Positions 1-64,000 of a stretch of 64,000 bases of DNA are shown here, piece after piece. The stretch's first letter is position 1. Every line of letters begins with the position of its first letter. Source of the DNA: Allocoleopsis franciscana PCC 7113 (GTDB taxonomy: Bacteria > Cyanobacteriota > Cyanobacteriia > Cyanobacteriales > Coleofasciculaceae). Where the stretch lies: contig NC_019738.1 of NCBI RefSeq assembly GCF_000317515.1, positions 7,218,001 through 7,282,000 on the forward strand, read 5' to 3'. The notes beneath the pieces are model-generated. The model was given only the letters and a program-made list of their open reading frames with translations. It did not search any database and was not told where the DNA came from. Position numbers and translations under genes: made by a program.

Positions 1-102
1 ATCCTCTATTCTCTCCCTCAAAATTTCTCTTCGTTGCTCAACTTATAATTTTCTACAACTGCCGTTTGTCGTATTCCTGAAAAATCCTATTTAACAACCA
101 AA

Positions 103-2874
103 TTACCGTTGGGAGTTAAACGTCTGGCAATCTGGGGGTCTAGACCAAGGATTTTGAGGAGTAACATCCGGTGCGTGAGCCACCAACTCTACCTCACCTT
201 TGGCATTCCTCACCCATCCCGTCGCCTCAACCAGTGGCGATTGAGGATGAGTCGTTGCCAAGTCTCGCCGTTTCCTTTGGGTATCTTCTCTCCCTACCCT
301 TCTTGGAGGGCGTAAATCCCGCCAAACGGTCTGACCTCTAAGCGTCTGAGTCGGGTCTTCGGGTAAACCGCCTCGTCCAGTAACAACAAAGCTACTCCCA
401 CTGTCAGCCGAGCATCCCGTGGCAACTAACCCTGTCACATCAACGACCTCAACCGGCAATTCCACTAATCCCTGAGAGGGGTCAGCACCCAGTTGGTTAA
501 TTTCCACCACACCATTGACTCCCAAGGTTGAACTCGCTGTAATCGAACTATCGGGGGACACAAAAATTCCTTGAGTTGTAATGCGGATATTCCCGCCAGC
601 GCCTTGGAAGGCATTGGCATTAATGCTGCTTTTCTCAAAAAGCGCTAAAACACCAGCCTTGATGGTAATATTGCCCCCATTGCCACCGCCTGTATCCTCA
701 GTGCCAGCCTGAGTGGAGATTTGACTGCCGTTACGCAGCACTAAATCTTGTTTTACTTGCAAGTCAATATCCCCACCTTGACCTAAGATACTGGTTGCAC
801 TCATCCGTCCTTGATTGTCCAGCAAGATAGAGTCAGCCCTGACGTTCAGGTCGCCCGGTAACCCTGTAGCTGTACTTCTGACACCGATTTCTGCTCCATC
901 CCGAACCGTTAACCGCCCAGTTTGAATCGTCAAGTCACCTGCCTTTCCCGCACCACGGGTATTCGTTTCGATGGCGCTAGGCACAATGCCATCACCAATG
1001 ATGCCGAAAGAAACCGCTTCGACAGAAGGAGCAACACCTGTCGCAAAGCCGCTGACATCAACAGACTCAGACGCATTTACATTTAATGTTCCTGCGGTTC
1101 CACCACTACCCGTTGCCCCTGAAATTTGGGCACCGTTTTGCACCGTCAATCGCCGCGAAGTAACCGTTAAGTTCCCTGCTGAAGAATTCCCAGGTTGCCC
1201 TGGTACAGTCAGCAGCGAGGTAGACGAGAGCAACCCCCCTATAAACCGACCATCAGCCGATATACCGCTGAGTTCGACTGTATCAGCCGTGACAGTCAAA
1301 TCACCGCCTCGCCCCGCCCCCGCCGTCGAGGTTGAAATTTGGGTGCCGTCGGCAACCACAAGCTGATGGGTGCTAACACGGATATCACCCGCATCGCCCT
1401 TACCCAGCGCTGTCGTAAATAAGCCCCCAGGAACCGCGACTCCGGCGGGAGTTCCCCTCATTTCTACCGTATTAGCCGTTACGGTGATACTGCCCCCTGT
1501 ACCTGTACTGGTAGGCCCTGGAGTGGTACTCAGGGAGGAGCCATCTAAGAGTCGTAACTGCTTAGCGGTAAGGTTTATATTGCCTGCATTGCCCGTGCCA
1601 GCCGTTCCTGTAAACACGAGGGTACCATGGCTGAATTCGGCTAACTCAGAAACCCGAAAAGTTAAATTTCCTCCATTGCCATTGAGCAAAGCTGGGGTAA
1701 ATAGGTTGGCACCGTTTTGAACTTTCAACTGACTCGCGTCAATTGTCATATCCCCAGCTTTGCCGCTACCCACGCTCAAGCTATACAAACCATCACTAAG
1801 GCTGAGGGGGTTAAAGGTTCCTGTCAGTAGCTGTTGCGATGTGACAAAAGGAGTCGTTCCGGTCAGTTCTACCGTATCAGCGCGGACAGTCAGATTTCCT
1901 GCCGCACCCGAACCAAAGGTAGATGTAGACACAAAGGCTCCCTCTTGCATTCGGAACTGATTGGCCTGTATGTCGATACCCCCACCGTTAAAATTACCAA
2001 AGGTATCAGCGACCAGCCTAGAACCTTGAGTCAGGGACACTTGCCCTCCCCGCAATTGAATCGTACCCCCGCCTAAGCCACTGGCATTGACTGCCGCGCC
2101 AGATAGTTCGATGTTCCCAAACGTCTGGATACCTTCATATCCCAAGACCAAACCGGTTGCGGTAGGCGTCAGGCTAACTAAACCAGGACTGGCGACGCTA
2201 CCCAGTTCAATCCGTCCTTGGAATGCCGTCAGGTTTCCTGTGTTCAAGCTCAAATCACCGCCCACAAGCCCCAGCGTTTGACCGGGCGGCACCTGAAGAC
2301 CGGCATTATTGCTACCCTGAGATTGGTTGAGAATACTGCCTGGATTTGACCCGAATTGTAAGCCAATCGGGACATTAATGGTTAGCAAAGGTGGAACTTG
2401 GGGATTGGTGGCGCTGAATTCACTGCTATCAGAAAATTTGACGCTATTAGCTGTACTAGCGATAAAAGAACCACCCAGATTTAACTGAGCATTAGCGCCA
2501 AAAATAATGCCCTTAGGATTAATCAAAAATAGGTTAGCTATGCCTTGAGAACGCAGCGTACCATCAATATTAGAGATGTTCCCTCCGGTGACGCGACTGA
2601 AGATGTTTTGAATATCTAAAGCGTTGTTAAAAACAGCCTCTGAACCTGTGGGAACAGAAAAGTCTTGAAAGCTATGGAATAAATTGCTACCGACTCTAGT
2701 CCCTCCCTCAATCAGGCTGGTGTTGCCGTTAGGAGTAACAACTGTATTGTTTGGTAGCGTGATATCTGGTACAATCTGGGACTGGGCTAGGCTAGATGTA
2801 GTGACCAAACACAAGCCAATACTGCTAGTGATCCAGAGGGCACGATGGCGTGATTGCCTTAAAAAACAGCCCAT
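103..2874 (-). CDS. Two-partner-secretion exoprotein (filamentous haemagglutinin N-terminal domain)
   Basis: This 923-residue protein is predicted to be secreted. A signal peptide covers about residues 1-30, with a hydrophobic stretch ending in SLAQ. A TPS (haemagglutination activity) domain follows at about 33-150 and includes the typical INPKGIIFG motif and the LGGSFIAST segment. The middle is a long run of beta-helix-like repeats of the form GxLTVxAxxVELxG and SGAAGNLTV. The C-terminus has the block usual in cyanobacterial members: a Cys before a VVTGRGGLP motif, then VWRDLRPP and a GWVRNAKGEVELVA segment. Such proteins normally cross the outer membrane through a TpsB/Omp85 partner, and no partner gene lies in the window. 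The role, perhaps adhesion or a surface layer, is inferred from the family. Confidence 0.85.
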   Translation of the reverse strand: MGCFLRQSRHRALWITSSIGLCLVTTSSLAQSQIVPDITLPNNTVVTPNGNTSLIEGGTRVGSNLFHSFQDFSVPTGSEAVFNNALDIQNIFSRVTGGNISNIDGTLRSQGIANLFLINPKGIIFGANAQLNLGGSFIASTANSVKFSDSSEFSATNPQVPPLLTINVPIGLQFGSNPGSILNQSQGSNNAGLQVPPGQTLGLVGGDLSLNTGNLTAFQGRIELGSVASPGLVSLTPTATGLVLGYEGIQTFGNIELSGAAVNASGLGGGTIQLRGGQVSLTQGSRLVADTFGNFNGGGIDIQANQFRMQEGAFVSTSTFGSGAAGNLTVRADTVELTGTTPFVTSQQLLTGTFNPLSLSDGLYSLSVGSGKAGDMTIDASQLKVQNGANLFTPALLNGNGGNLTFRVSELAEFSHGTLVFTGTAGTGNAGNINLTAKQLRLLDGSSLSTTPGPTSTGTGGSITVTANTVEMRGTPAGVAVPGGLFTTALGKGDAGDIRVSTHQLVVADGTQISTSTAGAGRGGDLTVTADTVELSGISADGRFIGGLLSSTSLLTVPGQPGNSSAGNLTVTSRRLTVQNGAQISGATGSGGTAGTLNVNASESVDVSGFATGVAPSVEAVSFGIIGDGIVPSAIETNTRGAGKAGDLTIQTGRLTVRDGAEIGVRSTATGLPGDLNVRADSILLDNQGRMSATSILGQGGDIDLQVKQDLVLRNGSQISTQAGTEDTGGGNGGNITIKAGVLALFEKSSINANAFQGAGGNIRITTQGIFVSPDSSITASSTLGVNGVVEINQLGADPSQGLVELPVEVVDVTGLVATGCSADSGSSFVVTGRGGLPEDPTQTLRGQTVWRDLRPPRRVGREDTQRKRRDLATTHPQSPLVEATGWVRNAKGEVELVAHAPDVTPQNPWSRPPDCQTFNSQR

Positions 2875-3278
2875 AATTTTTTAGTTTTTTGGTTATTATC
2901 TTTGCCCAGGTAGATGTCACACGGCTGGTCTTGAAAAGGCTGAACAATGAAGACCTGTGCTGATTCCCTATTGACCCATAGTTTTATTCAGATCGTCCCA
3001 CTGGGAAAGACGTTATCATCCACCTTAAAAAAGATATAAACCCTTACTGCGACCGAATTCCAGGATGGGAATTAAAACCCTGGTGAATTCGGATTTTTGC
3101 AGATTTCCTCCTACGTCTTAAGGGTGATGCGTTCTATGCTACTTCAAGAATAGCCAAATCGGTAGTCTTGTTCTGGGTGATCTCAGCAAGAAATTAGAGA
3201 GGTGATCGCCTCTCTAATCTCAGAATTCTCAGAGCATCCAGACCTGTTTCCAACGAGGAACGTTGATGTCTTTCTCGA
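2875..3278. other. Intergenic region with two inverted repeats
   Basis: This 404-bp stretch lies between two minus-strand genes and I see no coding sequence in it. Two palindromes stand out. One at 3193-3218 has a perfect 10-bp stem and follows the 413-residue protein gene, so it may end that transcript. The other at 3053-3092 pairs CCGAATTC-type arms with a 2-nt bulge and lies upstream of the exoprotein gene. Confidence 0.6.
3193..3218 (-). terminator. Hairpin downstream of the 413-residue protein gene
   Basis: The arms ATTAGAGAGG and CCTCTCTAAT pair perfectly around a 6-nt loop. On the minus strand it lies 60 nt beyond the stop codon of the gene ending at 3279. The following tract is only weakly T-rich, so termination is plausible but not certain. 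Confidence 0.45.
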
Positions 3279-4520
3279 TTAGAATGATTGGCCCGCATAA
3301 ACAGAGCGAACTTCACCATTGCGTCGAATCACAGCTTCCTGGTTGGCGATCGACACTAACGTCCAGCCACTATCGCCAATGGCTTCACCGACGAAAATAT
3401 ATCGGGTAACACCACCTGCATTAAACAACGCCGCCGAGCGATCGCCCTGTTCCATTACTCCGACAAGAGTGTGTTTGTTCGCAGATGTCGGTAATTGAGC
3501 AACTGGTGCCGTCGGGATAATCACAGAGGGAGGCAACGCAGGCAACGCGGGTAAAACCGGAAGGGTTGTCGGTGCTGCGGCTTGAGGAGAGGCAGGTGCC
3601 ACCCGTTTGGCAGCAGGGGAAGGGCTGGGTGCTGCCTGTCTGGCAGCAGGAGTAGGGCTAGGTGCTGCCCGTTTAGCAGCAGGAGAAGGGCTGGGTGCCG
3701 CCCGTTTAGCAGCAGGAGAAGGACTTGGGGCTTTGGCTCCTGATGAGGGCGCTGGTGCAGAGAGGGTAGGGACTGGGGGTCTAGCTCCTGCTGAGGGTGC
3801 CACAGGAGCAGCAGGGTTCTGAGGCGGGTAAACCGGGATGTAGACCCTTTCGATCACACGCTGAGGCGGACTCGCCGCCTGGGGAGGATTACCAGAAGGA
3901 AGCGCTGGCGGGTTACCCGTAGTACCACTAGGAGGAGTTGTTGCTTGTTGCTTCGCTTTATTCTTGTTGTCAATCACCTCTAGCGATCGCAGCATGTAGT
4001 TAGCAAACTGAGCATCCGATTCTGACACCTGGCTGGTATGAACCGTAGGTGTTGGTGTCGGCTTTAGCCACTCCGGCAATGTTAGCCTTTTCTGCTTCAC
4101 CAACAGCAGGATAATCGACAGACCTAATACGAGAAAACCGATCAGTAATAGGAATCTTTCCAAAGACAAGCTGAACCGATTAGGACGAGAGTCCGATTTG
4201 GCTAATACCTGTGTCTCTACCCTCTCACTTAACTGAGAATCCCTTGATTCAGGGCTAGGCGTTTCAGAGAGTTTCTCCGGAGGTGGCACCACTGCCGGGG
4301 GAGTGGGAATCTGCGGAATTACAATCGACTTTAAGGAAACATACTCTGGCTTGGCAGGTTCTGTCGGCAACCGATTGCCGCCCTCTAAAATTTGGTCGAG
4401 GTCTGAAAATAACTCATCCATCAACCTATCAGCCTCTGCCTCTGCCGACCAAGGCTGGATGGGAGTAGGAGCGATGGATGGCTCTCTTTCCTTTGGGTTC
4501 GTACTGACGTTCTGAGACAT
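3279..4520 (-). CDS. Single-pass membrane protein with Pro/Ala-rich linker
   Basis: I do not recognise this 413-residue protein. Residues 1-120 are polar and probably cytoplasmic. One transmembrane helix lies at about 123-141, flanked on the inner side by Arg residues, so the C-terminal part should be periplasmic. Residues 200-345 form a Pro/Ala/Ser-rich linker that contains four copies of an 11-residue unit (APSPSPAAKRA-like, about 265-308). The last 65 residues look like a small beta domain (TLVGVMEQGDRSAALF, then a RYIFVGEAIGDSGW segment). This is reminiscent of the periplasmic domain of PilP/GspC-like secretion or pilus proteins, and that comparison is only a suggestion. It lies downstream of mnmG on the same strand, about 180 bp away. 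Confidence 0.7.
   Translation of the reverse strand: MSQNVSTNPKEREPSIAPTPIQPWSAEAEADRLMDELFSDLDQILEGGNRLPTEPAKPEYVSLKSIVIPQIPTPPAVVPPPEKLSETPSPESRDSQLSERVETQVLAKSDSRPNRFSLSLERFLLLIGFLVLGLSIILLLVKQKRLTLPEWLKPTPTPTVHTSQVSESDAQFANYMLRSLEVIDNKNKAKQQATTPPSGTTGNPPALPSGNPPQAASPPQRVIERVYIPVYPPQNPAAPVAPSAGARPPVPTLSAPAPSSGAKAPSPSPAAKRAAPSPSPAAKRAAPSPTPAARQAAPSPSPAAKRVAPASPQAAAPTTLPVLPALPALPPSVIIPTAPVAQLPTSANKHTLVGVMEQGDRSAALFNAGGVTRYIFVGEAIGDSGWTLVSIANQEAVIRRNGEVRSVYAGQSF
3597..3728 (-). repeat. 33-bp coding tandem repeat, 4 units
   Basis: Four in-frame copies of a 33-bp unit encode the 11-residue motif APSPSPAAKRA and its variants (third copy APSPTPAARQA) in the periplasmic linker of the 413-residue membrane protein. 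Repeat number in such linkers can vary between strains. Confidence 0.8.
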
Positions 4521-4660
4521 GGGTTGCTCACTCTCGTGGCTATGGAATTAATTAAAAGGCTCGCTTGGCACTTCCTGTCGCTTAGATTAGCAGCCAAACT
4601 ACTGATTCTAGAGAAAATTTTCGCAAAAATCTTCAATTCCAGACGTGCCCTGTCTCATCA

Positions 4661-4688
4661 GGCAGAAAGCAGGAGGCAGAAGGCAGAA
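4661..4688. repeat. Degenerate GGCAGAA heptamer repeat
   Basis: Four heptamer units (GGCAGAA, AGCAGGA, GGCAGAA, GGCAGAA) lie just beyond the mnmG stop codon. This is the reverse complement of the TTCTGCC heptamer expanded 13-fold at 41023-41113. Confidence 0.75.
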
Positions 4689-4699
4689 GGCACCCATTG

Positions 4700-6604
4700 C
4701 TACGGAACCAAGGAAACTGAACGCATTTCTAGATAAACCAGTAAAGCGTTAACATCAGCTGGGTTAACGCCACCAATTCGAGATGCCTGACCAATTGTCA
4801 TGGGTTTTACCTTGGAGAGCTTTTCACGGGACTCCTTCGACAGCGTTTCAATTTTTGCATAATCCAAATCGGGCGGTAACTGCCGATGGGCTTGGCGAGA
4901 AATCGCATCAATTTGGTTTTGTTGGCGCTGGAGATAACCGGAGTATTTAATGTCAATTTCCGCACCTTCGCGTTCCGCCTGATTAAGGTCAGGATTACTC
5001 AATCCATAGCGATCCAGATCGACGTAATGGAATCCAGAACGCCGCAGCAAGTCAGCTAAAGTAATAGACCCTTTAATCTTTTGCTGGGTATCCGATGCGA
5101 TCGCTTTCCCCAGTTCATCATGTTCCTTTACCCGAATTTCCTGGAGTCGCTGTTTTTCTGCCTCAATTTTTCCTTGTTTTTGGGTATAAAGTTCCCAACG
5201 TCGGTCATCGATCAGCCCGATACTTCGCCCTAAGGGCGTCAGACGCCGATCCGCATTATCCGATCGCAACAACAGGCGATACTCAGAACGACTCGTCAGC
5301 ATCCGGTACGGTTCTCTGAGATCTTTCGTACACAAATCATCAATCAACGTGCCGATGTAGCTACCCTCACGAGGCAGCACAATCATCTCTTGATGCCGAA
5401 CATACTGCGCCGCATTCATCCCAGCCACCAAACCTTGAGCGGCGGCTTCTTCATAACCCGTCGTCCCATTAATTTGCCCCGCACAAAATAGCCCCTCTAC
5501 CTTTTTGGTCATCAGAGTTGGGTAGCACTGAGTAGCGGGGAGATAATCGTACTCAACTGCATAGGCAGGACGTAGCATCGCACAGTGTTCTAAACCAGGG
5601 AGACTTCGCAACATTTGCAACTGCAATCCCTCTGGCAACCCTGTTGAAAATCCTTGAATATACAGTTCTGGAATATCCCGTCCTTCCGGTTCAATAAAAA
5701 TCTGGTGGCTTTCCTTATCGGCAAAGCGCACAATCTTATCTTCAATACTGGGACAATAACGCGGCCCCTTAGCATCCACCCAACCCCCATAAACGGGTGA
5801 CAGGTGCAGATTTTCCCGAATTAGTCGGTGAGTTTCAGCCGTCGTGCGGGTGAGATAGCAATTCATCTGCTCTCGTTCCACCCATACTTCCGGGTCAAAA
5901 CTGAACCAGCGCACCTCCTGATCCCCTGGCTGAGGTTCCATCTGACTGTAGTCTACTGACCGCTTATCCACCCGTGCGGGAGTACCGGTCTTCAGTCGTC
6001 CCGTTTCAAAACCGAGTTGATTCAAGGTTTCCGTCAACCCAACTGCCGCAAATTCCCCAGCGCGTCCAGCGGACATGGATTTATTCCCCACCCAAATGCG
6101 TCCACCTAAGAAGGTGCCCGTTGTCAACACAACGGCCGGTGCTTGGAACCCCACACCAAAGTAAGTCTGAACGCCAATGACTTCATCATTCGCTCCCAGC
6201 AACAAATCCGTAACCATGCCTTCGCGAATTGTCAAATTTTCTTGATTTTCGACAATTCCCTTCATTACTGCCGCATATTCCCGTTTATCCGTCTGTGCGC
6301 GTAATGCCCAAACAGCAGGCCCTCGTGAGGAGTTGAGGACTCGTTTTTGCAGGTAGGTGCGATCGGCCATTTTGCCAATTTCCCCACCCAGGGCATCCAC
6401 CTCATTGACCAACTGAGACTTGGCGGGTGCACCGACGGCGGGGTTACAGGGTTGCCAAGCGATTTTGTCAAGTGTCAGTGTCAACAGCAATGTACGACAA
6501 CCTAACCGTGCTGCGGCGAGGGCGGCTTCACAACCGGCGTGACCGGCACCCACAACAATGACATCAAAGGAATCGAGGAATTCTACTGAGGAAGTAAGGG
6601 TCAT
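4700..6604 (-). CDS. mnmG: tRNA uridine-5-carboxymethylaminomethyl modification enzyme MnmG (GidA)
   Basis: MnmG works with MnmE to install the cmnm5 group on the wobble uridine of certain tRNAs. The 634-residue length matches the family. An FAD-binding Rossmann motif GAGHAG is at residues 19-24. Family segments follow: [26 protein letters not shown] with the [10 protein letters not shown] signature, and [21 protein letters not shown] near the second FAD contact. The C-terminal GidA-associated helical domain ends in [22 protein letters not shown], which contains the expected tRNA-binding-type motif. It is transcribed away from the small membrane protein gene at 6938. Identification is secure. 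Confidence 0.97.
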
Positions 6605-6937
6605 GGCAAACGTCTGAGTAACGAGGACTCATGCTTAATTCTAGCCGTTTGAATTGGCTGCATTCTTTGGGCAGACAGATGCGCTAATGCGATAGGCGTA
6701 GGCAATCAATGCTTCCTCTCGTTCTGAGGTGAAGAGGTTAAGACATCAGGTTTATGGCATAAAGATTCAACAAAAGGGTGATAAGTAGTAAGTTGTTCAG
6801 CATTCAGGTTGGGATACCTAAATTCCTCAAAAGGAAGGGGGAACAGGGAATACGCAATTTAAATGCATATCAGCTTACAGCTATCTAGCATTGACTTAGG
6901 AAAAGTACTATTCACCAAAAAAATAAGGACACCTACT
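6605..6937. other. Divergent intergenic region
   Basis: This region of about 330 bp lies between the divergent mnmG and the YcxB-like gene. Promoters for both must lie here, but I see no convincing -35/-10 pair. It has no coding potential that I trust, apart from a possible 25-codon upstream extension of the gene at 6938. Confidence 0.4.
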
Positions 6938-7444
6938 ATGCGGATTGAATATCGACTGACTCTCAAAGATTATCAGGAAGCTAGCCAAGCTCACTTTAAA
7001 TCGAATCGTTTTATCTATTTATTATATTGGTTTGGCAGTATTGCAGGTATTGCTTTTGGAGTTTTTCTTATTCTTGTCAGCATTTTTTCAAGCTATAAAG
7101 ACTATTTTTTTGGTTTTGTGATGTTCACTTGTGGAATCATCTGTCACCCTTCTTTTAATCTAATTCAAAGCTATCTCAATAGGCAGGTTTGGAAAAGTCA
7201 GCCACTTCTACAAGAAGCAATGAATTTTGAATTTACACAAGAATGGATTTACCAGAAAAGTGAAAATTTTGAAAATAAGTTGCGCTGGAAAATTTATATT
7301 AAGTTTTTGGAGACAAAAAATCTCTTTGTATTATATCAAGTCAGCAACGTGTTTAACATTTTTCCAAAACGGGCTTTCGATAGTGATGAACAAATAGAGG
7401 AATTTCGAGAGTTACTTCGCACAAAGATAGGAACACCTTGTTAA
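6938..7444 (+). CDS. YcxB-like small membrane protein
   Basis: The product has 168 residues from the ATG at 6938, which follows an AAGGAC ribosome-binding site 7 nt upstream. An in-frame ATG at 6863 would add 25 residues but has no such site. The N-terminus (MRIEYRLTLKDYQEASQAHF) is typical of YcxB-like proteins. Two hydrophobic helices follow (FIYLLYWFGSIAGIAFGVFLILV and a FFGFVMFTCGII segment), then a soluble C-terminal domain ending in KRAFDSDEQIEEFRELL, which also fits the family. Its function is unknown. The gene is AT-richer than its neighbours, which may indicate recent acquisition. Confidence 0.75.
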   Translation: MRIEYRLTLKDYQEASQAHFKSNRFIYLLYWFGSIAGIAFGVFLILVSIFSSYKDYFFGFVMFTCGIICHPSFNLIQSYLNRQVWKSQPLLQEAMNFEFTQEWIYQKSENFENKLRWKIYIKFLETKNLFVLYQVSNVFNIFPKRAFDSDEQIEEFRELLRTKIGTPC

Positions 7445-7651
7445 ATTACGTGCGATCGCCTTTGCTCGTCTAATGTCTTGAACAGACTAAAGAAACCTTT
7501 TCTCAATAAAACTTCATAATCATCCGGGTCATTTTCTCAGATACAAAAAAATGTCCTTAAAGACGAATTTCTTAAAAAAAATTAACAATGCTAGCCCACT
7601 TCTGCCCAGAGAAGCCATAATGCCGAAAAATAAGGTTGGACACAAAGGTCA

Positions 7652-7975
7652 GTGAAGTACTTTTTTCTCTCCGATGGATGGATGGTCGGTCGGGTTTGGG
7701 AGTTTGGCGGATTATGGAACATACACTCGTGGCGACGGGAACCCGAAATTCAGCAAATGAACCTTTGTATCCTGGAGCAAGGGGAAAAATTATGGCTTTA
7801 TCGGGTGGAAGAAGCCGTTCTCATGGTTGAAGTTAAACCGACGCCTGATGCCGCATCCGATTCTGCCAAGAATATTGGCCAGGTTGTCCTTAAACGCCTG
7901 ATTACGGCTGAGCAAGCCTTAGAGAGACTGGCAACGGCACAGACTTGGTCTAGTCCCCTCTCTATGGACGAATGA
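7652..7975 (+). CDS. Conserved hypothetical protein
   Basis: The 107-residue reading frame starts at a GTG at 7652, with AAAGG just upstream at short spacing. A later in-frame ATG at 7682 is an alternative start. The body (DGWMVGRVWEFGGLWNIHSW, MNLCILEQGEKLWLYRVEEA) is rich in Trp and Gly and ends with a helix (VVLKRLITAEQALERLATAQ). It looks like a real, ordered small protein rather than a chance frame. I cannot assign a function. It is followed by about 420 bp of non-coding DNA before psbB. Confidence 0.55.
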   Translation: MKYFFLSDGWMVGRVWEFGGLWNIHSWRREPEIQQMNLCILEQGEKLWLYRVEEAVLMVEVKPTPDAASDSAKNIGQVVLKRLITAEQALERLATAQTWSSPLSMDE

Positions 7976-8393
7976 AACTCCTTTACCTCAAGGAGTAGTA
8001 AGGAGTAGAACTTTCTCCCTTGCCACTCTCTTGTGGCACGGAGAGAGTCATTCTAACCCTATATATAAAAAAACTGAGAGCCTCAACCTCCCTCGCCGCG
8101 ACCCCATTCCTGCAAAAGGTGTCTGTCTGTGTGTCTTATGTGAATTATTGTTAAGAAAATTGACCCAATATTGGCTGAAACATGGGATCATAACTCTGAG
8201 ATTGGCTTGCAATCGGCTCTAACAATAGTTACACTTCTTTAAACAATCTTCAGTTTCACGGACTCCGTGTCCGCAAACTACGTTACCTGACCTGGAGTTG
8301 ATTAAAAAAACTCTACAAAGGGAGCGTCAATTTCTAATATCTTCAGAAAAGAAGCGTCGAAGTAGAAACTTTATCCGAGGAGGAGCGTAGTCA
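7976..8393 (+). promoter_or_regulatory. psbB upstream region
   Basis: This 418-bp non-coding stretch lies in front of psbB and presumably carries its promoter and 5' leader. The ribosome-binding site GAGGAGGAG at 8377-8385 is strong and correctly spaced from the psbB ATG at 8394. I could not identify a specific regulator site. Confidence 0.5.
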
Positions 8394-9923
8394 ATGGGAC
8401 TACCCTGGTACCGAGTACACACAGTCGTCCTGAATGACCCAGGGCGGCTGATTGCTGTACACCTGATGCATACTGCTCTGGTGGCAGGTTGGGCTGGTTC
8501 AATGGCCCTTTATGAATTGGCAATTTTTGATCCAAGCGATCCAGTTTTGAACCCAATGTGGCGTCAAGGGATGTTCGTCATGCCCTTCATGGCTCGTTTG
8601 GGTGTCACCCAGTCTTGGGGTGGATGGAGCATTACCGGCGAAACGGCTGTTGACCCAGGTTTTTGGTCTTTTGAAGGCGTTGCGGCGGCTCACATCGTCC
8701 TTTCTGGTTTGCTGTTCCTGGCTGCCGTATGGCACTGGGTTTACTGGGATTTAGAACTGTTCAGAGACCCTCGCACAGGCGAACCGGCTCTGGATTTGCC
8801 AAAAATGTTTGGCATTCACCTGTTCTTGTCGGGTCTTCTCTGCTTTGGCTTTGGAGCGTTTCACCTAACCGGACTCTTTGGTCCGGGGATGTGGGTATCT
8901 GACCCCTATGGACTGACAGGTCACATTGAACCCGTAGCACCCGCGTGGGGACCTGAAGGTTTTAACCCCTTCAATCCAGGTGGCGTTGTCGCTCACCACA
9001 TTGCAGCGGGTGTTGTCGGTGTAATTGCGGGTTTATTCCACCTCACCGTCAGACCACCGGAACGGCTATTTAGAGCACTGCGGATGGGGAATATTGAAAC
9101 CGTACTGTCTAGCAGTATTGCGGCTGTCTTCTTTGCGGCTTTTGTGGTGGCAGGGACGATGTGGTACGGCAGTGCAACAACCCCCATCGAATTGTTTGGC
9201 CCGACCCGTTATCAATGGGATCAAGGTTATTTCACACAAGAAATTGACCGCCGCGTACAATCCAGTCTGGCGTCTGGAGCCAGCGAATCACAAGCTTGGA
9301 ACCAAATTCCAGAGAAGCTGGCGTTCTACGACTATGTAGGCAACTCCCCTGCTAAAGGTGGTTTGTTCCGTACCGGCCCGATGGACAAGGGCGATGGTAT
9401 CGCTCAAACTTGGTTGGGTCACCCGGTATTTAAGGATGCTGAAGGCCGGGAGTTGACGGTTCGTCGCCTGCCCAACTTCTTTGAAACCTTCCCTGTGGTC
9501 TTAACGGATGCCAATGGCATTGTGCGTGCAGATATTCCATTCCGTCGCGCAGAATCGCAATACAGTTTTGAGCAGGCGGGTGTCACGGTTAGCCTCTACG
9601 GTGGCGAACTGGATGGTCAGACCTTTAAAGACCCAGCGATCGTGAAAAAATATGCTCGTAAGGCTCAACTAGGTGAACCCTTCGAGTTCGATACAGAAAC
9701 CCTGAACTCTGATGGTGTATTCCGTACTAGCCCTCGTGGTTGGTTCACCTTTGGTCATGCAGTGTTTGCTCTGCTGTTCTTCTTTGGGCACATCTGGCAC
9801 GGCTCTCGGACTCTGTTCCGGGATGTGTTTGCTGGCGTGGAAGCTGACATGGAAGAGCAAGTCGAGTGGGGTCTGTTCCAGAAAGTGGGCGACAAGAGTA
9901 CCCGGAAGAAAGAAGCTGTCTAG
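8394..9923 (+). CDS. psbB: Photosystem II chlorophyll-binding protein CP47
   Basis: CP47 is a core antenna of photosystem II in the thylakoid membrane. It binds chlorophyll a and passes excitation to the reaction centre. The 509-residue length and the start [19 protein letters not shown] are diagnostic. Six transmembrane helices carry paired His ligands (for example [54 protein letters not shown] and [18 protein letters not shown]). A large lumenal loop lies between helices V and VI, about residues 260-440. psbT follows on the same strand, as is usual in cyanobacteria. Confidence 0.99.
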
Positions 9924-9962
9924 AACGGCAATTGTGTAAAAGGTAAAAAGGCGACTAAAGGC

Positions 9963-10082
9963 TGAAGTGTGAAGCTTAAAATATGAAGTTGGAATGCTGA
10001 ACTATACAAGCTCATGGATGAATAATCGGGTTGCTTCATTATTTCTGGAGACAAGCACGAGAAATTCATCCTTCACACTTCA
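9963..10082 (+). terminator. Long-range inverted repeat between psbB and psbT
   Basis: The 12-nt arms TGAAGTGTGAAG (9963-9974) and CTTCACACTTCA (10071-10082) are perfectly complementary and about 96 nt apart. A T-rich stretch (GATTTTTT) follows about 20 nt further on. This could attenuate read-through from psbB to psbT or stabilise the psbB 3' end. Confidence 0.35.
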
Positions 10083-10161
10083 CCCCTTTTGAGCCTTTTG
10101 ATTTTTTCATTAGCATGGCGAGTTAGACTGGTAATTGAGCAGATAGTCAGGAATTATTGAC

Positions 10162-10257
10162 ATGGAAAGCATTGCTTATATCTTGATTTTGACCTGTGCG
10201 ATCGCTACGCTGTTTTTTGCGATCGCTTTCAGAGAGCCGCCTCGGATTGAAAAGTAG
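10162..10257 (+). CDS. psbT: Photosystem II protein PsbT
   Basis: This 31-residue protein starts at the ATG at 10162 with [20 protein letters not shown]. It has one transmembrane helix and ends in the conserved tail REPPRIEK. PsbT is a small intrinsic subunit at the photosystem II dimer interface, involved in stability and repair of the acceptor side. It sits 238 bp after psbB on the same strand, the arrangement found in many cyanobacteria and in chloroplast genomes. Confidence 0.96.
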
Positions 10258-10515
10258 TTAACAGCGAACGGCTCTTGAGGAGCTATGACGTTAACGCCCC
10301 AAACGCAGCGTAGTCGCGTGAGTGTCAAAACTCTAAAACCTTAGTTTGGATATCCTGAGCCTTCAGCAGTCTATTGGTTTCTCGAATTGAGAAAATGAGA
10401 TAGGCGACGAGGGGTTCAGGTTTTCGCATATATTTACAGTTACAGCATCCGAGTCACAGTTCTCTCCTTGGCCAACTGCCTTTGACTACACCCCGCTCAA
10501 TCAAGGACTTTTTCT

Positions 10516-11076
10516 ATGCGATGCCCTTATTGTCAGCACACCGACAGCCGCGTTCTTGAGTCCCGTTCCACCGAAGCAGGACAAAGTGTTCGCAGGCGTC
10601 GAGAGTGTTTGCGGTGTAAACATCGTTTCACCACTTACGAACGCATCGAATTTGTTCCAATGACTGTGATCAAACGCGATGGAAAGCGAGAATCTTTTGA
10701 CCGCTCCAAATTATTACGGGGAATTATCCGAGCCTGCGAAAAAACAGAGATTCCTCAAAGAAGCTTGGAAGTATTTGTGGATGAAATTGAGGCTGAATTA
10801 CAGCAGCAATCCGGACGGGAAGTCACTAGTAATGAAATTGGTGAATTAGTTCTTCGATACTTGCGAGAGGAGAATGAAGTTGCATATATCCGTTTTGCCT
10901 CAGTCTATCGGAAGTTTCAAGGCATCCGAGATTTTGTGGAAACTTTAGATCACCTCAAAAGCCATGAGGAACTTATTGAGATATCTCCAAGCCCCCGCAC
11001 AGTAGATGTGGAGGTAGACGAACAGGAACCATCGGCATCAAGGAGGGTCTCAGAGAATTCAGAAGTAAAAGTGTAA
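10516..11076 (+). CDS. nrdR: Transcriptional repressor NrdR
   Basis: NrdR represses ribonucleotide reductase genes in response to dATP/ATP. The 186-residue protein has an N-terminal zinc ribbon (Cys 3, 6, 31 and 34 in MRCPYC and CLRCKH) followed by the FTTYERIE segment. An ATP-cone at about 49-139 contains [17 protein letters not shown] and [15 protein letters not shown]. The C-terminal tail of about 35 residues is polar and variable. Its position between psbT and rpsA on the same strand is common in cyanobacteria. No ribonucleotide reductase gene lies in the window. Confidence 0.96.
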
Positions 11077-11301
11077 ACTATCTCATCAACTATCTCATCA
11101 ACGAGAAGCGGATAAAGAAACTCTACTAAGGCATCCAGCCTGAGTTATAATTAACTGTCTGCACTTTATTAAATCTTTTAAAATAAGGTATAGACAACGC
11201 AATGTAGGTGTAGGTAGATGTAGGCAGCACAATGCCGACGTGCTTGTACATCCACAGGAGGCATAGTCATTACGGAGATAAAACTAGGAAACGCAACGCA
11301 C

Positions 11302-12321
11302 ATGCTCAGTCAGAAAAGAACCGCTACAGTCGATATTGGCTTCACTCACGACGATTTTGCCGCCCTTCTTGATAAATATGATTATCACTTTAGCCCTGGT
11401 GATATCGTCGCTGGTACCGTATTCAGTTTGGAGCCTAGAGGCGCTCTGATTGACATTGGTGCTAAAACCGCAGCATATATCCCGATTCAGGAGATGTCAA
11501 TCAACCGGGTTGACAACCCGGAGGAAGTCTTACAGTCAAACGAAACGCGGGAATTTTTCATTCTGACTGACGAGAATGAAGATGGACAACTCACTCTCTC
11601 AATCCGTCGCATCGAGTATATGCGGGCTTGGGAACGCGTACGGCAGTTGCAAGCTGAAGATGCAACCGTTCGCTCCCTCGTCTTTGCCACTAATCGAGGT
11701 GGAGCTTTAGTGCGAATTGAGGGGCTACGTGGCTTTATTCCCGGTTCTCATATCAGCACGCGCAAACCGAAGGAAGATTTGGTAGGAGAAGAACTCCAAC
11801 TGAAATTCCTGGAGGTCGATGAAGACCGTAACCGTCTGGTTCTATCACACCGTCGTGCGCTGGTTGAGCGTAAGATGAACCGCCTAGAAGTGGGTGAAGT
11901 GGTCATCGGTTCTGTGCGGGGCATCAAACCTTACGGTGCATTCATCGATATTGGTGGTGTTAGCGGCTTGCTACACATTTCTGAGATTTCCCACGACCAT
12001 ATCGATACCCCTCACAGCGTGTTTAACGTCAATGATGAAGTGAAGGTCATGATCATTGACTTGGATGCGGAAAGAGGTCGGATTTCTCTGTCTACTAAGC
12101 AATTAGAGCCAGAACCGGGGGATATGATCAATAACCGCGATCGTGTCTACGAAAAAGCGGAAGAAATGGCCGAGAAGTACCGGGAGAAGATGCGTGCAGC
12201 TCAACAGCAGCAAGTGGCGGCTACTGACGAGCTAGAGCCAGAGCTAGGGCCAGAGGCAGAAGCAGAGCCAGAGCTAGAGCCAGAGTATGAAGAAGAAGTC
12301 GTCGCTGCGATCGAAGAATAA
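11302..12321 (+). CDS. rpsA: 30S ribosomal protein S1
   Basis: S1 binds mRNA on the small subunit during initiation. At 339 residues with three S1 (OB-fold) repeats (about 33-100, 118-185 and 200-270), it is the short cyanobacterial/chloroplast type rather than the six-repeat enterobacterial form. The third repeat contains GSVRGIKPYGAFIDIGGVSG followed by a LLHISEISHDH segment. A highly acidic tail with Glu-Pro runs (about 305-339) ends the protein. A rho-independent terminator follows at 12369. Confidence 0.95.
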   Translation: MLSQKRTATVDIGFTHDDFAALLDKYDYHFSPGDIVAGTVFSLEPRGALIDIGAKTAAYIPIQEMSINRVDNPEEVLQSNETREFFILTDENEDGQLTLSIRRIEYMRAWERVRQLQAEDATVRSLVFATNRGGALVRIEGLRGFIPGSHISTRKPKEDLVGEELQLKFLEVDEDRNRLVLSHRRALVERKMNRLEVGEVVIGSVRGIKPYGAFIDIGGVSGLLHISEISHDHIDTPHSVFNVNDEVKVMIIDLDAERGRISLSTKQLEPEPGDMINNRDRVYEKAEEMAEKYREKMRAAQQQQVAATDELEPELGPEAEAEPELEPEYEEEVVAAIEE

Positions 12322-12368
12322 TTACGTTTTATGTTGGGGGTGGGTTTTAAACACCCAACTGTGTAATG

Positions 12369-12392
12369 AAGAGGGATTTTCCCTCTTTTTTT
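12369..12392 (+). terminator. Rho-independent terminator after rpsA
   Basis: The arms AAGAGGG and CCCTCTT flank a 5-nt loop and are followed by a run of T. It lies 48 nt after the rpsA stop codon and before the HAD gene. Confidence 0.85.
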
Positions 12393-12453
12393 ATAGGTAT
12401 GGTGGGGAAGCCCCTGATGTTTTTTGTTGTTTGTACACAGGAGAAATTAGCCC

Positions 12454-13197
12454 TTGGTTACGATTCGCTGTCGAGACGCGATATTCCCAAACATCCAAGC
12501 CATCATTTTTGATAAAGACGGAACCCTAGAGGATTCGCAAATCTTTTTGAGAGAACTGGGGCAAAAGCGATCGCGCCTGATTGACGCGCAAATTCCCGGC
12601 ATTGGAGAGCCATTATTGATGGCATTTGGCATCAATGGGGAAAAGATTGACCCCGCCGGTTTGATGGCGGTAGGAAGCCGTCGTGAAACTGAAATTGCGG
12701 CGGCGGCCTATATTGCTGAAACCGGTCGAGGGTGGTTAGAGTCGTTAGCGATCGCTCACAATGCCTTTGCAGAAGCAGATCACTACCTGAAAGATGCCGC
12801 TAACACTACACCCCTGTTTGTCGGTAGCCTGGAAGTTTTGAAATGCCTCTCAGAAGCTGGATTAAAACTGGGAATCCTGTCAGCGGCGAGAACATCAGGA
12901 GTACAAGCTTTTGTGCAGCGTCACCAACTCGAACCTTACATCCAGTTACAGCAGGGTGTGGATGAAGGGCCAAGTAAACCCGACCCCTCACTTTTTCTCC
13001 AAGCCTGCCAAAGGTTGGGTGTTGAACCTGCCGCTACTCTCATGGTGGGAGATTCTGCTGGGGATATTGAGATGGCACGTCGTGCGGGTGCGGCGGGTTG
13101 TATTGGCATCTGCTGGGGAACACCAGAAGCGGCACATTTAGAAGCGGCAGATGTAGCGATTTCCCAACTGGATGAAATCCAAGTAATTGAGTCTTAA
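12454..13197 (+). CDS. HAD-superfamily hydrolase (phosphoglycolate phosphatase-like)
   Basis: This 247-residue protein starts at a TTG at 12454, about 10 nt after an AGGAG site. HAD motif I is FDKDGT with the nucleophile Asp20 and acid/base Asp22. A helical cap domain follows. Motif II probably lies in LGILSAART, motif III Lys is in SKPDPSLF, and motif IV is VGDSAGDIEMARRAGA. These show a Mg2+-dependent phosphatase of the Gph type. The substrate cannot be read from the sequence. It is convergent with the ABC transporter gene. Confidence 0.88.
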   Translation: MVTIRCRDAIFPNIQAIIFDKDGTLEDSQIFLRELGQKRSRLIDAQIPGIGEPLLMAFGINGEKIDPAGLMAVGSRRETEIAAAAYIAETGRGWLESLAIAHNAFAEADHYLKDAANTTPLFVGSLEVLKCLSEAGLKLGILSAARTSGVQAFVQRHQLEPYIQLQQGVDEGPSKPDPSLFLQACQRLGVEPAATLMVGDSAGDIEMARRAGAAGCIGICWGTPEAAHLEAADVAISQLDEIQVIES

Positions 13198-13254
13198 CCC
13201 ACACCAGAATGGGCAAGAAGAGTTGACATTTCGTAGGAGAAAAACCTTCAATTT

Positions 13255-15288
13255 TCAACCTTCAACCCAGTACCCTTCACCAAGGCTAGAATTCTCTTCT
13301 AAAAGCTCTAAGTTGTTAAGCAGCCGAATTGCTGATTTATAAGCTTCTTCCGTTAATTCGTCCCGTTCCCCACTGCTTTCTACCAAGTCATCAACCACTA
13401 ATTGCAAGAAACCAATCATAGGGTTGAGGCGATTCCGAATTTCATAAGAGGCTCGGATAAAAGCCTCATTAGCTGATGCATGGATCACTTCATTCGCGCT
13501 GCGGTCAAATTGCATTAAGTAAAGACGTGTATAGTAGCCGCCTTTTTTGAGCAGTTCCTCATGAGTACCCAGCTCGACAACTCGTCCCTTGTCCAGCACC
13601 GCAATCTGACTGGCTTTTTGCACCGTAGAAAGTCGGTGAGCAATCACAATCGTAGTGCGATCGCGGCAGAGTTCATCAATGGCTTGTTGTACCAGTCGCT
13701 CAGATACGGTATCCAGAGCACTGGTAGCCTCATCCAAAATTAGAATATCGGGGTTACGCAGCAGAGCACGGGCGATTGCTAGTCGTTGCCGTTGTCCTCC
13801 AGATAGCAGAACACCGCGATCGCCAATTTCTGTATCAAACCCTTGGGGTAACTGAATAATAAATTCATAAGCATTCGCTCGTTTGGCAGCTAAAAGCACC
13901 TGTTCGTCCGTAACATTCTTCAGCCCATAGGCGATATTGTAACGAACCGAATTATTAAATAAAAACGTATCCTGACTAACAATTCCCATCGCCTGCCTGA
14001 GCGATCGGATGTCATATTCTCTTAAATCTTTGCCATCGATTGTAATTCGCCCCTCAATCGGGTCATAAAATCTTGGTAGCAAATCCGCCATTGTTGATTT
14101 ACCTGCCCCCGAAGCACCCACTAAAGCAAGAGTTGTTCCTTGAGGAATCCATAAATCAACCCCTTTCAGTACTAAATCCTCATGACCAGGGTAGGTAAAA
14201 GATACTCCTTCCCAACGAATTCCTTGTTTGATTTTTGTATAAAAACTTGAACCATTCGTCATGAAAGGTTTGTTATCTCGCCGCAAAAAATTTGCAACAA
14301 TTTGAGTTCCCGGTGCGGCATTGGCAAATTGACTTCTTTGGGCATTCAGTTGGCTAACCACCGGAAGTAATCGAAAGAGTACATATAGATAAATGAGTAA
14401 TACAGTTAACAGCGACTCCATCTGCTGCCAAAAGAAAGCTTTTCCCAAAAAGACAATGGCTAAAATTGATAAGGTTCCTACTATTTCATTAATTGGACCA
14501 ATGGCATCATAATTAGCCTGCGATCTGGCATCTACTTTTTCTAAGTCATCAACAAATTTATCGAGTTGTTTATACTCATATTCTTCATTTCCAACTGTTT
14601 TAATTAAGCGCATTCCTGTCAACATCTCGACCAGAATTGTCGCATATTTGCTGGATTTTTCTGATAGCACTTGACCAAAGCTTTTAGCCCGTTGGATGAG
14701 GGCTTGGTTAATCAAAGCGACCAGGAATAATAAACCACTGGCTGCTAATGTAAGTTTCCAAGAGATGGAAACAAGAATACCAATATATATTAAAATATTA
14801 ATGGATGTGGTAAATATATTAATCGCAATTCGGATAGAAACCGTAGCTCGACCTACCTCATTCCCTATTTGATTCAGAATATCTCCAACTTTAGTTTTAG
14901 AAAAATAAGCCATATCGACTTCTAAAAGTAGCTTAATTCCTTCTTCCCTAATATCCCTAACCAATTTTCTGGATAAATTGGCTGAAACGATGGCATTCAT
15001 GTATACGGCAATGTTCTTTAAAATAATTCCTGAAACGACTATTGCAACCATGAACAAAATACTGCTGCTATCATCACCTCGATCAAAAAACGCGAGGATT
15101 TTTTGGATGGCTGGCGGACCAACGTTCAGGTTTATATCCTCTTTCCCCAAAAATCCCAGTACTAAGGGCACAATCAGTGTTGTACTAACCCCATTAAACA
15201 ATGCACTAGATGAACCAAGAATAATGGTTAAAACAATCCAACCGGGATAGCGTAGTGCGTATTTCAAAAGGAGCTGATTAGGAGACAT
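13255..15288 (-). CDS. ABC exporter (MsbA type) with a C-terminal DHp-like extension
   Basis: This 677-residue half-transporter has six membrane helices in an exporter domain (about 15-330). The ATPase has Walker A GASGAGKST (391-399), signature LSGGQ (495-499), Walker B ILILDE (515-520) and H-loop His551. It would work as a homodimer exporting lipid, polysaccharide or peptide; the substrate is unknown. The odd part is residues 600-677, beyond the normal end. ASYEIRNRLNPMIGFLQLV resembles the HisKA (DHp) helix of sensor kinases, but Tyr615 stands where the phospho-accepting His would be. The last codons lie in a GGTTGAAGG-type repeat. Confidence 0.92.
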   Translation of the reverse strand: MSPNQLLLKYALRYPGWIVLTIILGSSSALFNGVSTTLIVPLVLGFLGKEDINLNVGPPAIQKILAFFDRGDDSSSILFMVAIVVSGIILKNIAVYMNAIVSANLSRKLVRDIREEGIKLLLEVDMAYFSKTKVGDILNQIGNEVGRATVSIRIAINIFTTSINILIYIGILVSISWKLTLAASGLLFLVALINQALIQRAKSFGQVLSEKSSKYATILVEMLTGMRLIKTVGNEEYEYKQLDKFVDDLEKVDARSQANYDAIGPINEIVGTLSILAIVFLGKAFFWQQMESLLTVLLIYLYVLFRLLPVVSQLNAQRSQFANAAPGTQIVANFLRRDNKPFMTNGSSFYTKIKQGIRWEGVSFTYPGHEDLVLKGVDLWIPQGTTLALVGASGAGKSTMADLLPRFYDPIEGRITIDGKDLREYDIRSLRQAMGIVSQDTFLFNNSVRYNIAYGLKNVTDEQVLLAAKRANAYEFIIQLPQGFDTEIGDRGVLLSGGQRQRLAIARALLRNPDILILDEATSALDTVSERLVQQAIDELCRDRTTIVIAHRLSTVQKASQIAVLDKGRVVELGTHEELLKKGGYYTRLYLMQFDRSANEVIHASANEAFIRASYEIRNRLNPMIGFLQLVVDDLVESSGERDELTEEAYKSAIRLLNNLELLEENSSLGEGYWVEG

Positions 15289-15418
15289 AGAGTAGGTGAT
15301 GCGATAAGATATAAAGCTTTTTCTTACACTAATGCTGACTTTTTTAGCATCATTTTTAGTGCAATAAGAGATAAAGATACCAAGATAAAGCGAGCTTTTT
15401 CCTGGAAGAAGATGTTAA

Positions 15419-15625
15419 TTAATCAATAATCTTTAAGCGACCGATTTGCAGGTCGTCAAAGATGCGATTGATCTGGCTGCGCTCATCATCCGTGACTTTA
15501 TAGTCAGAGAGGAATGTAGTAACCAGTTGTAGATGTTCCTGACGGCTCAATTGACCAGTCTGAAAAATGCGCTCCATGATCGGCTTGAGGGTTTGACTAA
15601 ACTGATTTTGATTGTTTCCTGCCAT
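15419..15625 (-). CDS. Small conserved protein, function unknown
   Basis: This 68-residue soluble, helical protein starts MAGNNQNQFSQTLKPIMERI and ends DDLQIGRLKIID. The pattern of acidic and amphipathic helices, with SRQEHLQLVTTFLSDYKVTD in the middle, looks ordered. It resembles the many short cyanobacterial conserved proteins that have no assigned role. It lies upstream of the ABC exporter gene on the same strand, about 130 bp away, and is divergent from gloB. I cannot name a function. Confidence 0.7.
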   Translation of the reverse strand: MAGNNQNQFSQTLKPIMERIFQTGQLSRQEHLQLVTTFLSDYKVTDDERSQINRIFDDLQIGRLKIID

Positions 15626-15835
15626 TAGTTACTGGTCACGCGATCCCGTTTTAGCACGCTGGATATTGCTTTAATTTTCTCCTAAGATAGTCTGCTTGGT
15701 ATGGATGCGTCATCTCACATCCGAGATATGGGTAGAGCTATGGTTGAATAGGGTGGGTTGGAACGTGTCTATCTAGAGGGTTGGGTCGGTTCACCCATCG
15801 AGAAAGAAACGGATTTGAGTGAGGCAGGACAAGTC

Positions 15836-16609
15836 ATGCAGGTCAATCGGCTTTGTGCACTTTCTGACAACTATATTTTTTTGCTCCATGACCCCAAAAA
15901 AAACGTTGCGGCGGTTGTTGACCCAGCAGAGGCGGCTCCGGTGCTACGGCATCTAGACCAACTAGGCGCTCAATTGGTCGCGATTTTCAATACTCACCAT
16001 CACATGGATCATGTCGGCGGGAATCGGCAGTTGAGGCAACATTTCCTGGATGTCTGTGTGTATGGGGGCGCTCAAGATAGGGGTCGCATCCCAGGACAAC
16101 AGGTGTTTTTACAGGAGGGTGATAAGGTCGAATTTGCCAACAGAACGGGAGAAGTCTTGTTCGTTCCAGGACATACCCGTGGGCATATTGCCTATTATTT
16201 TCCTCCAGCCGTCGAGGGTGAAACGGGGGAGCTATTCTGCGGTGATACCTTATTTGCGGGGGGGTGCGGCAGACTTTTTGAAGGAACCCCGACGCAGATG
16301 GTGGATTCTTTAAGTAAGCTACGGGCTTTGCCCGATAATACGCGGGTATGGTGTGCTCACGAGTACACGCTGAAAAATCTCCAATTTGCCCTCACCGTAG
16401 ATGCCGAAAATCCCGACTTACAAAACCGACTGACGGAAGTTCAATCCGCTCGTCAACGTTCGGAGGCAACTGTACCATCCCTGTTGGCTGTGGAAAAGCG
16501 GACGAATCCATTTTTGCGCTGGGAGGAGCCAACACTACAAGCCGCTGTCAAGTCTCAAGAACCCGTGCAGACTTTCTCACGGCTGCGGGGGATGAAGGAT
16601 CGGTTTTAA
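15836..16609 (+). CDS. gloB: Hydroxyacylglutathione hydrolase (glyoxalase II)
   Basis: Glyoxalase II hydrolyses S-lactoylglutathione to lactate and glutathione, the second step of methylglyoxal detoxification. From the ATG at 15836, after a GGCAGGAC site, the protein is 257 residues, the usual family length. A GTG further upstream would add 26 unsupported residues. The metallo-beta-lactamase motif [10 protein letters not shown] gives ligands His54, His56, Asp58 and His59. Other family segments are [30 protein letters not shown] and [13 protein letters not shown]. The C-terminal HAGH-C domain ends near [12 protein letters not shown]. Confidence 0.95.
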
Positions 16610-16756
16610 TGGGAGTCGGTGATTACCCATGGGTACCGCAGAAAGTCAAAATTCCCATCACCCATCGGGTTGCGATCATTACACAGATTTTCGTACTATG
16701 AAGTGTTCTAGGATATCACCACTGTTCCTTGGAAGTCAGTACCTGAAATAACGACT

Positions 16757-17215
16757 ATGGCGAAACGTGTGCAATTAGTTTTAAGTCAAGATGTTAACAA
16801 GCTAGGAAAAACCGGAGATCTGGTTGACGTTGCTCCTGGCTATGCTCGCAATTATCTAATTCCTAAAAAAATAGGAATGATTGCCACTCCTGGCATTCTC
16901 AGGCAAGTTGAACGTCGTAGAGAGCAAGAGCGGCAGCGCTTACTCGAAGAGAAGCAACAAGCCGAAGCCCGCAAGACAGCGCTGGAAACGGTGGGTCGCT
17001 TTGTCATCCAAAAGCAAGTGGGTGAAAACGAGGCCATTTTTGGTACCGTTACCGCCCAGGAAGTTGCAGAAGCGATTCAAGCCGCCACGAATCAGGAAGT
17101 AGACCGTCGGGGCATTACCTTACCCGATATCGGCAAACTTGGTTTCTACAAAGCAGAAATCAAGTTACATCCGGATGTCACGGCGACCGTAGAGATTCAA
17201 GTTACGCCTAACTAA
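16757..17215 (+). CDS. rplI: 50S ribosomal protein L9
   Basis: L9 is a two-domain protein of the large subunit that binds 23S rRNA and helps maintain reading frame. The 152-residue sequence starts [20 protein letters not shown] and has the signature [23 protein letters not shown] long connecting helix ([19 protein letters not shown]) and the C-terminal domain follow. It lies 139 bp upstream of dnaB, and rplI-dnaB linkage is common in bacteria. Confidence 0.98.
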
Positions 17216-17354
17216 CTTTGAACGTTCGGGCACGCATTCCTCGTCCATACCCAGTATGGGCGGGGTCTGGTGCCTCCTCCTGTGAACTAAACAGGATCAT
17301 CTCTCAAGCCTTGCGTTCGCTAAGCTGGTCTTATCTTCCGATATTGCCTGGGTT

Positions 17355-18701
17355 ATGACTGACGACCTGAGTTTCTCTGCATTTAGTAACGCTTTACCCC
17401 CTCAAAACGTTGATGCCGAGGAATCCATACTTGGAGGCATCTTGTTAGACCCCGAAGCCATGGGTCGAGTTGCTGATGTTCTGCGCCCAGAAGCTTTTTA
17501 TATCAATACCCACAAAGAAATTTACAAAGCCATTTTAGCCCTGCATACTCAAGGCAAGCCAGTGGATTTAATGAGTGTGACCACTTGGCTGTATGACCAC
17601 GAATTATTAGCTAAAGTTGGCGGTCAGAGCAAGTTAGCGGAGTTAGTAGAGCGTACCGTGTCAGCGGTCAATGTAGACCGATATGCCGCACTGGTGGTGG
17701 ATAAGTACCTGCGTCGCCAACTCATTCAAGCCGGTAACGATATTGTTGAGCTGGGTTATGAGACATCCATTGAGTTAGAAACCGTCTTTGACCAAGCCGA
17801 ACAGAAGATTTTTAGCCTGACCCAAAAGCGTCCTCAACAAGGTTTAGTGCCGATTTCTGAAACCCTCATTCAGACATTCCAAGAAATTGAAATTCGCCAG
17901 GAAGGTGCGGCTTTACCCGGTATTTCCTCTGAGTTTTATGACTTAGATGTCATGACCGGCGGTTTTCAGCGTTCTGACCTGATTATTGTGGCAGGTCGCC
18001 CGTCAATGGGCAAGACCAGCTTCGCGGTTGGAATTGCTCGCAATATTGCTGAAAAATTCCCCGTAGCCATTTTTAGCTTGGAAATGTCAAAAGAGCAGTT
18101 AGTGCAACGGCTCTTGGCAAGTGAGGCGGGAATTGAGAGTAATTATTTGCGGACTGGGCGGATTAGTCAAAATCAGTGGAGCGATTTGAGTCGTGCGCTG
18201 GGCACGTTATCGGAATTGCCGATGTATATCGACGATACCGCTAACCAGACGGTGATGCAAATGCGATCGCAAGTGCGGCGTCTTCAGGCGGAACAGGGCG
18301 AAAAGTTGGGATTGGTTTTGATTGACTACTTGCAATTAATGGAAGGGAGTGGCAGCGATAACCGTGTGCAAGAACTCTCGAAAATCACCCGCAGTCTGAA
18401 AGGATTAGCCCGCGAACTTCAGGTTCCGGTGATTGCTCTATCTCAGCTCAGTCGAGGGGTAGAAGCCCGCACCAATAAACGACCCATGATGTCCGATTTG
18501 AGAGAGTCGGGTGCGATCGAGCAAGACTCCGATTTAATTATTATGTTGTACCGCGACGAATATTACTCCCCCGATACACCGGACAGAGGGATTGCAGAAG
18601 TGATTATTACTAAACATCGCAATGGCCCGACCGGTGTCGTGAAGCTGTTATTTGACCCCCAATTTACTCGTTTTCGGAACCTTGCCTCTCCCAATCGATG
18701 A
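17355..18701 (+). CDS. dnaB: Replicative DNA helicase DnaB
   Basis: DnaB is the hexameric 5'-3' helicase at the replication fork. The 448-residue protein has an N-terminal helical domain (about 15-120, beginning LPPQNVDAEESILGGILLDP). A RecA-type motor follows, with Walker A GRPSMGKTS from residue 214, Walker B-type LVLIDYLQLM and the segment SDLRESGAIEQDSDLIIMLY. Many cyanobacterial dnaB genes contain an intein; this one is uninterrupted at the Walker A and later conserved motifs. It is convergent with the FKBP gene. Confidence 0.98.
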   Translation: MTDDLSFSAFSNALPPQNVDAEESILGGILLDPEAMGRVADVLRPEAFYINTHKEIYKAILALHTQGKPVDLMSVTTWLYDHELLAKVGGQSKLAELVERTVSAVNVDRYAALVVDKYLRRQLIQAGNDIVELGYETSIELETVFDQAEQKIFSLTQKRPQQGLVPISETLIQTFQEIEIRQEGAALPGISSEFYDLDVMTGGFQRSDLIIVAGRPSMGKTSFAVGIARNIAEKFPVAIFSLEMSKEQLVQRLLASEAGIESNYLRTGRISQNQWSDLSRALGTLSELPMYIDDTANQTVMQMRSQVRRLQAEQGEKLGLVLIDYLQLMEGSGSDNRVQELSKITRSLKGLARELQVPVIALSQLSRGVEARTNKRPMMSDLRESGAIEQDSDLIIMLYRDEYYSPDTPDRGIAEVIITKHRNGPTGVVKLLFDPQFTRFRNLASPNR

Positions 18702-18735
18702 AGATTCCATCTCATTGAGAGAGGTAAGATATCTT

Positions 18736-19296
18736 TTAGCTAATTTTCAGCAGTTCCACATCAAAAATCAGTGTGGCGTTAGGCGGAATCACTCCACCCG
18801 CACCACGAGCACCGTAACCCAATTCCGAGGGAATAATTAGTTGACGCCGTCCACCGACCTTCATCGAGCCGACGCCCTCATCCCAGCCTTTGATTACCTG
18901 TCCCACACCAATTTTGAAGGAAAAGGGACGATTGCGATCGCGGGAACTATCGAACTTCGTCCCATCTTCCAAAGTTCCTGTATAGTGAACCACAACGGTC
19001 TGTCCCTTTTGGGGAGTAGCCCCGCCTCCCTGCTTAATCTCTTTGTACTTCAGACCTGAGGGCGTTGTCACAACATCTTTACCCGTAGCCTTTTCGCTTT
19101 CTGAATCACTATTCATTGCTATAAGTTTTGTATTGTCAACAGCCGGTTTAGCACTTGTATCGGGTGCCACTACGGCAGGTTGAGTTTTGGTGAGTTCGGA
19201 AGCGTAAGCGGAGCTTTTCCCACCACCCAACTGAGCCACGAGCAGCAGCAAACCAAAAGCCAATACTAGCCCTAAGCTGATTAAAATCTCTTTCAA
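18736..19296 (-). CDS. FKBP-type peptidyl-prolyl isomerase, membrane-anchored or exported
   Basis: This enzyme catalyses cis-trans isomerisation of prolyl bonds. The 186-residue protein begins with a hydrophobic signal or anchor segment ([20 protein letters not shown], about 5-24). A spacer follows, then one FKBP domain at about 80-186 with [52 protein letters not shown] and [20 protein letters not shown]. These motifs include the usual active-site aromatic and Asp residues. It probably acts in the periplasm or thylakoid lumen. The 35-bp gap to the convergent dnaB gene is short. Confidence 0.93.
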
Positions 19297-19322
19297 AATT
19301 TATCCTCCCGATTGAACGTTTC

Positions 19323-19658
19323 TCAACGCCAGAGCTTATTTTCTAAGTCTCGCACCTGACGCTCTAGACGGTCGATGCGACCTCGCAATTCATCCATTTC
19401 TGATTGGCGAGGCACACCTAAGTCTTGCATCATATTACGCAACTGCCGTTCCATCTGCGCTTCGAGATTACCATGCTCTGACTTGATCTGCTGCATCATC
19501 TCATCGACAATACCTTTGGCCTGCTCTGGGTTGATTTTTCCCTCTTTGACCCATTCATCGCTCACCGTTCGCAGTTTCTCGGCGACTACTGATGTCGTGC
19601 CAACACCAACCATCAATAACTGCTGGAGCCAATTGTTATTATCCATCTGTTCTGTCAC
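19323..19658 (-). CDS. Coiled-coil protein, phasin-like
   Basis: This 111-residue protein has a helical N-terminus (NNNWLQQLLMVGVGTTSVVA) and a central region rich in charged residues. Its C-terminal coiled coil, ELRGRIDRLERQVRDLENKL, is similar to the end of phasin-like and polyhydroxyalkanoate-regulator-like proteins. Met1 and Met5 are both possible starts. Its role is unknown; the family comparison is suggestive only. It lies 26 bp upstream of the FKBP gene on the same strand and may be cotranscribed with it. Confidence 0.75.
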   Translation of the reverse strand: MTEQMDNNNWLQQLLMVGVGTTSVVAEKLRTVSDEWVKEGKINPEQAKGIVDEMMQQIKSEHGNLEAQMERQLRNMMQDLGVPRQSEMDELRGRIDRLERQVRDLENKLWR

Positions 19659-19851
19659 TCGGTGCTTAATTGGGGGGCTTAACGTAGACTGTTCCCAAGG
19701 GTGCGGACACCGGATTTATTCCCAGCCTACAGTTCTATTGTGTGACATCTACCCAACACCTGTCGCCAACCTACGCTAGATAAATCATGACACAATAGAG
19801 CGAGGTCTCTTTTCGAGCCATCGTACTAACCCCAACGAAGAATTTGTCAAC

Positions 19852-20166
19852 ATGGTCATTGAGTGGCTCAAGGTGAGAGTCTCTCCCGAACTCCGGGAAA
19901 AATTTATTCAAAAAGATGCCGAAATCTGGACATCGATGCTGGCAACTTATCCAGGATTCTTAGGCAAAGAAGTCTGGATTAATCCAGACACACCGACAGA
20001 AGTGATTATTGTCATTCGTTGGGCTAGCCGCGAAGCCTGGGAATCGGTGCCGTCAGACCGGCTCAAACAGGTCGAAAAGCAATTTACCCAAGAGTTTGGA
20101 GAGCAACAAGCCATTATTGAGGCGGCGGAGTATCAAGTCCGAAAATTTCCCCTGGCGTCAAGCTAA
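19852..20166 (+). CDS. TIGR03792-type conserved protein (ABM-like dimeric barrel)
   Basis: This 104-residue protein starts MVIEWLKVRVSPELREKFIQ and contains YPGFLGKEVWINPDTPTEV and VIRWASREAWESVP. The pattern matches a cyanobacterial uncharacterised family with a dimeric alpha-beta barrel fold related to antibiotic-biosynthesis monooxygenases. No catalytic role is established that I know of. It is divergent from the coiled-coil protein gene and precedes the zinc-ribbon gene by 73 bp. Confidence 0.8.
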   Translation: MVIEWLKVRVSPELREKFIQKDAEIWTSMLATYPGFLGKEVWINPDTPTEVIIVIRWASREAWESVPSDRLKQVEKQFTQEFGEQQAIIEAAEYQVRKFPLASS

Positions 20167-20239
20167 AGCCAGACGGCTTTGTATGCCTAAGATAACCTAG
20201 AGGAAAGAGGAATCTGTAAGCGGCTCAGAGCGACGACTC

Positions 20240-20611
20240 ATGCAAAATTGCCCCAAATGCCACCAATCCGTCAGTAGCAGCGCAGTGACTTGTCCCCACT
20301 GTAGAATGGTGCTCAAAGCTTATGGTCATCCAGGTATTACGTTGCACCGAGCCGTGGGAGATACACCACTATGTGACAGTTGCACTTACCATGCGGATGA
20401 TACCTGTAACTTTCCGCAACGTCCCTTGGCTCAGGAGTGCACTCTTTACGACGATATGAACCAGCGTCAGTTAGAGAGAGAGCAGGTTCATAATACCCGT
20501 CCCGACTTAATCACTTCTTTAAGGTTGTACTGTCAGCAACATCCAACCTTGCTCGGTCTAGTAGGCTTGGTAGCTGTGAGTGTGCTGCTAACGGTCATGA
20601 CCTCTAAATGA
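20240..20611 (+). CDS. Zinc-ribbon protein with a C-terminal membrane helix
   Basis: This 123-residue protein begins with a zinc ribbon (CPKCHQSVSSSAVTCPHCRM: two CxxC pairs). A second Cys cluster follows (LCDSCTYHADDTCNFPQRPLA then a Cys in QECTLYD). The chain ends in a single hydrophobic helix, LLGLVGLVAVSVLLTVMTS. The protein is therefore probably tail-anchored with its metal site in the cytoplasm. The Cys-containing middle segment recurs in cyanobacterial hypothetical proteins. No function can be assigned. Confidence 0.8.
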   Translation: MQNCPKCHQSVSSSAVTCPHCRMVLKAYGHPGITLHRAVGDTPLCDSCTYHADDTCNFPQRPLAQECTLYDDMNQRQLEREQVHNTRPDLITSLRLYCQQHPTLLGLVGLVAVSVLLTVMTSK

Positions 20612-20618
20612 ATGAAAA

Positions 20619-20658
20619 ATACAACACAATTATTGACAAAATCTTTTTTTTGTTGTAT
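20619..20658. terminator. Possible bidirectional terminator
   Basis: The 8-nt arms ATACAACA and TGTTGTAT lie in the 64-bp gap between the convergent zinc-ribbon and nblS genes. T and A tracts lie on the appropriate sides. The loop is long (about 24 nt), so confidence is low. Confidence 0.35.
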
Positions 20659-20675
20659 GTGGTTATTTTTGAACA

Positions 20676-22718
20676 CTAAATCAAACTGCTAGCCGCTGTT
20701 GGGGCTTGATTTGTGGATGAGCTGTCAACTTGTGGCGTCTGCTCCACACCTGTATTTTTCTCCTCAAATACATCCAAGTCAAACCAGAAGGTTGTACCAA
20801 CACCAACTTCGCTCAATAAGTGAACTTGGCTGTGATGTTTCTCAATAATATTTCTGACAATGGAAAGCCCTAACCCCGTTCCTTCCAGAGTATGAACTCG
20901 GTTTTCTACACGGAAAAACCGTTCAAAAATCGCTTCTTGGTCTTCTGCATCAATCCCAATGCCTGTATCAGAGACTTCAATTCGCACGGATTTAGACTCA
21001 TTGTGATGATTGAGTGCTGGTTCTATCAGATAGGCGCGAATCGCGATTCGTCCACCGGGTTCCGTAAATTTCAGGGCGTTCCCCACCAAGTTATCAAATA
21101 CTTGGAGTAATAAATCATAATGACCCAAGACCGGAGGCAAGTTGGGTTCAATATCGTGACGCAGTTCAATACCTTTGTCACGCACGTTTAGCTGGTAGGT
21201 TCGCAGCGTCTGTTCTACGGGTTGAGCAATATCTACAGGCTCAAAGTGATAAATTCGACAAGATGTCTCTAGTCGGGATAAATCCAAGACATCATTGACC
21301 AGACGAGTTAAACGGTCAGTTTCGCGATTAGCGGTTTCGAGAAACTCCCGACGCTCGGTTTCTGTCAAATCTTCCCCGTATTCGTGGAGGGTTTCAATAA
21401 AGGATTTGATATTAAACAGGGGTGTCCTCAGTTCGTGAGAGACATTACTGATAAAATTGCTCTTGGCCTCATTCAACTCCACCTCACGGGTAATATCTTG
21501 CACCGTCATGGCAATTCCCTTGAGTGTTTCGCGGTACTGGTCAAACACACGGGTCAAAAGAATGCGAACCGTGCGACCCGCCGGTTGGGTGAGAGTAATC
21601 CGGAACTCTTCTCCTTCACGGTCTTCGCCCTGCCGAAGGTCATCGCTATCGAGATCGGCAGCCGTTTGACCCCCAGCAATTTGATAAAGAGGCCGCGTTA
21701 GTTCCATCGTGACCACGCTAGGCAAGTGATGCAAGACATTTTCCCCCACAATGTCACACCCTTCCCAACCAAAAATGCGTCGTGCAGTCAGGTTAACCAA
21801 CATCACCTGTAAATTGGTGTCAATTAAGACAGCACCATCGGCAATTGTAGAAACCAGCGTCTCTAACTTGGCTTTTTCAGCCGTGAGTTCCTCAATATTT
21901 TGTTCTTCGTAGCTCTTGAGGCGCTCTGCCATTTCATTAAAGCTGAAAATCAGCTCTCCCAGTTCTCCCCCTAAAGGCAGGTCGATTCGTTGCTTGAAAT
22001 TCCCCGCTGCAATATTTTTCACCCCAGTGAGCAGTTCTTTAATGGGCTTCGTAATCATCAAAGCGTTAGAAACAGCGCCCAAAATCACCATCACCCAAAT
22101 CGAGATAAAGACAGCAATGGTCACATCTCGTGTCAAATTTGAGGACGCAACCACATTCTTATTGGGGTTAATGCCAATCGCTAAAACGCCCAAGTACTTG
22201 CCATCATGTCTAAGGGGAACAAAGACATCCGTCACTTCCCCATCCGGCGTCAGGTGTTGCCGCACCATCGGCAACTCCGAGTTACCCGCGTAGTTTTCGG
22301 GCAGCTCAATCCGGCGCTGAATCGTGAGGGAGTTCTGCACCTCAGATTCCGAGAAGGGAATGCCAAAAAAGATTCGACCCTCCGCATCTGCATAGATCAT
22401 GTAGCGCACGCTGGAAGTCGTGCTATAGAAACGGTGGGAAAAACGAGCCACTTCTGTCAGATTGTTTTCCGCAATCTGAGGTGCCACATTAGCTGCCAGC
22501 AACAGACCTAAGTCACGACCGAAGCGAGTATCGTTCATTCTCGCGTCCTGTTGAATCGTGTTCACCGCCCAGAAGGTCAGGCCACTCATGATCAAAGAAA
22601 CGGCTAGTGTCGCTGCCGCCATCAGCCGGGTTTGGAGTGTAAAGTCCGACCACCAATGCGCGATAACTTCTCGTATGGTTTTTAACAAAGCCGAGCCCGG
22701 TTGGTTTACCACGATCAA
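20676..22718 (-). CDS. nblS: Sensor histidine kinase NblS/Hik33/DspA type
   Basis: This kinase controls responses to high light, nutrient stress and cold through RpaB-type regulators in cyanobacteria. The 680-residue protein has TM1 (about 33-54), an extracytoplasmic loop (55-198), TM2 (about 199-221), HAMP (222-275) and PAS (285-405). HisKA follows with phospho-accepting His428 in NVSHELRTP. The ATPase has an N box around FDNLVGNALKF (541-551), G1 DTGIG (584-588) and G2 GTGLGLS (613-619). This order and the N-terminal sequence fit Hik33/NblS. The start at 22718 is a TTG (leucine codon), so the exact start is unsure. purD lies 147 bp upstream on the same strand. Confidence 0.92.
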   Translation of the reverse strand: MIVVNQPGSALLKTIREVIAHWWSDFTLQTRLMAAATLAVSLIMSGLTFWAVNTIQQDARMNDTRFGRDLGLLLAANVAPQIAENNLTEVARFSHRFYSTTSSVRYMIYADAEGRIFFGIPFSESEVQNSLTIQRRIELPENYAGNSELPMVRQHLTPDGEVTDVFVPLRHDGKYLGVLAIGINPNKNVVASSNLTRDVTIAVFISIWVMVILGAVSNALMITKPIKELLTGVKNIAAGNFKQRIDLPLGGELGELIFSFNEMAERLKSYEEQNIEELTAEKAKLETLVSTIADGAVLIDTNLQVMLVNLTARRIFGWEGCDIVGENVLHHLPSVVTMELTRPLYQIAGGQTAADLDSDDLRQGEDREGEEFRITLTQPAGRTVRILLTRVFDQYRETLKGIAMTVQDITREVELNEAKSNFISNVSHELRTPLFNIKSFIETLHEYGEDLTETERREFLETANRETDRLTRLVNDVLDLSRLETSCRIYHFEPVDIAQPVEQTLRTYQLNVRDKGIELRHDIEPNLPPVLGHYDLLLQVFDNLVGNALKFTEPGGRIAIRAYLIEPALNHHNESKSVRIEVSDTGIGIDAEDQEAIFERFFRVENRVHTLEGTGLGLSIVRNIIEKHHSQVHLLSEVGVGTTFWFDLDVFEEKNTGVEQTPQVDSSSTNQAPTAASSLI

Positions 22719-22864
22719 CAGAACAATCTTCTCAAAGGTAGATGCTTAGGTTCTCAGAAATCGTTTCCCAAGAAAGCGTCTCCCCTTTATATATATATAA
22801 CGATTTGCTAGACGCTCACGTTATTTAGAGAGAGTAGAGGCAACAAATATACTTTTAATCGCCT

Positions 22865-24151
22865 TTAATCGTGGGAGGAATCCGATTTGATCGCTCGATG
22901 ACCGATATCTTTACGGTAATACATTCCCTCAAACTGAATCAAATCGATCGCTTTGTAAGCTCCTGCGATCGCAAGAGCCAAAGTGTCCCCGGTTGCCGTC
23001 ACTCCTAGTACGCGACCGCCATCTGTCAAGAGCTGTTGCTGCTTGAGCTGAGTACCCGCTTGGAATACAGTAGCACCAAGTTGTTCGGCTTGTTCGATTC
23101 CCGTAATCACCTGACCTTTGGGGTAGGCACCTGGATACCCTTGAGCAGCAGCAACAACACAAGCTGCGGCACCCGATTTCCAAGCAATGGGTGGGAATTG
23201 CGCGAGTCGCTGTTGGGTACAAGCTAGCAACAATTCGTCCAGGGGAGTTTCGAGTAAAGGTAAGATGGCTTGAGTTTCTGGATCGCCGAAACGACAATTA
23301 AATTCCAGAACCATCGGGTCACCTTGGGGCGTAATCATCAATCCAGCATAGAGAACCCCCCTGTAATCAATACCACGTTGCCGTAACGCATCTACTGTCG
23401 GCTGGAGAATTTCTTGCTCAATGCGTTCCATCAAGGCGGGTGTGGCAATGGGTGCTGGGGCATAAACTCCCATTCCCCCCGTATTTTCTCCAGTATCGCC
23501 CTCTCCAATTCGCTTGTGGTCTTGTGCAGGTAGCAAAGGGCGTACTGTTAAGCCATCCGTTAGGGCTAAAACCGAAACTTCTTCACCCGTCACACACTCT
23601 TCAATCACCACAGGAGTCAACCCACTTTTGAAAAGTGACTCAACCGCCGCCTTTGCCTCTTCCACTGTGGCAGCAACCGTTACCCCCTTGCCCGCCGCTA
23701 ATCCATCCGCTTTAACAACAATGGGCGCACCTTGCGCTGTGACATAATCTATTGCCGCCTGAGCATTCGTGAAAATCTCACACCGAGGTGTGGGAATTCC
23801 CGCCTCTTGCATCAAAGACTTCGCCCAGTATTTACTCGATTCAATCTGTGCGCCTTCCTGAGTAGGGCCAAAAACCATGAGGTTTGGGTTGTGTTGTTGG
23901 AAGTAGTCTGTAATTCCCAAAGATAGGGGGAGTTCTGGGCCGACAACCACCAATGTTACATTCTGAACCAGAGCAAATCGAGCCATTCCCTCAAAATCAT
24001 CGACTCGTAAGGAAACATTCTGGCAACGCTCTGTTGTGGCTGTGCCACCATTACCAGGAATACATATCACCTGCCGAATGTGCTGAGATTGCAACAGTTT
24101 CCAAGCCAGGGCATGTTCGCGTCCCCCATTGCCAACCACCAAAACCTTCAC
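22865..24151 (-). CDS. purD: Phosphoribosylamine-glycine ligase (GARS)
   Basis: PurD joins glycine to 5-phosphoribosylamine with ATP in the second step of purine synthesis. The 428-residue protein starts MKVLVVGNGGREHALAWKLL, the standard N-terminal domain. The ATP-grasp region follows (VVKADGLAAGKGVTVA, GEEVSVLALTDG), with the family signature FNCRFGDPETQ near residue 290. Length and motifs are normal. nblS lies downstream on the same strand, and purD next to nblS is known in other cyanobacteria. Confidence 0.98.
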   Translation of the reverse strand: MKVLVVGNGGREHALAWKLLQSQHIRQVICIPGNGGTATTERCQNVSLRVDDFEGMARFALVQNVTLVVVGPELPLSLGITDYFQQHNPNLMVFGPTQEGAQIESSKYWAKSLMQEAGIPTPRCEIFTNAQAAIDYVTAQGAPIVVKADGLAAGKGVTVAATVEEAKAAVESLFKSGLTPVVIEECVTGEEVSVLALTDGLTVRPLLPAQDHKRIGEGDTGENTGGMGVYAPAPIATPALMERIEQEILQPTVDALRQRGIDYRGVLYAGLMITPQGDPMVLEFNCRFGDPETQAILPLLETPLDELLLACTQQRLAQFPPIAWKSGAAACVVAAAQGYPGAYPKGQVITGIEQAEQLGATVFQAGTQLKQQQLLTDGGRVLGVTATGDTLALAIAGAYKAIDLIQFEGMYYRKDIGHRAIKSDSSHD

Positions 24152-24264
24152 GTTAGCTTTATGCTCCAGAAGAATTGAACTTTCAAGAGTTTACACTGCC
24201 AATCAACGGCAGCACCTCTATTGGGCACTCTCGTTGATGTTAAACCTGTTGTGGGATAGGTATC

Positions 24265-24301
24265 CTAGTGCAACGTGGCGGAAATAAGTGACCAGCTAAA
24301 A
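24265..24301. repeat. Dispersed repeat, copy 1
   Basis: The 37-bp stretch starting CTAGTGCAACGTGGCGG matches 55080-55116 at 30 of 37 positions. Neither copy lies in a gene. It may be the end of a mobile or interspersed element. Confidence 0.6.
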
Positions 24302-24424
24302 TCTCCCCCTTGTCCCCCTTGTTGCTGGAAGGTGGTCACAAACTTTTGCCGTCCTCCACTAGTTGTCCGCCTCATGGCAGTTCAATTGGGAATAGCTGAC
24401 TTTCCTGATTCCTGTCCGAACTTA

Positions 24425-24569
24425 AATGTCACTGACTTAAGCCCTGAACTAAAGTTCGCGCTAACAGCTAAAACCCGTTGAAACGGGTTAAAAAGCTTAT
24501 CCAGTAAGCTTTAGCTTACTTCAGCTTTGAGCCTGAAATTTATTTCAAGGCTCTTATGTCAGTGCCATT
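24425..24569. mobile_element. MITE-like palindromic element
   Basis: The termini AATGTCACTGACTTAAG (24425-24441) and CTTATGTCAGTGCCATT (24553-24569) are inverted repeats with 15 of 17 matches. The interior has perfect hairpins: AACCCGTT/AACGGGTT (24472-24489) and AGTAAGCT/AGCTTACT (24503-24520). At 145 bp it has no coding capacity, as expected for a miniature element moved by a transposase elsewhere. I see no clear target-site duplication. Confidence 0.65.
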
Positions 24570-24578
24570 CGTCCTAAC

Positions 24579-26015
24579 CTAATCCTTCATGGCTTTTTGC
24601 TGCTGATAACGCTCTTTAAACAAACGCTGTTGTTGTTTGTGATCCACAATCGGAGCCGGATAATTGAGAGCGTGGCGCTCAAGCGGGGGTATGTCACCAC
24701 TAATCAGGTACTCAGTATCCACACTCCGCAATTCAGGTAGCCATTCTCGAATATATTCACCTTCAGGGTCAAATTTTTTGGCTTGACTGGCTGGGTTAAA
24801 AATCCGTAGGGGTTTGGGGTCCATTCCACTCGAAGCACTCCACTGCCAGCCGCCGTTATTTGCCGAAAGGTCGGCGTCGTATAACTTTTGCAGGAAGTAT
24901 TTTTCTCCCCATTGCCAGTTGATCAGTAAGTCTTTGGTGAGAAAACTGGCAACAATCATACGGCAACGGTTGTGCATCCACCCCAAGGTGTTGAGTTGAC
25001 GCATGGCAGCATCTACGATGGGGTACCCGGTTTTACCCTCACACCAGGCTTGGAAAAGCTGTGGATTATTATCCCAAGGGAAATCTTTAAAAGTATCGCG
25101 ATAAGGCCCATCCGCGAGTTCTGGAAAGTGATACAGCGCGTGTTGATAGAACTCTCGCCATGCTAATTCCTTTTGCCATGCCTGGATGCTAGCTTGGGTT
25201 TCATCACTACGGCTATTTTTCAAAGCTGCGATCGTTGCCGCCCAAACGGTACGAATCCCGATCGCACCAAATTTTAGCGCGGCACTCAGTTCAGATGTGC
25301 CCTTGATCGCCGGGAAATTGCGTTGTTCTTCATACTCGGTAATGGCATGAGTACTAAATTCCGCCAACTTGGCTTGTGCTGCCTCTTCTCCGGGTTGCGT
25401 CAACAGTTCATTGTCCCAGACAAAGCCTAAATCCTTGGCGGTTGGGAGTGCGATCGCTCCCGCTTGTTGCGCTGTCTCCTGTTCTTCTGGGGTGAGTCCC
25501 TCAGCCTGGTGGAGGGTGTCTACAGGAGCCATTTTGGCTTGGTTACTCCAGTTTTTCCAGAAGGGAGTGTATACCGTGTAAGGTTCCTGGGATTTTGAGT
25601 GAATTTCTTCCGGGGCGTGCAGTAGTTGATCCCAGTGGTGGTGTACCTCAATCCCCTTCTGGGTGAGCGCATCACTGACAAGGCGATCGCGCTGTTTAGA
25701 ATACGGCTCAACATCCCAATTCCAGAAAATGGCTTTCGCCTTGAGCGCGGCTGCAAGGTCTGGCAGCGCCTTACACGGGTCGTCGTGCAGAATGAGCAAT
25801 TGACTACCCGCCTGGGTGTAACCCTGTTGAAGGGACTGCAAACAGCCAATCATGTAACTTACTCTTGCCGGAGCCACATCATCCCGTTCCAGGATGTTGG
25901 GATCGAGACAGAAGACTCCTACCACTTTTTGGCTGCTTGCCCTTGCGGCGGCGAGTCCAATGTTATCTGAGATGCGTAAATCGCGGCGGTGCCAGAACAA
26001 AATTAAGTCAGACAT
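24579..26015 (-). CDS. phrA: Deoxyribodipyrimidine photolyase (class I CPD type)
   Basis: The photolyase uses blue light to split cyclobutane pyrimidine dimers. The 478-residue protein starts [20 protein letters not shown], the usual N-terminal antenna domain. The C-terminal FAD domain contains [60 protein letters not shown] and [20 protein letters not shown]. These match the FAD and DNA contacts of class I photolyases. Cyanobacterial members usually carry an 8-HDF-type antenna, but that cannot be read directly here. It is followed by a MITE-like element and preceded by an ADP-ribosylglycohydrolase gene. Confidence 0.95.
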
Positions 26016-26100
26016 TCAATCCAAGCTGAGCAAAGAAGGCTTATTTTGTCAGCTTAGAGTCAATTGAGGCTTTGTGAGGAGTTCCTGACGCAAAGGGACT

Positions 26101-26958
26101 CTAAACGTTTGCCAAATCGGGTTCGCGTCGAGCCATCAGTTGCTTGTCGAGTTGGATAATATAATCCCTGCCGTAGGTGCCATTTTCTAACCCGTCGATG
26201 AGATGATCGGGAAGGTCTTGCGTGATTTCATGGCTACAGGCAGCGGCGGCAAGTGCGATCGCACCGACTGTATCCACATCTCCGGTAAAGGCGATGCAAT
26301 CCTTGAGCAGTTCGCTGAGGGAATCATTCCGCATGACAGCCGTAATCGCCGCCCTGACACTCATCCAGCCTTTTGATCGGACTTCTCCCTGCCACGGTTT
26401 TGACCATTCACCAAAGACGTGAGTTTCGAGAAACTGCCCTAGTTCCTTTTTTTCGCCCAACTGGTAAATAAAGTAATGGGACATCAAGGCGGCGGCGATC
26501 GCAGCGTTGATTCCATCGGGTGTGTTGTGGGTGATTGCGGCTTGGATGGTTGTGGCTTCAATCACTTGCTCAATCGTTGGTAAAACGCCAATCGGTGCCG
26601 CACGCATCGCCGCACCGCTTTTATCACTCGTCCAAGTGATATTCTCTAAAAACTGCTTTCCATCCTGGACTTGGAGCAAAAAGCGATAAAACTTTCCGGC
26701 ATAGCCTTCTCGCGGATCGCGCTTAAAGGTGGTGACGAACCGATGAGCCAAAACTTCTGGTGTCCAAGGTTCCCCAGCGACTAACGTTTCTGCGATCGCA
26801 AGACTCATCTGGGTGTCGTCAGTGTAGCAACCCGGTTTGATTTGATGACGGGGATGCTGTACATAACGGCTCAAATCGTTGTCACGCTGAACCAATTCGC
26901 TATCCGCGTATTCAAAGCCAGCGCCATAAGCATCCCCGATTGCCAACTCCAGCAACAT
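26101..26958 (-). CDS. ADP-ribosylglycohydrolase family protein
   Basis: Members of this family remove ADP-ribose from proteins or small molecules using two Mg2+ ions. The 285-residue protein has GDAYGAGFEYAD near the N-terminus and YTDDTQMSLAIAE (the metal-binding DDT motif). A THNTPDGINAAIAAALMSHY segment and the C-terminal TGDVDTVGAIALAAAACS follow, the latter with the second Asp cluster. These fit the DraG/ARH fold. The substrate is unknown. It lies 75 bp downstream of the Nudix gene on the same strand, a plausible functional pair. Confidence 0.88.
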   Translation of the reverse strand: MLLELAIGDAYGAGFEYADSELVQRDNDLSRYVQHPRHQIKPGCYTDDTQMSLAIAETLVAGEPWTPEVLAHRFVTTFKRDPREGYAGKFYRFLLQVQDGKQFLENITWTSDKSGAAMRAAPIGVLPTIEQVIEATTIQAAITHNTPDGINAAIAAALMSHYFIYQLGEKKELGQFLETHVFGEWSKPWQGEVRSKGWMSVRAAITAVMRNDSLSELLKDCIAFTGDVDTVGAIALAAAACSHEITQDLPDHLIDGLENGTYGRDYIIQLDKQLMARREPDLANV

Positions 26959-27032
26959 TGAATAAACTTACCTAATGAATTTTCCTCAGTTGTATCAGAT
27001 CGAGTTGGCAGAATTTATATTTCAGGAAAGGA

Positions 27033-27581
27033 CTATTTCAGGAAAGGACGTGCTAGGAAAAAGCTGGAGATAGATTTGGCATCTATGGGTTCTCCTGCTA
27101 GGATGGCTTCCTCTAACTCTTGAGGCGTCATCAACACGTTTTCCATATCTTCATCCGCATCTCGATTGGGTGGCGCTTCCAGCTTTTCCAAATCCTGAGC
27201 AAGAAAGGCGTAAATGAATTCGTCTGAATAACCGGGTGCGACCGGAAATTTACCTAATTTTTGCCATTTATGGGCACGGTAGCCCGTTTCTTCTTCAATT
27301 TCTCGTTTGATGGTGTCCTCTGGAGATTCATGATGTTCTACAGTTCCAGCGGGAAACTCTAAAAGACGTCCTTGCAGGGCAAAGCGATATTGCCGCAATA
27401 GGATCAGTTTGCCATCGGGTGTTACGGGTACAGCCAGGGCACCACCTGGGTGACGAATGCATTCCCAATCTCCCCGTGAATTGTTGGGAAGACGGAGGTT
27501 GCTGACTTCAAAACTAAATTTACGACCCTGATAAACCAGGCGTTGTTTCAGTAATTGAGGGGGTTCGCGACCGATTAGCAT
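27033..27581 (-). CDS. Nudix hydrolase (ADP-ribose pyrophosphatase-like)
   Basis: This 182-residue protein has an N-terminal beta segment (LLKQRLVYQGRKFSFEVSNL) and the Nudix box GTVEHHESPEDTIKREIEEE followed by TGY. The box matches GX5EX7REUXEEXGU. The lead-in RLLEFPAG before it is typical of ADP-ribose pyrophosphatases. It would hydrolyse ADP-ribose or a related nucleoside diphosphate to AMP and a sugar phosphate. Substrate choice is inferred from the family. folK lies 66 bp upstream and the ADP-ribosylglycohydrolase gene 74 bp downstream, all on the minus strand. Confidence 0.9.
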   Translation of the reverse strand: MLIGREPPQLLKQRLVYQGRKFSFEVSNLRLPNNSRGDWECIRHPGGALAVPVTPDGKLILLRQYRFALQGRLLEFPAGTVEHHESPEDTIKREIEEETGYRAHKWQKLGKFPVAPGYSDEFIYAFLAQDLEKLEAPPNRDADEDMENVLMTPQELEEAILAGEPIDAKSISSFFLARPFLK

Positions 27582-27647
27582 AAACAGTTAAAAGGTTGTG
27601 GTTTGGAAAATTAAAAGCCTGAATTGCTTTTAGATGAACCTTGAAAT

Positions 27648-28181
27648 TCAAAGCCTGCGGACTCCTGAACAGTCTACCCTTTGTACCAGTTGTGCGATCG
27701 ATTGTCCGGAAACTGGCTCAATCCAATCGGGCGCAATCTCCGCTAAAGGTACGAGGACAAATGCCCGTTCTGTGAGGCGAGGATGGGGCAGTTGAAGATG
27801 GGGTAGATTTAGGATTAAGTCATCAAACAGCAATAAATCCAGATCCAGGGTTCTCGGCCCCCAGCGTTCTTGACGGACTCTACCAAATTGGACTTCAATT
27901 TTCAGTAAAGTTGCTAACAGTTCTTGTGGCGTAAGCTGCACTTCTAGCAAGGCACAGCCGTTGAGGTAATCCGGTTGGGGGGGACCAACGGGCGCTGTTT
28001 GGTACCAACTGGACTGGGCTTTTAAGGTGATTCCTAGGGTTTGATCTAAGATTTCGAGAGCGCTTTCGAGGATGGTACGGGAGTCACCGAGATTGCTACC
28101 CAGAGCGATTGCGCTCTGTATACTAGCTGGGGCAATCGTGCTTGGCGAAAACTGTCCTAACGTATATTGTTCAGATTTCAT
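27648..28181 (-). CDS. folK: HPPK: 6-hydroxymethyl-dihydropterin pyrophosphokinase
   Basis: FolK transfers pyrophosphate from ATP to 6-hydroxymethyl-7,8-dihydropterin in folate synthesis. From the ATG at 28181 the protein is 177 residues. An upstream in-frame start at 28283 would add 34 residues with no family match. HPPK motifs are visible: AIALGSNLGDSR, SSWYQTAPVGPPQPDYLNG, FGRVRQERWGPRTLDLDLLL (the RWGPRxLDLDLL signature) and LPHPRLTERAFVLVPLAEI. It heads the minus-strand run folK, Nudix, ADP-ribosylglycohydrolase, phrA. Confidence 0.94.
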   Translation of the reverse strand: MKSEQYTLGQFSPSTIAPASIQSAIALGSNLGDSRTILESALEILDQTLGITLKAQSSWYQTAPVGPPQPDYLNGCALLEVQLTPQELLATLLKIEVQFGRVRQERWGPRTLDLDLLLFDDLILNLPHLQLPHPRLTERAFVLVPLAEIAPDWIEPVSGQSIAQLVQRVDCSGVRRL

Positions 28182-28388
28182 ACGGATTGGAGGCTTACGG
28201 CGCAAGCCGTTGAATGCAACCCAAACGGAATTAGACACAAGTTGGCTGATGAGAGCCATTCCCATGCCATTATCCTCGCCCATGGGGCTAAGCGGTCAAC
28301 GTCAAGGTTGCAATGAGAAAGCCAAAATGCGCCGTAACCTCCTGAGCGCTCAAAGCAATTGTGAGTGAACAGTCGTAGGTTTAGACTG

Positions 28389-28844
28389 TTAGCTATCTGT
28401 ACCCAAAATCTGATTTTTCAGGGATTTAACTTGATCAGATAACTCTTGGCGGTTGGGAGCTGTCAGTAAATAGCGGTAAATAAACCAAGCTGTATAACCA
28501 ATGCCAATCAGCTCCAATGTCGGTGCAATTAAGGGAATGTCATCCAGCGCATCCAGCAGAGCTAAAATTAGTTTGACCGTGACCAAAGAGCCGACGATCA
28601 GAGCAATAGTTCCCAACGGCCCCTTGTTTTCCGCAAAAAAGCGGGTAACGTAACCGGGTAAAGTTTGTAGAAAGGTGGCTACTCGTTCCCCATACTGCTT
28701 CCATTGAGCATTAGAGGATTCTGTGGGCGAATCTGAGGGCAACAAAAGCTTCGTTCCTCCGTTATTAACTTCTATGACTTCGGGTTGTTCAACTTCAGCA
28801 GCGATATAATCTGACGAGTCTGGTCTTACCGTTTCAGGATTCAT
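28389..28844 (-). CDS. CAAD/CURT1-like membrane protein
   Basis: This 151-residue protein starts at the ATG at 28844 (MNPETVRPDSSDYIAAEVEQ). An upstream in-frame start adds 25 residues that do not look conserved. The N-terminal half is polar. Two transmembrane helices follow (about GTIALIVGSLVTVKLILALL and the AWFIYRYLL region), with an amphipathic tail. This is the CAAD domain, related to plant CURT1 and cyanobacterial CurT proteins that shape thylakoid edges. Whether this paralogue bends membranes is an inference. Confidence 0.85.
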   Translation of the reverse strand: MNPETVRPDSSDYIAAEVEQPEVIEVNNGGTKLLLPSDSPTESSNAQWKQYGERVATFLQTLPGYVTRFFAENKGPLGTIALIVGSLVTVKLILALLDALDDIPLIAPTLELIGIGYTAWFIYRYLLTAPNRQELSDQVKSLKNQILGTDS

Positions 28845-29110
28845 AATCGATTTTCGTAAATGACCACTAAAAACTCTGTGCTGAGCAATGTCTTTACTAT
28901 CAGCAGAACATTGACACAATTGTCAATTCATTTTGTTACCTTTTAGAGATAATAAATACTCTCAGCCGAGTCTCTCATCCTCAGTTTCAATGCGCCAGAC
29001 AAAAACGCCATGCCTCTAAAGGCTTATATTCTTGAATGGAGTAGTGCAGGCATTGCTGCTTCTGGCATCGACTAAATCCTACTATTGGCTCAGCACAGGG
29101 CAAATTTTTT

Positions 29111-29986
29111 ATGGACATGGAACATACCCTAGGGCTTTGGCTGGCTGTACCTAGGGCTTCTGTATACTCTGTAGTCATCACGCCGGATGGTCATACGCTA
29201 CTCAGCGGTGGTGCAGATAAGACGATTTTAGTGTGGGACGTACACACGGCTCAACAACAGTACACCCTGAGAGGACATTCGGATTGGGTTTATTGTGTCG
29301 CCATCACGCCTGATAGCAAAACTATTGTCAGTGGCAGTTCGGACAAGACGATTAAACTCTGGAATCTTAAGAGTGCAAAAGAAATACAAACTCTTGAGGG
29401 ACATTTAGATACAGTCTGTTCTGTTGCCATAACACCCGATGGAAGAACAATAGTGAGTGGCAGCAGAGACACCACAATCAAAGTGTGGGATTTAAGCACT
29501 GGGCAAGAAATTCGCACTCTTACCCCTCACTCAGATTGGGTTTATTCGGTTGCGTTGACGCCTGATGGGCAAACAATCGTGAGTGCTTGTGCTGACGCAA
29601 CGATTCAGGTCGGTGATATTGGCAAACTTACGGGTCATACTGCCGGTGTCACATCTGTTGCAATAAGCCCCGATGGGCGATTGATTGTTAGTGGTAGCAT
29701 CGACGAAACGATTAAAATCTGGGACTTTGCTACAGGTCAACAACTACACACATTCACGGCTCATGCTGATGGTGTAACCTGTGTTGTCATAACACCCGAT
29801 GGTCAGAAAATAGTGAGTGGTGGGAATGATAAAACGGTCAAGGTGTGGGATTTAAAGACAGGCAAAAAAATTCATACTTTTACTGATTATGTCGAAGCCG
29901 TTTTATCGGTTGGGATGACACCAGATGGACGAATGATTGTCAGTGGTAGCCGTAATAGCGTGATTAAGTGGTGGGAAATGCCTTGA
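29111..29986 (+). CDS. Stand-alone WD40 protein (seven-blade propeller)
   Basis: This 291-residue protein is made almost entirely of seven WD40 repeats, enough for one closed beta-propeller. Repeats carry the TPDGxTIVSGSxDKTIKxWDL pattern. Blade 4 is shorter than the others: ATIQVGDIGKLTGH lacks about 8 residues of the usual strand and has Gly where the Trp should be. There is no signal peptide or membrane helix, and unpaired Cys residues occur in several blades, which fits a cytoplasmic protein. It lies just upstream of three kinases that end in similar propellers and may be a scaffold or a kinase paralogue that lost its kinase half. Confidence 0.88.
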   Translation: MDMEHTLGLWLAVPRASVYSVVITPDGHTLLSGGADKTILVWDVHTAQQQYTLRGHSDWVYCVAITPDSKTIVSGSSDKTIKLWNLKSAKEIQTLEGHLDTVCSVAITPDGRTIVSGSRDTTIKVWDLSTGQEIRTLTPHSDWVYSVALTPDGQTIVSACADATIQVGDIGKLTGHTAGVTSVAISPDGRLIVSGSIDETIKIWDFATGQQLHTFTAHADGVTCVVITPDGQKIVSGGNDKTVKVWDLKTGKKIHTFTDYVEAVLSVGMTPDGRMIVSGSRNSVIKWWEMP

Positions 29987-30159
29987 TACTTCTACAGCAA
30001 TCAAGCGTGTGAGATTTTTGTAGAGTGCGATCGCCTCAGCCATTAGCATCAAGCAAAATCTATAAAAATAGGCCAAACCTTGGCAATTGGAAAACTCACT
30101 TGCCAAATTAGTGTAGGTAAGGGATTTACTGCCCACCCCACTACCACAACATCAACGCC

Positions 30160-32562
30160 ATGCTGGGAATCACACTAAGTGGTCGCTACACAATCGTCAA
30201 ACACCTTGGAGGTGGAGGTTTCGGTCAAACGTACCTTGCCGAGGACTTGCAGTTACCTGGCAACCCAATATGTGTCGTCAAGCAACTCCAACCTAGATCT
30301 ACCAATCCGCTGGCGTTAAAGATAGCAAAACGTTTATTCGATAGAGAAGCCCAAGTTTTGTACAAGTTGGGTAACCATGACCAGATTCCCAGACTTTTGG
30401 CTCACTTTGAACAGAAGCAAGAGTTTTATCTTGTTCAGGAATTCATTGAAGGTCACGATCTTAAGCAAGAACTACAACTAGGTAAGCGGTTAAGCGAAAC
30501 CCAAGTCATTGCCATCTGCCAAGAACTTTTAAACATCTTAGAGTTTGTTCATCAACAAGATGTAATCCACCGCGATATCAAACCCGCTAACATCATCAGG
30601 CGCAAGCATGATGGCAAACTGGTTTTGATTGACTTTGGAGCCGTTAAAGAGGTCACGAATCACAGTGTTAACTCTGAAGGGCATAGCAGTTTAACCGTGG
30701 CAATTGGTTCACCAGGTTACATGCCGAATGAGCAACTCCGAGGCAAACCCCAATTTTGTAGTGATATCTATGCAGTGGGAATGCTGGGTATCCAAGGGCT
30801 TACAGGAGTCCTGCCGAGCCAGTTGCCAGAAGACCCCAAGACGTTGGAAATTATTTGGCGTGATCAGTGGCACCCCAATAAACTGCCTCAACAGGTACAA
30901 ACCAACTCTGAGTTAGCAGACGTGTTAGATCAAATGGTGCGCTACGACTACCGCCAGCGCTATCAAACCGCAACAGATGCATTACAGGCATTTCAAGGAC
31001 TAACCAATGCTTACTCATCCTCAACAACCGCTGCTGCCTCTGAATATCCCCTTCCCGAAGCGGCTGACCCGTTTGAATCCACTGTAACGTACCCTCGACC
31101 CGCGCAAGTGCCCGGTTCACCGTTGAACAGCACAATGGAAGCGGCTGACCCGTTTGAATCAACTGTAACGTACCCTCGACCCGCGCAAGTGCCCAGTTCA
31201 CCGTTGAATAGCACGATCGAGGCCGATGAACCCACACAAGCGCCACCTTCCCAGCAACTGCCAACTCCAGATGTCTCGGCAACTTTATTGGAGACACAGG
31301 TTAGTAACGAAACGACTGAGCCTTTGGTTTCTCAGTCCCGGAAGAAATCTTCTAGGTTGATGGCGATGGGGGCAGGTATTGTCACAGCTCTAGCTCTGGC
31401 AGTGGGAATTTCCCACGTTCAACAAAATAACGCAAAGACGCCGGAAAACGGGAACGTGGAGCAGAAGGTATCCCAAGTGGAGCCTGCAAAACAGAAGTCT
31501 CAAGGGTCTGAATCTCAAGCTGAATCAGCAAATTCACTAGCTCCATTAGAGAAGGGGTTGCAATCTGCTTCTGAAATATCTCCGCGTCCTCCCATTTCAG
31601 CGTCCCCGCCTGTCTTGCGTAACACATCTAATGCCTGGAATAACTCTGAAAAAATTGCTTTGGCTAACACCCTCATGGGTCATTCACAGAGGGTTAGTTC
31701 CATTGCTATTAGTTCAGATGGACAGTTGATAGCTAGTGGCAGCGAAGACAAAACGATCAAAGTATGGAACCTGGGTACAGGACAACTGCTGCGTACCCTC
31801 ACGGGACATTCAGAAGGCATTCGCTCCGCTGCTATCAGCCCGGATGGAAAGTGGCTAGCCAGTGGTGGTGATGACAAGACTATTAAGCTATGGAATCTGG
31901 ACACAGGAAAACTCCTGCGTACCCTCACAGGACATTCAGACATCGTTCAGTCTGTTACCATCAGTCCGGATGGAAAGTTGATAGCCAGTGGTAGTAATGA
32001 CAAGACCGTCAAGCTGTGGAATCTTGAGACTGGGCAGGAAATCCGCACGCTTACTGGTTTTTCATATTTTGTAGTATCGGTCGCTATCAGCCCCGATGGG
32101 CAGACCCTTGTCAGCGGTGCTGACAAAATCTACCTGTGGCATCTGCCCACTGGTAACCTGATTAGCACCATCTCTGACCCTTCAGGCAATGTTATTCCTT
32201 CCCTCGCCATGACGCCAGATGGTGAAACCCTTGTTAGTGGAAGCAATTGGGGTAAGTTTAGTCTGTGGAATCTGCGGAATCTTTTGAAGGGTTGTAAAGG
32301 GGTACAGCCGTGCCGCCCTACACAAATCGTCTCTGGATCTAATGGCGGCTGGGTTCAGTCCCTCGCCATCAGCCCCGATGGAAAAACTTTAGCGACGGGT
32401 AGCGATCGCGAAAATACAATCAAGTTGTGGAATGCATCCACAGGAGAACCAAGAATTACCATCTCGAACCGTTCAACTTCGGTTGAATCACTCGCGTTCA
32501 GTCCCGATGGTAAAACCCTTGTGACTAACGGTGAGGATGGAAAAATTGAGCTTTGGCGATAG
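30160..32562 (+). CDS. Ser/Thr protein kinase with C-terminal WD40 propeller (array member 1)
   Basis: This 800-residue membrane kinase has an N-terminal Hanks-type domain (about 1-280): glycine loop GGGGFG (17-22), ATP-anchoring Lys41, helix-C Glu63, catalytic HRDIKPAN with Asp139, and DFG Asp158. All key residues are present, so it should be active. A Pro/Ser/Thr linker holds a perfect-length 27-residue duplication (300-326 and 327-353). Arg/Lys residues then precede one transmembrane helix (about 400-418). Seven WD40 blades (about 505-800) follow and should lie outside the cytoplasm. Blades 5-6 are joined by an insert with Cys712 and Cys718. Signal and substrate are unknown. Confidence 0.93.
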   Translation: MLGITLSGRYTIVKHLGGGGFGQTYLAEDLQLPGNPICVVKQLQPRSTNPLALKIAKRLFDREAQVLYKLGNHDQIPRLLAHFEQKQEFYLVQEFIEGHDLKQELQLGKRLSETQVIAICQELLNILEFVHQQDVIHRDIKPANIIRRKHDGKLVLIDFGAVKEVTNHSVNSEGHSSLTVAIGSPGYMPNEQLRGKPQFCSDIYAVGMLGIQGLTGVLPSQLPEDPKTLEIIWRDQWHPNKLPQQVQTNSELADVLDQMVRYDYRQRYQTATDALQAFQGLTNAYSSSTTAAASEYPLPEAADPFESTVTYPRPAQVPGSPLNSTMEAADPFESTVTYPRPAQVPSSPLNSTIEADEPTQAPPSQQLPTPDVSATLLETQVSNETTEPLVSQSRKKSSRLMAMGAGIVTALALAVGISHVQQNNAKTPENGNVEQKVSQVEPAKQKSQGSESQAESANSLAPLEKGLQSASEISPRPPISASPPVLRNTSNAWNNSEKIALANTLMGHSQRVSSIAISSDGQLIASGSEDKTIKVWNLGTGQLLRTLTGHSEGIRSAAISPDGKWLASGGDDKTIKLWNLDTGKLLRTLTGHSDIVQSVTISPDGKLIASGSNDKTVKLWNLETGQEIRTLTGFSYFVVSVAISPDGQTLVSGADKIYLWHLPTGNLISTISDPSGNVIPSLAMTPDGETLVSGSNWGKFSLWNLRNLLKGCKGVQPCRPTQIVSGSNGGWVQSLAISPDGKTLATGSDRENTIKLWNASTGEPRITISNRSTSVESLAFSPDGKTLVTNGEDGKIELWR
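31057..31218 (+). repeat. 81-bp in-frame tandem duplication
   Basis: Units at 31057-31137 and 31138-31218 differ at only a few bases and encode the same 27-residue linker segment (EAADPFESTVTYPRPAQVP plus tail) twice in kinase 1. Kinase 2 has a single related ADPFEPTATYPR segment. Confidence 0.9.
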
Positions 32563-32606
32563 CGAAGCGAGAAGAGCGAAGCGCAGAACGCCTTAGGATA
32601 GGAAAT

Positions 32607-32624
32607 GCGATCGCGAAGCGCTGC
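32607..32624. repeat. HIP1-linked small dispersed repeat, copy 1
   Basis: The 18-mer GCGATCGCGAAGCGCTGC lies after kinase 1 and recurs exactly at 35875-35892, inside the coding part of kinase 3. It contains a HIP1 octamer. Confidence 0.7.
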
Positions 32625-32730
32625 TGCACAGTGCAGATCGCATTAAAGTACCTATCTTGGTGATCTGGTTGAGATACGTAGGCTGCAACAGTTAAAACTC
32701 CTTTCATCATTAGGGACAGCACATAATACC

Positions 32731-34851
32731 ATGTTGGGAAAAACTCTAAGTGGTCGCTACCATATTGTCCAACATCTCGGAGGCGGCGGTTTTGGTCAAA
32801 CTTACCTTGCCGAAGACTTACAGCTACCTAGCAACCCTTTATGCGTCGTCAAACAACTTAAGCCTAAGTCTACTGACTCATCGACGTTACAAACCGCAAA
32901 GCGTTTCTTCGATAGGGAAGCTGAAGTTCTGTACAAGTTGGGCAACCATGACCAGATTCCCCGACTTTTGGCTCACTTTGAGCAGGAGCAAGAATTTTAT
33001 CTGGTTCAGGAATGCATTGAAGGTCACGACCTCAAGCAAGAATTACCACGAGGTAAGCGCTTAACTGAAGCCCAGGTCATTGTCCTCTGTCAAGACATCT
33101 TGCAAATACTAGAGTTTGTCCATCAGCAACATGTGATTCACCGCGATATCAAACCCGCCAATATAATTAGGCGAAGGCAAGATGGAAAGCTTGTTCTGAT
33201 CGATTTTGGAGCCGTCAAAGAAGTCACGACTGGGGCCATTAACCCTTCAGGAAACACCAGTTTCAGCGTAGCAATTGGCTCACCGGGTTACATGCCCAAC
33301 GAGCAACTGGGCGGCAAACCCCAATTTTGTAGTGATATTTATGCTGTTGGGGTATTAGGTATCCAAGCTCTGACAGGGTTATCTTCCAGTCAGTTACCAC
33401 AAGACCTCAGGACGAGTGAAATTCTCTGGCGCGATAAGTGGCTGCACAACATGCCGCCCCAACAGGTACAAACCAGCCTTGAGCTGGCAGATGTTTTAGA
33501 TAAGATGGTGCGCTACGACTACCGCCAGCGCTACCAAACGGTGACAGAGGCACTGCAAGCATTTGAACAACTCACCATGGTTTACTGTGGCTCAACAACA
33601 GCCTCTATCTCTGAAGTTAGCTTCACCGAATCGGCTGACCCCTTTGAACCTACCGCAACTTACCCTCGGCTTCCTCTAGTTTCCGATATGCCGACGGATA
33701 CGATGGAATCCAAAGAACTGACACAAGCGCTACACTCCCAGCAACAGCCAACTTCAAAAACTTTGGGAAACTTATCAGACGGGCAAATTGCTGATGAAAC
33801 TATCACACCTTTGGTTTCGTCCCGTAAGAAATATCGTAAATTGATCGCGATTGGTGGAGGTATTGTTGCTTCCGTAAGTCTGGCCTTTGGTATCTACCAC
33901 GTTTATGGATATACCATGTCATTGGCAGAAAGTCAATGGGTACAAAGGATATCACTCTCAAAAACCCTTCCTGGAGATTCAAACTCTTTTAGTCCTGTGG
34001 CTATTAGCCCAGATGGCAAAACTCTTGCGAGTGGAAGTGAGGATGGAACCATCAAATTGTGGGATTTACAGACCGGGAAACTGAGAAATACACTGAAGAG
34101 ACCTCCATCATCCGATAAGCGTTCAAAAGCAGTTAGAGCGATCGCATTCAGCCCAGATGGTAAAAGTCTTGCTAGTGGGGGTGAGGACAACGGTATCAAG
34201 GTTTGGAATCTCGACACTAAAACATTACTCCACACTCTTTCCGAAAAATCGTATTGGATTAGCGCGTTAGCGATTAGCCCCGATAGTCAGACGCTTGTGG
34301 GTGGCAATGCCGACGGCTATATAACGATTGGGAATTTGAGAACTGGGGAACTCCAGAACTTTTTTGCTGGACATTCCATCATCGTTAACTCCCTCGCTAT
34401 CAGCCCAGATGGACAAACTGCCGTTAGCGGTAGCGATGATAATACCATCAAGGTCTGGGAAATTAAGACGGGGCAGTTAATTCACACGCTTACCCCCCCT
34501 GATTCTCGCCGCGTCTTCGCTGTTGCCATCAGTCCCGATGGAAAGACAATTGCCAGTGGCAGTGAGGATGGAGTCGTTAGGCTGTGGAATCTGGGCAGTG
34601 GAAAACTCATCCAAAGTTTGCCAGTTGGTTCAGCGTCGATTAATGTTGTCGCCTATAGAGTTGATGGACATACTCTCGTGAGTGGCAGTCGTGATGGAAC
34701 CATTCGGCTATGGGATGTCAGGACTCGAAAGGTGCTGCGGACTATGCCAGGGCATTCAGAACCGATTTATTCCCTTGCCTTGAGTCCGGATGAGCAGACA
34801 CTTGTGAGTAGCAGCAAGGATGAGACGATTAAAATTTGGCGAGTGCCATAG
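32731..34851 (+). CDS. Ser/Thr protein kinase with C-terminal WD40 propeller (array member 2)
   Basis: This 706-residue paralogue of the preceding kinase has the same order. The kinase domain carries GGGGFG (17-22), Lys41, Asp139 in HRDIKPAN and Asp158 in DFG. A linker follows, then RKKYRK and a transmembrane helix (about 371-391), and a seven-blade WD40 propeller (about 410-706). One blade has lost consensus residues (GGNADGYITIGNLRTGE), and the sixth is atypical (VAYRVDGHTLVSG). Unlike kinases 1 and 3, its propeller has no visible Cys pair. It starts 168 bp after kinase 1 and may be separately transcribed. The propeller is predicted outside the cytoplasm from the positive-inside rule. Confidence 0.93.
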   Translation: MLGKTLSGRYHIVQHLGGGGFGQTYLAEDLQLPSNPLCVVKQLKPKSTDSSTLQTAKRFFDREAEVLYKLGNHDQIPRLLAHFEQEQEFYLVQECIEGHDLKQELPRGKRLTEAQVIVLCQDILQILEFVHQQHVIHRDIKPANIIRRRQDGKLVLIDFGAVKEVTTGAINPSGNTSFSVAIGSPGYMPNEQLGGKPQFCSDIYAVGVLGIQALTGLSSSQLPQDLRTSEILWRDKWLHNMPPQQVQTSLELADVLDKMVRYDYRQRYQTVTEALQAFEQLTMVYCGSTTASISEVSFTESADPFEPTATYPRLPLVSDMPTDTMESKELTQALHSQQQPTSKTLGNLSDGQIADETITPLVSSRKKYRKLIAIGGGIVASVSLAFGIYHVYGYTMSLAESQWVQRISLSKTLPGDSNSFSPVAISPDGKTLASGSEDGTIKLWDLQTGKLRNTLKRPPSSDKRSKAVRAIAFSPDGKSLASGGEDNGIKVWNLDTKTLLHTLSEKSYWISALAISPDSQTLVGGNADGYITIGNLRTGELQNFFAGHSIIVNSLAISPDGQTAVSGSDDNTIKVWEIKTGQLIHTLTPPDSRRVFAVAISPDGKTIASGSEDGVVRLWNLGSGKLIQSLPVGSASINVVAYRVDGHTLVSGSRDGTIRLWDVRTRKVLRTMPGHSEPIYSLALSPDEQTLVSSSKDETIKIWRVP

Positions 34852-35135
34852 CCTAGATATTACTGGGAGAGGGGGATTTTGCAAGAAATCTATTTTTTAG
34901 GCGATCGCGCCAGCCTTTAAATTTCCTAACTGTCCAAGCTACACTAGCAAGTAGTTTTGATTACGAATCCGTAAGTCCCTGTAATCTACGACTGCAAAAA
35001 TATAAGGTGCATTTTACGTCAGTAAGTCAGTCAAATCGCTCCAATCTTTAGACTGCAAAAGTTAAAGCTCCTTTAATATTTCTTGATAAATACACATTTA
35101 GCTCGCTCCCTATAATCTGCCACTGCATCAAGGTC
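34852..35135. other. Intergenic region between kinases 2 and 3
   Basis: This is 284 bp of AT-rich DNA with a GGCGATCGCGCC HIP1 palindrome near 34902. I see no gene. Two segments resemble each other loosely (ACTGCAAAA near 34990 and 35051), perhaps remnants of duplication. Confidence 0.4.
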
Positions 35136-37241
35136 ATGCAAGGAAACACTCTTAATAGCCAGGGCGCAAACGCCATCATCGGGAAAATTCTTTGCGATCG
35201 CTTCCAAATTATCCAACACTTGGGAGGCGGGGGGTTTGGTCAGACTTACCTTGCCGAAGACTTACAGCAACCAAGTAACTCGCCGTGTGTTGTTAAGCAA
35301 CTCCAGCCCAAGTCTAAAAATCCAGATACCTTGCAAACTGCAAGAGTTTTGTTCGAGAGGGAAGCCAAAGTTCTTTACCAGTTGGGCGACCATCCTCAAA
35401 TTCCTGATATTAGAGCGGATTTTGAGCAGGATGAACAGTTTTATTTGGTTCAGGAATTCATTGATGGCGGTGAACTCAAGCAGGAACTCCCTGCTGGCAA
35501 GCGGTTGAGTGAAACCCAGGTTATCGCCCTGTTGCAGGAAATTTTACAAATCTTAGAGTTTGTCCACGACAAGGGTGTTATTCATCGAGATATCAAGCCC
35601 TCGAATTTAATCCGGCGCAAACAGGACGGTAAAATTGTCCTGATTGACTTTGGGGCGGTCAAACAAGTCAGCACTCAGATTGTTCATCCTGAAGGACAGA
35701 CAACGTTAACAGTAGCAATTGGTTCGCCCGGTTTCATGCCGAACGAACAACTCAGCGGTAAACCTCGATTTTGTAGTGATATCTATGCTGTGGGGATGCT
35801 GGGGATTCAGGCGCTTACAGGAATACCAGCCAATCAGCTACCCGAAGACCCCAGAACCAGTGAAATTATATGGCGCGATCGCGAAGCGCTGCCAGTGGAC
35901 GTTGACGTAGAGGTGAGTCAGCCGTTGGCGGATGTATTAGATAAAATGGTGCGCTACGACTATCGCCAACGCTTCCAAACGGCAACAGAAGCCCTTCAAG
36001 CGATTGCCTCACTGAAGAATCCGTCAAACTATGGCGATACGTCTGGCACCTACACCTTAACCAACCCTCCCGCCTCAACTGCATACGGTGTTACGGCAAC
36101 ACTACCACCTCAACCCTTATCCTCTAAGCCGTTAGTCACTTCAGCACCTGTTCAAAACGAGGTACAAGCAGGTAACGCGCCTATAAGTACCCTTGATAAG
36201 AAATCCTATTGGCTCAAGGGCATTGGTGCAGGACTTGTGGCAGCTACAGCATTGACTGTGGGATTTTACAAATTGCCCAATGTCAAATTTGTGAACACTA
36301 ATCAGTTATCCGCAAGTGGACACAAGACTTCACCCGTGAACACTCTCATCGGGCATTCCAACGAAGTCTACTCCGTTGCCATCAGTCGAGACGGGCAAAT
36401 TCTGGTCAGTGGAAGTGTTGACAAAAAAATCAAGTTGTGGAGTATGCCCGATGGAAAACCCCTGAAAACCTTGCCCGCACATCAGGATAAGGTAATGTCG
36501 GTTGCCATCAGCCCCGATGGACGGATAATAGCCAGTGGTAGTAAAGATGGGTCGATTAAACTCTGGAATTTGAAAACGGGACAACTTCTGCGTCCCCTGT
36601 CTGGACATTCTGACTACGTGTTGTCGGTTGCCTTTAGTCCTGATGGGCAGACTATTGCGAGTAGTAGTGCGGACAAGACTGTTAAGCTTTGGGATGTACG
36701 CACGGGGAAACAGGTGCGATCGCTTTCTGGACATTCCAACTGGGTTTATGCTGTGGCATTTAGTCCGGATGGAAAAACCCTTGCCGATGCTAGCGATGAT
36801 AAAACCATCAAGTTGTGGCATTTGCCCACAGGTAAGCTCATTACTACTCTATCTAGCCCTTCAGGTCAGGTTGTGCGTTCCGTTGCCTTCAGTCCAGATG
36901 GCAAAACTCTGGTCAGTGGGAGTTATGACCAAATTAATTTGTGGAACTTGGAGAATCTGTTAACGGGTTGTAAGGATGCATCGTCATGCAGTCCGATGAA
37001 GACGTTCTCCGGTAAATTAGGCATTGTTGACTCGATCGCGATTAGTCCTGATAGCCAGACTCTCGCCTGTGGGACTAAGGATAAGAGCATCAAGCTTTGG
37101 AATCTCCAGACAGGAAAACTGCAAAATACTATCTCCGGACTTTCTGACCCAATTCATACTCTCACATTCAGTCCTGATGGGAAAACCCTGGTGAGTGGGG
37201 GTAGCGAGGATGGGACAATTGAGGTTTGGCGATCGCGCTAG
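35136..37241 (+). CDS. Ser/Thr protein kinase with C-terminal WD40 propeller (array member 3)
   Basis: This 701-residue paralogue has a 13-residue longer N-terminus. Kinase residues are Lys54 (VVKQL), Asp152 (HRDIKPSN) and Asp171 (DFG), all intact. The segment after EIIWRD differs from the paralogues (REALPVDVDVEV) because an 18-bp dispersed repeat lies in the coding sequence there. A transmembrane helix lies at about 359-379 (WLKGIGAGLVAATALTVGF), then seven WD40 blades to the end. As in kinase 1, the blade 5-6 insert has a Cys pair (Cys612, Cys618). The propeller is inferred to be extracytoplasmic. Confidence 0.93.
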   Translation: MQGNTLNSQGANAIIGKILCDRFQIIQHLGGGGFGQTYLAEDLQQPSNSPCVVKQLQPKSKNPDTLQTARVLFEREAKVLYQLGDHPQIPDIRADFEQDEQFYLVQEFIDGGELKQELPAGKRLSETQVIALLQEILQILEFVHDKGVIHRDIKPSNLIRRKQDGKIVLIDFGAVKQVSTQIVHPEGQTTLTVAIGSPGFMPNEQLSGKPRFCSDIYAVGMLGIQALTGIPANQLPEDPRTSEIIWRDREALPVDVDVEVSQPLADVLDKMVRYDYRQRFQTATEALQAIASLKNPSNYGDTSGTYTLTNPPASTAYGVTATLPPQPLSSKPLVTSAPVQNEVQAGNAPISTLDKKSYWLKGIGAGLVAATALTVGFYKLPNVKFVNTNQLSASGHKTSPVNTLIGHSNEVYSVAISRDGQILVSGSVDKKIKLWSMPDGKPLKTLPAHQDKVMSVAISPDGRIIASGSKDGSIKLWNLKTGQLLRPLSGHSDYVLSVAFSPDGQTIASSSADKTVKLWDVRTGKQVRSLSGHSNWVYAVAFSPDGKTLADASDDKTIKLWHLPTGKLITTLSSPSGQVVRSVAFSPDGKTLVSGSYDQINLWNLENLLTGCKDASSCSPMKTFSGKLGIVDSIAISPDSQTLACGTKDKSIKLWNLQTGKLQNTISGLSDPIHTLTFSPDGKTLVSGGSEDGTIEVWRSR
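35875..35892 (+). repeat. HIP1-linked small dispersed repeat, copy 2 (inside kinase 3)
   Basis: This exact 18-bp match to 32607-32624 lies within the kinase 3 reading frame and encodes part of the divergent RDREALP segment. It appears to have been inserted or copied without breaking the frame. Confidence 0.7.
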
Positions 37242-37261
37242 GGTGGAAATGCGATCGCATT

Positions 37262-37438
37262 AAATTGGGTTCATTAATAATTAAAGAAAGGTTAGAAATA
37301 AGCGATCGGGAAACAGTAGAACAAATAAAGGAAAACCCTGACCTACAATACTTTCTCTTGTCAAACACACCCTCTGCAACGAAGCGCCGTATGAGGCCTC
37401 ACTCTTAGTGAGATTCAGAGAAAGAATAAATGCCAATT
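37262..37438 (+). pseudogene. Remnant of an IS5/IS1182-like transposase gene
   Basis: This fragment reads LGSLIIKERLEISDRETVEQ and continues to LQYF, then loses frame. Further on, homology resumes at the bases that encode APYEASLLVRFRERINANL in a second frame. It corresponds to the N-terminal third of the transposase at 37565 but differs at many bases, so it is an older, broken relative. It begins abruptly after the kinase 3 flank and ends at the left terminus of the intact IS. Confidence 0.8.
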
Positions 37439-37564
37439 TAGTTAGGGTTTGCTGTAAAAACCGGAAACCCTTAGCTATAAATAGTTTGAGCGGTCTTGAA
37501 AGTTGTTCAGCTCCCAGGAAATCTGGTAGAATCCCACAAAATCCTTGTACCAAGAGCAGGGAAA

Positions 37565-38050
37565 ATGTACAGAAAAGCTTCCTCAAGCCCGACCCCACCG
37601 GAAAACTTTGAGCTGCCCTTTGAGGGAAAGTTATCACAAGATAACCGTTGGGTAATCATGGCAAATCTGATACCCTGGGATGAATTTGAAGAGGAATACG
37701 CCAAAATTTTTTCTATTGATATGGGGGCACCTGCGCTGCCATTTCGGATGGCATTGGGTTCATTAATAATCAAAGAAAGATTAGGAATAAGCGATCGGGA
37801 AACAGTAGAACAAATAAAAGAAAACCCTTACTTACAATACTTTATAGGGAGAAAGCATTACAGCAACGAAGCCCCTTATGATGCCTCACTTTTGGTAAGA
37901 TTTAGAGAAAGGATAAATGTTGATTTAGTAAATCAAATAAATCAAAGAATGGTAAAGAAGATTCAGGAAGAAACAGAGGAGGAATCTAAAAAAAAAGCTC
38001 ACTCTCAGAAAGGCAAGAAACAAGAGAAAGCCCGAATCAAGGGAAATTAA
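37565..38050 (+). CDS. IS transposase, N-terminal frame (orfA)
   Basis: This 161-residue frame starts at the ATG at 37565 (MYRKASSSPTPPENFELPFE), the family N-terminus, then NRWVIMANLIPWDEFEEEY and MALGSLIIKERLGISDRETV, the helix-turn-helix-like DNA-binding part. It runs over an A9 tract at 37988-37996 and stops at 38050. The catalytic part lies in the -1 frame. A -1 slip on the A run gives a 480-residue transposase of normal length with the expected junction PNQGKLILDATCAPGD. Confidence 0.85.
   Translation: MYRKASSSPTPPENFELPFEGKLSQDNRWVIMANLIPWDEFEEEYAKIFSIDMGAPALPFRMALGSLIIKERLGISDRETVEQIKENPYLQYFIGRKHYSNEAPYDASLLVRFRERINVDLVNQINQRMVKKIQEETEEESKKKAHSQKGKKQEKARIKGN
37988..37996 (+). promoter_or_regulatory. 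A9 slippery run at the transposase frame junction
   Basis: Nine A followed by G lies where the two transposase frames overlap. A -1 shift here joins orfA to the frame that begins reading AGC at 37996. The same run is at 39664-39672 in the duplicate. It could be a programmed -1 (or transcriptional) slippage site, or a fixed frameshift mutation. Confidence 0.6.
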
Positions 38051-39006
38051 TTCTGGATGCTACCTGTGCGCCAGGAGATATCAGCTATCCCAATGACTTG
38101 GGTCTATTAAATCAAGCCAGAGTCAAAACGGAAAAGATAATAGATACTCTCTATAAGCCCCTAAAAGGGAGACTAAAGAAAAAGCCAAAAACTTATAGAA
38201 ACCTCGCTCGGAAAGATTACTTGAAAGTCGCCAAAAAACGGAGATCGTCAAGAAAAGAGAGAAGAAAAGCTATAAAAAAACAACTGAAATATATAAAAAG
38301 AAATTTATCACACATTGACCAGCTCCTTCAGACAGGAGAAGCACTTGAGGGTTTGAGCATCTCTCAATATAAGAGCTTGCTGGTGGTGACGGAAGTTTAC
38401 CGTCAACAGCAATGGATGTATGAGAATAAAGCCCAGAGAATTGACGACAGAATAGTCAGTTTAAGTCAGCCCCATATCCGTCCAATTGTGAGAGGAAAAG
38501 CCGGAAAACCTGTAGAATTTGGAGCTAAACTAGCAGCAAGCGTCAGAGATGGATATGTCTTTTTAGACCGTATAAGCTGGGATAACTTTAATGAAGCCGG
38601 AGACTTAAAAGCCCAAATAGAAGCATTTAAACAGCACACAGGAGTCTATCCCGAATCAGTACATGTAGATAGAATTTATCGAAATCGCGAGAATCGAGCA
38701 TTCTGTAAAGAAAGAGGGATTAGAATAAGTGGCCCCCCCTTAGGCAGACCTCCAGCTAATGTCAGCTCAGACAAAAAGAAACAAGCCTTAGACGACGAGA
38801 AGGTTCGCAATGCTATTGAAGGAAAATTTGGCATCTCAAAGCGAAGATTTAGCTTGAATCGCGTCATGGCTAAACTGCCTCATACTTCTCAAACGGCTAT
38901 TGCTATCACTTTTTTAGTCATGAATCTTTCCACCCTGCTACGGCAGTTTTTTTGTCTTTTTTTGTGCAATACACAACATCACGCCTTTTTTCTCGATAAC
39001 TATTAA
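37996..39006 (+). CDS. IS transposase, C-terminal catalytic frame (orfB)
   Basis: This is the open -1 frame from the slip site to the stop at 39006, about 336 residues. It lacks its own good start codon; a TTG at 38098 is possible but lies inside a conserved region. DDE residues are Asp in LILDATCAPGD, Asp in VHVDRIYRNREN and Glu in IEGKFGISKRRF, as in IS5/IS1182-type transposases. It is rich in Lys/Arg in the middle. Production as a fusion with orfA is inferred. Confidence 0.8.
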   Translation, partial: SSLSERQETRESPNQGKLILDATCAPGDISYPNDLGLLNQARVKTEKIIDTLYKPLKGRLKKKPKTYRNLARKDYLKVAKKRRSSRKERRKAIKKQLKYIKRNLSHIDQLLQTGEALEGLSISQYKSLLVVTEVYRQQQWMYENKAQRIDDRIVSLSQPHIRPIVRGKAGKPVEFGAKLAASVRDGYVFLDRISWDNFNEAGDLKAQIEAFKQHTGVYPESVHVDRIYRNRENRAFCKERGIRISGPPLGRPPANVSSDKKKQALDDEKVRNAIEGKFGISKRRFSLNRVMAKLPHTSQTAIAITFLVMNLSTLLRQFFCLFLCNTQHHAFFLDNY

Positions 39007-39157
39007 TTCGGCTTATGCTTGTGGGAATTAACAACAACAAAAGCTCATTATTATTCCAGGATTAAATAACTGATTAATCCATCGGTTGTTTTTCGCCGAC
39101 TTATTCAGCAAGCCCTACCTAGACTTCTTTAGTCAGATCTTGTCTTGCACCTCATCA

Positions 39158-39281
39158 CCCGCAGACTGGAAGTCTGGGGCTATACAAACGAAGCCTGCCT
39201 CCGCAGGCTCTAAAACCCTTACTTCTACGTAGTCCGCGTAGGCGGACTTAGTTTGTGTAGCCGCAGGTTTCAACCTGTCGG
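39158..39281. repeat. Dispersed palindromic element, copy 1
   Basis: A block of nested palindromes: outer arms around GGCTATACAAAC and GTTTGTGTAGCC, inner hairpins AGCCTGC/GCAGGCT (about 39192-39209) and AGTCCGC/GCGGACT (about 39231-39248). This type of hairpin-rich interspersed repeat is common in filamentous cyanobacteria. It is duplicated at 40834-40957 as part of the tandem unit. Confidence 0.65.
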
Positions 39282-39333
39282 CAACTGGTGCAAGACTCTC
39301 CATAAACTGTTGCTCACAAACCGTTGGGTAATC

Positions 39334-40682
39334 ATGGCAAATCTGATACCCTGGGATGAATTTGAAGAGGAATACGCCAAAATTTTTTCTATTGATATGG
39401 GGGCACCTGCGCTGCCATTTCGGATGGCATTGGGTTCATTAATAATCAAAGAAAGATTAGGAATAAGCGATCGGGAAACAGTAGAACAAATAAAAGAAAA
39501 CCCTTACTTACAATACTTTATAGGGAGAAAGCATTACAGCAACGAAGCCCCTTATGATGCCTCACTTTTGGTAAGATTTAGAGAAAGGATAAATGTTGAT
39601 TTAGTAAATCAAATAAATCAAAGAATGGTAAAGAAGATTCAGGAAGAAACAGAGGAGGAATCTAAAAAAAAAGCTCACTCTCAGAAAGGCAAGAAACAAG
39701 AGAAAGCCCGAATCAAGGGAAATTAATTCTGGATGCTACCTGTGCGCCAGGAGATATCAGCTATCCCAATGACTTGGGTCTATTAAATCAAGCCAGAGTC
39801 AAAACGGAAAAGATAATAGATACTCTCTATAAGCCCCTAAAAGGGAGACTAAAGAAAAAGCCAAAAACTTATAGAAACCTCGCTCGGAAAGATTACTTGA
39901 AAGTCGCCAAAAAACGGAGATCGTCAAGAAAAGAGAGAAGAAAAGCTATAAAAAAACAACTGAAATATATAAAAAGAAATTTATCACACATTGACCAGCT
40001 CCTTCAGACAGGAGAAGCACTTGAGGGTTTGAGCATCTCTCAATATAAGAGCTTGCTGGTGGTGGCGGAAGTTTACCGTCAACAGCAATGGATGTATGAG
40101 AATAAAGCCCAGAGAATTGACGACAGAATAGTCAGTTTAAGTCAGCCCCATATCCGTCCAATTGTGAGAGGAAAAGCCGGAAAACCTGTAGAATTTGGAG
40201 CTAAACTAGCAGCAAGCGTCAGAGATGGATATGTCTTTTTAGACCGTATAAGCTGGGATAACTTTAATGAAGCCGGAGACTTAAAAGCCCAAATAGAAGC
40301 ATTTAAACAGCACACAGGAGTCTATCCCGAATCAGTACATGTAGATAGAATTTATCGAAATCGCGAGAATCGAGCATTCTGTAAAGAAAGAGGGATTAGA
40401 ATAAGTGGCCCCCCCTTAGGCAGACCTCCAGCTAATGTCAGCTCAGACAAAAAGAAACAAGCCTTAGACGACGAGAAGGTTCGCAATGCTATTGAAGGAA
40501 AATTTGGCATCTCAAAGCGAAGATTTAGCTTGAATCGCGTCATGGCTAAACTGCCTCATACTTCTCAAACGGCTATTGCTATCACTTTTTTAGTCATGAA
40601 TCTTTCCACCCTGCTACGGCAGTTTTTTTGTCTTTTTTTGTGCAATACACAACATCACGCCTTTTTTCTCGATAACTATTAA
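39334..40682 (+). pseudogene. 5'-truncated duplicate of the IS transposase
   Basis: This copy begins at the duplication junction and so lacks the first 26 codons (the ENFELPFEGKL part). The first sensible Met is at 39334 (MANLIPWDEFEEEYAK). The same A9 run splits it into an N-terminal frame ending at 39726 and a C-terminal frame ending at 40682. Apart from one Thr-to-Ala change it equals copy 1. With no left inverted repeat it should not move by itself. A frame starting at 39253 only arises by reading flank DNA into the junction. Confidence 0.85.
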
Positions 40683-40833
40683 TTCGGCTTATGCTTGTGG
40701 GAATTAACAACAACAAAAGCTCATTATTATTCCAGGATTAAATAACTGATTAATCCATCGGTTGTTTTTCGCCGACTTATTCAGCAAGCCCTACCTAGAC
40801 TTCTTTAGTCAGATCTTGTCTTGCACCTCATCA

Positions 40834-40957
40834 CCCGCAGACTGGAAGTCTGGGGCTATACAAACGAAGCCTGCCTCCGCAGGCTCTAAAACCCTTACTT
40901 CTACGTAGTCCGCGTAGGCGGACTTAGTTTGTGTAGCCGCAGGTTTCAACCTGTCGG
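40834..40957. repeat. Dispersed palindromic element, copy 2
   Basis: This is identical to 39158-39281 and present because of the tandem duplication. Confidence 0.65.
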
Positions 40958-40994
40958 CAACTGGTGCAAGACTCTCCATAAACTGTTGCTCACA

Positions 40995-41364
40995 GCAAAC
41001 AATGAAAGTGATTCTTCTTCACTTCTGCCTTCTGCCTTCTGCCTTCTGCCTTCTGCCTTCTGCCTTCTGCCTTCTGCCTTCTGCCTTCTGCCTTCTGCCT
41101 TCTGCCTTCTGCCTTTCAAGACAGATCTGAGCCTCCAAGGGACGCTTCGCGCATCCCCAACAGATGGAAGAAACACAATTAGCTGAAATCATTCAACTAT
41201 AAGGGTTTGAGAATGTGTTTCTTAAGAGTTAATCCTTTCCTTCTTTCCCTTTACCTTTACAACGAGCTGAAATCATGAGCAAAGCCCAGGAGGAAACGAG
41301 AAAATGAACTATATCAGGTTCTGAGTATACTCAAGAATCTGGGTCAACTCATCCGCCGATCGCC
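40995..41364. other. Intergenic region with heptamer array
   Basis: This is unique DNA between the duplication and the cysteine desulfurase gene. It contains the 13-unit TTCTGCC array and about 250 bp of AT-rich sequence without a gene. Confidence 0.6.
41023..41113. repeat. Heptanucleotide tandem repeat TTCTGCC x13
   Basis: Thirteen perfect copies of TTCTGCC (91 bp). Short tandemly repeated heptamers are a known feature of filamentous cyanobacterial genomes. It starts 29 bp after the tandem duplication ends. A degenerate copy of the same heptamer on the other strand lies at 4661-4688. Confidence 0.95.
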
Positions 41365-42549
41365 ATGTCTCATCGCCCCATTTACCTCGACTGCCACGCC
41401 ACCACGCCCCTCGATGAACGGGTATTAGAGGCGATGTTGCCCTACTTCAAAGAACATTTTGGCAATCCCGCCAGCAGCAGTCATGTTTACGGCTGGGAGG
41501 CGGAAGCCGCCGTTCAACGTGCACGATCTATTTTGGCAGATGCTATTCACGCCACGCCGGAAGAAATTGTCTTTACCAGTGGTGCCACAGAGGCGAATAA
41601 TTTAGCGATTAAGGGTGTCGCTGAAGCCTATTTCAGCAAAGGGCGTCACATTATTACGGTTCAAACTGAGCATAACGCCGTTCTTGACCCCTGTCAGTAC
41701 CTCCAATCTTTGGGGTTTGAGGTGACGTTTCTGCCTGTGCAGCGAGATGGATTAATTGATTTGGCAGATTTAGAAAAGGCGATTCGTCCCGATACGATTT
41801 TAGTGTCGGTGATGGCAGCGAATAATGAGATTGGAGTATTACAGCCGTTGGCAGAAATCGGGACAATTTGCCGACAGCATCAAGTGCTTTTTCATACGGA
41901 TGCGGCTCAAGCAATTGGGAAAATAGCTTTAGATGTCGAGGAGATGAAAATTGACTTAATGTCCCTAACCGCCCATAAGGTTTATGGCCCAAAGGGAATT
42001 GGGGCATTATATGTCAGACGCCGTAAGCCTAGAGTTCGGTTATCCCCCCAAATTCATGGCGGTGGACACGAACGGGGAATGCGCTCTGGTACGCTATGTA
42101 CGCCTCAAATTGCGGGGTTGGCTAAGGCGGTGGAATTAGGGATGGAAGAACGGGAAACAGAGTCAAGACGCCTGATTCAGTTACGCGATCGCTTATGGCA
42201 ACCATTGAGTCAACTGGAGGGAATTCATCTCAACGGTCATCCGACTCAGCGACTATCAGGAAATCTTAACATTAGTATAGAAGACGTTGATGGTTCAGCG
42301 CTGCTCTTGGGATTGCAGTCTGTGGTAGCGGTTTCTTCAGGTGCGGCTTGTTCCTCCGTCAAAACAGCTCCCTCTCATGTTCTATTAGCTCTGGGGCACT
42401 CGGAACAACTGGCTTATGCCTCGGTACGATTTGGGATCGGGCGCTGTAATACAGCCGAGGAAATGGATTGTATCGCTCAACACGCAATCGCCACGATTCA
42501 GTCTCTGCGACAATCACAAGCTGCCAGTTTTCGGAAAACGGTAAAATGA
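41365..42549 (+). CDS. Cysteine desulfurase (NifS/IscS class V aminotransferase)
   Basis: This PLP enzyme removes sulfur from cysteine for iron-sulfur clusters and other thio-cofactors. The 394-residue protein starts with IYLDCHATTPLDERVLEAML, then FTSGATEANNLAIKG. PLP Lys lies in SLTAHKVYGPKGIGALYVRR, and the catalytic Cys loop is SSGAACSSVKTAPSHVL. These are group I (NifS/IscS) features. Which cluster system it serves is not shown by its neighbours. It is followed by the long rne leader region. Confidence 0.95.
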   Translation: MSHRPIYLDCHATTPLDERVLEAMLPYFKEHFGNPASSSHVYGWEAEAAVQRARSILADAIHATPEEIVFTSGATEANNLAIKGVAEAYFSKGRHIITVQTEHNAVLDPCQYLQSLGFEVTFLPVQRDGLIDLADLEKAIRPDTILVSVMAANNEIGVLQPLAEIGTICRQHQVLFHTDAAQAIGKIALDVEEMKIDLMSLTAHKVYGPKGIGALYVRRRKPRVRLSPQIHGGGHERGMRSGTLCTPQIAGLAKAVELGMEERETESRRLIQLRDRLWQPLSQLEGIHLNGHPTQRLSGNLNISIEDVDGSALLLGLQSVVAVSSGAACSSVKTAPSHVLLALGHSEQLAYASVRFGIGRCNTAEEMDCIAQHAIATIQSLRQSQAASFRKTVK

Positions 42550-42682
42550 AGTAAAGTATTGGTTAAGGGTCAAGCCAAATGTCGCCAGCGTGAGGCGAAG
42601 GGCGGCAATATTAGGAAGGGCGCGAATATATCGAGAGCGCGGCTACTCACTCAAATGTAGTGGCATCTGAGGAACAGCGCGG

Positions 42683-42688
42683 TATAAT
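42683..42688 (+). promoter_or_regulatory. Candidate -10 box for rne
   Basis: A perfect TATAAT lies in the rne upstream region. The matching -35 (TGGCAT, 16-nt spacing) is weak, so this is only a candidate. Confidence 0.4.
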
Positions 42689-42699
42689 ACACCATCATA

Positions 42700-42733
42700 G
42701 GAACAGTTGCTGATCAGGAATAGTTGCTGATCA
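42700..42733 (+). repeat. 17-bp tandem repeat in the rne leader
   Basis: GGAACAGTTGCTGATCA and GGAATAGTTGCTGATCA follow one another, then AAGTTCC, which can pair with the first GGAAC. The location just after the candidate -10 suggests a leader RNA structure. Confidence 0.75.
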
Positions 42734-43063
42734 AAGTTCCAGAGGTCTTCACCCCTGTAAACTAGCAGTAGATACTGAATGCAACTGGTTCGCTCTTCCA
42801 GTTTTTCTGCTCACGCCTTTAAAATTCCAAGGTTTGCCCTTTGTGGAAGGGTAGGTTATTGGATAATCACTCGATTAGGAAAATTTGACCAACAGGAGTG
42901 TCAGTTATATTCAGTCACTCTTGGGTTCAAAAGCTCTATTTTTTCTAGATGAAGCTAGAGATTTCGCATACACAGTTATTGACACAGTTATCTTGGGTAG
43001 CCGAAGCAAGAGGGACAGAAAGCCTCAGTACCTAAGCTTGCTGCCAATTTTTGAGGAAATTGA

Positions 43064-45118
43064 ATGCCAAAGCAAATTATTATTGCAGAGCAACACCGTC
43101 TTGCTGCTGTCTTTTGGGAAGATCAAATTCAAGAACTCGTGGTGGCAACCGGTAACCACCAAGTGAGTGATATTTACCTCGGTGTTGTAGAAAATGTCTT
43201 ACCGGGGATAGATGCGGCTTTTGTAAACATTGGTGACCCAGAGCGAAATGGCTTTATTCATGTCACCGATTTAGGGCCTTTGCGTCTGAAACGCAGTGCG
43301 GGGGCGATTACCGAACTGCTGACTCCCCAACAAAAAGTCTTAGTTCAAGTGATGAAGGAGCCGACGGGCAATAAAGGCCCCCGGCTGACTGGCAATATCA
43401 GCTTACCCGGTCGTTATTTGGTACTGATGCCTTATGGACGGGGTGTCAATTTGTCCCGGCGGATTAAGAACGATAACGAACGCAACCGCCTGAGAGCGCT
43501 TGCCGTCTTGATTAAACCCGCCGGCATGGGACTGTTGGTGCGTACCGAAGCCGAGGGGAGAGCAGAAGAGGCAATTATCGAGGATTTGGAAGTTCTGCAA
43601 AAACAGTGGGAATCCATCCAGCAAGAAGCTAATTCCACGAGGGCACCCGCCTTACTGAACCGTGATGATGATTTTATTCAACGCGTCCTGCGGGATATGT
43701 ATACGGCGGATGTGAATCGAATCGTGGTCGATTCCCATACAGGAGTCAAGCGAGTTAAGCAGCACTTGCTGACTTGGAGTGGAGGTCGATCACCGGAAGG
43801 GGTTTTAATTGACCATCATCGCGATCGCATTTCGATTCTGGATTACTTCCGGGTGAATGCGGCGATTCGAGAAGCACTCAAACCCAGAGTTGATTTGCCT
43901 TCAGGGGGTTACATTATCATCGAACCGACGGAAGCCCTGACGGTGATTGATGTTAACTCAGGTTCCTTCACGCGATCGGCAACGGCACGAGAAACCGTAC
44001 TCTGGACAAACTGTGAAGCTGCCACAGAAATTGCTCGCCAATTGCGCCTGCGTAACCTAGCGGGCGTGATTATCGTTGACTTTATTGACATGGACTCCAG
44101 GCGAGACCAGTTGCAGGTATTAGAACACTTCAACAAAGCTCTGAGATCAGACAAAGCTAGACCGCAGATTGCCCAACTTTCGGAACTCGGCTTAGTCGAA
44201 CTCACCCGCAAGCGTCAGGGTCAAAATATTTACGAGTTATTTAGTCAAACTTGTTCTGTCTGTGGAGGTTTAGGGCATTCAGTTCGGCTTCCCGGTGAGG
44301 CAGAACGCGAACGCCCAGCCAAGGAATTTGTTGAGCCAGCTGTTCCGGCTATACTCCGGGAACCTCGGACACCCGAAATTCCTGAACCCCTCGATCTCTC
44401 TCCGGTCGATGACGCCGAGGACGTAGACTTGGTGCATCATCCCAGCTATCAAGAACGGGGACTACCCAATAATCCCAATAACCGCCGTCGCCGCCGTCGT
44501 CGTCTCGATGAACCCGTAGCCAAGGAGGAATCACTGACCAAGGTAAGCGTAAGCCCTCGCCCAACGCCTATCCTCTCCGGGAAATCAGAAGCAGCGCCAG
44601 AAAGTGAGCTTTTAGAACTAGGGGAACGCACTGTAAAACCGCAGCTCATCAAAGCCCCTAAAGAGATAGACCCACCCGAAGTCGTAGCTATCGAGATGTC
44701 CCCAGAGGAACAAGATGTTTATGCTTTGATGGGAATTTCTCCACTGGTGCGGTTGAATAGAGAAGTCCGAAACCCTAAATCAGTGATTCTTTCAGTGGTA
44801 CTGCCTGGAGAAGCCGATCAAACCGAAGAGGACAACGAGGAATTTGCCGAATCGTCTTCTGCGCCATCCAGCTTTGCCGTAACGTCCGATTCAGCGCCAC
44901 ACTCAGCGCCTGTGATTCGATCCTCTGCGGCGGCTTCCACTTATGAGGACGTAGAGACATCAGAGCCATTGCGGGTAACGTCATCGGCTGAGACATCTGA
45001 GTTAGAAGTGCCATCTGACTCGACCGATATGGGTGAATCAGACAGCAACCGTCCTTTGATCCGCCGCCGTCGCCGTCGTTCTTCGGCTACCGATGGTGAG
45101 GATTCGACGGCTAGTTAA
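43064..45118 (+). CDS. rne: Ribonuclease E (RNase E/G family)
   Basis: RNase E is the main endonuclease for mRNA decay and rRNA/sRNA processing. The 684-residue protein has an S1 domain (about 35-120, with GVVENVLPGIDAAFVNIG) and the 5'-sensor/RNase H region. The DNase-I-like catalytic part has Asp in LTVIDVNSGS and in IIVDFIDMDS. A zinc-link CSVCGG near residue 400 completes the core. The C-terminal 270 residues are disordered and acidic with an Arg run (NNRRRRRRRLDE). The tail has RRRRRRSSA, the nonapeptide known in cyanobacteria to bind PNPase. rnhB follows. Confidence 0.95.
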   Translation: MPKQIIIAEQHRLAAVFWEDQIQELVVATGNHQVSDIYLGVVENVLPGIDAAFVNIGDPERNGFIHVTDLGPLRLKRSAGAITELLTPQQKVLVQVMKEPTGNKGPRLTGNISLPGRYLVLMPYGRGVNLSRRIKNDNERNRLRALAVLIKPAGMGLLVRTEAEGRAEEAIIEDLEVLQKQWESIQQEANSTRAPALLNRDDDFIQRVLRDMYTADVNRIVVDSHTGVKRVKQHLLTWSGGRSPEGVLIDHHRDRISILDYFRVNAAIREALKPRVDLPSGGYIIIEPTEALTVIDVNSGSFTRSATARETVLWTNCEAATEIARQLRLRNLAGVIIVDFIDMDSRRDQLQVLEHFNKALRSDKARPQIAQLSELGLVELTRKRQGQNIYELFSQTCSVCGGLGHSVRLPGEAERERPAKEFVEPAVPAILREPRTPEIPEPLDLSPVDDAEDVDLVHHPSYQERGLPNNPNNRRRRRRRLDEPVAKEESLTKVSVSPRPTPILSGKSEAAPESELLELGERTVKPQLIKAPKEIDPPEVVAIEMSPEEQDVYALMGISPLVRLNREVRNPKSVILSVVLPGEADQTEEDNEEFAESSSAPSSFAVTSDSAPHSAPVIRSSAAASTYEDVETSEPLRVTSSAETSELEVPSDSTDMGESDSNRPLIRRRRRRSSATDGEDSTAS

Positions 45119-45175
45119 ACGGACATCGTGCCTCGCAGGGGTAAGCTTGATTTGAGAAGAAAGGGAGCGGAAAGG

Positions 45176-45838
45176 ATGCCGATAGACACAACCGGACTCG
45201 TTCTGCCCCCGAAGTCTCAGGGGCAATCCAATTTTTGTGAGTTACCTGATTTATCGGGTAATCCAAGATTAGTTGCTGGTGTAGATGAGGTGGGACGGGG
45301 TGCTTTATTTGGCCCAGTGGTGGCGGCGGCGGTCATTTTACCCGTCTCGGTTCTGCCGCAACTTGCTCTGGCTGGTGTCAAAGACAGCAAACAGTTGTCC
45401 CCTCTTCGACGATTAAAGCTGGCGAAGGAAGTTCAACGGTTAGCCTTAGATTGGAGAATTGGCTATGCCACGTCGCAAGAAATTGACCAAATTAATATCT
45501 TGCAAGCTTCCTTGCTAGCGATGAAACGGGCGATTCTAAAGCTGAAAGTACAGCCCGATATTTGTCTAATTGATGGTAACCACGGTCTTCCCAACTTGCC
45601 TTTGCCACAACAAACAATGGTGAAGGGCGATCAGCGATCGCTGGAAATCGCCGCTGCTAGTGTTGTGGCTAAGGTTTGGCGCGATGAACTCGTGATTCGT
45701 TTAGCTGTCAAGTATCCAGATTATGATTTGGTCACCAATAAAGGTTATGGAACACTGCGACATCGATTAGCGCTGCAACAATACGGCCCTTCACCCCTAC
45801 ACCGTATGTCCTTCCGTCCCTGCCAAGTCGGGTTTTAA
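45176..45838 (+). CDS. rnhB: Ribonuclease HII
   Basis: RNase HII cuts the RNA strand of RNA-DNA hybrids and removes ribonucleotides from DNA. From the ATG at 45176 it has 220 residues. A GTG at 45128, 10 bp after the rne stop, would add 16 residues (MPRRGKLDLRRKGAER) and cannot be excluded. Motifs: LVAGVDEVGRGALFGPVVAA with the catalytic Asp/Glu pair, GVKDSKQLSPLRR, CLIDGNHGLPNL, and KGDQRSLEIAAASVVAKVWR. The rne-rnhB pair is conserved in cyanobacteria and probably cotranscribed. Confidence 0.95.
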   Translation: MPIDTTGLVLPPKSQGQSNFCELPDLSGNPRLVAGVDEVGRGALFGPVVAAAVILPVSVLPQLALAGVKDSKQLSPLRRLKLAKEVQRLALDWRIGYATSQEIDQINILQASLLAMKRAILKLKVQPDICLIDGNHGLPNLPLPQQTMVKGDQRSLEIAAASVVAKVWRDELVIRLAVKYPDYDLVTNKGYGTLRHRLALQQYGPSPLHRMSFRPCQVGF

Positions 45839-45894
45839 GGTCAGTGGCGGCTGAGTCAGTTAATCGGTGTTGTCAATATTCCAACTTCTAACCT

Positions 45895-46476
45895 TCAACC
45901 CTTTGCGGTAAAAGCTTCTGTTGCCTGAGCCTGAATCAGGATTGGTGCATCTTGGTTTGCCCAGTGACGATAATCCAACAATAACTGATGCATTAATCTT
46001 TGTTTAATCCTGAGTAAAACACTTTTGAGCAAGCTATTGCCAGTTGTTTCTAAAATGGGTCGAGGAGTCAGGGAAAAGGGAAGGGGTATATCAACGTTTA
46101 CTTTTAAATCCGCTTTGCCTTTAAGTTGAGTGACTCCGTCGTTTTGCACTGGATAGAGTTTTCCCTTAAGGTCGAGAGCAAATCGTTGATTAATATAATC
46201 CAGTCCTCGAATTTCACAGCCTACAGAGCTTAGATGAACGGTACCATCAGCGTCTGCCCATACTTTCAGCGTGACAGTCGGCTGAAAGGTTAAGGACAAA
46301 AAATTTAACGGGCGTAGTTGCAATTGATACCGTTCCTGACTGATTGGCTTAATCAAATTGGGGTCTGCGATCGCATGAACTAGGCGTTGGGGCTGACGTA
46401 AATAGTGCTGAATGGGAACGGGTTCTTCCGGTACAGTAATTTCAACGGATTGGGATGCAACAAACTGGGTGTTCAT
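45895..46476 (-). CDS. DUF1997 family protein
   Basis: This 193-residue protein matches the DUF1997 family of cyanobacteria and plants: a polar start, HYLRQPQRLVHAIADPNLIK, a lipid- or ligand-binding-like beta region (TFQPTVTLKVWADADGTVHL then SSVGCEIRG), and a C-terminal helix LLKSVLLRIKQRLMHQLLLD. Its function is unknown. The last codons (AAGGGTTGA) fall in a GGTTGAAGG-type repeat found at other gene ends here. It is convergent with rnhB and divergent from pheA. Confidence 0.85.
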   Translation of the reverse strand: MNTQFVASQSVEITVPEEPVPIQHYLRQPQRLVHAIADPNLIKPISQERYQLQLRPLNFLSLTFQPTVTLKVWADADGTVHLSSVGCEIRGLDYINQRFALDLKGKLYPVQNDGVTQLKGKADLKVNVDIPLPFSLTPRPILETTGNSLLKSVLLRIKQRLMHQLLLDYRHWANQDAPILIQAQATEAFTAKG

Positions 46477-46772
46477 AGGGAAAAAGCCTTCAGCTTTAAG
46501 GCGGCTTTATTAATCTTATTTTACAAAGTTTAACTCTTTGAAAGGAATTTTTTATTTTTTGAAGTGGTATTGTGGTTTCAAGTGATTATGCATAAATCAA
46601 TATTTATGAATTCTTAGATCATAAATATTCATATAACAACACGTCATCTTCCGAGAAAAGCGGTTGGAGGGATATAGGGTTTTGCTGGTTTATTCCCTGG
46701 CCTGCAATGTTGACAGCGTATTGCCCAGACCAGTAAAAAGAAGTGTTTACTGAGTTTGTGAGTTCTTAGTCT

Positions 46773-47636
46773 ATGTCCATTTCTATTGCCCATCTCGGCC
46801 CCCCTGGTACTTATACAGAAGCGGCTGCCTTAGCTTACGCTCACACTCTTGCCAGCGAAACGGTTAGTCCACCGCTGCTATGCCCATGCCCCAGCATTGC
46901 CCAAACCATACGTTCGGTGGCTCAGGGGGAAGCTCATCTTGCCGTTATCCCGGTGGAAAATTCAATCGAGGGCAGTGTTGCGGTTACACTAGATTCCCTG
47001 TGGCAATTGGAGACACTGCAAATTCAACAAGCACTGGTGTTACCCATCAGACATGCTCTGCTGTCACGAGGTTCATCTCTAGAGGCAATAAAAACCGTTT
47101 ATTCACATCCACAAGCTTTGGCTCAGTGTCAGAAGTGGCTGGAAACGTCTCTACCATCAGCACAGTTAGTACCGACGAACTCCACAACAGAGGCGCTACA
47201 AAATTTGGACGAAGACTATACAGCGGGGGTGATTACATCTCAAAGAGCAGCAGAGCTTTACAATCTGCCGATCCTGGCGTCTACCATTAATGATTATCCC
47301 GATAACTGTACTCGATTTTGGGTTCTGGGGAAGCAGCCCTCACTAGGCGGCACTCATACTTCACTGGCTTTTAGCTTGCCTGCTAATCGACCTGGAGCGC
47401 TTGTAGAATCGATTCAAGTCTTGGCGACGAGAGGGATTAACATGAGCCGGATTGAGTCTCGACCGACGAAGCGATCGCTCGGTGAGTACCTTTTTTTTAT
47501 TGATATCGAAGCCGATGCCTCTCAATCGGCTGTTCAATTGGCTCTTGCAGAATTAGCCACTCATACAGAAATTCTCAAAATTTTTGGCAGCTATAGAGTT
47601 TTAGTGATTGAGCCTACAGACAGGTGTCAAGATTAA
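46773..47636 (+). CDS. pheA: Prephenate dehydratase
   Basis: PheA converts prephenate to phenylpyruvate in phenylalanine synthesis. The 287-residue protein begins SIAHLGPPGTYTEAAALAYA. It has the catalytic-domain segments VIPVENSIEGSVAVTLDSLW, VYSHPQALAQCQKWL and the DYPDNCTRFWVLG block with the key Thr-Arg-Phe. A C-terminal ACT domain (TSLAFSLPANRPGALVESIQ and INMSRIESRPTK) binds phenylalanine for feedback control. It lacks a chorismate mutase domain, the monofunctional type. A hairpin terminator follows at 47658. Confidence 0.96.
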   Translation: MSISIAHLGPPGTYTEAAALAYAHTLASETVSPPLLCPCPSIAQTIRSVAQGEAHLAVIPVENSIEGSVAVTLDSLWQLETLQIQQALVLPIRHALLSRGSSLEAIKTVYSHPQALAQCQKWLETSLPSAQLVPTNSTTEALQNLDEDYTAGVITSQRAAELYNLPILASTINDYPDNCTRFWVLGKQPSLGGTHTSLAFSLPANRPGALVESIQVLATRGINMSRIESRPTKRSLGEYLFFIDIEADASQSAVQLALAELATHTEILKIFGSYRVLVIEPTDRCQD

Positions 47637-47657
47637 TAGTAAATAAGAATAAAAGCG

Positions 47658-47687
47658 CAAAGAGACGTGATATATCGCGCCTCTTTG
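47658..47687. terminator. Bidirectional terminator between pheA and the LON-domain gene
   Basis: The arms CAAAGAG and CTCTTTG extend inward by further pairs (CG...CG). A T tract (CTTTTTG) follows on the plus strand. It lies 21 nt after the pheA stop in a convergent gap. Confidence 0.65.
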
Positions 47688-47740
47688 ATACTTTTTGAAG
47701 TCTTATGTTATAGGTGATTATTATACTTAGATGTTACGCC

Positions 47741-48382
47741 TTATTTCAGGGCATCTTTAAGAGCTGTACGGGCTGCTAAATGATTGCGAGTTGAGGTCAG
47801 AATTTCGGCTTCACGTTCTAAACGCTTTACGGTATCCTGCATCTCTAAAAGCGCCTGCTGTTCTGATGCTACGCCGTAAAGATTGCTAGCAACCCAGTAA
47901 GATAACTCTCTGGGTAGATCGGGTAAATCGTCGGGTAACTCAATTCTCTGATCGGTCAACTTAGAAGAAAGGCGTACCACATCACGCAAGAGTTGTTCAA
48001 CATCTCTAGCCATGATTCTTAGGTCTTTTTCGGGTGGCTGATCCTCAATCCATTCCACCAGACCTACACGATAGGGCTTTTCACGGACGTACTCCAAAAC
48101 CCGAAATCGCTGCTGCCCTAATGTCAATATTTTCATCCGATCATCGGGCAAACGCTGAAAGTGAATAATTTCAGCACAACAGCCAACAGCAGCGGGTTGG
48201 CCTTGAACTGGGTCCCACATCAACACCCCAAATCGGCGATCGCTGTCCAAAATCGTGTTCATCATGATTCGGTAGCGAAATTCAAAGATGTGTAGAGGAA
48301 GAGGACGCCCAGGAAAAAGGACCACTTCTGGCAGTGGAAACAGGGGGAGTTCTCTAACAGCAATTGATGAGGAGGATGCCAT
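47741..48382 (-). CDS. LON-substrate-binding-domain protein
   Basis: This 213-residue protein has the N-terminal domain of Lon proteases (LPLFPLPEVVLFPGRPLPLH and IFEFRYRIMM) without any ATPase or protease part. The rest is helical, ending LEREAEILTSTRNHLAARTA. Stand-alone LON-domain proteins are widespread in cyanobacteria and plastids; their role, perhaps substrate recruitment, is not established. It lies downstream of rpsJ on the same strand with 159 bp between. Confidence 0.9.
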   Translation of the reverse strand: MASSSSIAVRELPLFPLPEVVLFPGRPLPLHIFEFRYRIMMNTILDSDRRFGVLMWDPVQGQPAAVGCCAEIIHFQRLPDDRMKILTLGQQRFRVLEYVREKPYRVGLVEWIEDQPPEKDLRIMARDVEQLLRDVVRLSSKLTDQRIELPDDLPDLPRELSYWVASNLYGVASEQQALLEMQDTVKRLEREAEILTSTRNHLAARTALKDALK

Positions 48383-48449
48383 TGTGCCTTAATCAAAAAG
48401 GTAACTGCGCTTCTTTACCTACTTTAACGGATGTTATTGGTCATTTGTC

Positions 48450-48540
48450 ATCAGTCCTTAGTCGTTGGTCAATTAACAACTCGCTGGTGTGAACTGCCTC
48501 CCCTTCCTCGCAGACTAAGAACTAATGACTAATGACTGAT
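48450..48540 (-). terminator. Inverted repeat after rpsJ
   Basis: The left arm ATCAGTCCTTAGTC (from 48450) pairs with the right arm (about 48520-48540, GACTAATGACTGAT type) over some 20 nt with few mismatches. It lies directly downstream of the rpsJ stop. The right arm contains the GACTAAT repeat common between cyanobacterial genes. It may end the str cluster transcript. Confidence 0.5.
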
Positions 48541-48541
48541 A

Positions 48542-48859
48542 CTAGAGCTTGACTTCAATATCAACCCCAGCCGGTAAATCTAGCTTCATCAGAGCATCAA
48601 TGGTTTTTGAGGACGGCTGATAAATATCAATAATGCGGCGGTGGGTACGTGTTTCAAAGTGTTCCCGTGAATCTTTATCAACGTGGGGAGAGCGCAAAAC
48701 ACAGTAAATACGACGCCGTGTTGGTAAAGGAATGGGGCCAATTGCTGTGGCATTTGTTCGGTTAGCTGTATCCACAATCTTCTCGCAAGAGGTGTCAAGC
48801 AGTCGCCGATCAAAGGCTTTAAGACGAATTCGAATTTTTTGCTGCTGAATGGTTGCCAT
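48542..48859 (-). CDS. rpsJ: 30S ribosomal protein S10
   Basis: S10 is a small-subunit protein that, in other bacteria, also joins the NusB antitermination complex. The 105-residue protein starts [20 protein letters not shown]. It contains [20 protein letters not shown] and [20 protein letters not shown], the standard sequence. It lies at the end of rpsL-rpsG-fusA-tuf-rpsJ, the usual cyanobacterial arrangement, in which S10 follows tuf rather than starting the S10 operon. Confidence 0.98.
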
Positions 48860-49038
48860 TTTTTAGTTGTCTAGGTTCTGAATAGATAGGGAATTAGGGA
48901 GAAGAAAGAAGATTAGAAAGTTGAACGTTTAACCTTTTAACCTTCAACTCAGTCTCTCAAATTGAGCAATACAGAGGAATGGGGAGCAGAAAAGCTTTTG
49001 CCTCTCTGCCCCCACTTAGCCTTGGGTAGCGCTATTGA

Positions 49039-50268
49039 CTACTTCAGGATTTTGGAAACGACACCTGCACCAATGGTACGACCGCCTTCACGGATAGCAA
49101 AGCGCATACCTTGTTCAATTGCGATGGCGTTAATCAGTTCTACTGTCATTTTGATGCGGTCTCCCGGCATCACCATCTCGGCTGTCGTGCCGTCGTCAGC
49201 CGTAAATGCGCTAATGGTACCGGTCACATCCGTCGTGCGGACGTAGAACTGAGGACGGTAGCCAGGGAAGAAAGGAGTGTGACGACCACCTTCTTCTTTC
49301 TTCAGAACATAAACCTCAGACTCGAACTGGGTATGAGGGGTAATTGAACCAGGCTTGGCGATGACCATTCCCCGTTCAATATCTTTTTTCTCAATCCCTC
49401 GGAGCAGAATCCCGGCGTTATCACCAGCCATCCCTTCATCGAGACTCTTTTTGAACATCTCAATACCGGTGACGGTTGTCTCGCGGGTATCTTTAATGCC
49501 CACCAAGACAACTTTATCGCCGATTTTGACCTTGCCCCGTTCAATCCGACCCGTGGCTACTGTACCACGACCTGTAATGGTGAAGACGTCTTCTACTGCC
49601 ATCAGGAAAGGTTTATCAATATCCCGCTCTGGTGTGGGAATGTAAGAGTCCACCTCATCCATCAACTTATAGATTTTATCAACCCACTCATTTTCTCCCC
49701 GTTGAGTTTTCGGGTTACCGGTCATGACTTCTAAAGCCTGCAAAGCGGAACCTGCAACGATGGGGATGTTGTCACCATCAAACTCATAACTACTGAGGAG
49801 TTCGCGAACTTCAAGTTCTACCAGTTCCAGCAGTTCTTCGTCGTCCACCATGTCTTGCTTGTTCAAGAAGACAACCAGGCTGGGAACGCCTACCTGCTTA
49901 GCGAGCAAGATATGCTCCCGTGTTTGAGGCATCGGGCCATCAGCGGCTGACACCACGAGGATTGCCCCATCCATTTGAGCCGCACCAGTGATCATGTTTT
50001 TCACATAGTCAGCGTGTCCCGGACAATCGACGTGAGCATAGTGCCGATTTTGGGTTTCGTACTCTACGTGGGCGGTGTTGATCGTAATCCCCCGCGCCTT
50101 TTCCTCCGGTGCCGCATCAATTTCATCGTACTTTCTTGCTTGCGCTTGACCCATCGCTGCCAAGGTCATAGTGATTGCCGCTGTCAGCGTCGTTTTGCCG
50201 TGGTCTACGTGACCGATTGTACCGATGTTGACGTGGGGTTTAGTCCTTTCAAATTTTGCGCGTGCCAT
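49039..50268 (-). CDS. tuf: Elongation factor Tu
   Basis: EF-Tu delivers aminoacyl-tRNA to the ribosome. The 409-residue protein has G1 GHVDHGKT, the G2 segment [16 protein letters not shown]3 [20 protein letters not shown] and G4 NKQD. Domains II and III are normal and end in [15 protein letters not shown]. The gene follows fusA by 25 bp on the same strand, so the two are surely cotranscribed. No second tuf copy lies in the window. Confidence 0.99.
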
Positions 50269-50293
50269 GAATTACGTGTTCCTTTTCTCCTAT

Positions 50294-52369
50294 TTATGCG
50301 TTCCCTTTGCTCTTCGCGATGATGGCTTCAGCCACGTTGCGAGGTACCTCCTCGTAGTGACTAAACTCCATCGAGAAGATACCTCGACCTTGGGTCTTAG
50401 AGCGGATATCCGTAGCATAGCCAAACATCTCTGCTAATGGAACTTTAGCAGTGACTTTAGCAACACCGCTCTCAGAACCCATGCCTTCAATTTGACCACG
50501 GCGAGAGTTGAGGTCACCCATGACATCTCCAAGGAAGTCTTCAGGAACTTCAACCTCTACTTTCATCATAGGCTCTAACAGTACCGGCGAAGCTTTCATC
50601 ACGCCGTCCTTAATCGCCATTGACCCAGCAATCTTAAAGGCCATTTCCGAAGAGTCTACCTCGTGGAATGACCCATCGACTAGAGTGGCTTTCAAGTCAA
50701 TGACCGGATATCCAGCCAAAATCCCGGATTCACAGGCTTCTTTCATCCCCTGCTCAGCGGGTGAAACGTATTCTCTCGGAATAGAACCGCCTACAATCTT
50801 GGAGACAAATTCAAAACCGGTACCCGGATCTCCTGGCTCCAATTCGATGACGACGTGACCGTACTGACCTTTACCGCCACTTTGGCGAATAAACTTACCT
50901 TCAGTCTTAATGGCTCTGCGAATTGTTTCTCGGTAAGCCACCTGCGGCGCACCGACATTCGCTTCTACCTTAAACTCTCGCAGCATCCGGTCTACCAGAA
51001 TTTCCAGATGCAACTCACCCATCCCCGCAATTACGGTTTGGTTGGTTTCTGGGTCAACGTGGACACGGAACGTCGGGTCTTCTTCCGATAAAGATTGGAG
51101 CGCCTTGGAGAGCTTCTCCATATCTTGCTTGGTTTTCGGTTCCACTGCTACGGAGATCACCGGTTCTGGAATGAACAACGATTCCAAAATGATTGGCGCG
51201 TCTTCATTACAGATCGTGTCGCCCGTAAAGGTATTCTTCAAACCAATGGCAGCTCCCAAGTCGCCTGCTCGCAACTCGTCCACTTCAATCCGATCATTCG
51301 CTTTCAGAACGATCAGACGAGAGATGCGTTCCTTCTGGTCTTTGGTGGAATTAAGAATGTAGCTACCTTTCTTAAGTATCCCAGAGTAAACCCGCAGGAA
51401 GGTTAAACGACCAAATGGGTCTGCCATAATCTTGAAAGCCAGAGCTGACAAGGGGGCTGAATCATCAGGGGCTCTCTCCGCTACCGTTCCGTCGGGTAGT
51501 GTTCCTTGAATCGGAGGAATATCAACGGGAGCTGGCAAGTAATCGACAACTGCATCTAGCAGGAGTTGAACGCCTTTGTTCTTGAAAGCAGAACCGCATA
51601 ATACAGGAACGATCGCTCCTGTAACGGTTCCTTTGCGAAGGGCACTACGAATTTCTTCTTCAGTGAGTTCTTCGCCTTCCAGATACTTTTCAATCAGCGC
51701 TTCATCCGTTTCCGCAACCGACTCAATGAGTTTGGCGCGGTACTCTTCTGCCTGCTCTTTGACCTCGTCAGGAATTTCTGTATCTTGAATATCCGTTCCG
51801 ATGTCGTTGGCATAAATCTTGGCTCGCATCCGAACCAAATCCACAATTCCCCTCAGATCGCTTTCACTACCAATGGGGATTTGGATCGCCACAGCATTGG
51901 CTCGCAAGCGCTCGCGCAGTTGAGTGTATACCTTGAAGAAATTCGCCCCCGTCCGATCCATCTTGTTGATGAACGCGATTCTGGGCACCTTGTAGCGGTC
52001 TGCTTGCCGCCATACTGTCTCTGATTGAGGCTGAACACCTCCCACGGAGCAGAACACGGCAATCACACCGTCTAATACCCGCATGGAGCGCTCAACTTCA
52101 ATGGTGAAGTCAACGTGACCCGGAGTATCAATAATATTAATCCGATGGTCATTCCAGCTCGTGCTGATGGCTGCGGCAGTGATGGTGATTCCCCGCTCCC
52201 GCTCTTGATCCATCCAGTCCGTTACGGCTGTTCCTTCGTGGACTTCTCCGATTTTATGAACCATTCCTGAATAAAACAGGATTCGTTCCGTTGTTGTTGT
52301 TTTGCCCGCATCAATGTGGGCTGCAATCCCGATATTCCGTACTCTCTCAAGCGGGATGGTCCGTGCCAC
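50294..52369 (-). CDS. fusA: Elongation factor G
   Basis: EF-G drives translocation on the ribosome. The 691-residue protein starts at a GTG at 52369 with a strong AGGAGGT site 6 nt upstream. G1 is [15 protein letters not shown], then [34 protein letters not shown] and NKMD. Domain IV carries [20 protein letters not shown]. Domain V ends in [20 protein letters not shown]. Length and order are normal for the canonical housekeeping enzyme. Confidence 0.99.
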
Positions 52370-52527
52370 AGCTACCTCCTTCCTCTCTGCCGCAAGTCTT
52401 TAACACGTTGCTATCTCTTTACAATTCTATACTTTGATTAAATTTTTAGTGATTTGCGGACTTGAGTCTCCAACAAACCCTCACGCTGTAGAACAGGCAT
52501 CATCAGCCTGTTACCAGAGTTCAGAAA

Positions 52528-52998
52528 TTAGTACCGATAGTGGGCGAAAGCTTTATTGGCCTCTGCCATCCTATGTGTTTCTTCACGCTTGCGAATCGCA
52601 TTTCCGGTTCCGTTAGCGGCATCCATCAATTCATTGGCTAACTTGCTAGCCATGGAACGACCCCCTCTTTCCCTCGAAAATCGGATCAACCAACGTAGCG
52701 CCAAAGTCGTTCCTCGGTCAGAGCGAACTTCCATTGGTACTTGATAAGTTGCCCCACCTACCCGGCGAGCTTTCACTTCAACCAACGGTGTTACATTTTT
52801 TACGGCGCTTTCAAATGTATCTAGAGGATCGTTACCTGTCCGTTCCTCAATGATTTTCATAGCGTCATAAATAATTCGATTGGCAATAGATTTTTTGCCA
52901 TGACGCATGATCCGCCGCACCATCATACTGATCAAGCGATTATTGTAGACCGGGTCAGGAGGGATAGGACGCTTTTTGATAACTGTGCGACGAGACAT
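52528..52998 (-). CDS. rpsG: 30S ribosomal protein S7
   Basis: S7 nucleates assembly of the 30S head. The 156-residue protein starts [20 protein letters not shown] and contains [40 protein letters not shown] and [20 protein letters not shown], all typical. It lies between rpsL (292 bp upstream) and fusA (158 bp downstream) on the minus strand. The rpsL-rpsG gap is longer than usual for this operon. Confidence 0.98.
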
Positions 52999-53221
52999 AG
53001 TAAGCCCTTAAGAAATAATAGCGACAGTTGAAGAGTTACACAGGGACAGAATTATACCTTGAAGGTGCAAGGTACTCTAAAATTCTCAAGTTTTGGGTCT
53101 TTTCAGCTTGAAGTTGTCAATATCTTTGACCTGCTGAATTTTCCCCATCTTGCCGAAGGTTTTACCTCTATCAAGTACTCCTACGGCAGGAAAAAAAGCT
53201 CTCCTTATTCAGGATAGCTGA

Positions 53222-53237
53222 AACCTCTATTGAGGTT
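53222..53237 (-). terminator. Small hairpin between rpsL and rpsG
   Basis: AACCTC and GAGGTT flank a 4-nt loop in the 292-bp gap. On the minus strand a T run lies about 30 nt further. It could attenuate or only mark an RNA processing site. Confidence 0.3.
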
Positions 53238-53290
53238 GGAGAAGGTTCAAACTATTTTCAGGAGTTATTCAGGAAAGATAGACTTTTATC

Positions 53291-53668
53291 TTACTTAGCC
53301 TTAGGACGTTTAGTTCCGTACTTAGAACGTCCTTGACGCCGATCTTTTACGCCTGCGGTATCTAGCGTTCCTCGAATAATGTGGTATCTCACTCCAGGCA
53401 AATCTTTAACACGACCGCCCCGAATCATTACAACCGAGTGTTCTTGTAGGTTGTGGCCGATCCCTGGAATGTAAGCGGTCACTTCAAAACCCGAAGTCAG
53501 ACGGACTCTTGCCACTTTCCGCAGGGCTGAGTTGGGTTTCTTCGGTGTTGTCGTATATACTCTCGTGCAGACACCACGACGCTGCGGACATTGTTTAAGT
53601 GCAGGCGACTTAGTTTTCTTCTTCGCTTTGGCGCGTTCGCTCCGAATGAGCTGTTGGATAGTGGGCAT
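53291..53668 (-). CDS. rpsL: 30S ribosomal protein S12
   Basis: S12 sits at the decoding centre. The 125-residue protein starts [20 protein letters not shown] and contains [40 protein letters not shown] and the loop [20 protein letters not shown]. At the two streptomycin-resistance hot spots it has the wild-type Lys (in TPKKPN and GGRVKDLPG). It heads the str cluster. Confidence 0.98.
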
Positions 53669-53865
53669 GAGTTAAGGCGTGTACAGCTCCCTTAAGCGGT
53701 TTAACTGTTTAAGTATTGACAAATTCTAACTATATCTAACTTTCCGATGTAATGTCAATGAAAGCCGCAAAATCAGGGCGAGTAAGCCTTCCTTCCCTTT
53801 GTATGAGGCGGTAAAGGCTCCGAAGAATAAGAGTCGGGAATTTGAGAAGTTCTAAACTAAAACAG

Positions 53866-54213
53866 CTACGGTTTTGCAGACACGTCTGACGCGACTCTAA
53901 AGGAGTTGCCACAGCCGCAGCTTTCTACTGCGTTCGGATTATGAAAGCGAAACCCACCTCCCATTAAATCTTCTGAGTAATCTAGTGTTAGCTCACTAAT
54001 GTAATTCAAGCTAGCTTCATCTACCACGATGGAGATATCGCCACAATCATAGACGCGATCGCCAAACTTCGGCACTTCCTCAAACTCAATCGTGTAGAAC
54101 AGATCAGCACACCCGCCTTTTTGAACACCCAGGCGTAATCGTGCTTCTGCTTTGTGACGTCTCAACTGTAAGCGTTTGATTTCACCAACCGCTGCTTCAC
54201 TCAGATTAATCAT
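53866..54213 (-). CDS. HesB/IscA-family iron-sulfur assembly protein
   Basis: A-type carriers bind iron or Fe-S clusters and pass them to target proteins. The 115-residue protein has the three conserved Cys: one in VQKGGCADLFYTIEF and two in the C-terminal SCGCGNSFRV. ISIVVDEASLNYISELTLDY precedes the latter. The gene is upstream of rpsL on the same strand, with about 200 bp between. It could receive sulfur from the cysteine desulfurase at 41365, but there is no direct link. Confidence 0.93.
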   Translation of the reverse strand: MINLSEAAVGEIKRLQLRRHKAEARLRLGVQKGGCADLFYTIEFEEVPKFGDRVYDCGDISIVVDEASLNYISELTLDYSEDLMGGGFRFHNPNAVESCGCGNSFRVASDVSAKP

Positions 54214-54405
54214 CAGATATACACCTACATCGCAGGTCAGCCTCTAGCTCAGGACTGATACACCGTCGTGAGTGTGCAACGTCTCAAACTCTTGAGCTAT
54301 CTTTACGTTACACTGTGTCAGTCTTGTTGCCGTCAGACTGACATATTATCACGTAAAAAGAGAGGACATTCAGCCCTCTCTCCTTAACACTACCCATCTC
54401 AACTA

Positions 54406-54831
54406 TTACTCTTGAGGCTTACTACGGGCATAGTCATCTTCAAAACGCATAATATCGTCTTCTCCGAGATATTCTCCATTTTGAACCTCAATTAAGACTA
54501 GAGGAATAACACCTGGATTCTCTAGTCGGTGCATATTACCTTGAGGAACATAAGTAGACTGATTTTGATGAATGACCAATTCGTCATCGCCACAGATCAC
54601 CTTCGCCGTACCGCTAACAACAATCCAGTGTTCACTCCGATGGTAATGCATTTGCAAACTGAGCCGATGACCGGGCTTGACCTCAATTCGCTTAATTTTG
54701 TAGCCTCGTCCTTCTTCCAAAACCGTGAATGAACCCCAAGGTCGCAGCTCTGTCGCGGCAACACGTTCAGCTGTTATGGAGGTGGGTAAGGGAAGTGCCG
54801 GGACTTGAGAAACGTCTTGAGACTGAATCAT
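54406..54831 (-). CDS. Cupin protein, mannose-6-phosphate isomerase type II-like
   Basis: This 141-residue protein is a single cupin barrel. It has the family lead RPWGSFTVLEEGRGYKIKRI and the metal-site motif LSLQMHYHRSEHWIVVSGTA (His-x-His and a later Glu). The second motif is YVPQGNMHRLENPGVIPLVL, then IEVQNGEYLGEDDIMRFEDD. This resembles the C-terminal isomerase domain of bifunctional ManC/AlgA proteins, here without the nucleotidyltransferase part. It might make fructose- or mannose-6-phosphate for GDP-mannose synthesis, an inference. Confidence 0.85.
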   Translation of the reverse strand: MIQSQDVSQVPALPLPTSITAERVAATELRPWGSFTVLEEGRGYKIKRIEVKPGHRLSLQMHYHRSEHWIVVSGTAKVICGDDELVIHQNQSTYVPQGNMHRLENPGVIPLVLIEVQNGEYLGEDDIMRFEDDYARSKPQE

Positions 54832-55233
54832 ACTTTTTTCTCCTGAGAACGGCTATAAAGTCGAGGGAAAACTCGTTTATCGGGTACTACTATTGCACTA
54901 TTGCGAGATTAGTAAAAACAGAACCACCCAATCACAATCCAACATAGCAAATGACTTCTGGTTCTGGTCATCCATCAGCGGCTTTTTGGGGGTAATTTAT
55001 AACAAGTCTTCACAATATAAAGCGTGGACTTTAAACAAGCTTTATAAGTTTAAATTTCTAAAACTTGTGCCATAACCCACTAGTGCAGCGTGGCTAAAAT
55101 AACTGCCCAGTTGAAAAAGGTTAAAAAGCTTACTGTACAAACTTTCTTTCCTTCTGTCCTCGTATGAGCTCCGGTCTGCCCTCTGCCCCCTGCCTACTGC
55201 TACGGAGAACGCTACGCAAACTGCCTTCTTGCA
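54832..55233. other. Intergenic region with dispersed repeat
   Basis: This stretch of about 400 bp has no gene. It contains the second copy of the 37-bp dispersed repeat (55080-55116). Pyrimidine-rich CTGCC-type low-complexity DNA (about 55173-55190) and a small ACGGAGAACGCTACGC-like repeat (about 55202) follow, just before the end of the glycosidase-family gene. Confidence 0.55.
55080..55116. repeat. Dispersed repeat, copy 2
   Basis: This begins CTAGTGCAGCGTGGCTA and matches 24265-24301 at 30 of 37 positions, in the same orientation. It lies in a gap between minus-strand genes. Confidence 0.6.
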
Positions 55234-57363
55234 CTAGGGTATGGGTGCCAGAAAAAGCCCTAAGGCATTGTGAACACGGGCGGCTGTAGCCGGAGACCGA
55301 TCAAGAAGTTGGCCTCCTAGATAAAGTCCGGTAGAGCTGCCACCATCGAGATTGAGGGCATCGATCGCTCCCATCTGCTGTATCAACTGAGCGGTTTCGG
55401 CTAAAGTCGGACCTCGCCCACCGACCCGACTATGGATAGCCGCAATTATCACAGTGCCAGAGCCAGTAGTGCCGATCGCACTCCGAATCGCCATTTGTTG
55501 ACTAAAGGCATCACTAAATTGCTCCGCTTTGGCATCCAAGACGATTTGCCGATTTTCTAGGAGTACAGGACCAGCCCCTAAGATTTGAGGGTAAGTCGCG
55601 AAATCAGTGGGTGTAGTCCCCTGCCCAATGTTCACTTGTGTCCCAATATTGAGGAAACCAGCCGCAGCAGTGCCATCGCCCCTTAAAGTCAAGAGGTAGC
55701 CATCGCCGGGGATAGGAAAAGCGGTTTGACCTGTCATCCCTCCTGGAAGCTGACCCGTAACTTGGTTGTTTTGTACATAAACGAGGATTTCATTATCCGT
55801 CAGCGGCGTGTAGGTCGGCCCCCACTCCGAGGTATAACGGGAAATGCCTGCTTTGACGTAGCCACTATTGAGGAAAAGCACGGGTAAATTCATCCCCGTT
55901 GAGGTCGCCAAAGTTTCTTGAAGGCTGAGACGCCCAATTTTGAATTGCCCCTGATCGTTCCAAGCGATCGCACCTCGGTTAAGAATAGGTCCAGAAAACC
56001 ACCGACCATCGCGACGAATAGCACCCAGGGGGAATTGAGTTTTGCGATTGAAAAAGCCAGCGTTAATTGCCGCCGCCGCCTGCCACGATGGAGCCATTTG
56101 GAGCAGTGGAGTTGTTCCCACTTGGGTCGTGGGATTGCTCCACATCGGTCTAAAGCTCATCCGGTTAGCTTTTGGGTCAACTTCTAGCCACACCACAGGA
56201 AATCGGGATTCTCCCAAATTCACATATTGCTGACGCCATCGGATTCCTGGTGCCCAAAGGATTTCTTTCTCCATCAGGGCATCAGGTCGAAGGTCGATCA
56301 CTAAGCGATTAGGCTTAGGCACACTGAACACTTGTATTCGCTGACCGGCTGGAATCTGAACCCGGATTGTGGTTTGCTTTTGACCGTTTTCCACGCGAAA
56401 AACAGGCAAATTGCTGGGAGGCTGAACCGGCACAGGGGCTACATCCTCAACCTCTTGCATCGGTTGAGGTGGCTGAGGTGGAGGAGCCTGAAAGCGCTCG
56501 ATTAGGGAAGGGTCAGTTGAGGCATCTAGGGTAATGACCCCTTCGCTGACGCCATCGCTCACTTGCCAGGGCGTTGGGCGGTCTAGATCGATGACAATCC
56601 GCGAACCCCAAGCTTGAGTTCCTTGCTGAATATCTTTTAATCGGGCAGGCACCGAAGTAATCTGTAGCTGCTCGCCTGCCACTTTCATCCGCAAATCGGC
56701 CACTCTGGCAAAATCGCTTACATCCAGATAACGATAAGCCGCATCCCGTTGCGTGACTAGAACCATTGGTGTTCGGGTTGGGTCTGAAAACCACTGTATC
56801 GGTTGTCGTGTCCAATCCCTCGTACTTAACAATTCCAGCCCCAAGCTTTGCATCATACCTACATCGCTGATCGCCGTGCGAACGGATGCGCCCACTTGCC
56901 ACTGCTTCCAGGGCACTTTATAGGCACGACCGTTTAAAGACACCTGAGTACCCTGTCGAGTTACCTTTGATAACCCTTGTGATAAAAGGGTTTCTGGATG
57001 GGAAGATGTTGGCTTTTCAGATGTACGAACCGTAACCGCCTTCTCAGAAACAGGTGAAAGCTCACTCAACAGGGGCTTACCCACAACAGGGGGTGTGTTC
57101 TGCGGAGTCACCAGAGGCGAAACCTCAGACAAAAAATCTGCCTGAGGAGGGGGTAGAGTTGTCTTCGCAACAACAGCCGACGGGTTCAGCCTCGTTTCAT
57201 AGCCGTGTAAGAGTTGGGGCTTAGGCGTTTCCAGGCTGGTACTGGCGAAAGCGAGAGATGAGCCAACAAGGGATAGCACGAAAAGGACAAGGGTGCGCTT
57301 AGAAATCGTTGTCCAAACAATGCGAGTGGTATGTCTCGTTTCTGGTCTTGTTCTTTTGCTCAT
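55234..57363 (-). CDS. Phosphodiester glycosidase family (NAGPA domain) envelope protein
   Basis: This 709-residue protein has a signal or anchor helix near residues 25-42 (RTLVLFVLSLVGSSLAFA) after a basic start. A Pro-rich region follows, then AMIN-like beta segments (for example TTIRVQIPAGQRIQVFSVPK, NRLVIDLRPD). The C-terminal NAGPA/phosphodiester glycosidase domain (about 430-705) contains AAINAGFFNRKTQFPLGAIR and RDGRWFSGP, then VIIAAIHSRVGGRGPT and DALNLDGGSSTGLYLGG. The last motif is the family signature. AMIN modules often bind peptidoglycan, so it likely acts in the periplasm on a cell-wall or exopolysaccharide linkage. The substrate is unknown. Confidence 0.88.
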   Translation of the reverse strand: MSKRTRPETRHTTRIVWTTISKRTLVLFVLSLVGSSLAFASTSLETPKPQLLHGYETRLNPSAVVAKTTLPPPQADFLSEVSPLVTPQNTPPVVGKPLLSELSPVSEKAVTVRTSEKPTSSHPETLLSQGLSKVTRQGTQVSLNGRAYKVPWKQWQVGASVRTAISDVGMMQSLGLELLSTRDWTRQPIQWFSDPTRTPMVLVTQRDAAYRYLDVSDFARVADLRMKVAGEQLQITSVPARLKDIQQGTQAWGSRIVIDLDRPTPWQVSDGVSEGVITLDASTDPSLIERFQAPPPQPPQPMQEVEDVAPVPVQPPSNLPVFRVENGQKQTTIRVQIPAGQRIQVFSVPKPNRLVIDLRPDALMEKEILWAPGIRWRQQYVNLGESRFPVVWLEVDPKANRMSFRPMWSNPTTQVGTTPLLQMAPSWQAAAAINAGFFNRKTQFPLGAIRRDGRWFSGPILNRGAIAWNDQGQFKIGRLSLQETLATSTGMNLPVLFLNSGYVKAGISRYTSEWGPTYTPLTDNEILVYVQNNQVTGQLPGGMTGQTAFPIPGDGYLLTLRGDGTAAAGFLNIGTQVNIGQGTTPTDFATYPQILGAGPVLLENRQIVLDAKAEQFSDAFSQQMAIRSAIGTTGSGTVIIAAIHSRVGGRGPTLAETAQLIQQMGAIDALNLDGGSSTGLYLGGQLLDRSPATAARVHNALGLFLAPIP

Positions 57364-57544
57364 CCACTAGCCTCTTTGACCAAGATTGGGGTCTGTAGAA
57401 GTCCATCATTGAAGTGAAGTCTTGGGCAGCATATCAAGAAATAATGACTTTAGGGCGCTCACCTTCTGAGGTTGAGCCTCATAATAGGGAGTAAGACCCC
57501 AACTGGGGTTTAACTTTACTGCTCTAACTGGAAAATTGCTCACG

Positions 57545-57571
57545 CAACAGGAAAGATTTGCGTTCCTGTTG
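57545..57571. terminator. Strong hairpin with a T tract
   Basis: CAACAGGAA and TTCCTGTTG pair perfectly; a GCTGTTTTT tract follows 10 nt later on the plus strand. There is no gene just upstream on that strand, so if it terminates, it terminates a non-coding transcript. Confidence 0.4.
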
Positions 57572-57666
57572 TCCTGCTGTTTTTAGCAATACAGGAGAGG
57601 ACACAATACTTCCGGCACAGGGACAGATCGTGACACAGCGTTGCCCAAAAACGTTTTATCCCTGTT

Positions 57667-57685
57667 GGCTCAATCGCGTTGAGCC
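57667..57685. terminator. Hairpin GGCTCAA/TTGAGCC
   Basis: A perfect 7-bp stem with a 5-nt loop, followed by TTATT on the plus strand. It lies just before the NtcA-type site. Confidence 0.35.
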
Positions 57686-57710
57686 TTATTACAGAAATCA
57701 CTAAAAATTC

Positions 57711-57726
57711 TGTAGTTAAAGTTACA
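57711..57726 (+). promoter_or_regulatory. Candidate NtcA-binding site
   Basis: TGTA-N8-TACA (GTA at 57712-57714, TAC at 57723-57725) fits the palindromic consensus of NtcA, the cyanobacterial global nitrogen regulator. The closest TAN3T boxes (57738 TAAAAT; 57754 TAGAGT) are 12 and 28 nt away, not the usual 22-23. The mode of action is therefore unclear. The downstream gene encodes a nitrogen assimilation enzyme. Confidence 0.5.
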
Positions 57727-58181
57727 ATAGCGCGATCTAAAATCGGGGATTGCTAGAGTAGAGGATTTCCTAGTAAGATTTCTACTCTGTCAAGAAAGGC
57801 AGATATCGGTGTGTGAATCAGGCTTTAAGAGTATGTCTCACAGTGTTAACTGCGCTGCTCACACCTGCCATTCGGTCAACGGGATATACTCCTTAGACCA
57901 TTGAAGCACTCAGGCGGGTCTGCTCGTCAAGCCTCTAGGTTGAATTGCCTCGATTGTCAAATTGAGGATGGAGCGTTGATGTTAGCCGCCAACCTAGAGT
58001 TCACCAACTCCTCACCCCAAAAGTATTCGTGTAGGCTTCCCCATAGAGTCAGTAGACTGACCCACTCATGCAAATGTTTCTAATTTTTCAATAGGCTTTG
58101 TAAAAGTGAACTAACAATCAACTACCGACTGAACAGCATTCAATCCGTAAATTTGTATCCCTAAAAATTGTGAATTATCAG

Positions 58182-61100
58182 ATGAATAACAGGAGCATCA
58201 AGGTCAATCAACAAGGTTACTCAGGCAATCAGGGCACTCAACCCTATTCAGGTCAACGGTGGTTGGTAGAAGAACGGGATGCGTGTGGTGTTGGCTTCAT
58301 TGCTTCTTGTGGGGGCAGTGCCACCCATAAACTAATTGAGCAGGCTTTGTCTGCCCTCAGTTGTTTAGAACACCGGGGAGGATGTAGTGCCGACCAAGAT
58401 TCTGGGGATGGTGCGGGTTTAATGAGCGCGATTCCCTGGGATGTATTGCAGCCTTGGTTTGCCGAGCAAAACTTGGATATGCCGCCCACCCAGCAGTTGG
58501 GAGTCGGTATGCTATTTCTACCCAAAGATACGGATCTGCTTAACAAAGCCCGTGCCACAGTTGAAGAGGTGTTGGGGCAAGAAGGGTTAACCGTTCTGGG
58601 CTGGCGTATCGTACCCGTGAAAGACTCGGTTCTGGGTGTACAAGCACGAGAGAACGAACCGCGAATTGAACAGGTGATTGTTCAATCCCCAACCAAGCAG
58701 GGAGATGAACTGGAGCGCGTCCTGTTCAAGGCGATGCGTCGCATTAGTAAAGCATTAGAGTCAGACGATACAGTAAAAGGGTCTGACGATTTCTATGTGT
58801 GTTCGTTCTCGACGCGCACCATTGTTTACAAAGGGATGGTACGTTCAGCGGTGCTGGGCGAGTTTTATACGGATTTGAAAAATCCAGCTTACAAAAGTCC
58901 CTTTGCCGTTTACCATCGACGCTTTAGTACGAACACCCTACCCAAATGGCCCCTAGCTCAGCCCATGCGGTTGTTGGGACACAACGGCGAAATTAATACG
59001 CTGTTAGGCAATATCAACTGGATGATGGCGCGTGAGGCTGACCTCACTCATCCGCTGTGGGGCGAGAGAACGACACAGGAGGAAATCAAGGCTCAAGAGG
59101 CAGCACTCAGCACGCCGGCTGAATTAGCCAGCGAATTAGATGACCTCAAGCCCATTGTCAATCCAGACAACAGTGATTCCGCGACCCTAGATAACGTCCT
59201 GGAGTTATTGGTGCAATCTGGGCGCAGCCCGATGGAAGCCTTGATGATGATGGTACCAGAAGCGTACCAAAATCAGCCGGATTTAGAAAAATATCCGGAA
59301 ATTGTTGATTTTTACGAATACTACAGAGGAATTCAGGAGGCATGGGACGGCCCAGCGCTGTTGGTGTTCAGTGATGGCAACGTGGTGGGAGCCACTTTGG
59401 ATCGCAACGGACTGCGTCCGGCCCGTTACAGCATTACACGAAATGGCTATGTGGTCGTTGCCTCAGAAGCTGGCGTGGTGGACTTGCCCGAAGCCGAGAT
59501 TGTGGAAAAGGGCAGACTGGGGCCAGGGCAGATGATTGCTGTGGACTTAGAAAGTCACGAGATTTTGAAGAACTGGGATATTAAGCAACGGGTTGCAACT
59601 CGCAATCCGTATGGAGAGTGGTTGCAACAGCACCGTGTTGTTTTAACACCACATCCCTTCGTCGAAAGCCCTCGGTTAGAGGCATCGGTTTTACTGCGCC
59701 AGCAAACCGCCTTTGGCTACACGGCAGAGGATGTTGATCTGATTATCGAGCCGATGAGCATCGAAGGGAAGGAACCCACCTTCTGCATGGGTGATGATAC
59801 TCCCTTAGCTGTGCTATCCGATAAGCCACGATTGCTCTATGACTACTTCAAGCAACGCTTTGCTCAGGTGACGAACCCGCCGATTGACCCCCTGCGGGAA
59901 AGCTTGGTGATGTCGTTGAGTATGCACTTGGGTGAACGAGGGAATCTCCTCGATGCTAAGCCGGAGTACGCCCGCAGGTTAAAGCTGGAGACGCCGGTGC
60001 TCAACGAGGTGGACTTAGAGGCGGTGAAAACTTCGGGGTTTGAAACGGCTGAACTCTCCACCTTATTTGAAATTACGGCTGGCCCTAAAGGGCTGGAGGC
60101 GGCTGTGCGAAAATTATGCGATCGCGCAGCCCAATCCGTTGCGTCTGGGAAGAAGATTCTGATTTTAAGCGACAGAGTCGGTGGAACCATTGGGGAAAAT
60201 TACAGCTATATTCCCCCGATGCTAGCCGTGGGTGCCGTCCACCATCATCTGATTCGCCAAGGATTACGGATGAAGGCATCCTTGGTTGTGGATACGGCGC
60301 AGTGTTGGAGTACCCATCATTTCGCCTGCTTGATTGGCTATGGCGCGGCAGCCGTTTGTCCGTATCTGGCTTTGGAATCCGTGCGTCAGTGGTGGGCCGA
60401 TCCGAAGACTCAAAAACTGATGGAACGGGGCAAAATCCAGAGCATCACCATTGAAAAAGCCCAGCAAAATTACCGTAAGGCCGTAGAAGCGGGATTGTTG
60501 AAAATTCTCTCTAAAATGGGGATTTCCCTGCTGTCGTCTTACCAGGGCGCTCAAATTTTTGAGGCGATTGGAATTGGGACTGATTTATTAGATTTGGGCT
60601 TTAGAGGCACAACCTCACGCTTGGGTGGCTTAAGCATGACGGAATTAGCCCAGGAAGTCATCTCCTTCCACAGCCGAGCTTTCCCGGAATTGGCAGGGAA
60701 GAAACTGGAGAACTTTGGTTTTGTCCAGTACCGTCCGGGTGGAGAATATCACATGAACAGTCCCGAAATGTCGAAAGCGCTGCATAAGGCGGTGGCAACC
60801 AGGGACTACGACCATTACGAGCTGTATAAGCAGTCTTTGTCAGGGCGTCCGGTGACGGCACTGCGGGATTTGCTGGACTTCAAGAGCGATCGCGCCCCAA
60901 TTTCGATAGAAGAGGTACAACCTATTGAAGAAATTGTCAAGCGGTTCTGTACGGGGGCGATGTCTCTGGGTGCACTGTCACGGGAAGCCCATGAAGTATT
61001 AGCGATCGCCATGAATCGCATCGGCGGTAAATCCAACTCTGGCGAGGGTGGAGAAGATTCCGTTCGATATAAGGTACTCGATGATGTTGATGCCACCGGC

Positions 61101-62897
61101 CTGTCTCCCACCCTGCCCCACCTCAAAGGGTTACGCAATGGAGATACGGCAAGTTCAACGATTAAGCAGGTAGCCTCCGGTCGCTTTGGGGTAACACCGG
61201 AGTATTTGGTGAATGGCAAGCAAATCGAGATCAAAATGGCTCAAGGCGCTAAGCCCGGAGAAGGAGGACAGCTACCGGGTAAGAAGGTGAGTTCTTACAT
61301 TGCCATGCTACGGCGCTCTAAGCCAGGAGTCACCTTGATTTCGCCGCCGCCTCACCACGATATTTATTCGATTGAGGACTTGGCTCAGCTTATTTTTGAC
61401 CTGCACCAAATTAATCCTCAAGCTCAAGTCTCGGTGAAGCTGGTAGCGGAAATTGGGATTGGGACGGTAGCGGCTGGTGTGGCTAAGGCGAATGCGGATA
61501 TTATCCAAATTTCCGGGCATGACGGTGGCACGGGTGCATCCCCCCTAAGTTCGATTAAACATGCGGGCGCACCTTGGGAATTAGGGGTGACGGAAGTACA
61601 TCGGGTATTGATGGAAAATCAACTGCGCGATCGCGTCCTCCTCAGAGCTGATGGTGGCTTCAAAACAGGTTGGGATGTGCTCATGGCGGCGTTAATGGGC
61701 GCAGAAGAATATGGTTTTGGCTCTGTCGCCATGATTGCTGAGGGGTGTATCATGGCGCGAATTTGCCATACCAATAACTGCCCTGTGGGTGTGGCGACGC
61801 AGCAAGAACAACTGCGTAAGCGCTTTTCTGGAATCCCAGAGCATGTGGTCAACTTCTTTTACTTTGTCGCCGAGGAAGTGCGATCGCTCTTGGCACACCT
61901 GGGTTATCGCTCATTGGCAGAAGTGATCGGTCGGGCTGATTTATTGAAGGTACGGGAGGGCATCAAGTTGGCGAAGACGGATGCCTTGAACTTGAATTGC
62001 CTGACTCAGTTACCGGATACCAAGAGCAATCGTAGCTGGCTCAATCATGAATCCGTTCACAGTAATGGCCCTGTCCTCGACGACCAGCTGCTTGCCGATG
62101 CTGAGATTCAGGCCGCGATTCGCAACCAAGGGTCTGTAAGCAAAAATGTTGGCGTTGTCAACACGGACAGAAGCGTAGGAACACGCATTGCAGGTGCGAT
62201 CGCCAAGCTTTATGGTGATACAGGATTTGGAGGACAAATTACCTTAACCTTCCAAGGTGCAGCCGGACAAAGCTTTGGCGCGTTCAACCTTCCGGGCATG
62301 ACACTCGTCTTAGAGGGTGAAGCCAATGATTATGTGGGTAAGGGGATGCATGGCGGTGAAATTATCATTAAGCCACCCGCAGACGCCGCTTGCGACCCTG
62401 CCCAAAATGTGATTGTGGGCAATACCTGCCTCTATGGCGCAACGGGCGGCGTACTGTTTGCCAATGGTGGTGCCGGTGAGCGGTTTGGTGTCCGCAATTC
62501 CAAAGGTCAGGCGGTGATTGAAGGAGCAGGTGACCACTGTTGTGAGTACATGACGGGGGGCGTAATTGTGGTCTTAGGTCATGTAGGACGGAATGTCGGT
62601 GCGGGGATGACGGGGGGTCTGGCTTACTTCCTGGATGAAGAAGGCAGTTTTAAGGACAAAGTCAATCGGGAAATTGTCCAAATTCAACGGGTCATGACGC
62701 CAGCCGGTGAGCAGCAACTCAAAGAGCTGATCCAAGCTCACGCGGAGCGAACCGACAGCCCCAAAGCGAAGATTATCTTAGCTCACTGGTCTGATTATTT
62801 ACCGCAATTCTGGCAAGTTGTACCCCCCTCGGAGGCGGATACTCCAGAAGCCAATCCTGATGTTGTGGAAGAGAGAGTGCTGAGTTCAGTGCAATAG
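58182..62897 (+). CDS. gltS: Ferredoxin-dependent glutamate synthase (Fd-GOGAT)
   Basis: This enzyme makes two glutamates from glutamine and 2-oxoglutarate with electrons from ferredoxin. From the ATG at 58182 it has 1571 residues; a GTG at 58170 adds four. The class II amidotransferase starts at the Cys in [12 protein letters not shown] (residue 35), after a propeptide that is normally removed. The central and FMN-binding synthase domains include [13 protein letters not shown]-like [19 protein letters not shown]. The 3Fe-4S Cys cluster is [20 protein letters not shown]. The C-terminal GXGXG beta-helix has [20 protein letters not shown]. No NADPH subunit is present. Confidence 0.96.
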
Positions 62898-62963
62898 AAG
62901 GCTGAAAGGTGGTTCGGGGTTGCAGGCTGTCTTCGGAACCTTCAACCCTTGGAAACCGGACCT

Positions 62964-63947
62964 TCAACCCTTCCGCGCCATCATTTCTTGATCCTTCTCT
63001 TGCATTTCCATCAGTTCTGGCACGGTTACAAATTTGTAGCCGCGCTTTTTTAATTCGGCAATGATTAGCGGTAAAGCTTGAACCGTTTTGGCACGATTGC
63101 CACCCCCGTCGTGCAACAAAACAATCCCCCCGGCTGAGGCTTCCTTGAGGATACGGTCACGCAGAGCCTGAGAGCTGTTATGACGCCAATCGAGGGAATC
63201 TGCTGACCACATCACGACCGCATACTTTTTCTGCTGAGCATAGGCGGCTAACCCATTGTTCAAAATGCCGCCTGGTGGCCTGAAGAGATTGGTTTTAACA
63301 CCGGTGAGCTTGTAAATTAACTGGGCTGTTTTATCAATTTCACTCGCCGCACCCGCTGGGTTATACCGATGATACTGATGGCTCCAGGTATGGTTAGCAA
63401 TTGCGTGACCCTCATTCACAATCCGCTTAGTTATCTGCGGATACTGTTGCACTTGTCTTCCTACTACGAAAAAAGTCGCTTTAACGTTGTTTTTTTTCAG
63501 GAAATCAAGTACCTGTCCTGTGGTATTGGGCCAAGGTCCATCATCAAAAGTGAGAGCGATGGGTTTTCCCACTGCACTTTGCCCAATCCGCTTATCTGAT
63601 GCTTCTTGAGCAACAGTTTTAATGGGGTTATTTATCTTGACATTTTTAAAGGTTTTTCCTTGGAACTGAGCTGGGATCGGTTTGTTGAGCTTTGTTATTT
63701 TTTGTTGTTGGGCTAATTTAGCCACAACTTTTTTGTAAGCCTGATTAGACTGGGCAACTAAAACTTTTTCTTCCGAAGGGTTTGAGCTAGGTAGCTGGTT
63801 TAGGCTCGGCGTCATGTTTGACGCAAGATGTCTCGGACTCGCAGACCGAGCGGCTGACAAAGTACAGCCTGATAGAAAAGTCAGAGCAGCGACAACGACA
63901 ACCCACGAGAGGCTGTGCTGTTTAATAAATGGGTGACGGTCTGCCAC
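62964..63947 (-). CDS. Polysaccharide deacetylase family lipoprotein (NodB domain)
   Basis: These enzymes remove N- or O-acetyl groups from chitin-like polymers, peptidoglycan or exopolysaccharide. The 327-residue protein has a lipoprotein signal with lipobox LSGC (about residues 25-28), so it is likely an anchored periplasmic lipoprotein. The NodB domain (about 125-315) has ALTFDDGPWPNTTG with the catalytic and metal Asp pair, AIANHTWSHQYH with the His-x3-His ligands, LFRPPGG, and IVLLHDGGG with the catalytic His. Its stop codon lies in a GGTTGAAGG-type repeat. It is convergent with the Fd-GOGAT gene, 66 bp away. Confidence 0.92.
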   Translation of the reverse strand: MADRHPFIKQHSLSWVVVVAALTFLSGCTLSAARSASPRHLASNMTPSLNQLPSSNPSEEKVLVAQSNQAYKKVVAKLAQQQKITKLNKPIPAQFQGKTFKNVKINNPIKTVAQEASDKRIGQSAVGKPIALTFDDGPWPNTTGQVLDFLKKNNVKATFFVVGRQVQQYPQITKRIVNEGHAIANHTWSHQYHRYNPAGAASEIDKTAQLIYKLTGVKTNLFRPPGGILNNGLAAYAQQKKYAVVMWSADSLDWRHNSSQALRDRILKEASAGGIVLLHDGGGNRAKTVQALPLIIAELKKRGYKFVTVPELMEMQEKDQEMMARKG

Positions 63948-64000
63948 GTTAATTCTCCTTCACTCCTCATACACAAAGGCGGCAAGTCACAATTGTTATT

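Follow-up and report, generated by a model that had tools for sequence, protein, structure and literature searches.

The window, a stretch of 64,000 nucleotides from Allocoleopsis franciscana PCC 7113, contains four adjacent plus-strand genes with common WD40 propeller repeats (W0, K1, K2 and K3), followed by insertion sequences and by a conserved right flank:

29111..29986, + strand: W0, a stand-alone seven-blade WD40 protein of 291 aa (ORF list, Pfam, blade HMM)
30160..32562, + strand: K1, 800 aa; kinase aa 10-277, helix aa 400-418, propeller aa 509-800, Cys 712/718
32731..34851, + strand: K2, 706 aa; kinase aa 10-277, helix aa 371-389, propeller aa 423-706, 0 head Cys
35136..37241, + strand: K3, 701 aa; kinase aa 23-289, weak helix about aa 358-380, propeller aa 406-701, Cys 612/618 and 645
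37242..40682, + strand: two near-identical IS copies (DUF772 + DDE_Tnp_1_2), preceded by a degenerate transposase fragment
41365..45838, + strand: conserved flank on the right of the array, with genes for a nifS/iscS-type cysteine desulfurase, RNase G/E and RNase HII, named by reading the sequence and not by family search

ORF positions and Pfam WD40 matches confirm the four neighbouring genes with shared repeats that a preliminary description of this DNA had reported. WD40 is matched in W0, K1, K2 and K3 at E 3e-78, 4e-67, 1.5e-67 and 6e-79, respectively, far above chance, and an HMM trained on blades from the window itself counts 7 in each. Gaps of 168-284 bp separate the four genes, compatible with one operon as well as with separate promoters. 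K1, K2 and K3 also match Pkinase (E 7e-39, 6e-38 and 4e-37), and no Pkinase appears for W0 among the best 25 of 60 Pfam matches. The catalytic motifs (ATP-site Lys, helix-C Glu, HRD Asp, the next Asn and DFG) are invariant in K1-K3 and five relatives. From these conserved residues K1-K3 are predicted to be active Hanks-type kinases, in line with the three intact kinases described earlier. In each protein a kinase is followed by a basic segment, one hydrophobic helix and a seven-blade propeller; the single hydrophobic segment found in each linker and the blade HMM both agree with the architecture first proposed. The K1 linker contains an internal direct repeat (window 31054-31215, about aa 299-352), and about 60 additional residues lie C-terminal to the K1 helix; both are absent from K2 and K3. 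Directly after K3 lies the degenerate transposase fragment; the two IS copies form a tandem, and in each of them DUF772 and DDE_Tnp_1_2 are encoded by separate ORFs.

The linker was compared across 74 cyanobacterial kinase-WD40 proteins, picked by similarity in relatives and in the phylum and thus not a random sample. They derive from 282 records, which yielded 94 ORFs with kinase and propeller and 74 after removal of 20 at >=80% identity; the filters applied (>=5 blades, kinase span >200 aa, <1000 aa, 3' end not cut) removed further ORFs. The best linker helix score on a dG scale is two-peaked, with 36 proteins at <=1.52 kcal/mol and the next at 2.84, 3.80 and up. K1, K2 and K3 score 1.08, 1.19 and 1.16 kcal/mol, which places them in the low-score (helix) group, at its weak end. 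K3 is on par with the others on this scale and weak on that of Kyte-Doolittle (1.39), with a Lys close to the start of its segment. Each of K1-K3 thus carries one helix between kinase and propeller, marginal by hydropathy in K3. The AlphaFold2 model of K3 (mean pLDDT 78.5) displays the kinase and propeller folds and no helix at the linker segment, where pLDDT falls below 50, and that of K2 places a helix at 366-406 with low confidence; AlphaFold2 was dropped as an arbiter of the helix.

W0 has no signal peptide-like start, as the preliminary description had noted for this propeller-only gene, and no segment comparable to the K1-K3 helix. Its four scattered Cys, together with the missing export signal, make W0 best read as a neighbour that probably resides in the cytoplasm. 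At E <= 1e-90 its orthologues, 56-87% identical, occur in 8/20 genomes, its own included (7/19 others). The orthologue adjoins folK in four of these (G012, G020, G008, G009) and CAAD in a fifth (G004), and no relatives of K1-K3 lie near it in the stretch read in any of the five. Membership of W0 in the array is therefore not supported: it reads as an old gene in its own right, with a separate history, that adjoins the array. Its derivation from a kinase that lost its first half was rejected because the orthologues in other genera are free-standing.

The searches recovered full-length relatives of K1-K3 from the sister species of the same genus (G001), from G010 (UBA8803), G028 and G055, and from Trichocoleus sp. 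FACHB-40, whose gene a shares 97-99% identity with the G028 gene. In G001 the genes W0, K1', K2' and K3' are followed by a kinase that carries an FGE-sulfatase domain and then by three genes read from the sequence as nifS-type cysteine desulfurase, RNase G/E and RNase HII. The IS region at 37242-40682 occupies the place of this kinase with its FGE-sulfatase (sulfatase-modifying-factor) domain. Trichocoleus and G055 contain two relatives of K1-K3 between a cupin gene and the desulfurase gene, and UBA8803 contains one, followed by a lipoprotein-like ORF, an FGE-like gene and the desulfurase. A kinase-WD40 gene also lies in the stretch before the desulfurase in G002, G013 and G025, its kinase being nearest to the G001 FGE kinase. 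In G012 (L321, 4406-6265) the slot gene is split by one in-frame stop into kinase-only and WD40-only frames. In G005, and likewise in G019, a single ORF separates folK from the desulfurase.

The three kinase halves of K1-K3 are alike and the heads strongly diverged. K2 and K3 have one-to-one orthologues in G001, with identities of 94% and 96% over the kinase and 90% and 94% over the head. The dS of these pairs is 0.14-0.27 and dN/dS is 0.10-0.27 over kinase and head; both halves of K2 and K3 are under purifying selection between the two species. Slot 1 differs: K1 and G001-K1 share 81% identity over the kinase and 40% over the head, and kinase dS reaches 0.86. The K1 kinase is nearest the K2 type (dN 0.10 to G001-K1, 0.12 to K2, 0.21 to K3), and the K1 head shows dN of 0.36 to K3, 0.51 to K2 and 0.57 to G001-K1; by tree path its nearest head is that of G055 b. 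The identity profile of K1 shifts between the helix and the first blade. Six heads, those of K1 (712/718), K3 (612/618), G001 K3, UBA8803, Trichocoleus sp. FACHB-40 b and G055 b, carry a CX5C pair in one loop insertion, a spacing absent from every other helix-class head among the 94 ORFs. K3 has a third Cys (645) beyond the pair; among the other helix-class heads three have one Cys and two have Cys pairs of different spacing. Because nearly no other Cys is present in the CX5C heads, the pair likely forms a disulfide.

K1 is read as an old mosaic, in which a K2-type kinase half would be joined to a head that resembles K3 and the heads of other genera more closely, with a later loss or replacement in slot 1. 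A larger ancient array in which both halves of K1 are old, with unequal rates or model error behind the conflict between trees, would require no mosaic. It is compatible with a kinase tree that is mostly unresolved and with the slot-1 kinase dS, which at 0.86 exceeds the 0.14-0.27 of the K2 and K3 pairs and demands loss of different paralogues in any case. Against it, the grouping obtained with one half of the protein is rejected by AU tests on the other: the heads reject K1 with G001-K1 (p 0.0002) and a place for K1 in the K2 group (0.0004), and the kinases reject K1 with the CX5C-head group (0.001) and allow K1 with G001-K1 (0.47). In addition, the order of dN is reversed between the halves (K1-K2 0.12 and K1-K3 0.21 in the kinase, 0.51 and 0.36 in the head), and the CX5C loop is present in every head of K1's head group, which has tree support of 90/93 (not starred). 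An array without a mosaic is consequently considered unlikely.

Two further readings were rejected. Orthology of K1 to the slot-1 gene of G001, followed by a recent exchange of the head, fails because kinase dS (0.86) lies far above that of the K2, K3 and W0 pairs (0.14-0.40); the 108 bp upstream of the start align well between the two slot-1 genes. Kinase homogenisation in every array was set aside because many between-genus pairs are likewise higher in kinase than in head. Fourfold-site identity for kinase/head, at 0.59/0.29 for K1-K2, 0.59/0.36 in Trichocoleus and 0.55/0.37 in G055, would by itself suggest homogenisation, which is not claimed since many between-genus pairs show the same direction. 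A literature search on conversion between tandem sensor kinases returned nothing relevant, supplements being outside its scope. Like kinases with unlike heads agree with the parallel channels suggested at first for these tandem paralogues, while a receptor set evolving by duplication proved too simple a description: separate kinase and propeller phylogenies disagree for K1 and slot 1 is non-orthologous in the sister species, so duplication alone does not suffice. In the best explanation the array would change both through duplication and through halves being exchanged close to the membrane segment.

The side of the membrane faced by the heads was assessed from Cys content and charge. The propellers of the 36 helix proteins have a mean of 0.50 Cys and are Cys-free in 26/36, against 2.66 Cys and 2/38 Cys-free in the 38 helix-less proteins (Mann-Whitney 1.9e-9 over 74 proteins, relatives treated as independent); one of the two Cys-free "helix-less" proteins, L239, does have a helix and owes its label to a misparse in the domain calls. 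Splitting by hydropathy at a cut of 1.3 (35 vs 39 proteins) gives 0.60 vs 2.51 propeller Cys (p 1.4e-7) and no difference in kinase-domain Cys (2.49 vs 2.28, p 0.61); raising the cut to 1.5 brings kinase Cys close to a difference as well, of opposite direction (p 0.054). Equal kinase-domain Cys indicate that the depletion sits in the head and not in the gene as a whole. Lys+Arg are more numerous in the 15 residues before the helix than in those after it in 26/36 proteins, equal in 7 and fewer in 3. On the kinase tree, with L239 set aside, the helix trait needs 7 changes, 4 of them forced. The supported independent pairs comprise about 3 with the trend between helix and Cys, 0 against and 1 neither, and with only 4 such pairs significance is out of reach; cruder first labels gave 2.6 with and 0.3 against, of 7.

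The heads of K1-K3 are very probably located outside the cytoplasm, as first suggested from the positive-inside rule. The placement is well supported by charge bias and, independently, by Cys depletion, evidence that is strong but indirect. Cyanobacteria possess two inner membrane systems, and the same topology in the thylakoid membrane would place the propellers in the lumen, there sensing its state. The lumen is topologically the same side, so Cys and charge statistics fit it equally; targeting evidence points neither way and the genes have no link to photosynthesis in this analysis, which leaves a thylakoid location rather improbable. Still less probable is a hydrophobic segment that is no full span (peripheral or hairpin), with propellers serving as cytoplasmic docking platforms as in the genome's other kinase-WD40 class: the weak scores of K1-K3 (1.08-1.19 kcal/mol) and the 5 kinase-WD40 proteins of this genome without such a helix speak for it, and the Cys depletion and charge bias of the helix class and the conserved CX5C pair speak against it.

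K1-K3 are thus probably single-pass receptor kinases, with a cytoplasmic Hanks-type kinase and a periplasmic or lumenal WD40 head, in which like kinases carry unlike heads. An active kinase in the cytoplasm would be connected through a disordered basic linker and one membrane helix to a seven-blade propeller in the periplasm (or thylakoid lumen). The head may bind a ligand or a partner protein; the receptors would then cluster or turn, which would allow the kinases to phosphorylate one another and, after that, common targets. With kinase halves so similar and heads so unlike, the three proteins would suit several inputs leading to one output. More tentatively, the array may diversify by swapping, near-constant kinase halves being joined at or near the membrane segment to two old periplasmic WD40 head types, one with a disulfide-bonded CX5C loop; the helix-less, cytoplasmic kinase-WD40 class could fill the same chromosomal slot in related genera.

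WD40 propellers are usually viewed as cytoplasmic docking rings, and a sequence rule that splits WD40 kinases into outside- and inside-facing classes shows where to seek the signal. Cyanobacterial genomes are rich in such kinases. The present genome (7.97 Mb, 9 contigs) has 74 Pkinase matches at E <= 0.001 and, among the loci read, at least 11 kinase-WD40 proteins, of which 6 have a linker helix and 5 lack one; one of the 11, L162, has one head Cys and lies outside the 74 rows of the survey. Two further clusters lie at G000:C1 4719.8-4724.2 kb (L024) and 4901.4-4907.7 kb (L144, L147), their genes all without linker helix and with Cys in the heads. In G042 the kinase-WD40 linker of L111 resembles an FHA domain, as judged by eye. 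Arrays of like kinases with unlike heads offer natural pairs for asking what each head senses.

Several known systems resemble K1-K3. The PASTA kinases PknB/Stk1 likewise have the kinase inside, one helix and a C-terminal outer sensor, which consists of PASTA repeats where K1-K3 carry a WD40 propeller; NF033483 matches the kinase and linker of K1-K3 below its cut-off (124-135 bits vs 450). PkwA of Thermomonospora curvata shares the N-terminal kinase and C-terminal seven-blade WD40, and its head (5YZV) is the best PDB match of the K3 model (TM 0.97 by target, 1.2 A, 42% identity). PkwA is actinobacterial, and in the portions drawn on here of the literature on prokaryotic WD40 and PkwA (PMC5587647, PMC6113231, PMC6805158) topology is undiscussed and array, CX5C and mosaic are not seen. 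Ser/Thr kinases with 6-7 WD40 repeats (cbSTKII), WD40(7) included, occur several per cyanobacterial genome and were reported in 2007 from nitrogen-fixing hosts (PMC2176072). K1-K3 have the features of this family (Pkinase E 4e-37 to 7e-39; 7 blades each), with no histidine kinase domain among the best 25 of 60 Pfam matches. The sections of that survey used here class the family by domain and do not place the propeller, whereas the present analysis separates helix and helix-less classes. In another phylum, Planctomycetota single-pass kinases have been predicted with a cytoplasmic kinase, one helix and a periplasmic WD40 (PMC11032199), the topology proposed here for K1-K3; it rests on DeepTMHMM there and on charge and Cys statistics here, and the sections consulted describe no head exchange. 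An outside WD40 head on a kinase is thus already published (Planctomycetota, PMC11032199), as are cyanobacterial kinase-WD40 proteins (PMC2176072); the additions made here are the Cys evidence for topology and the putative mosaic K1.
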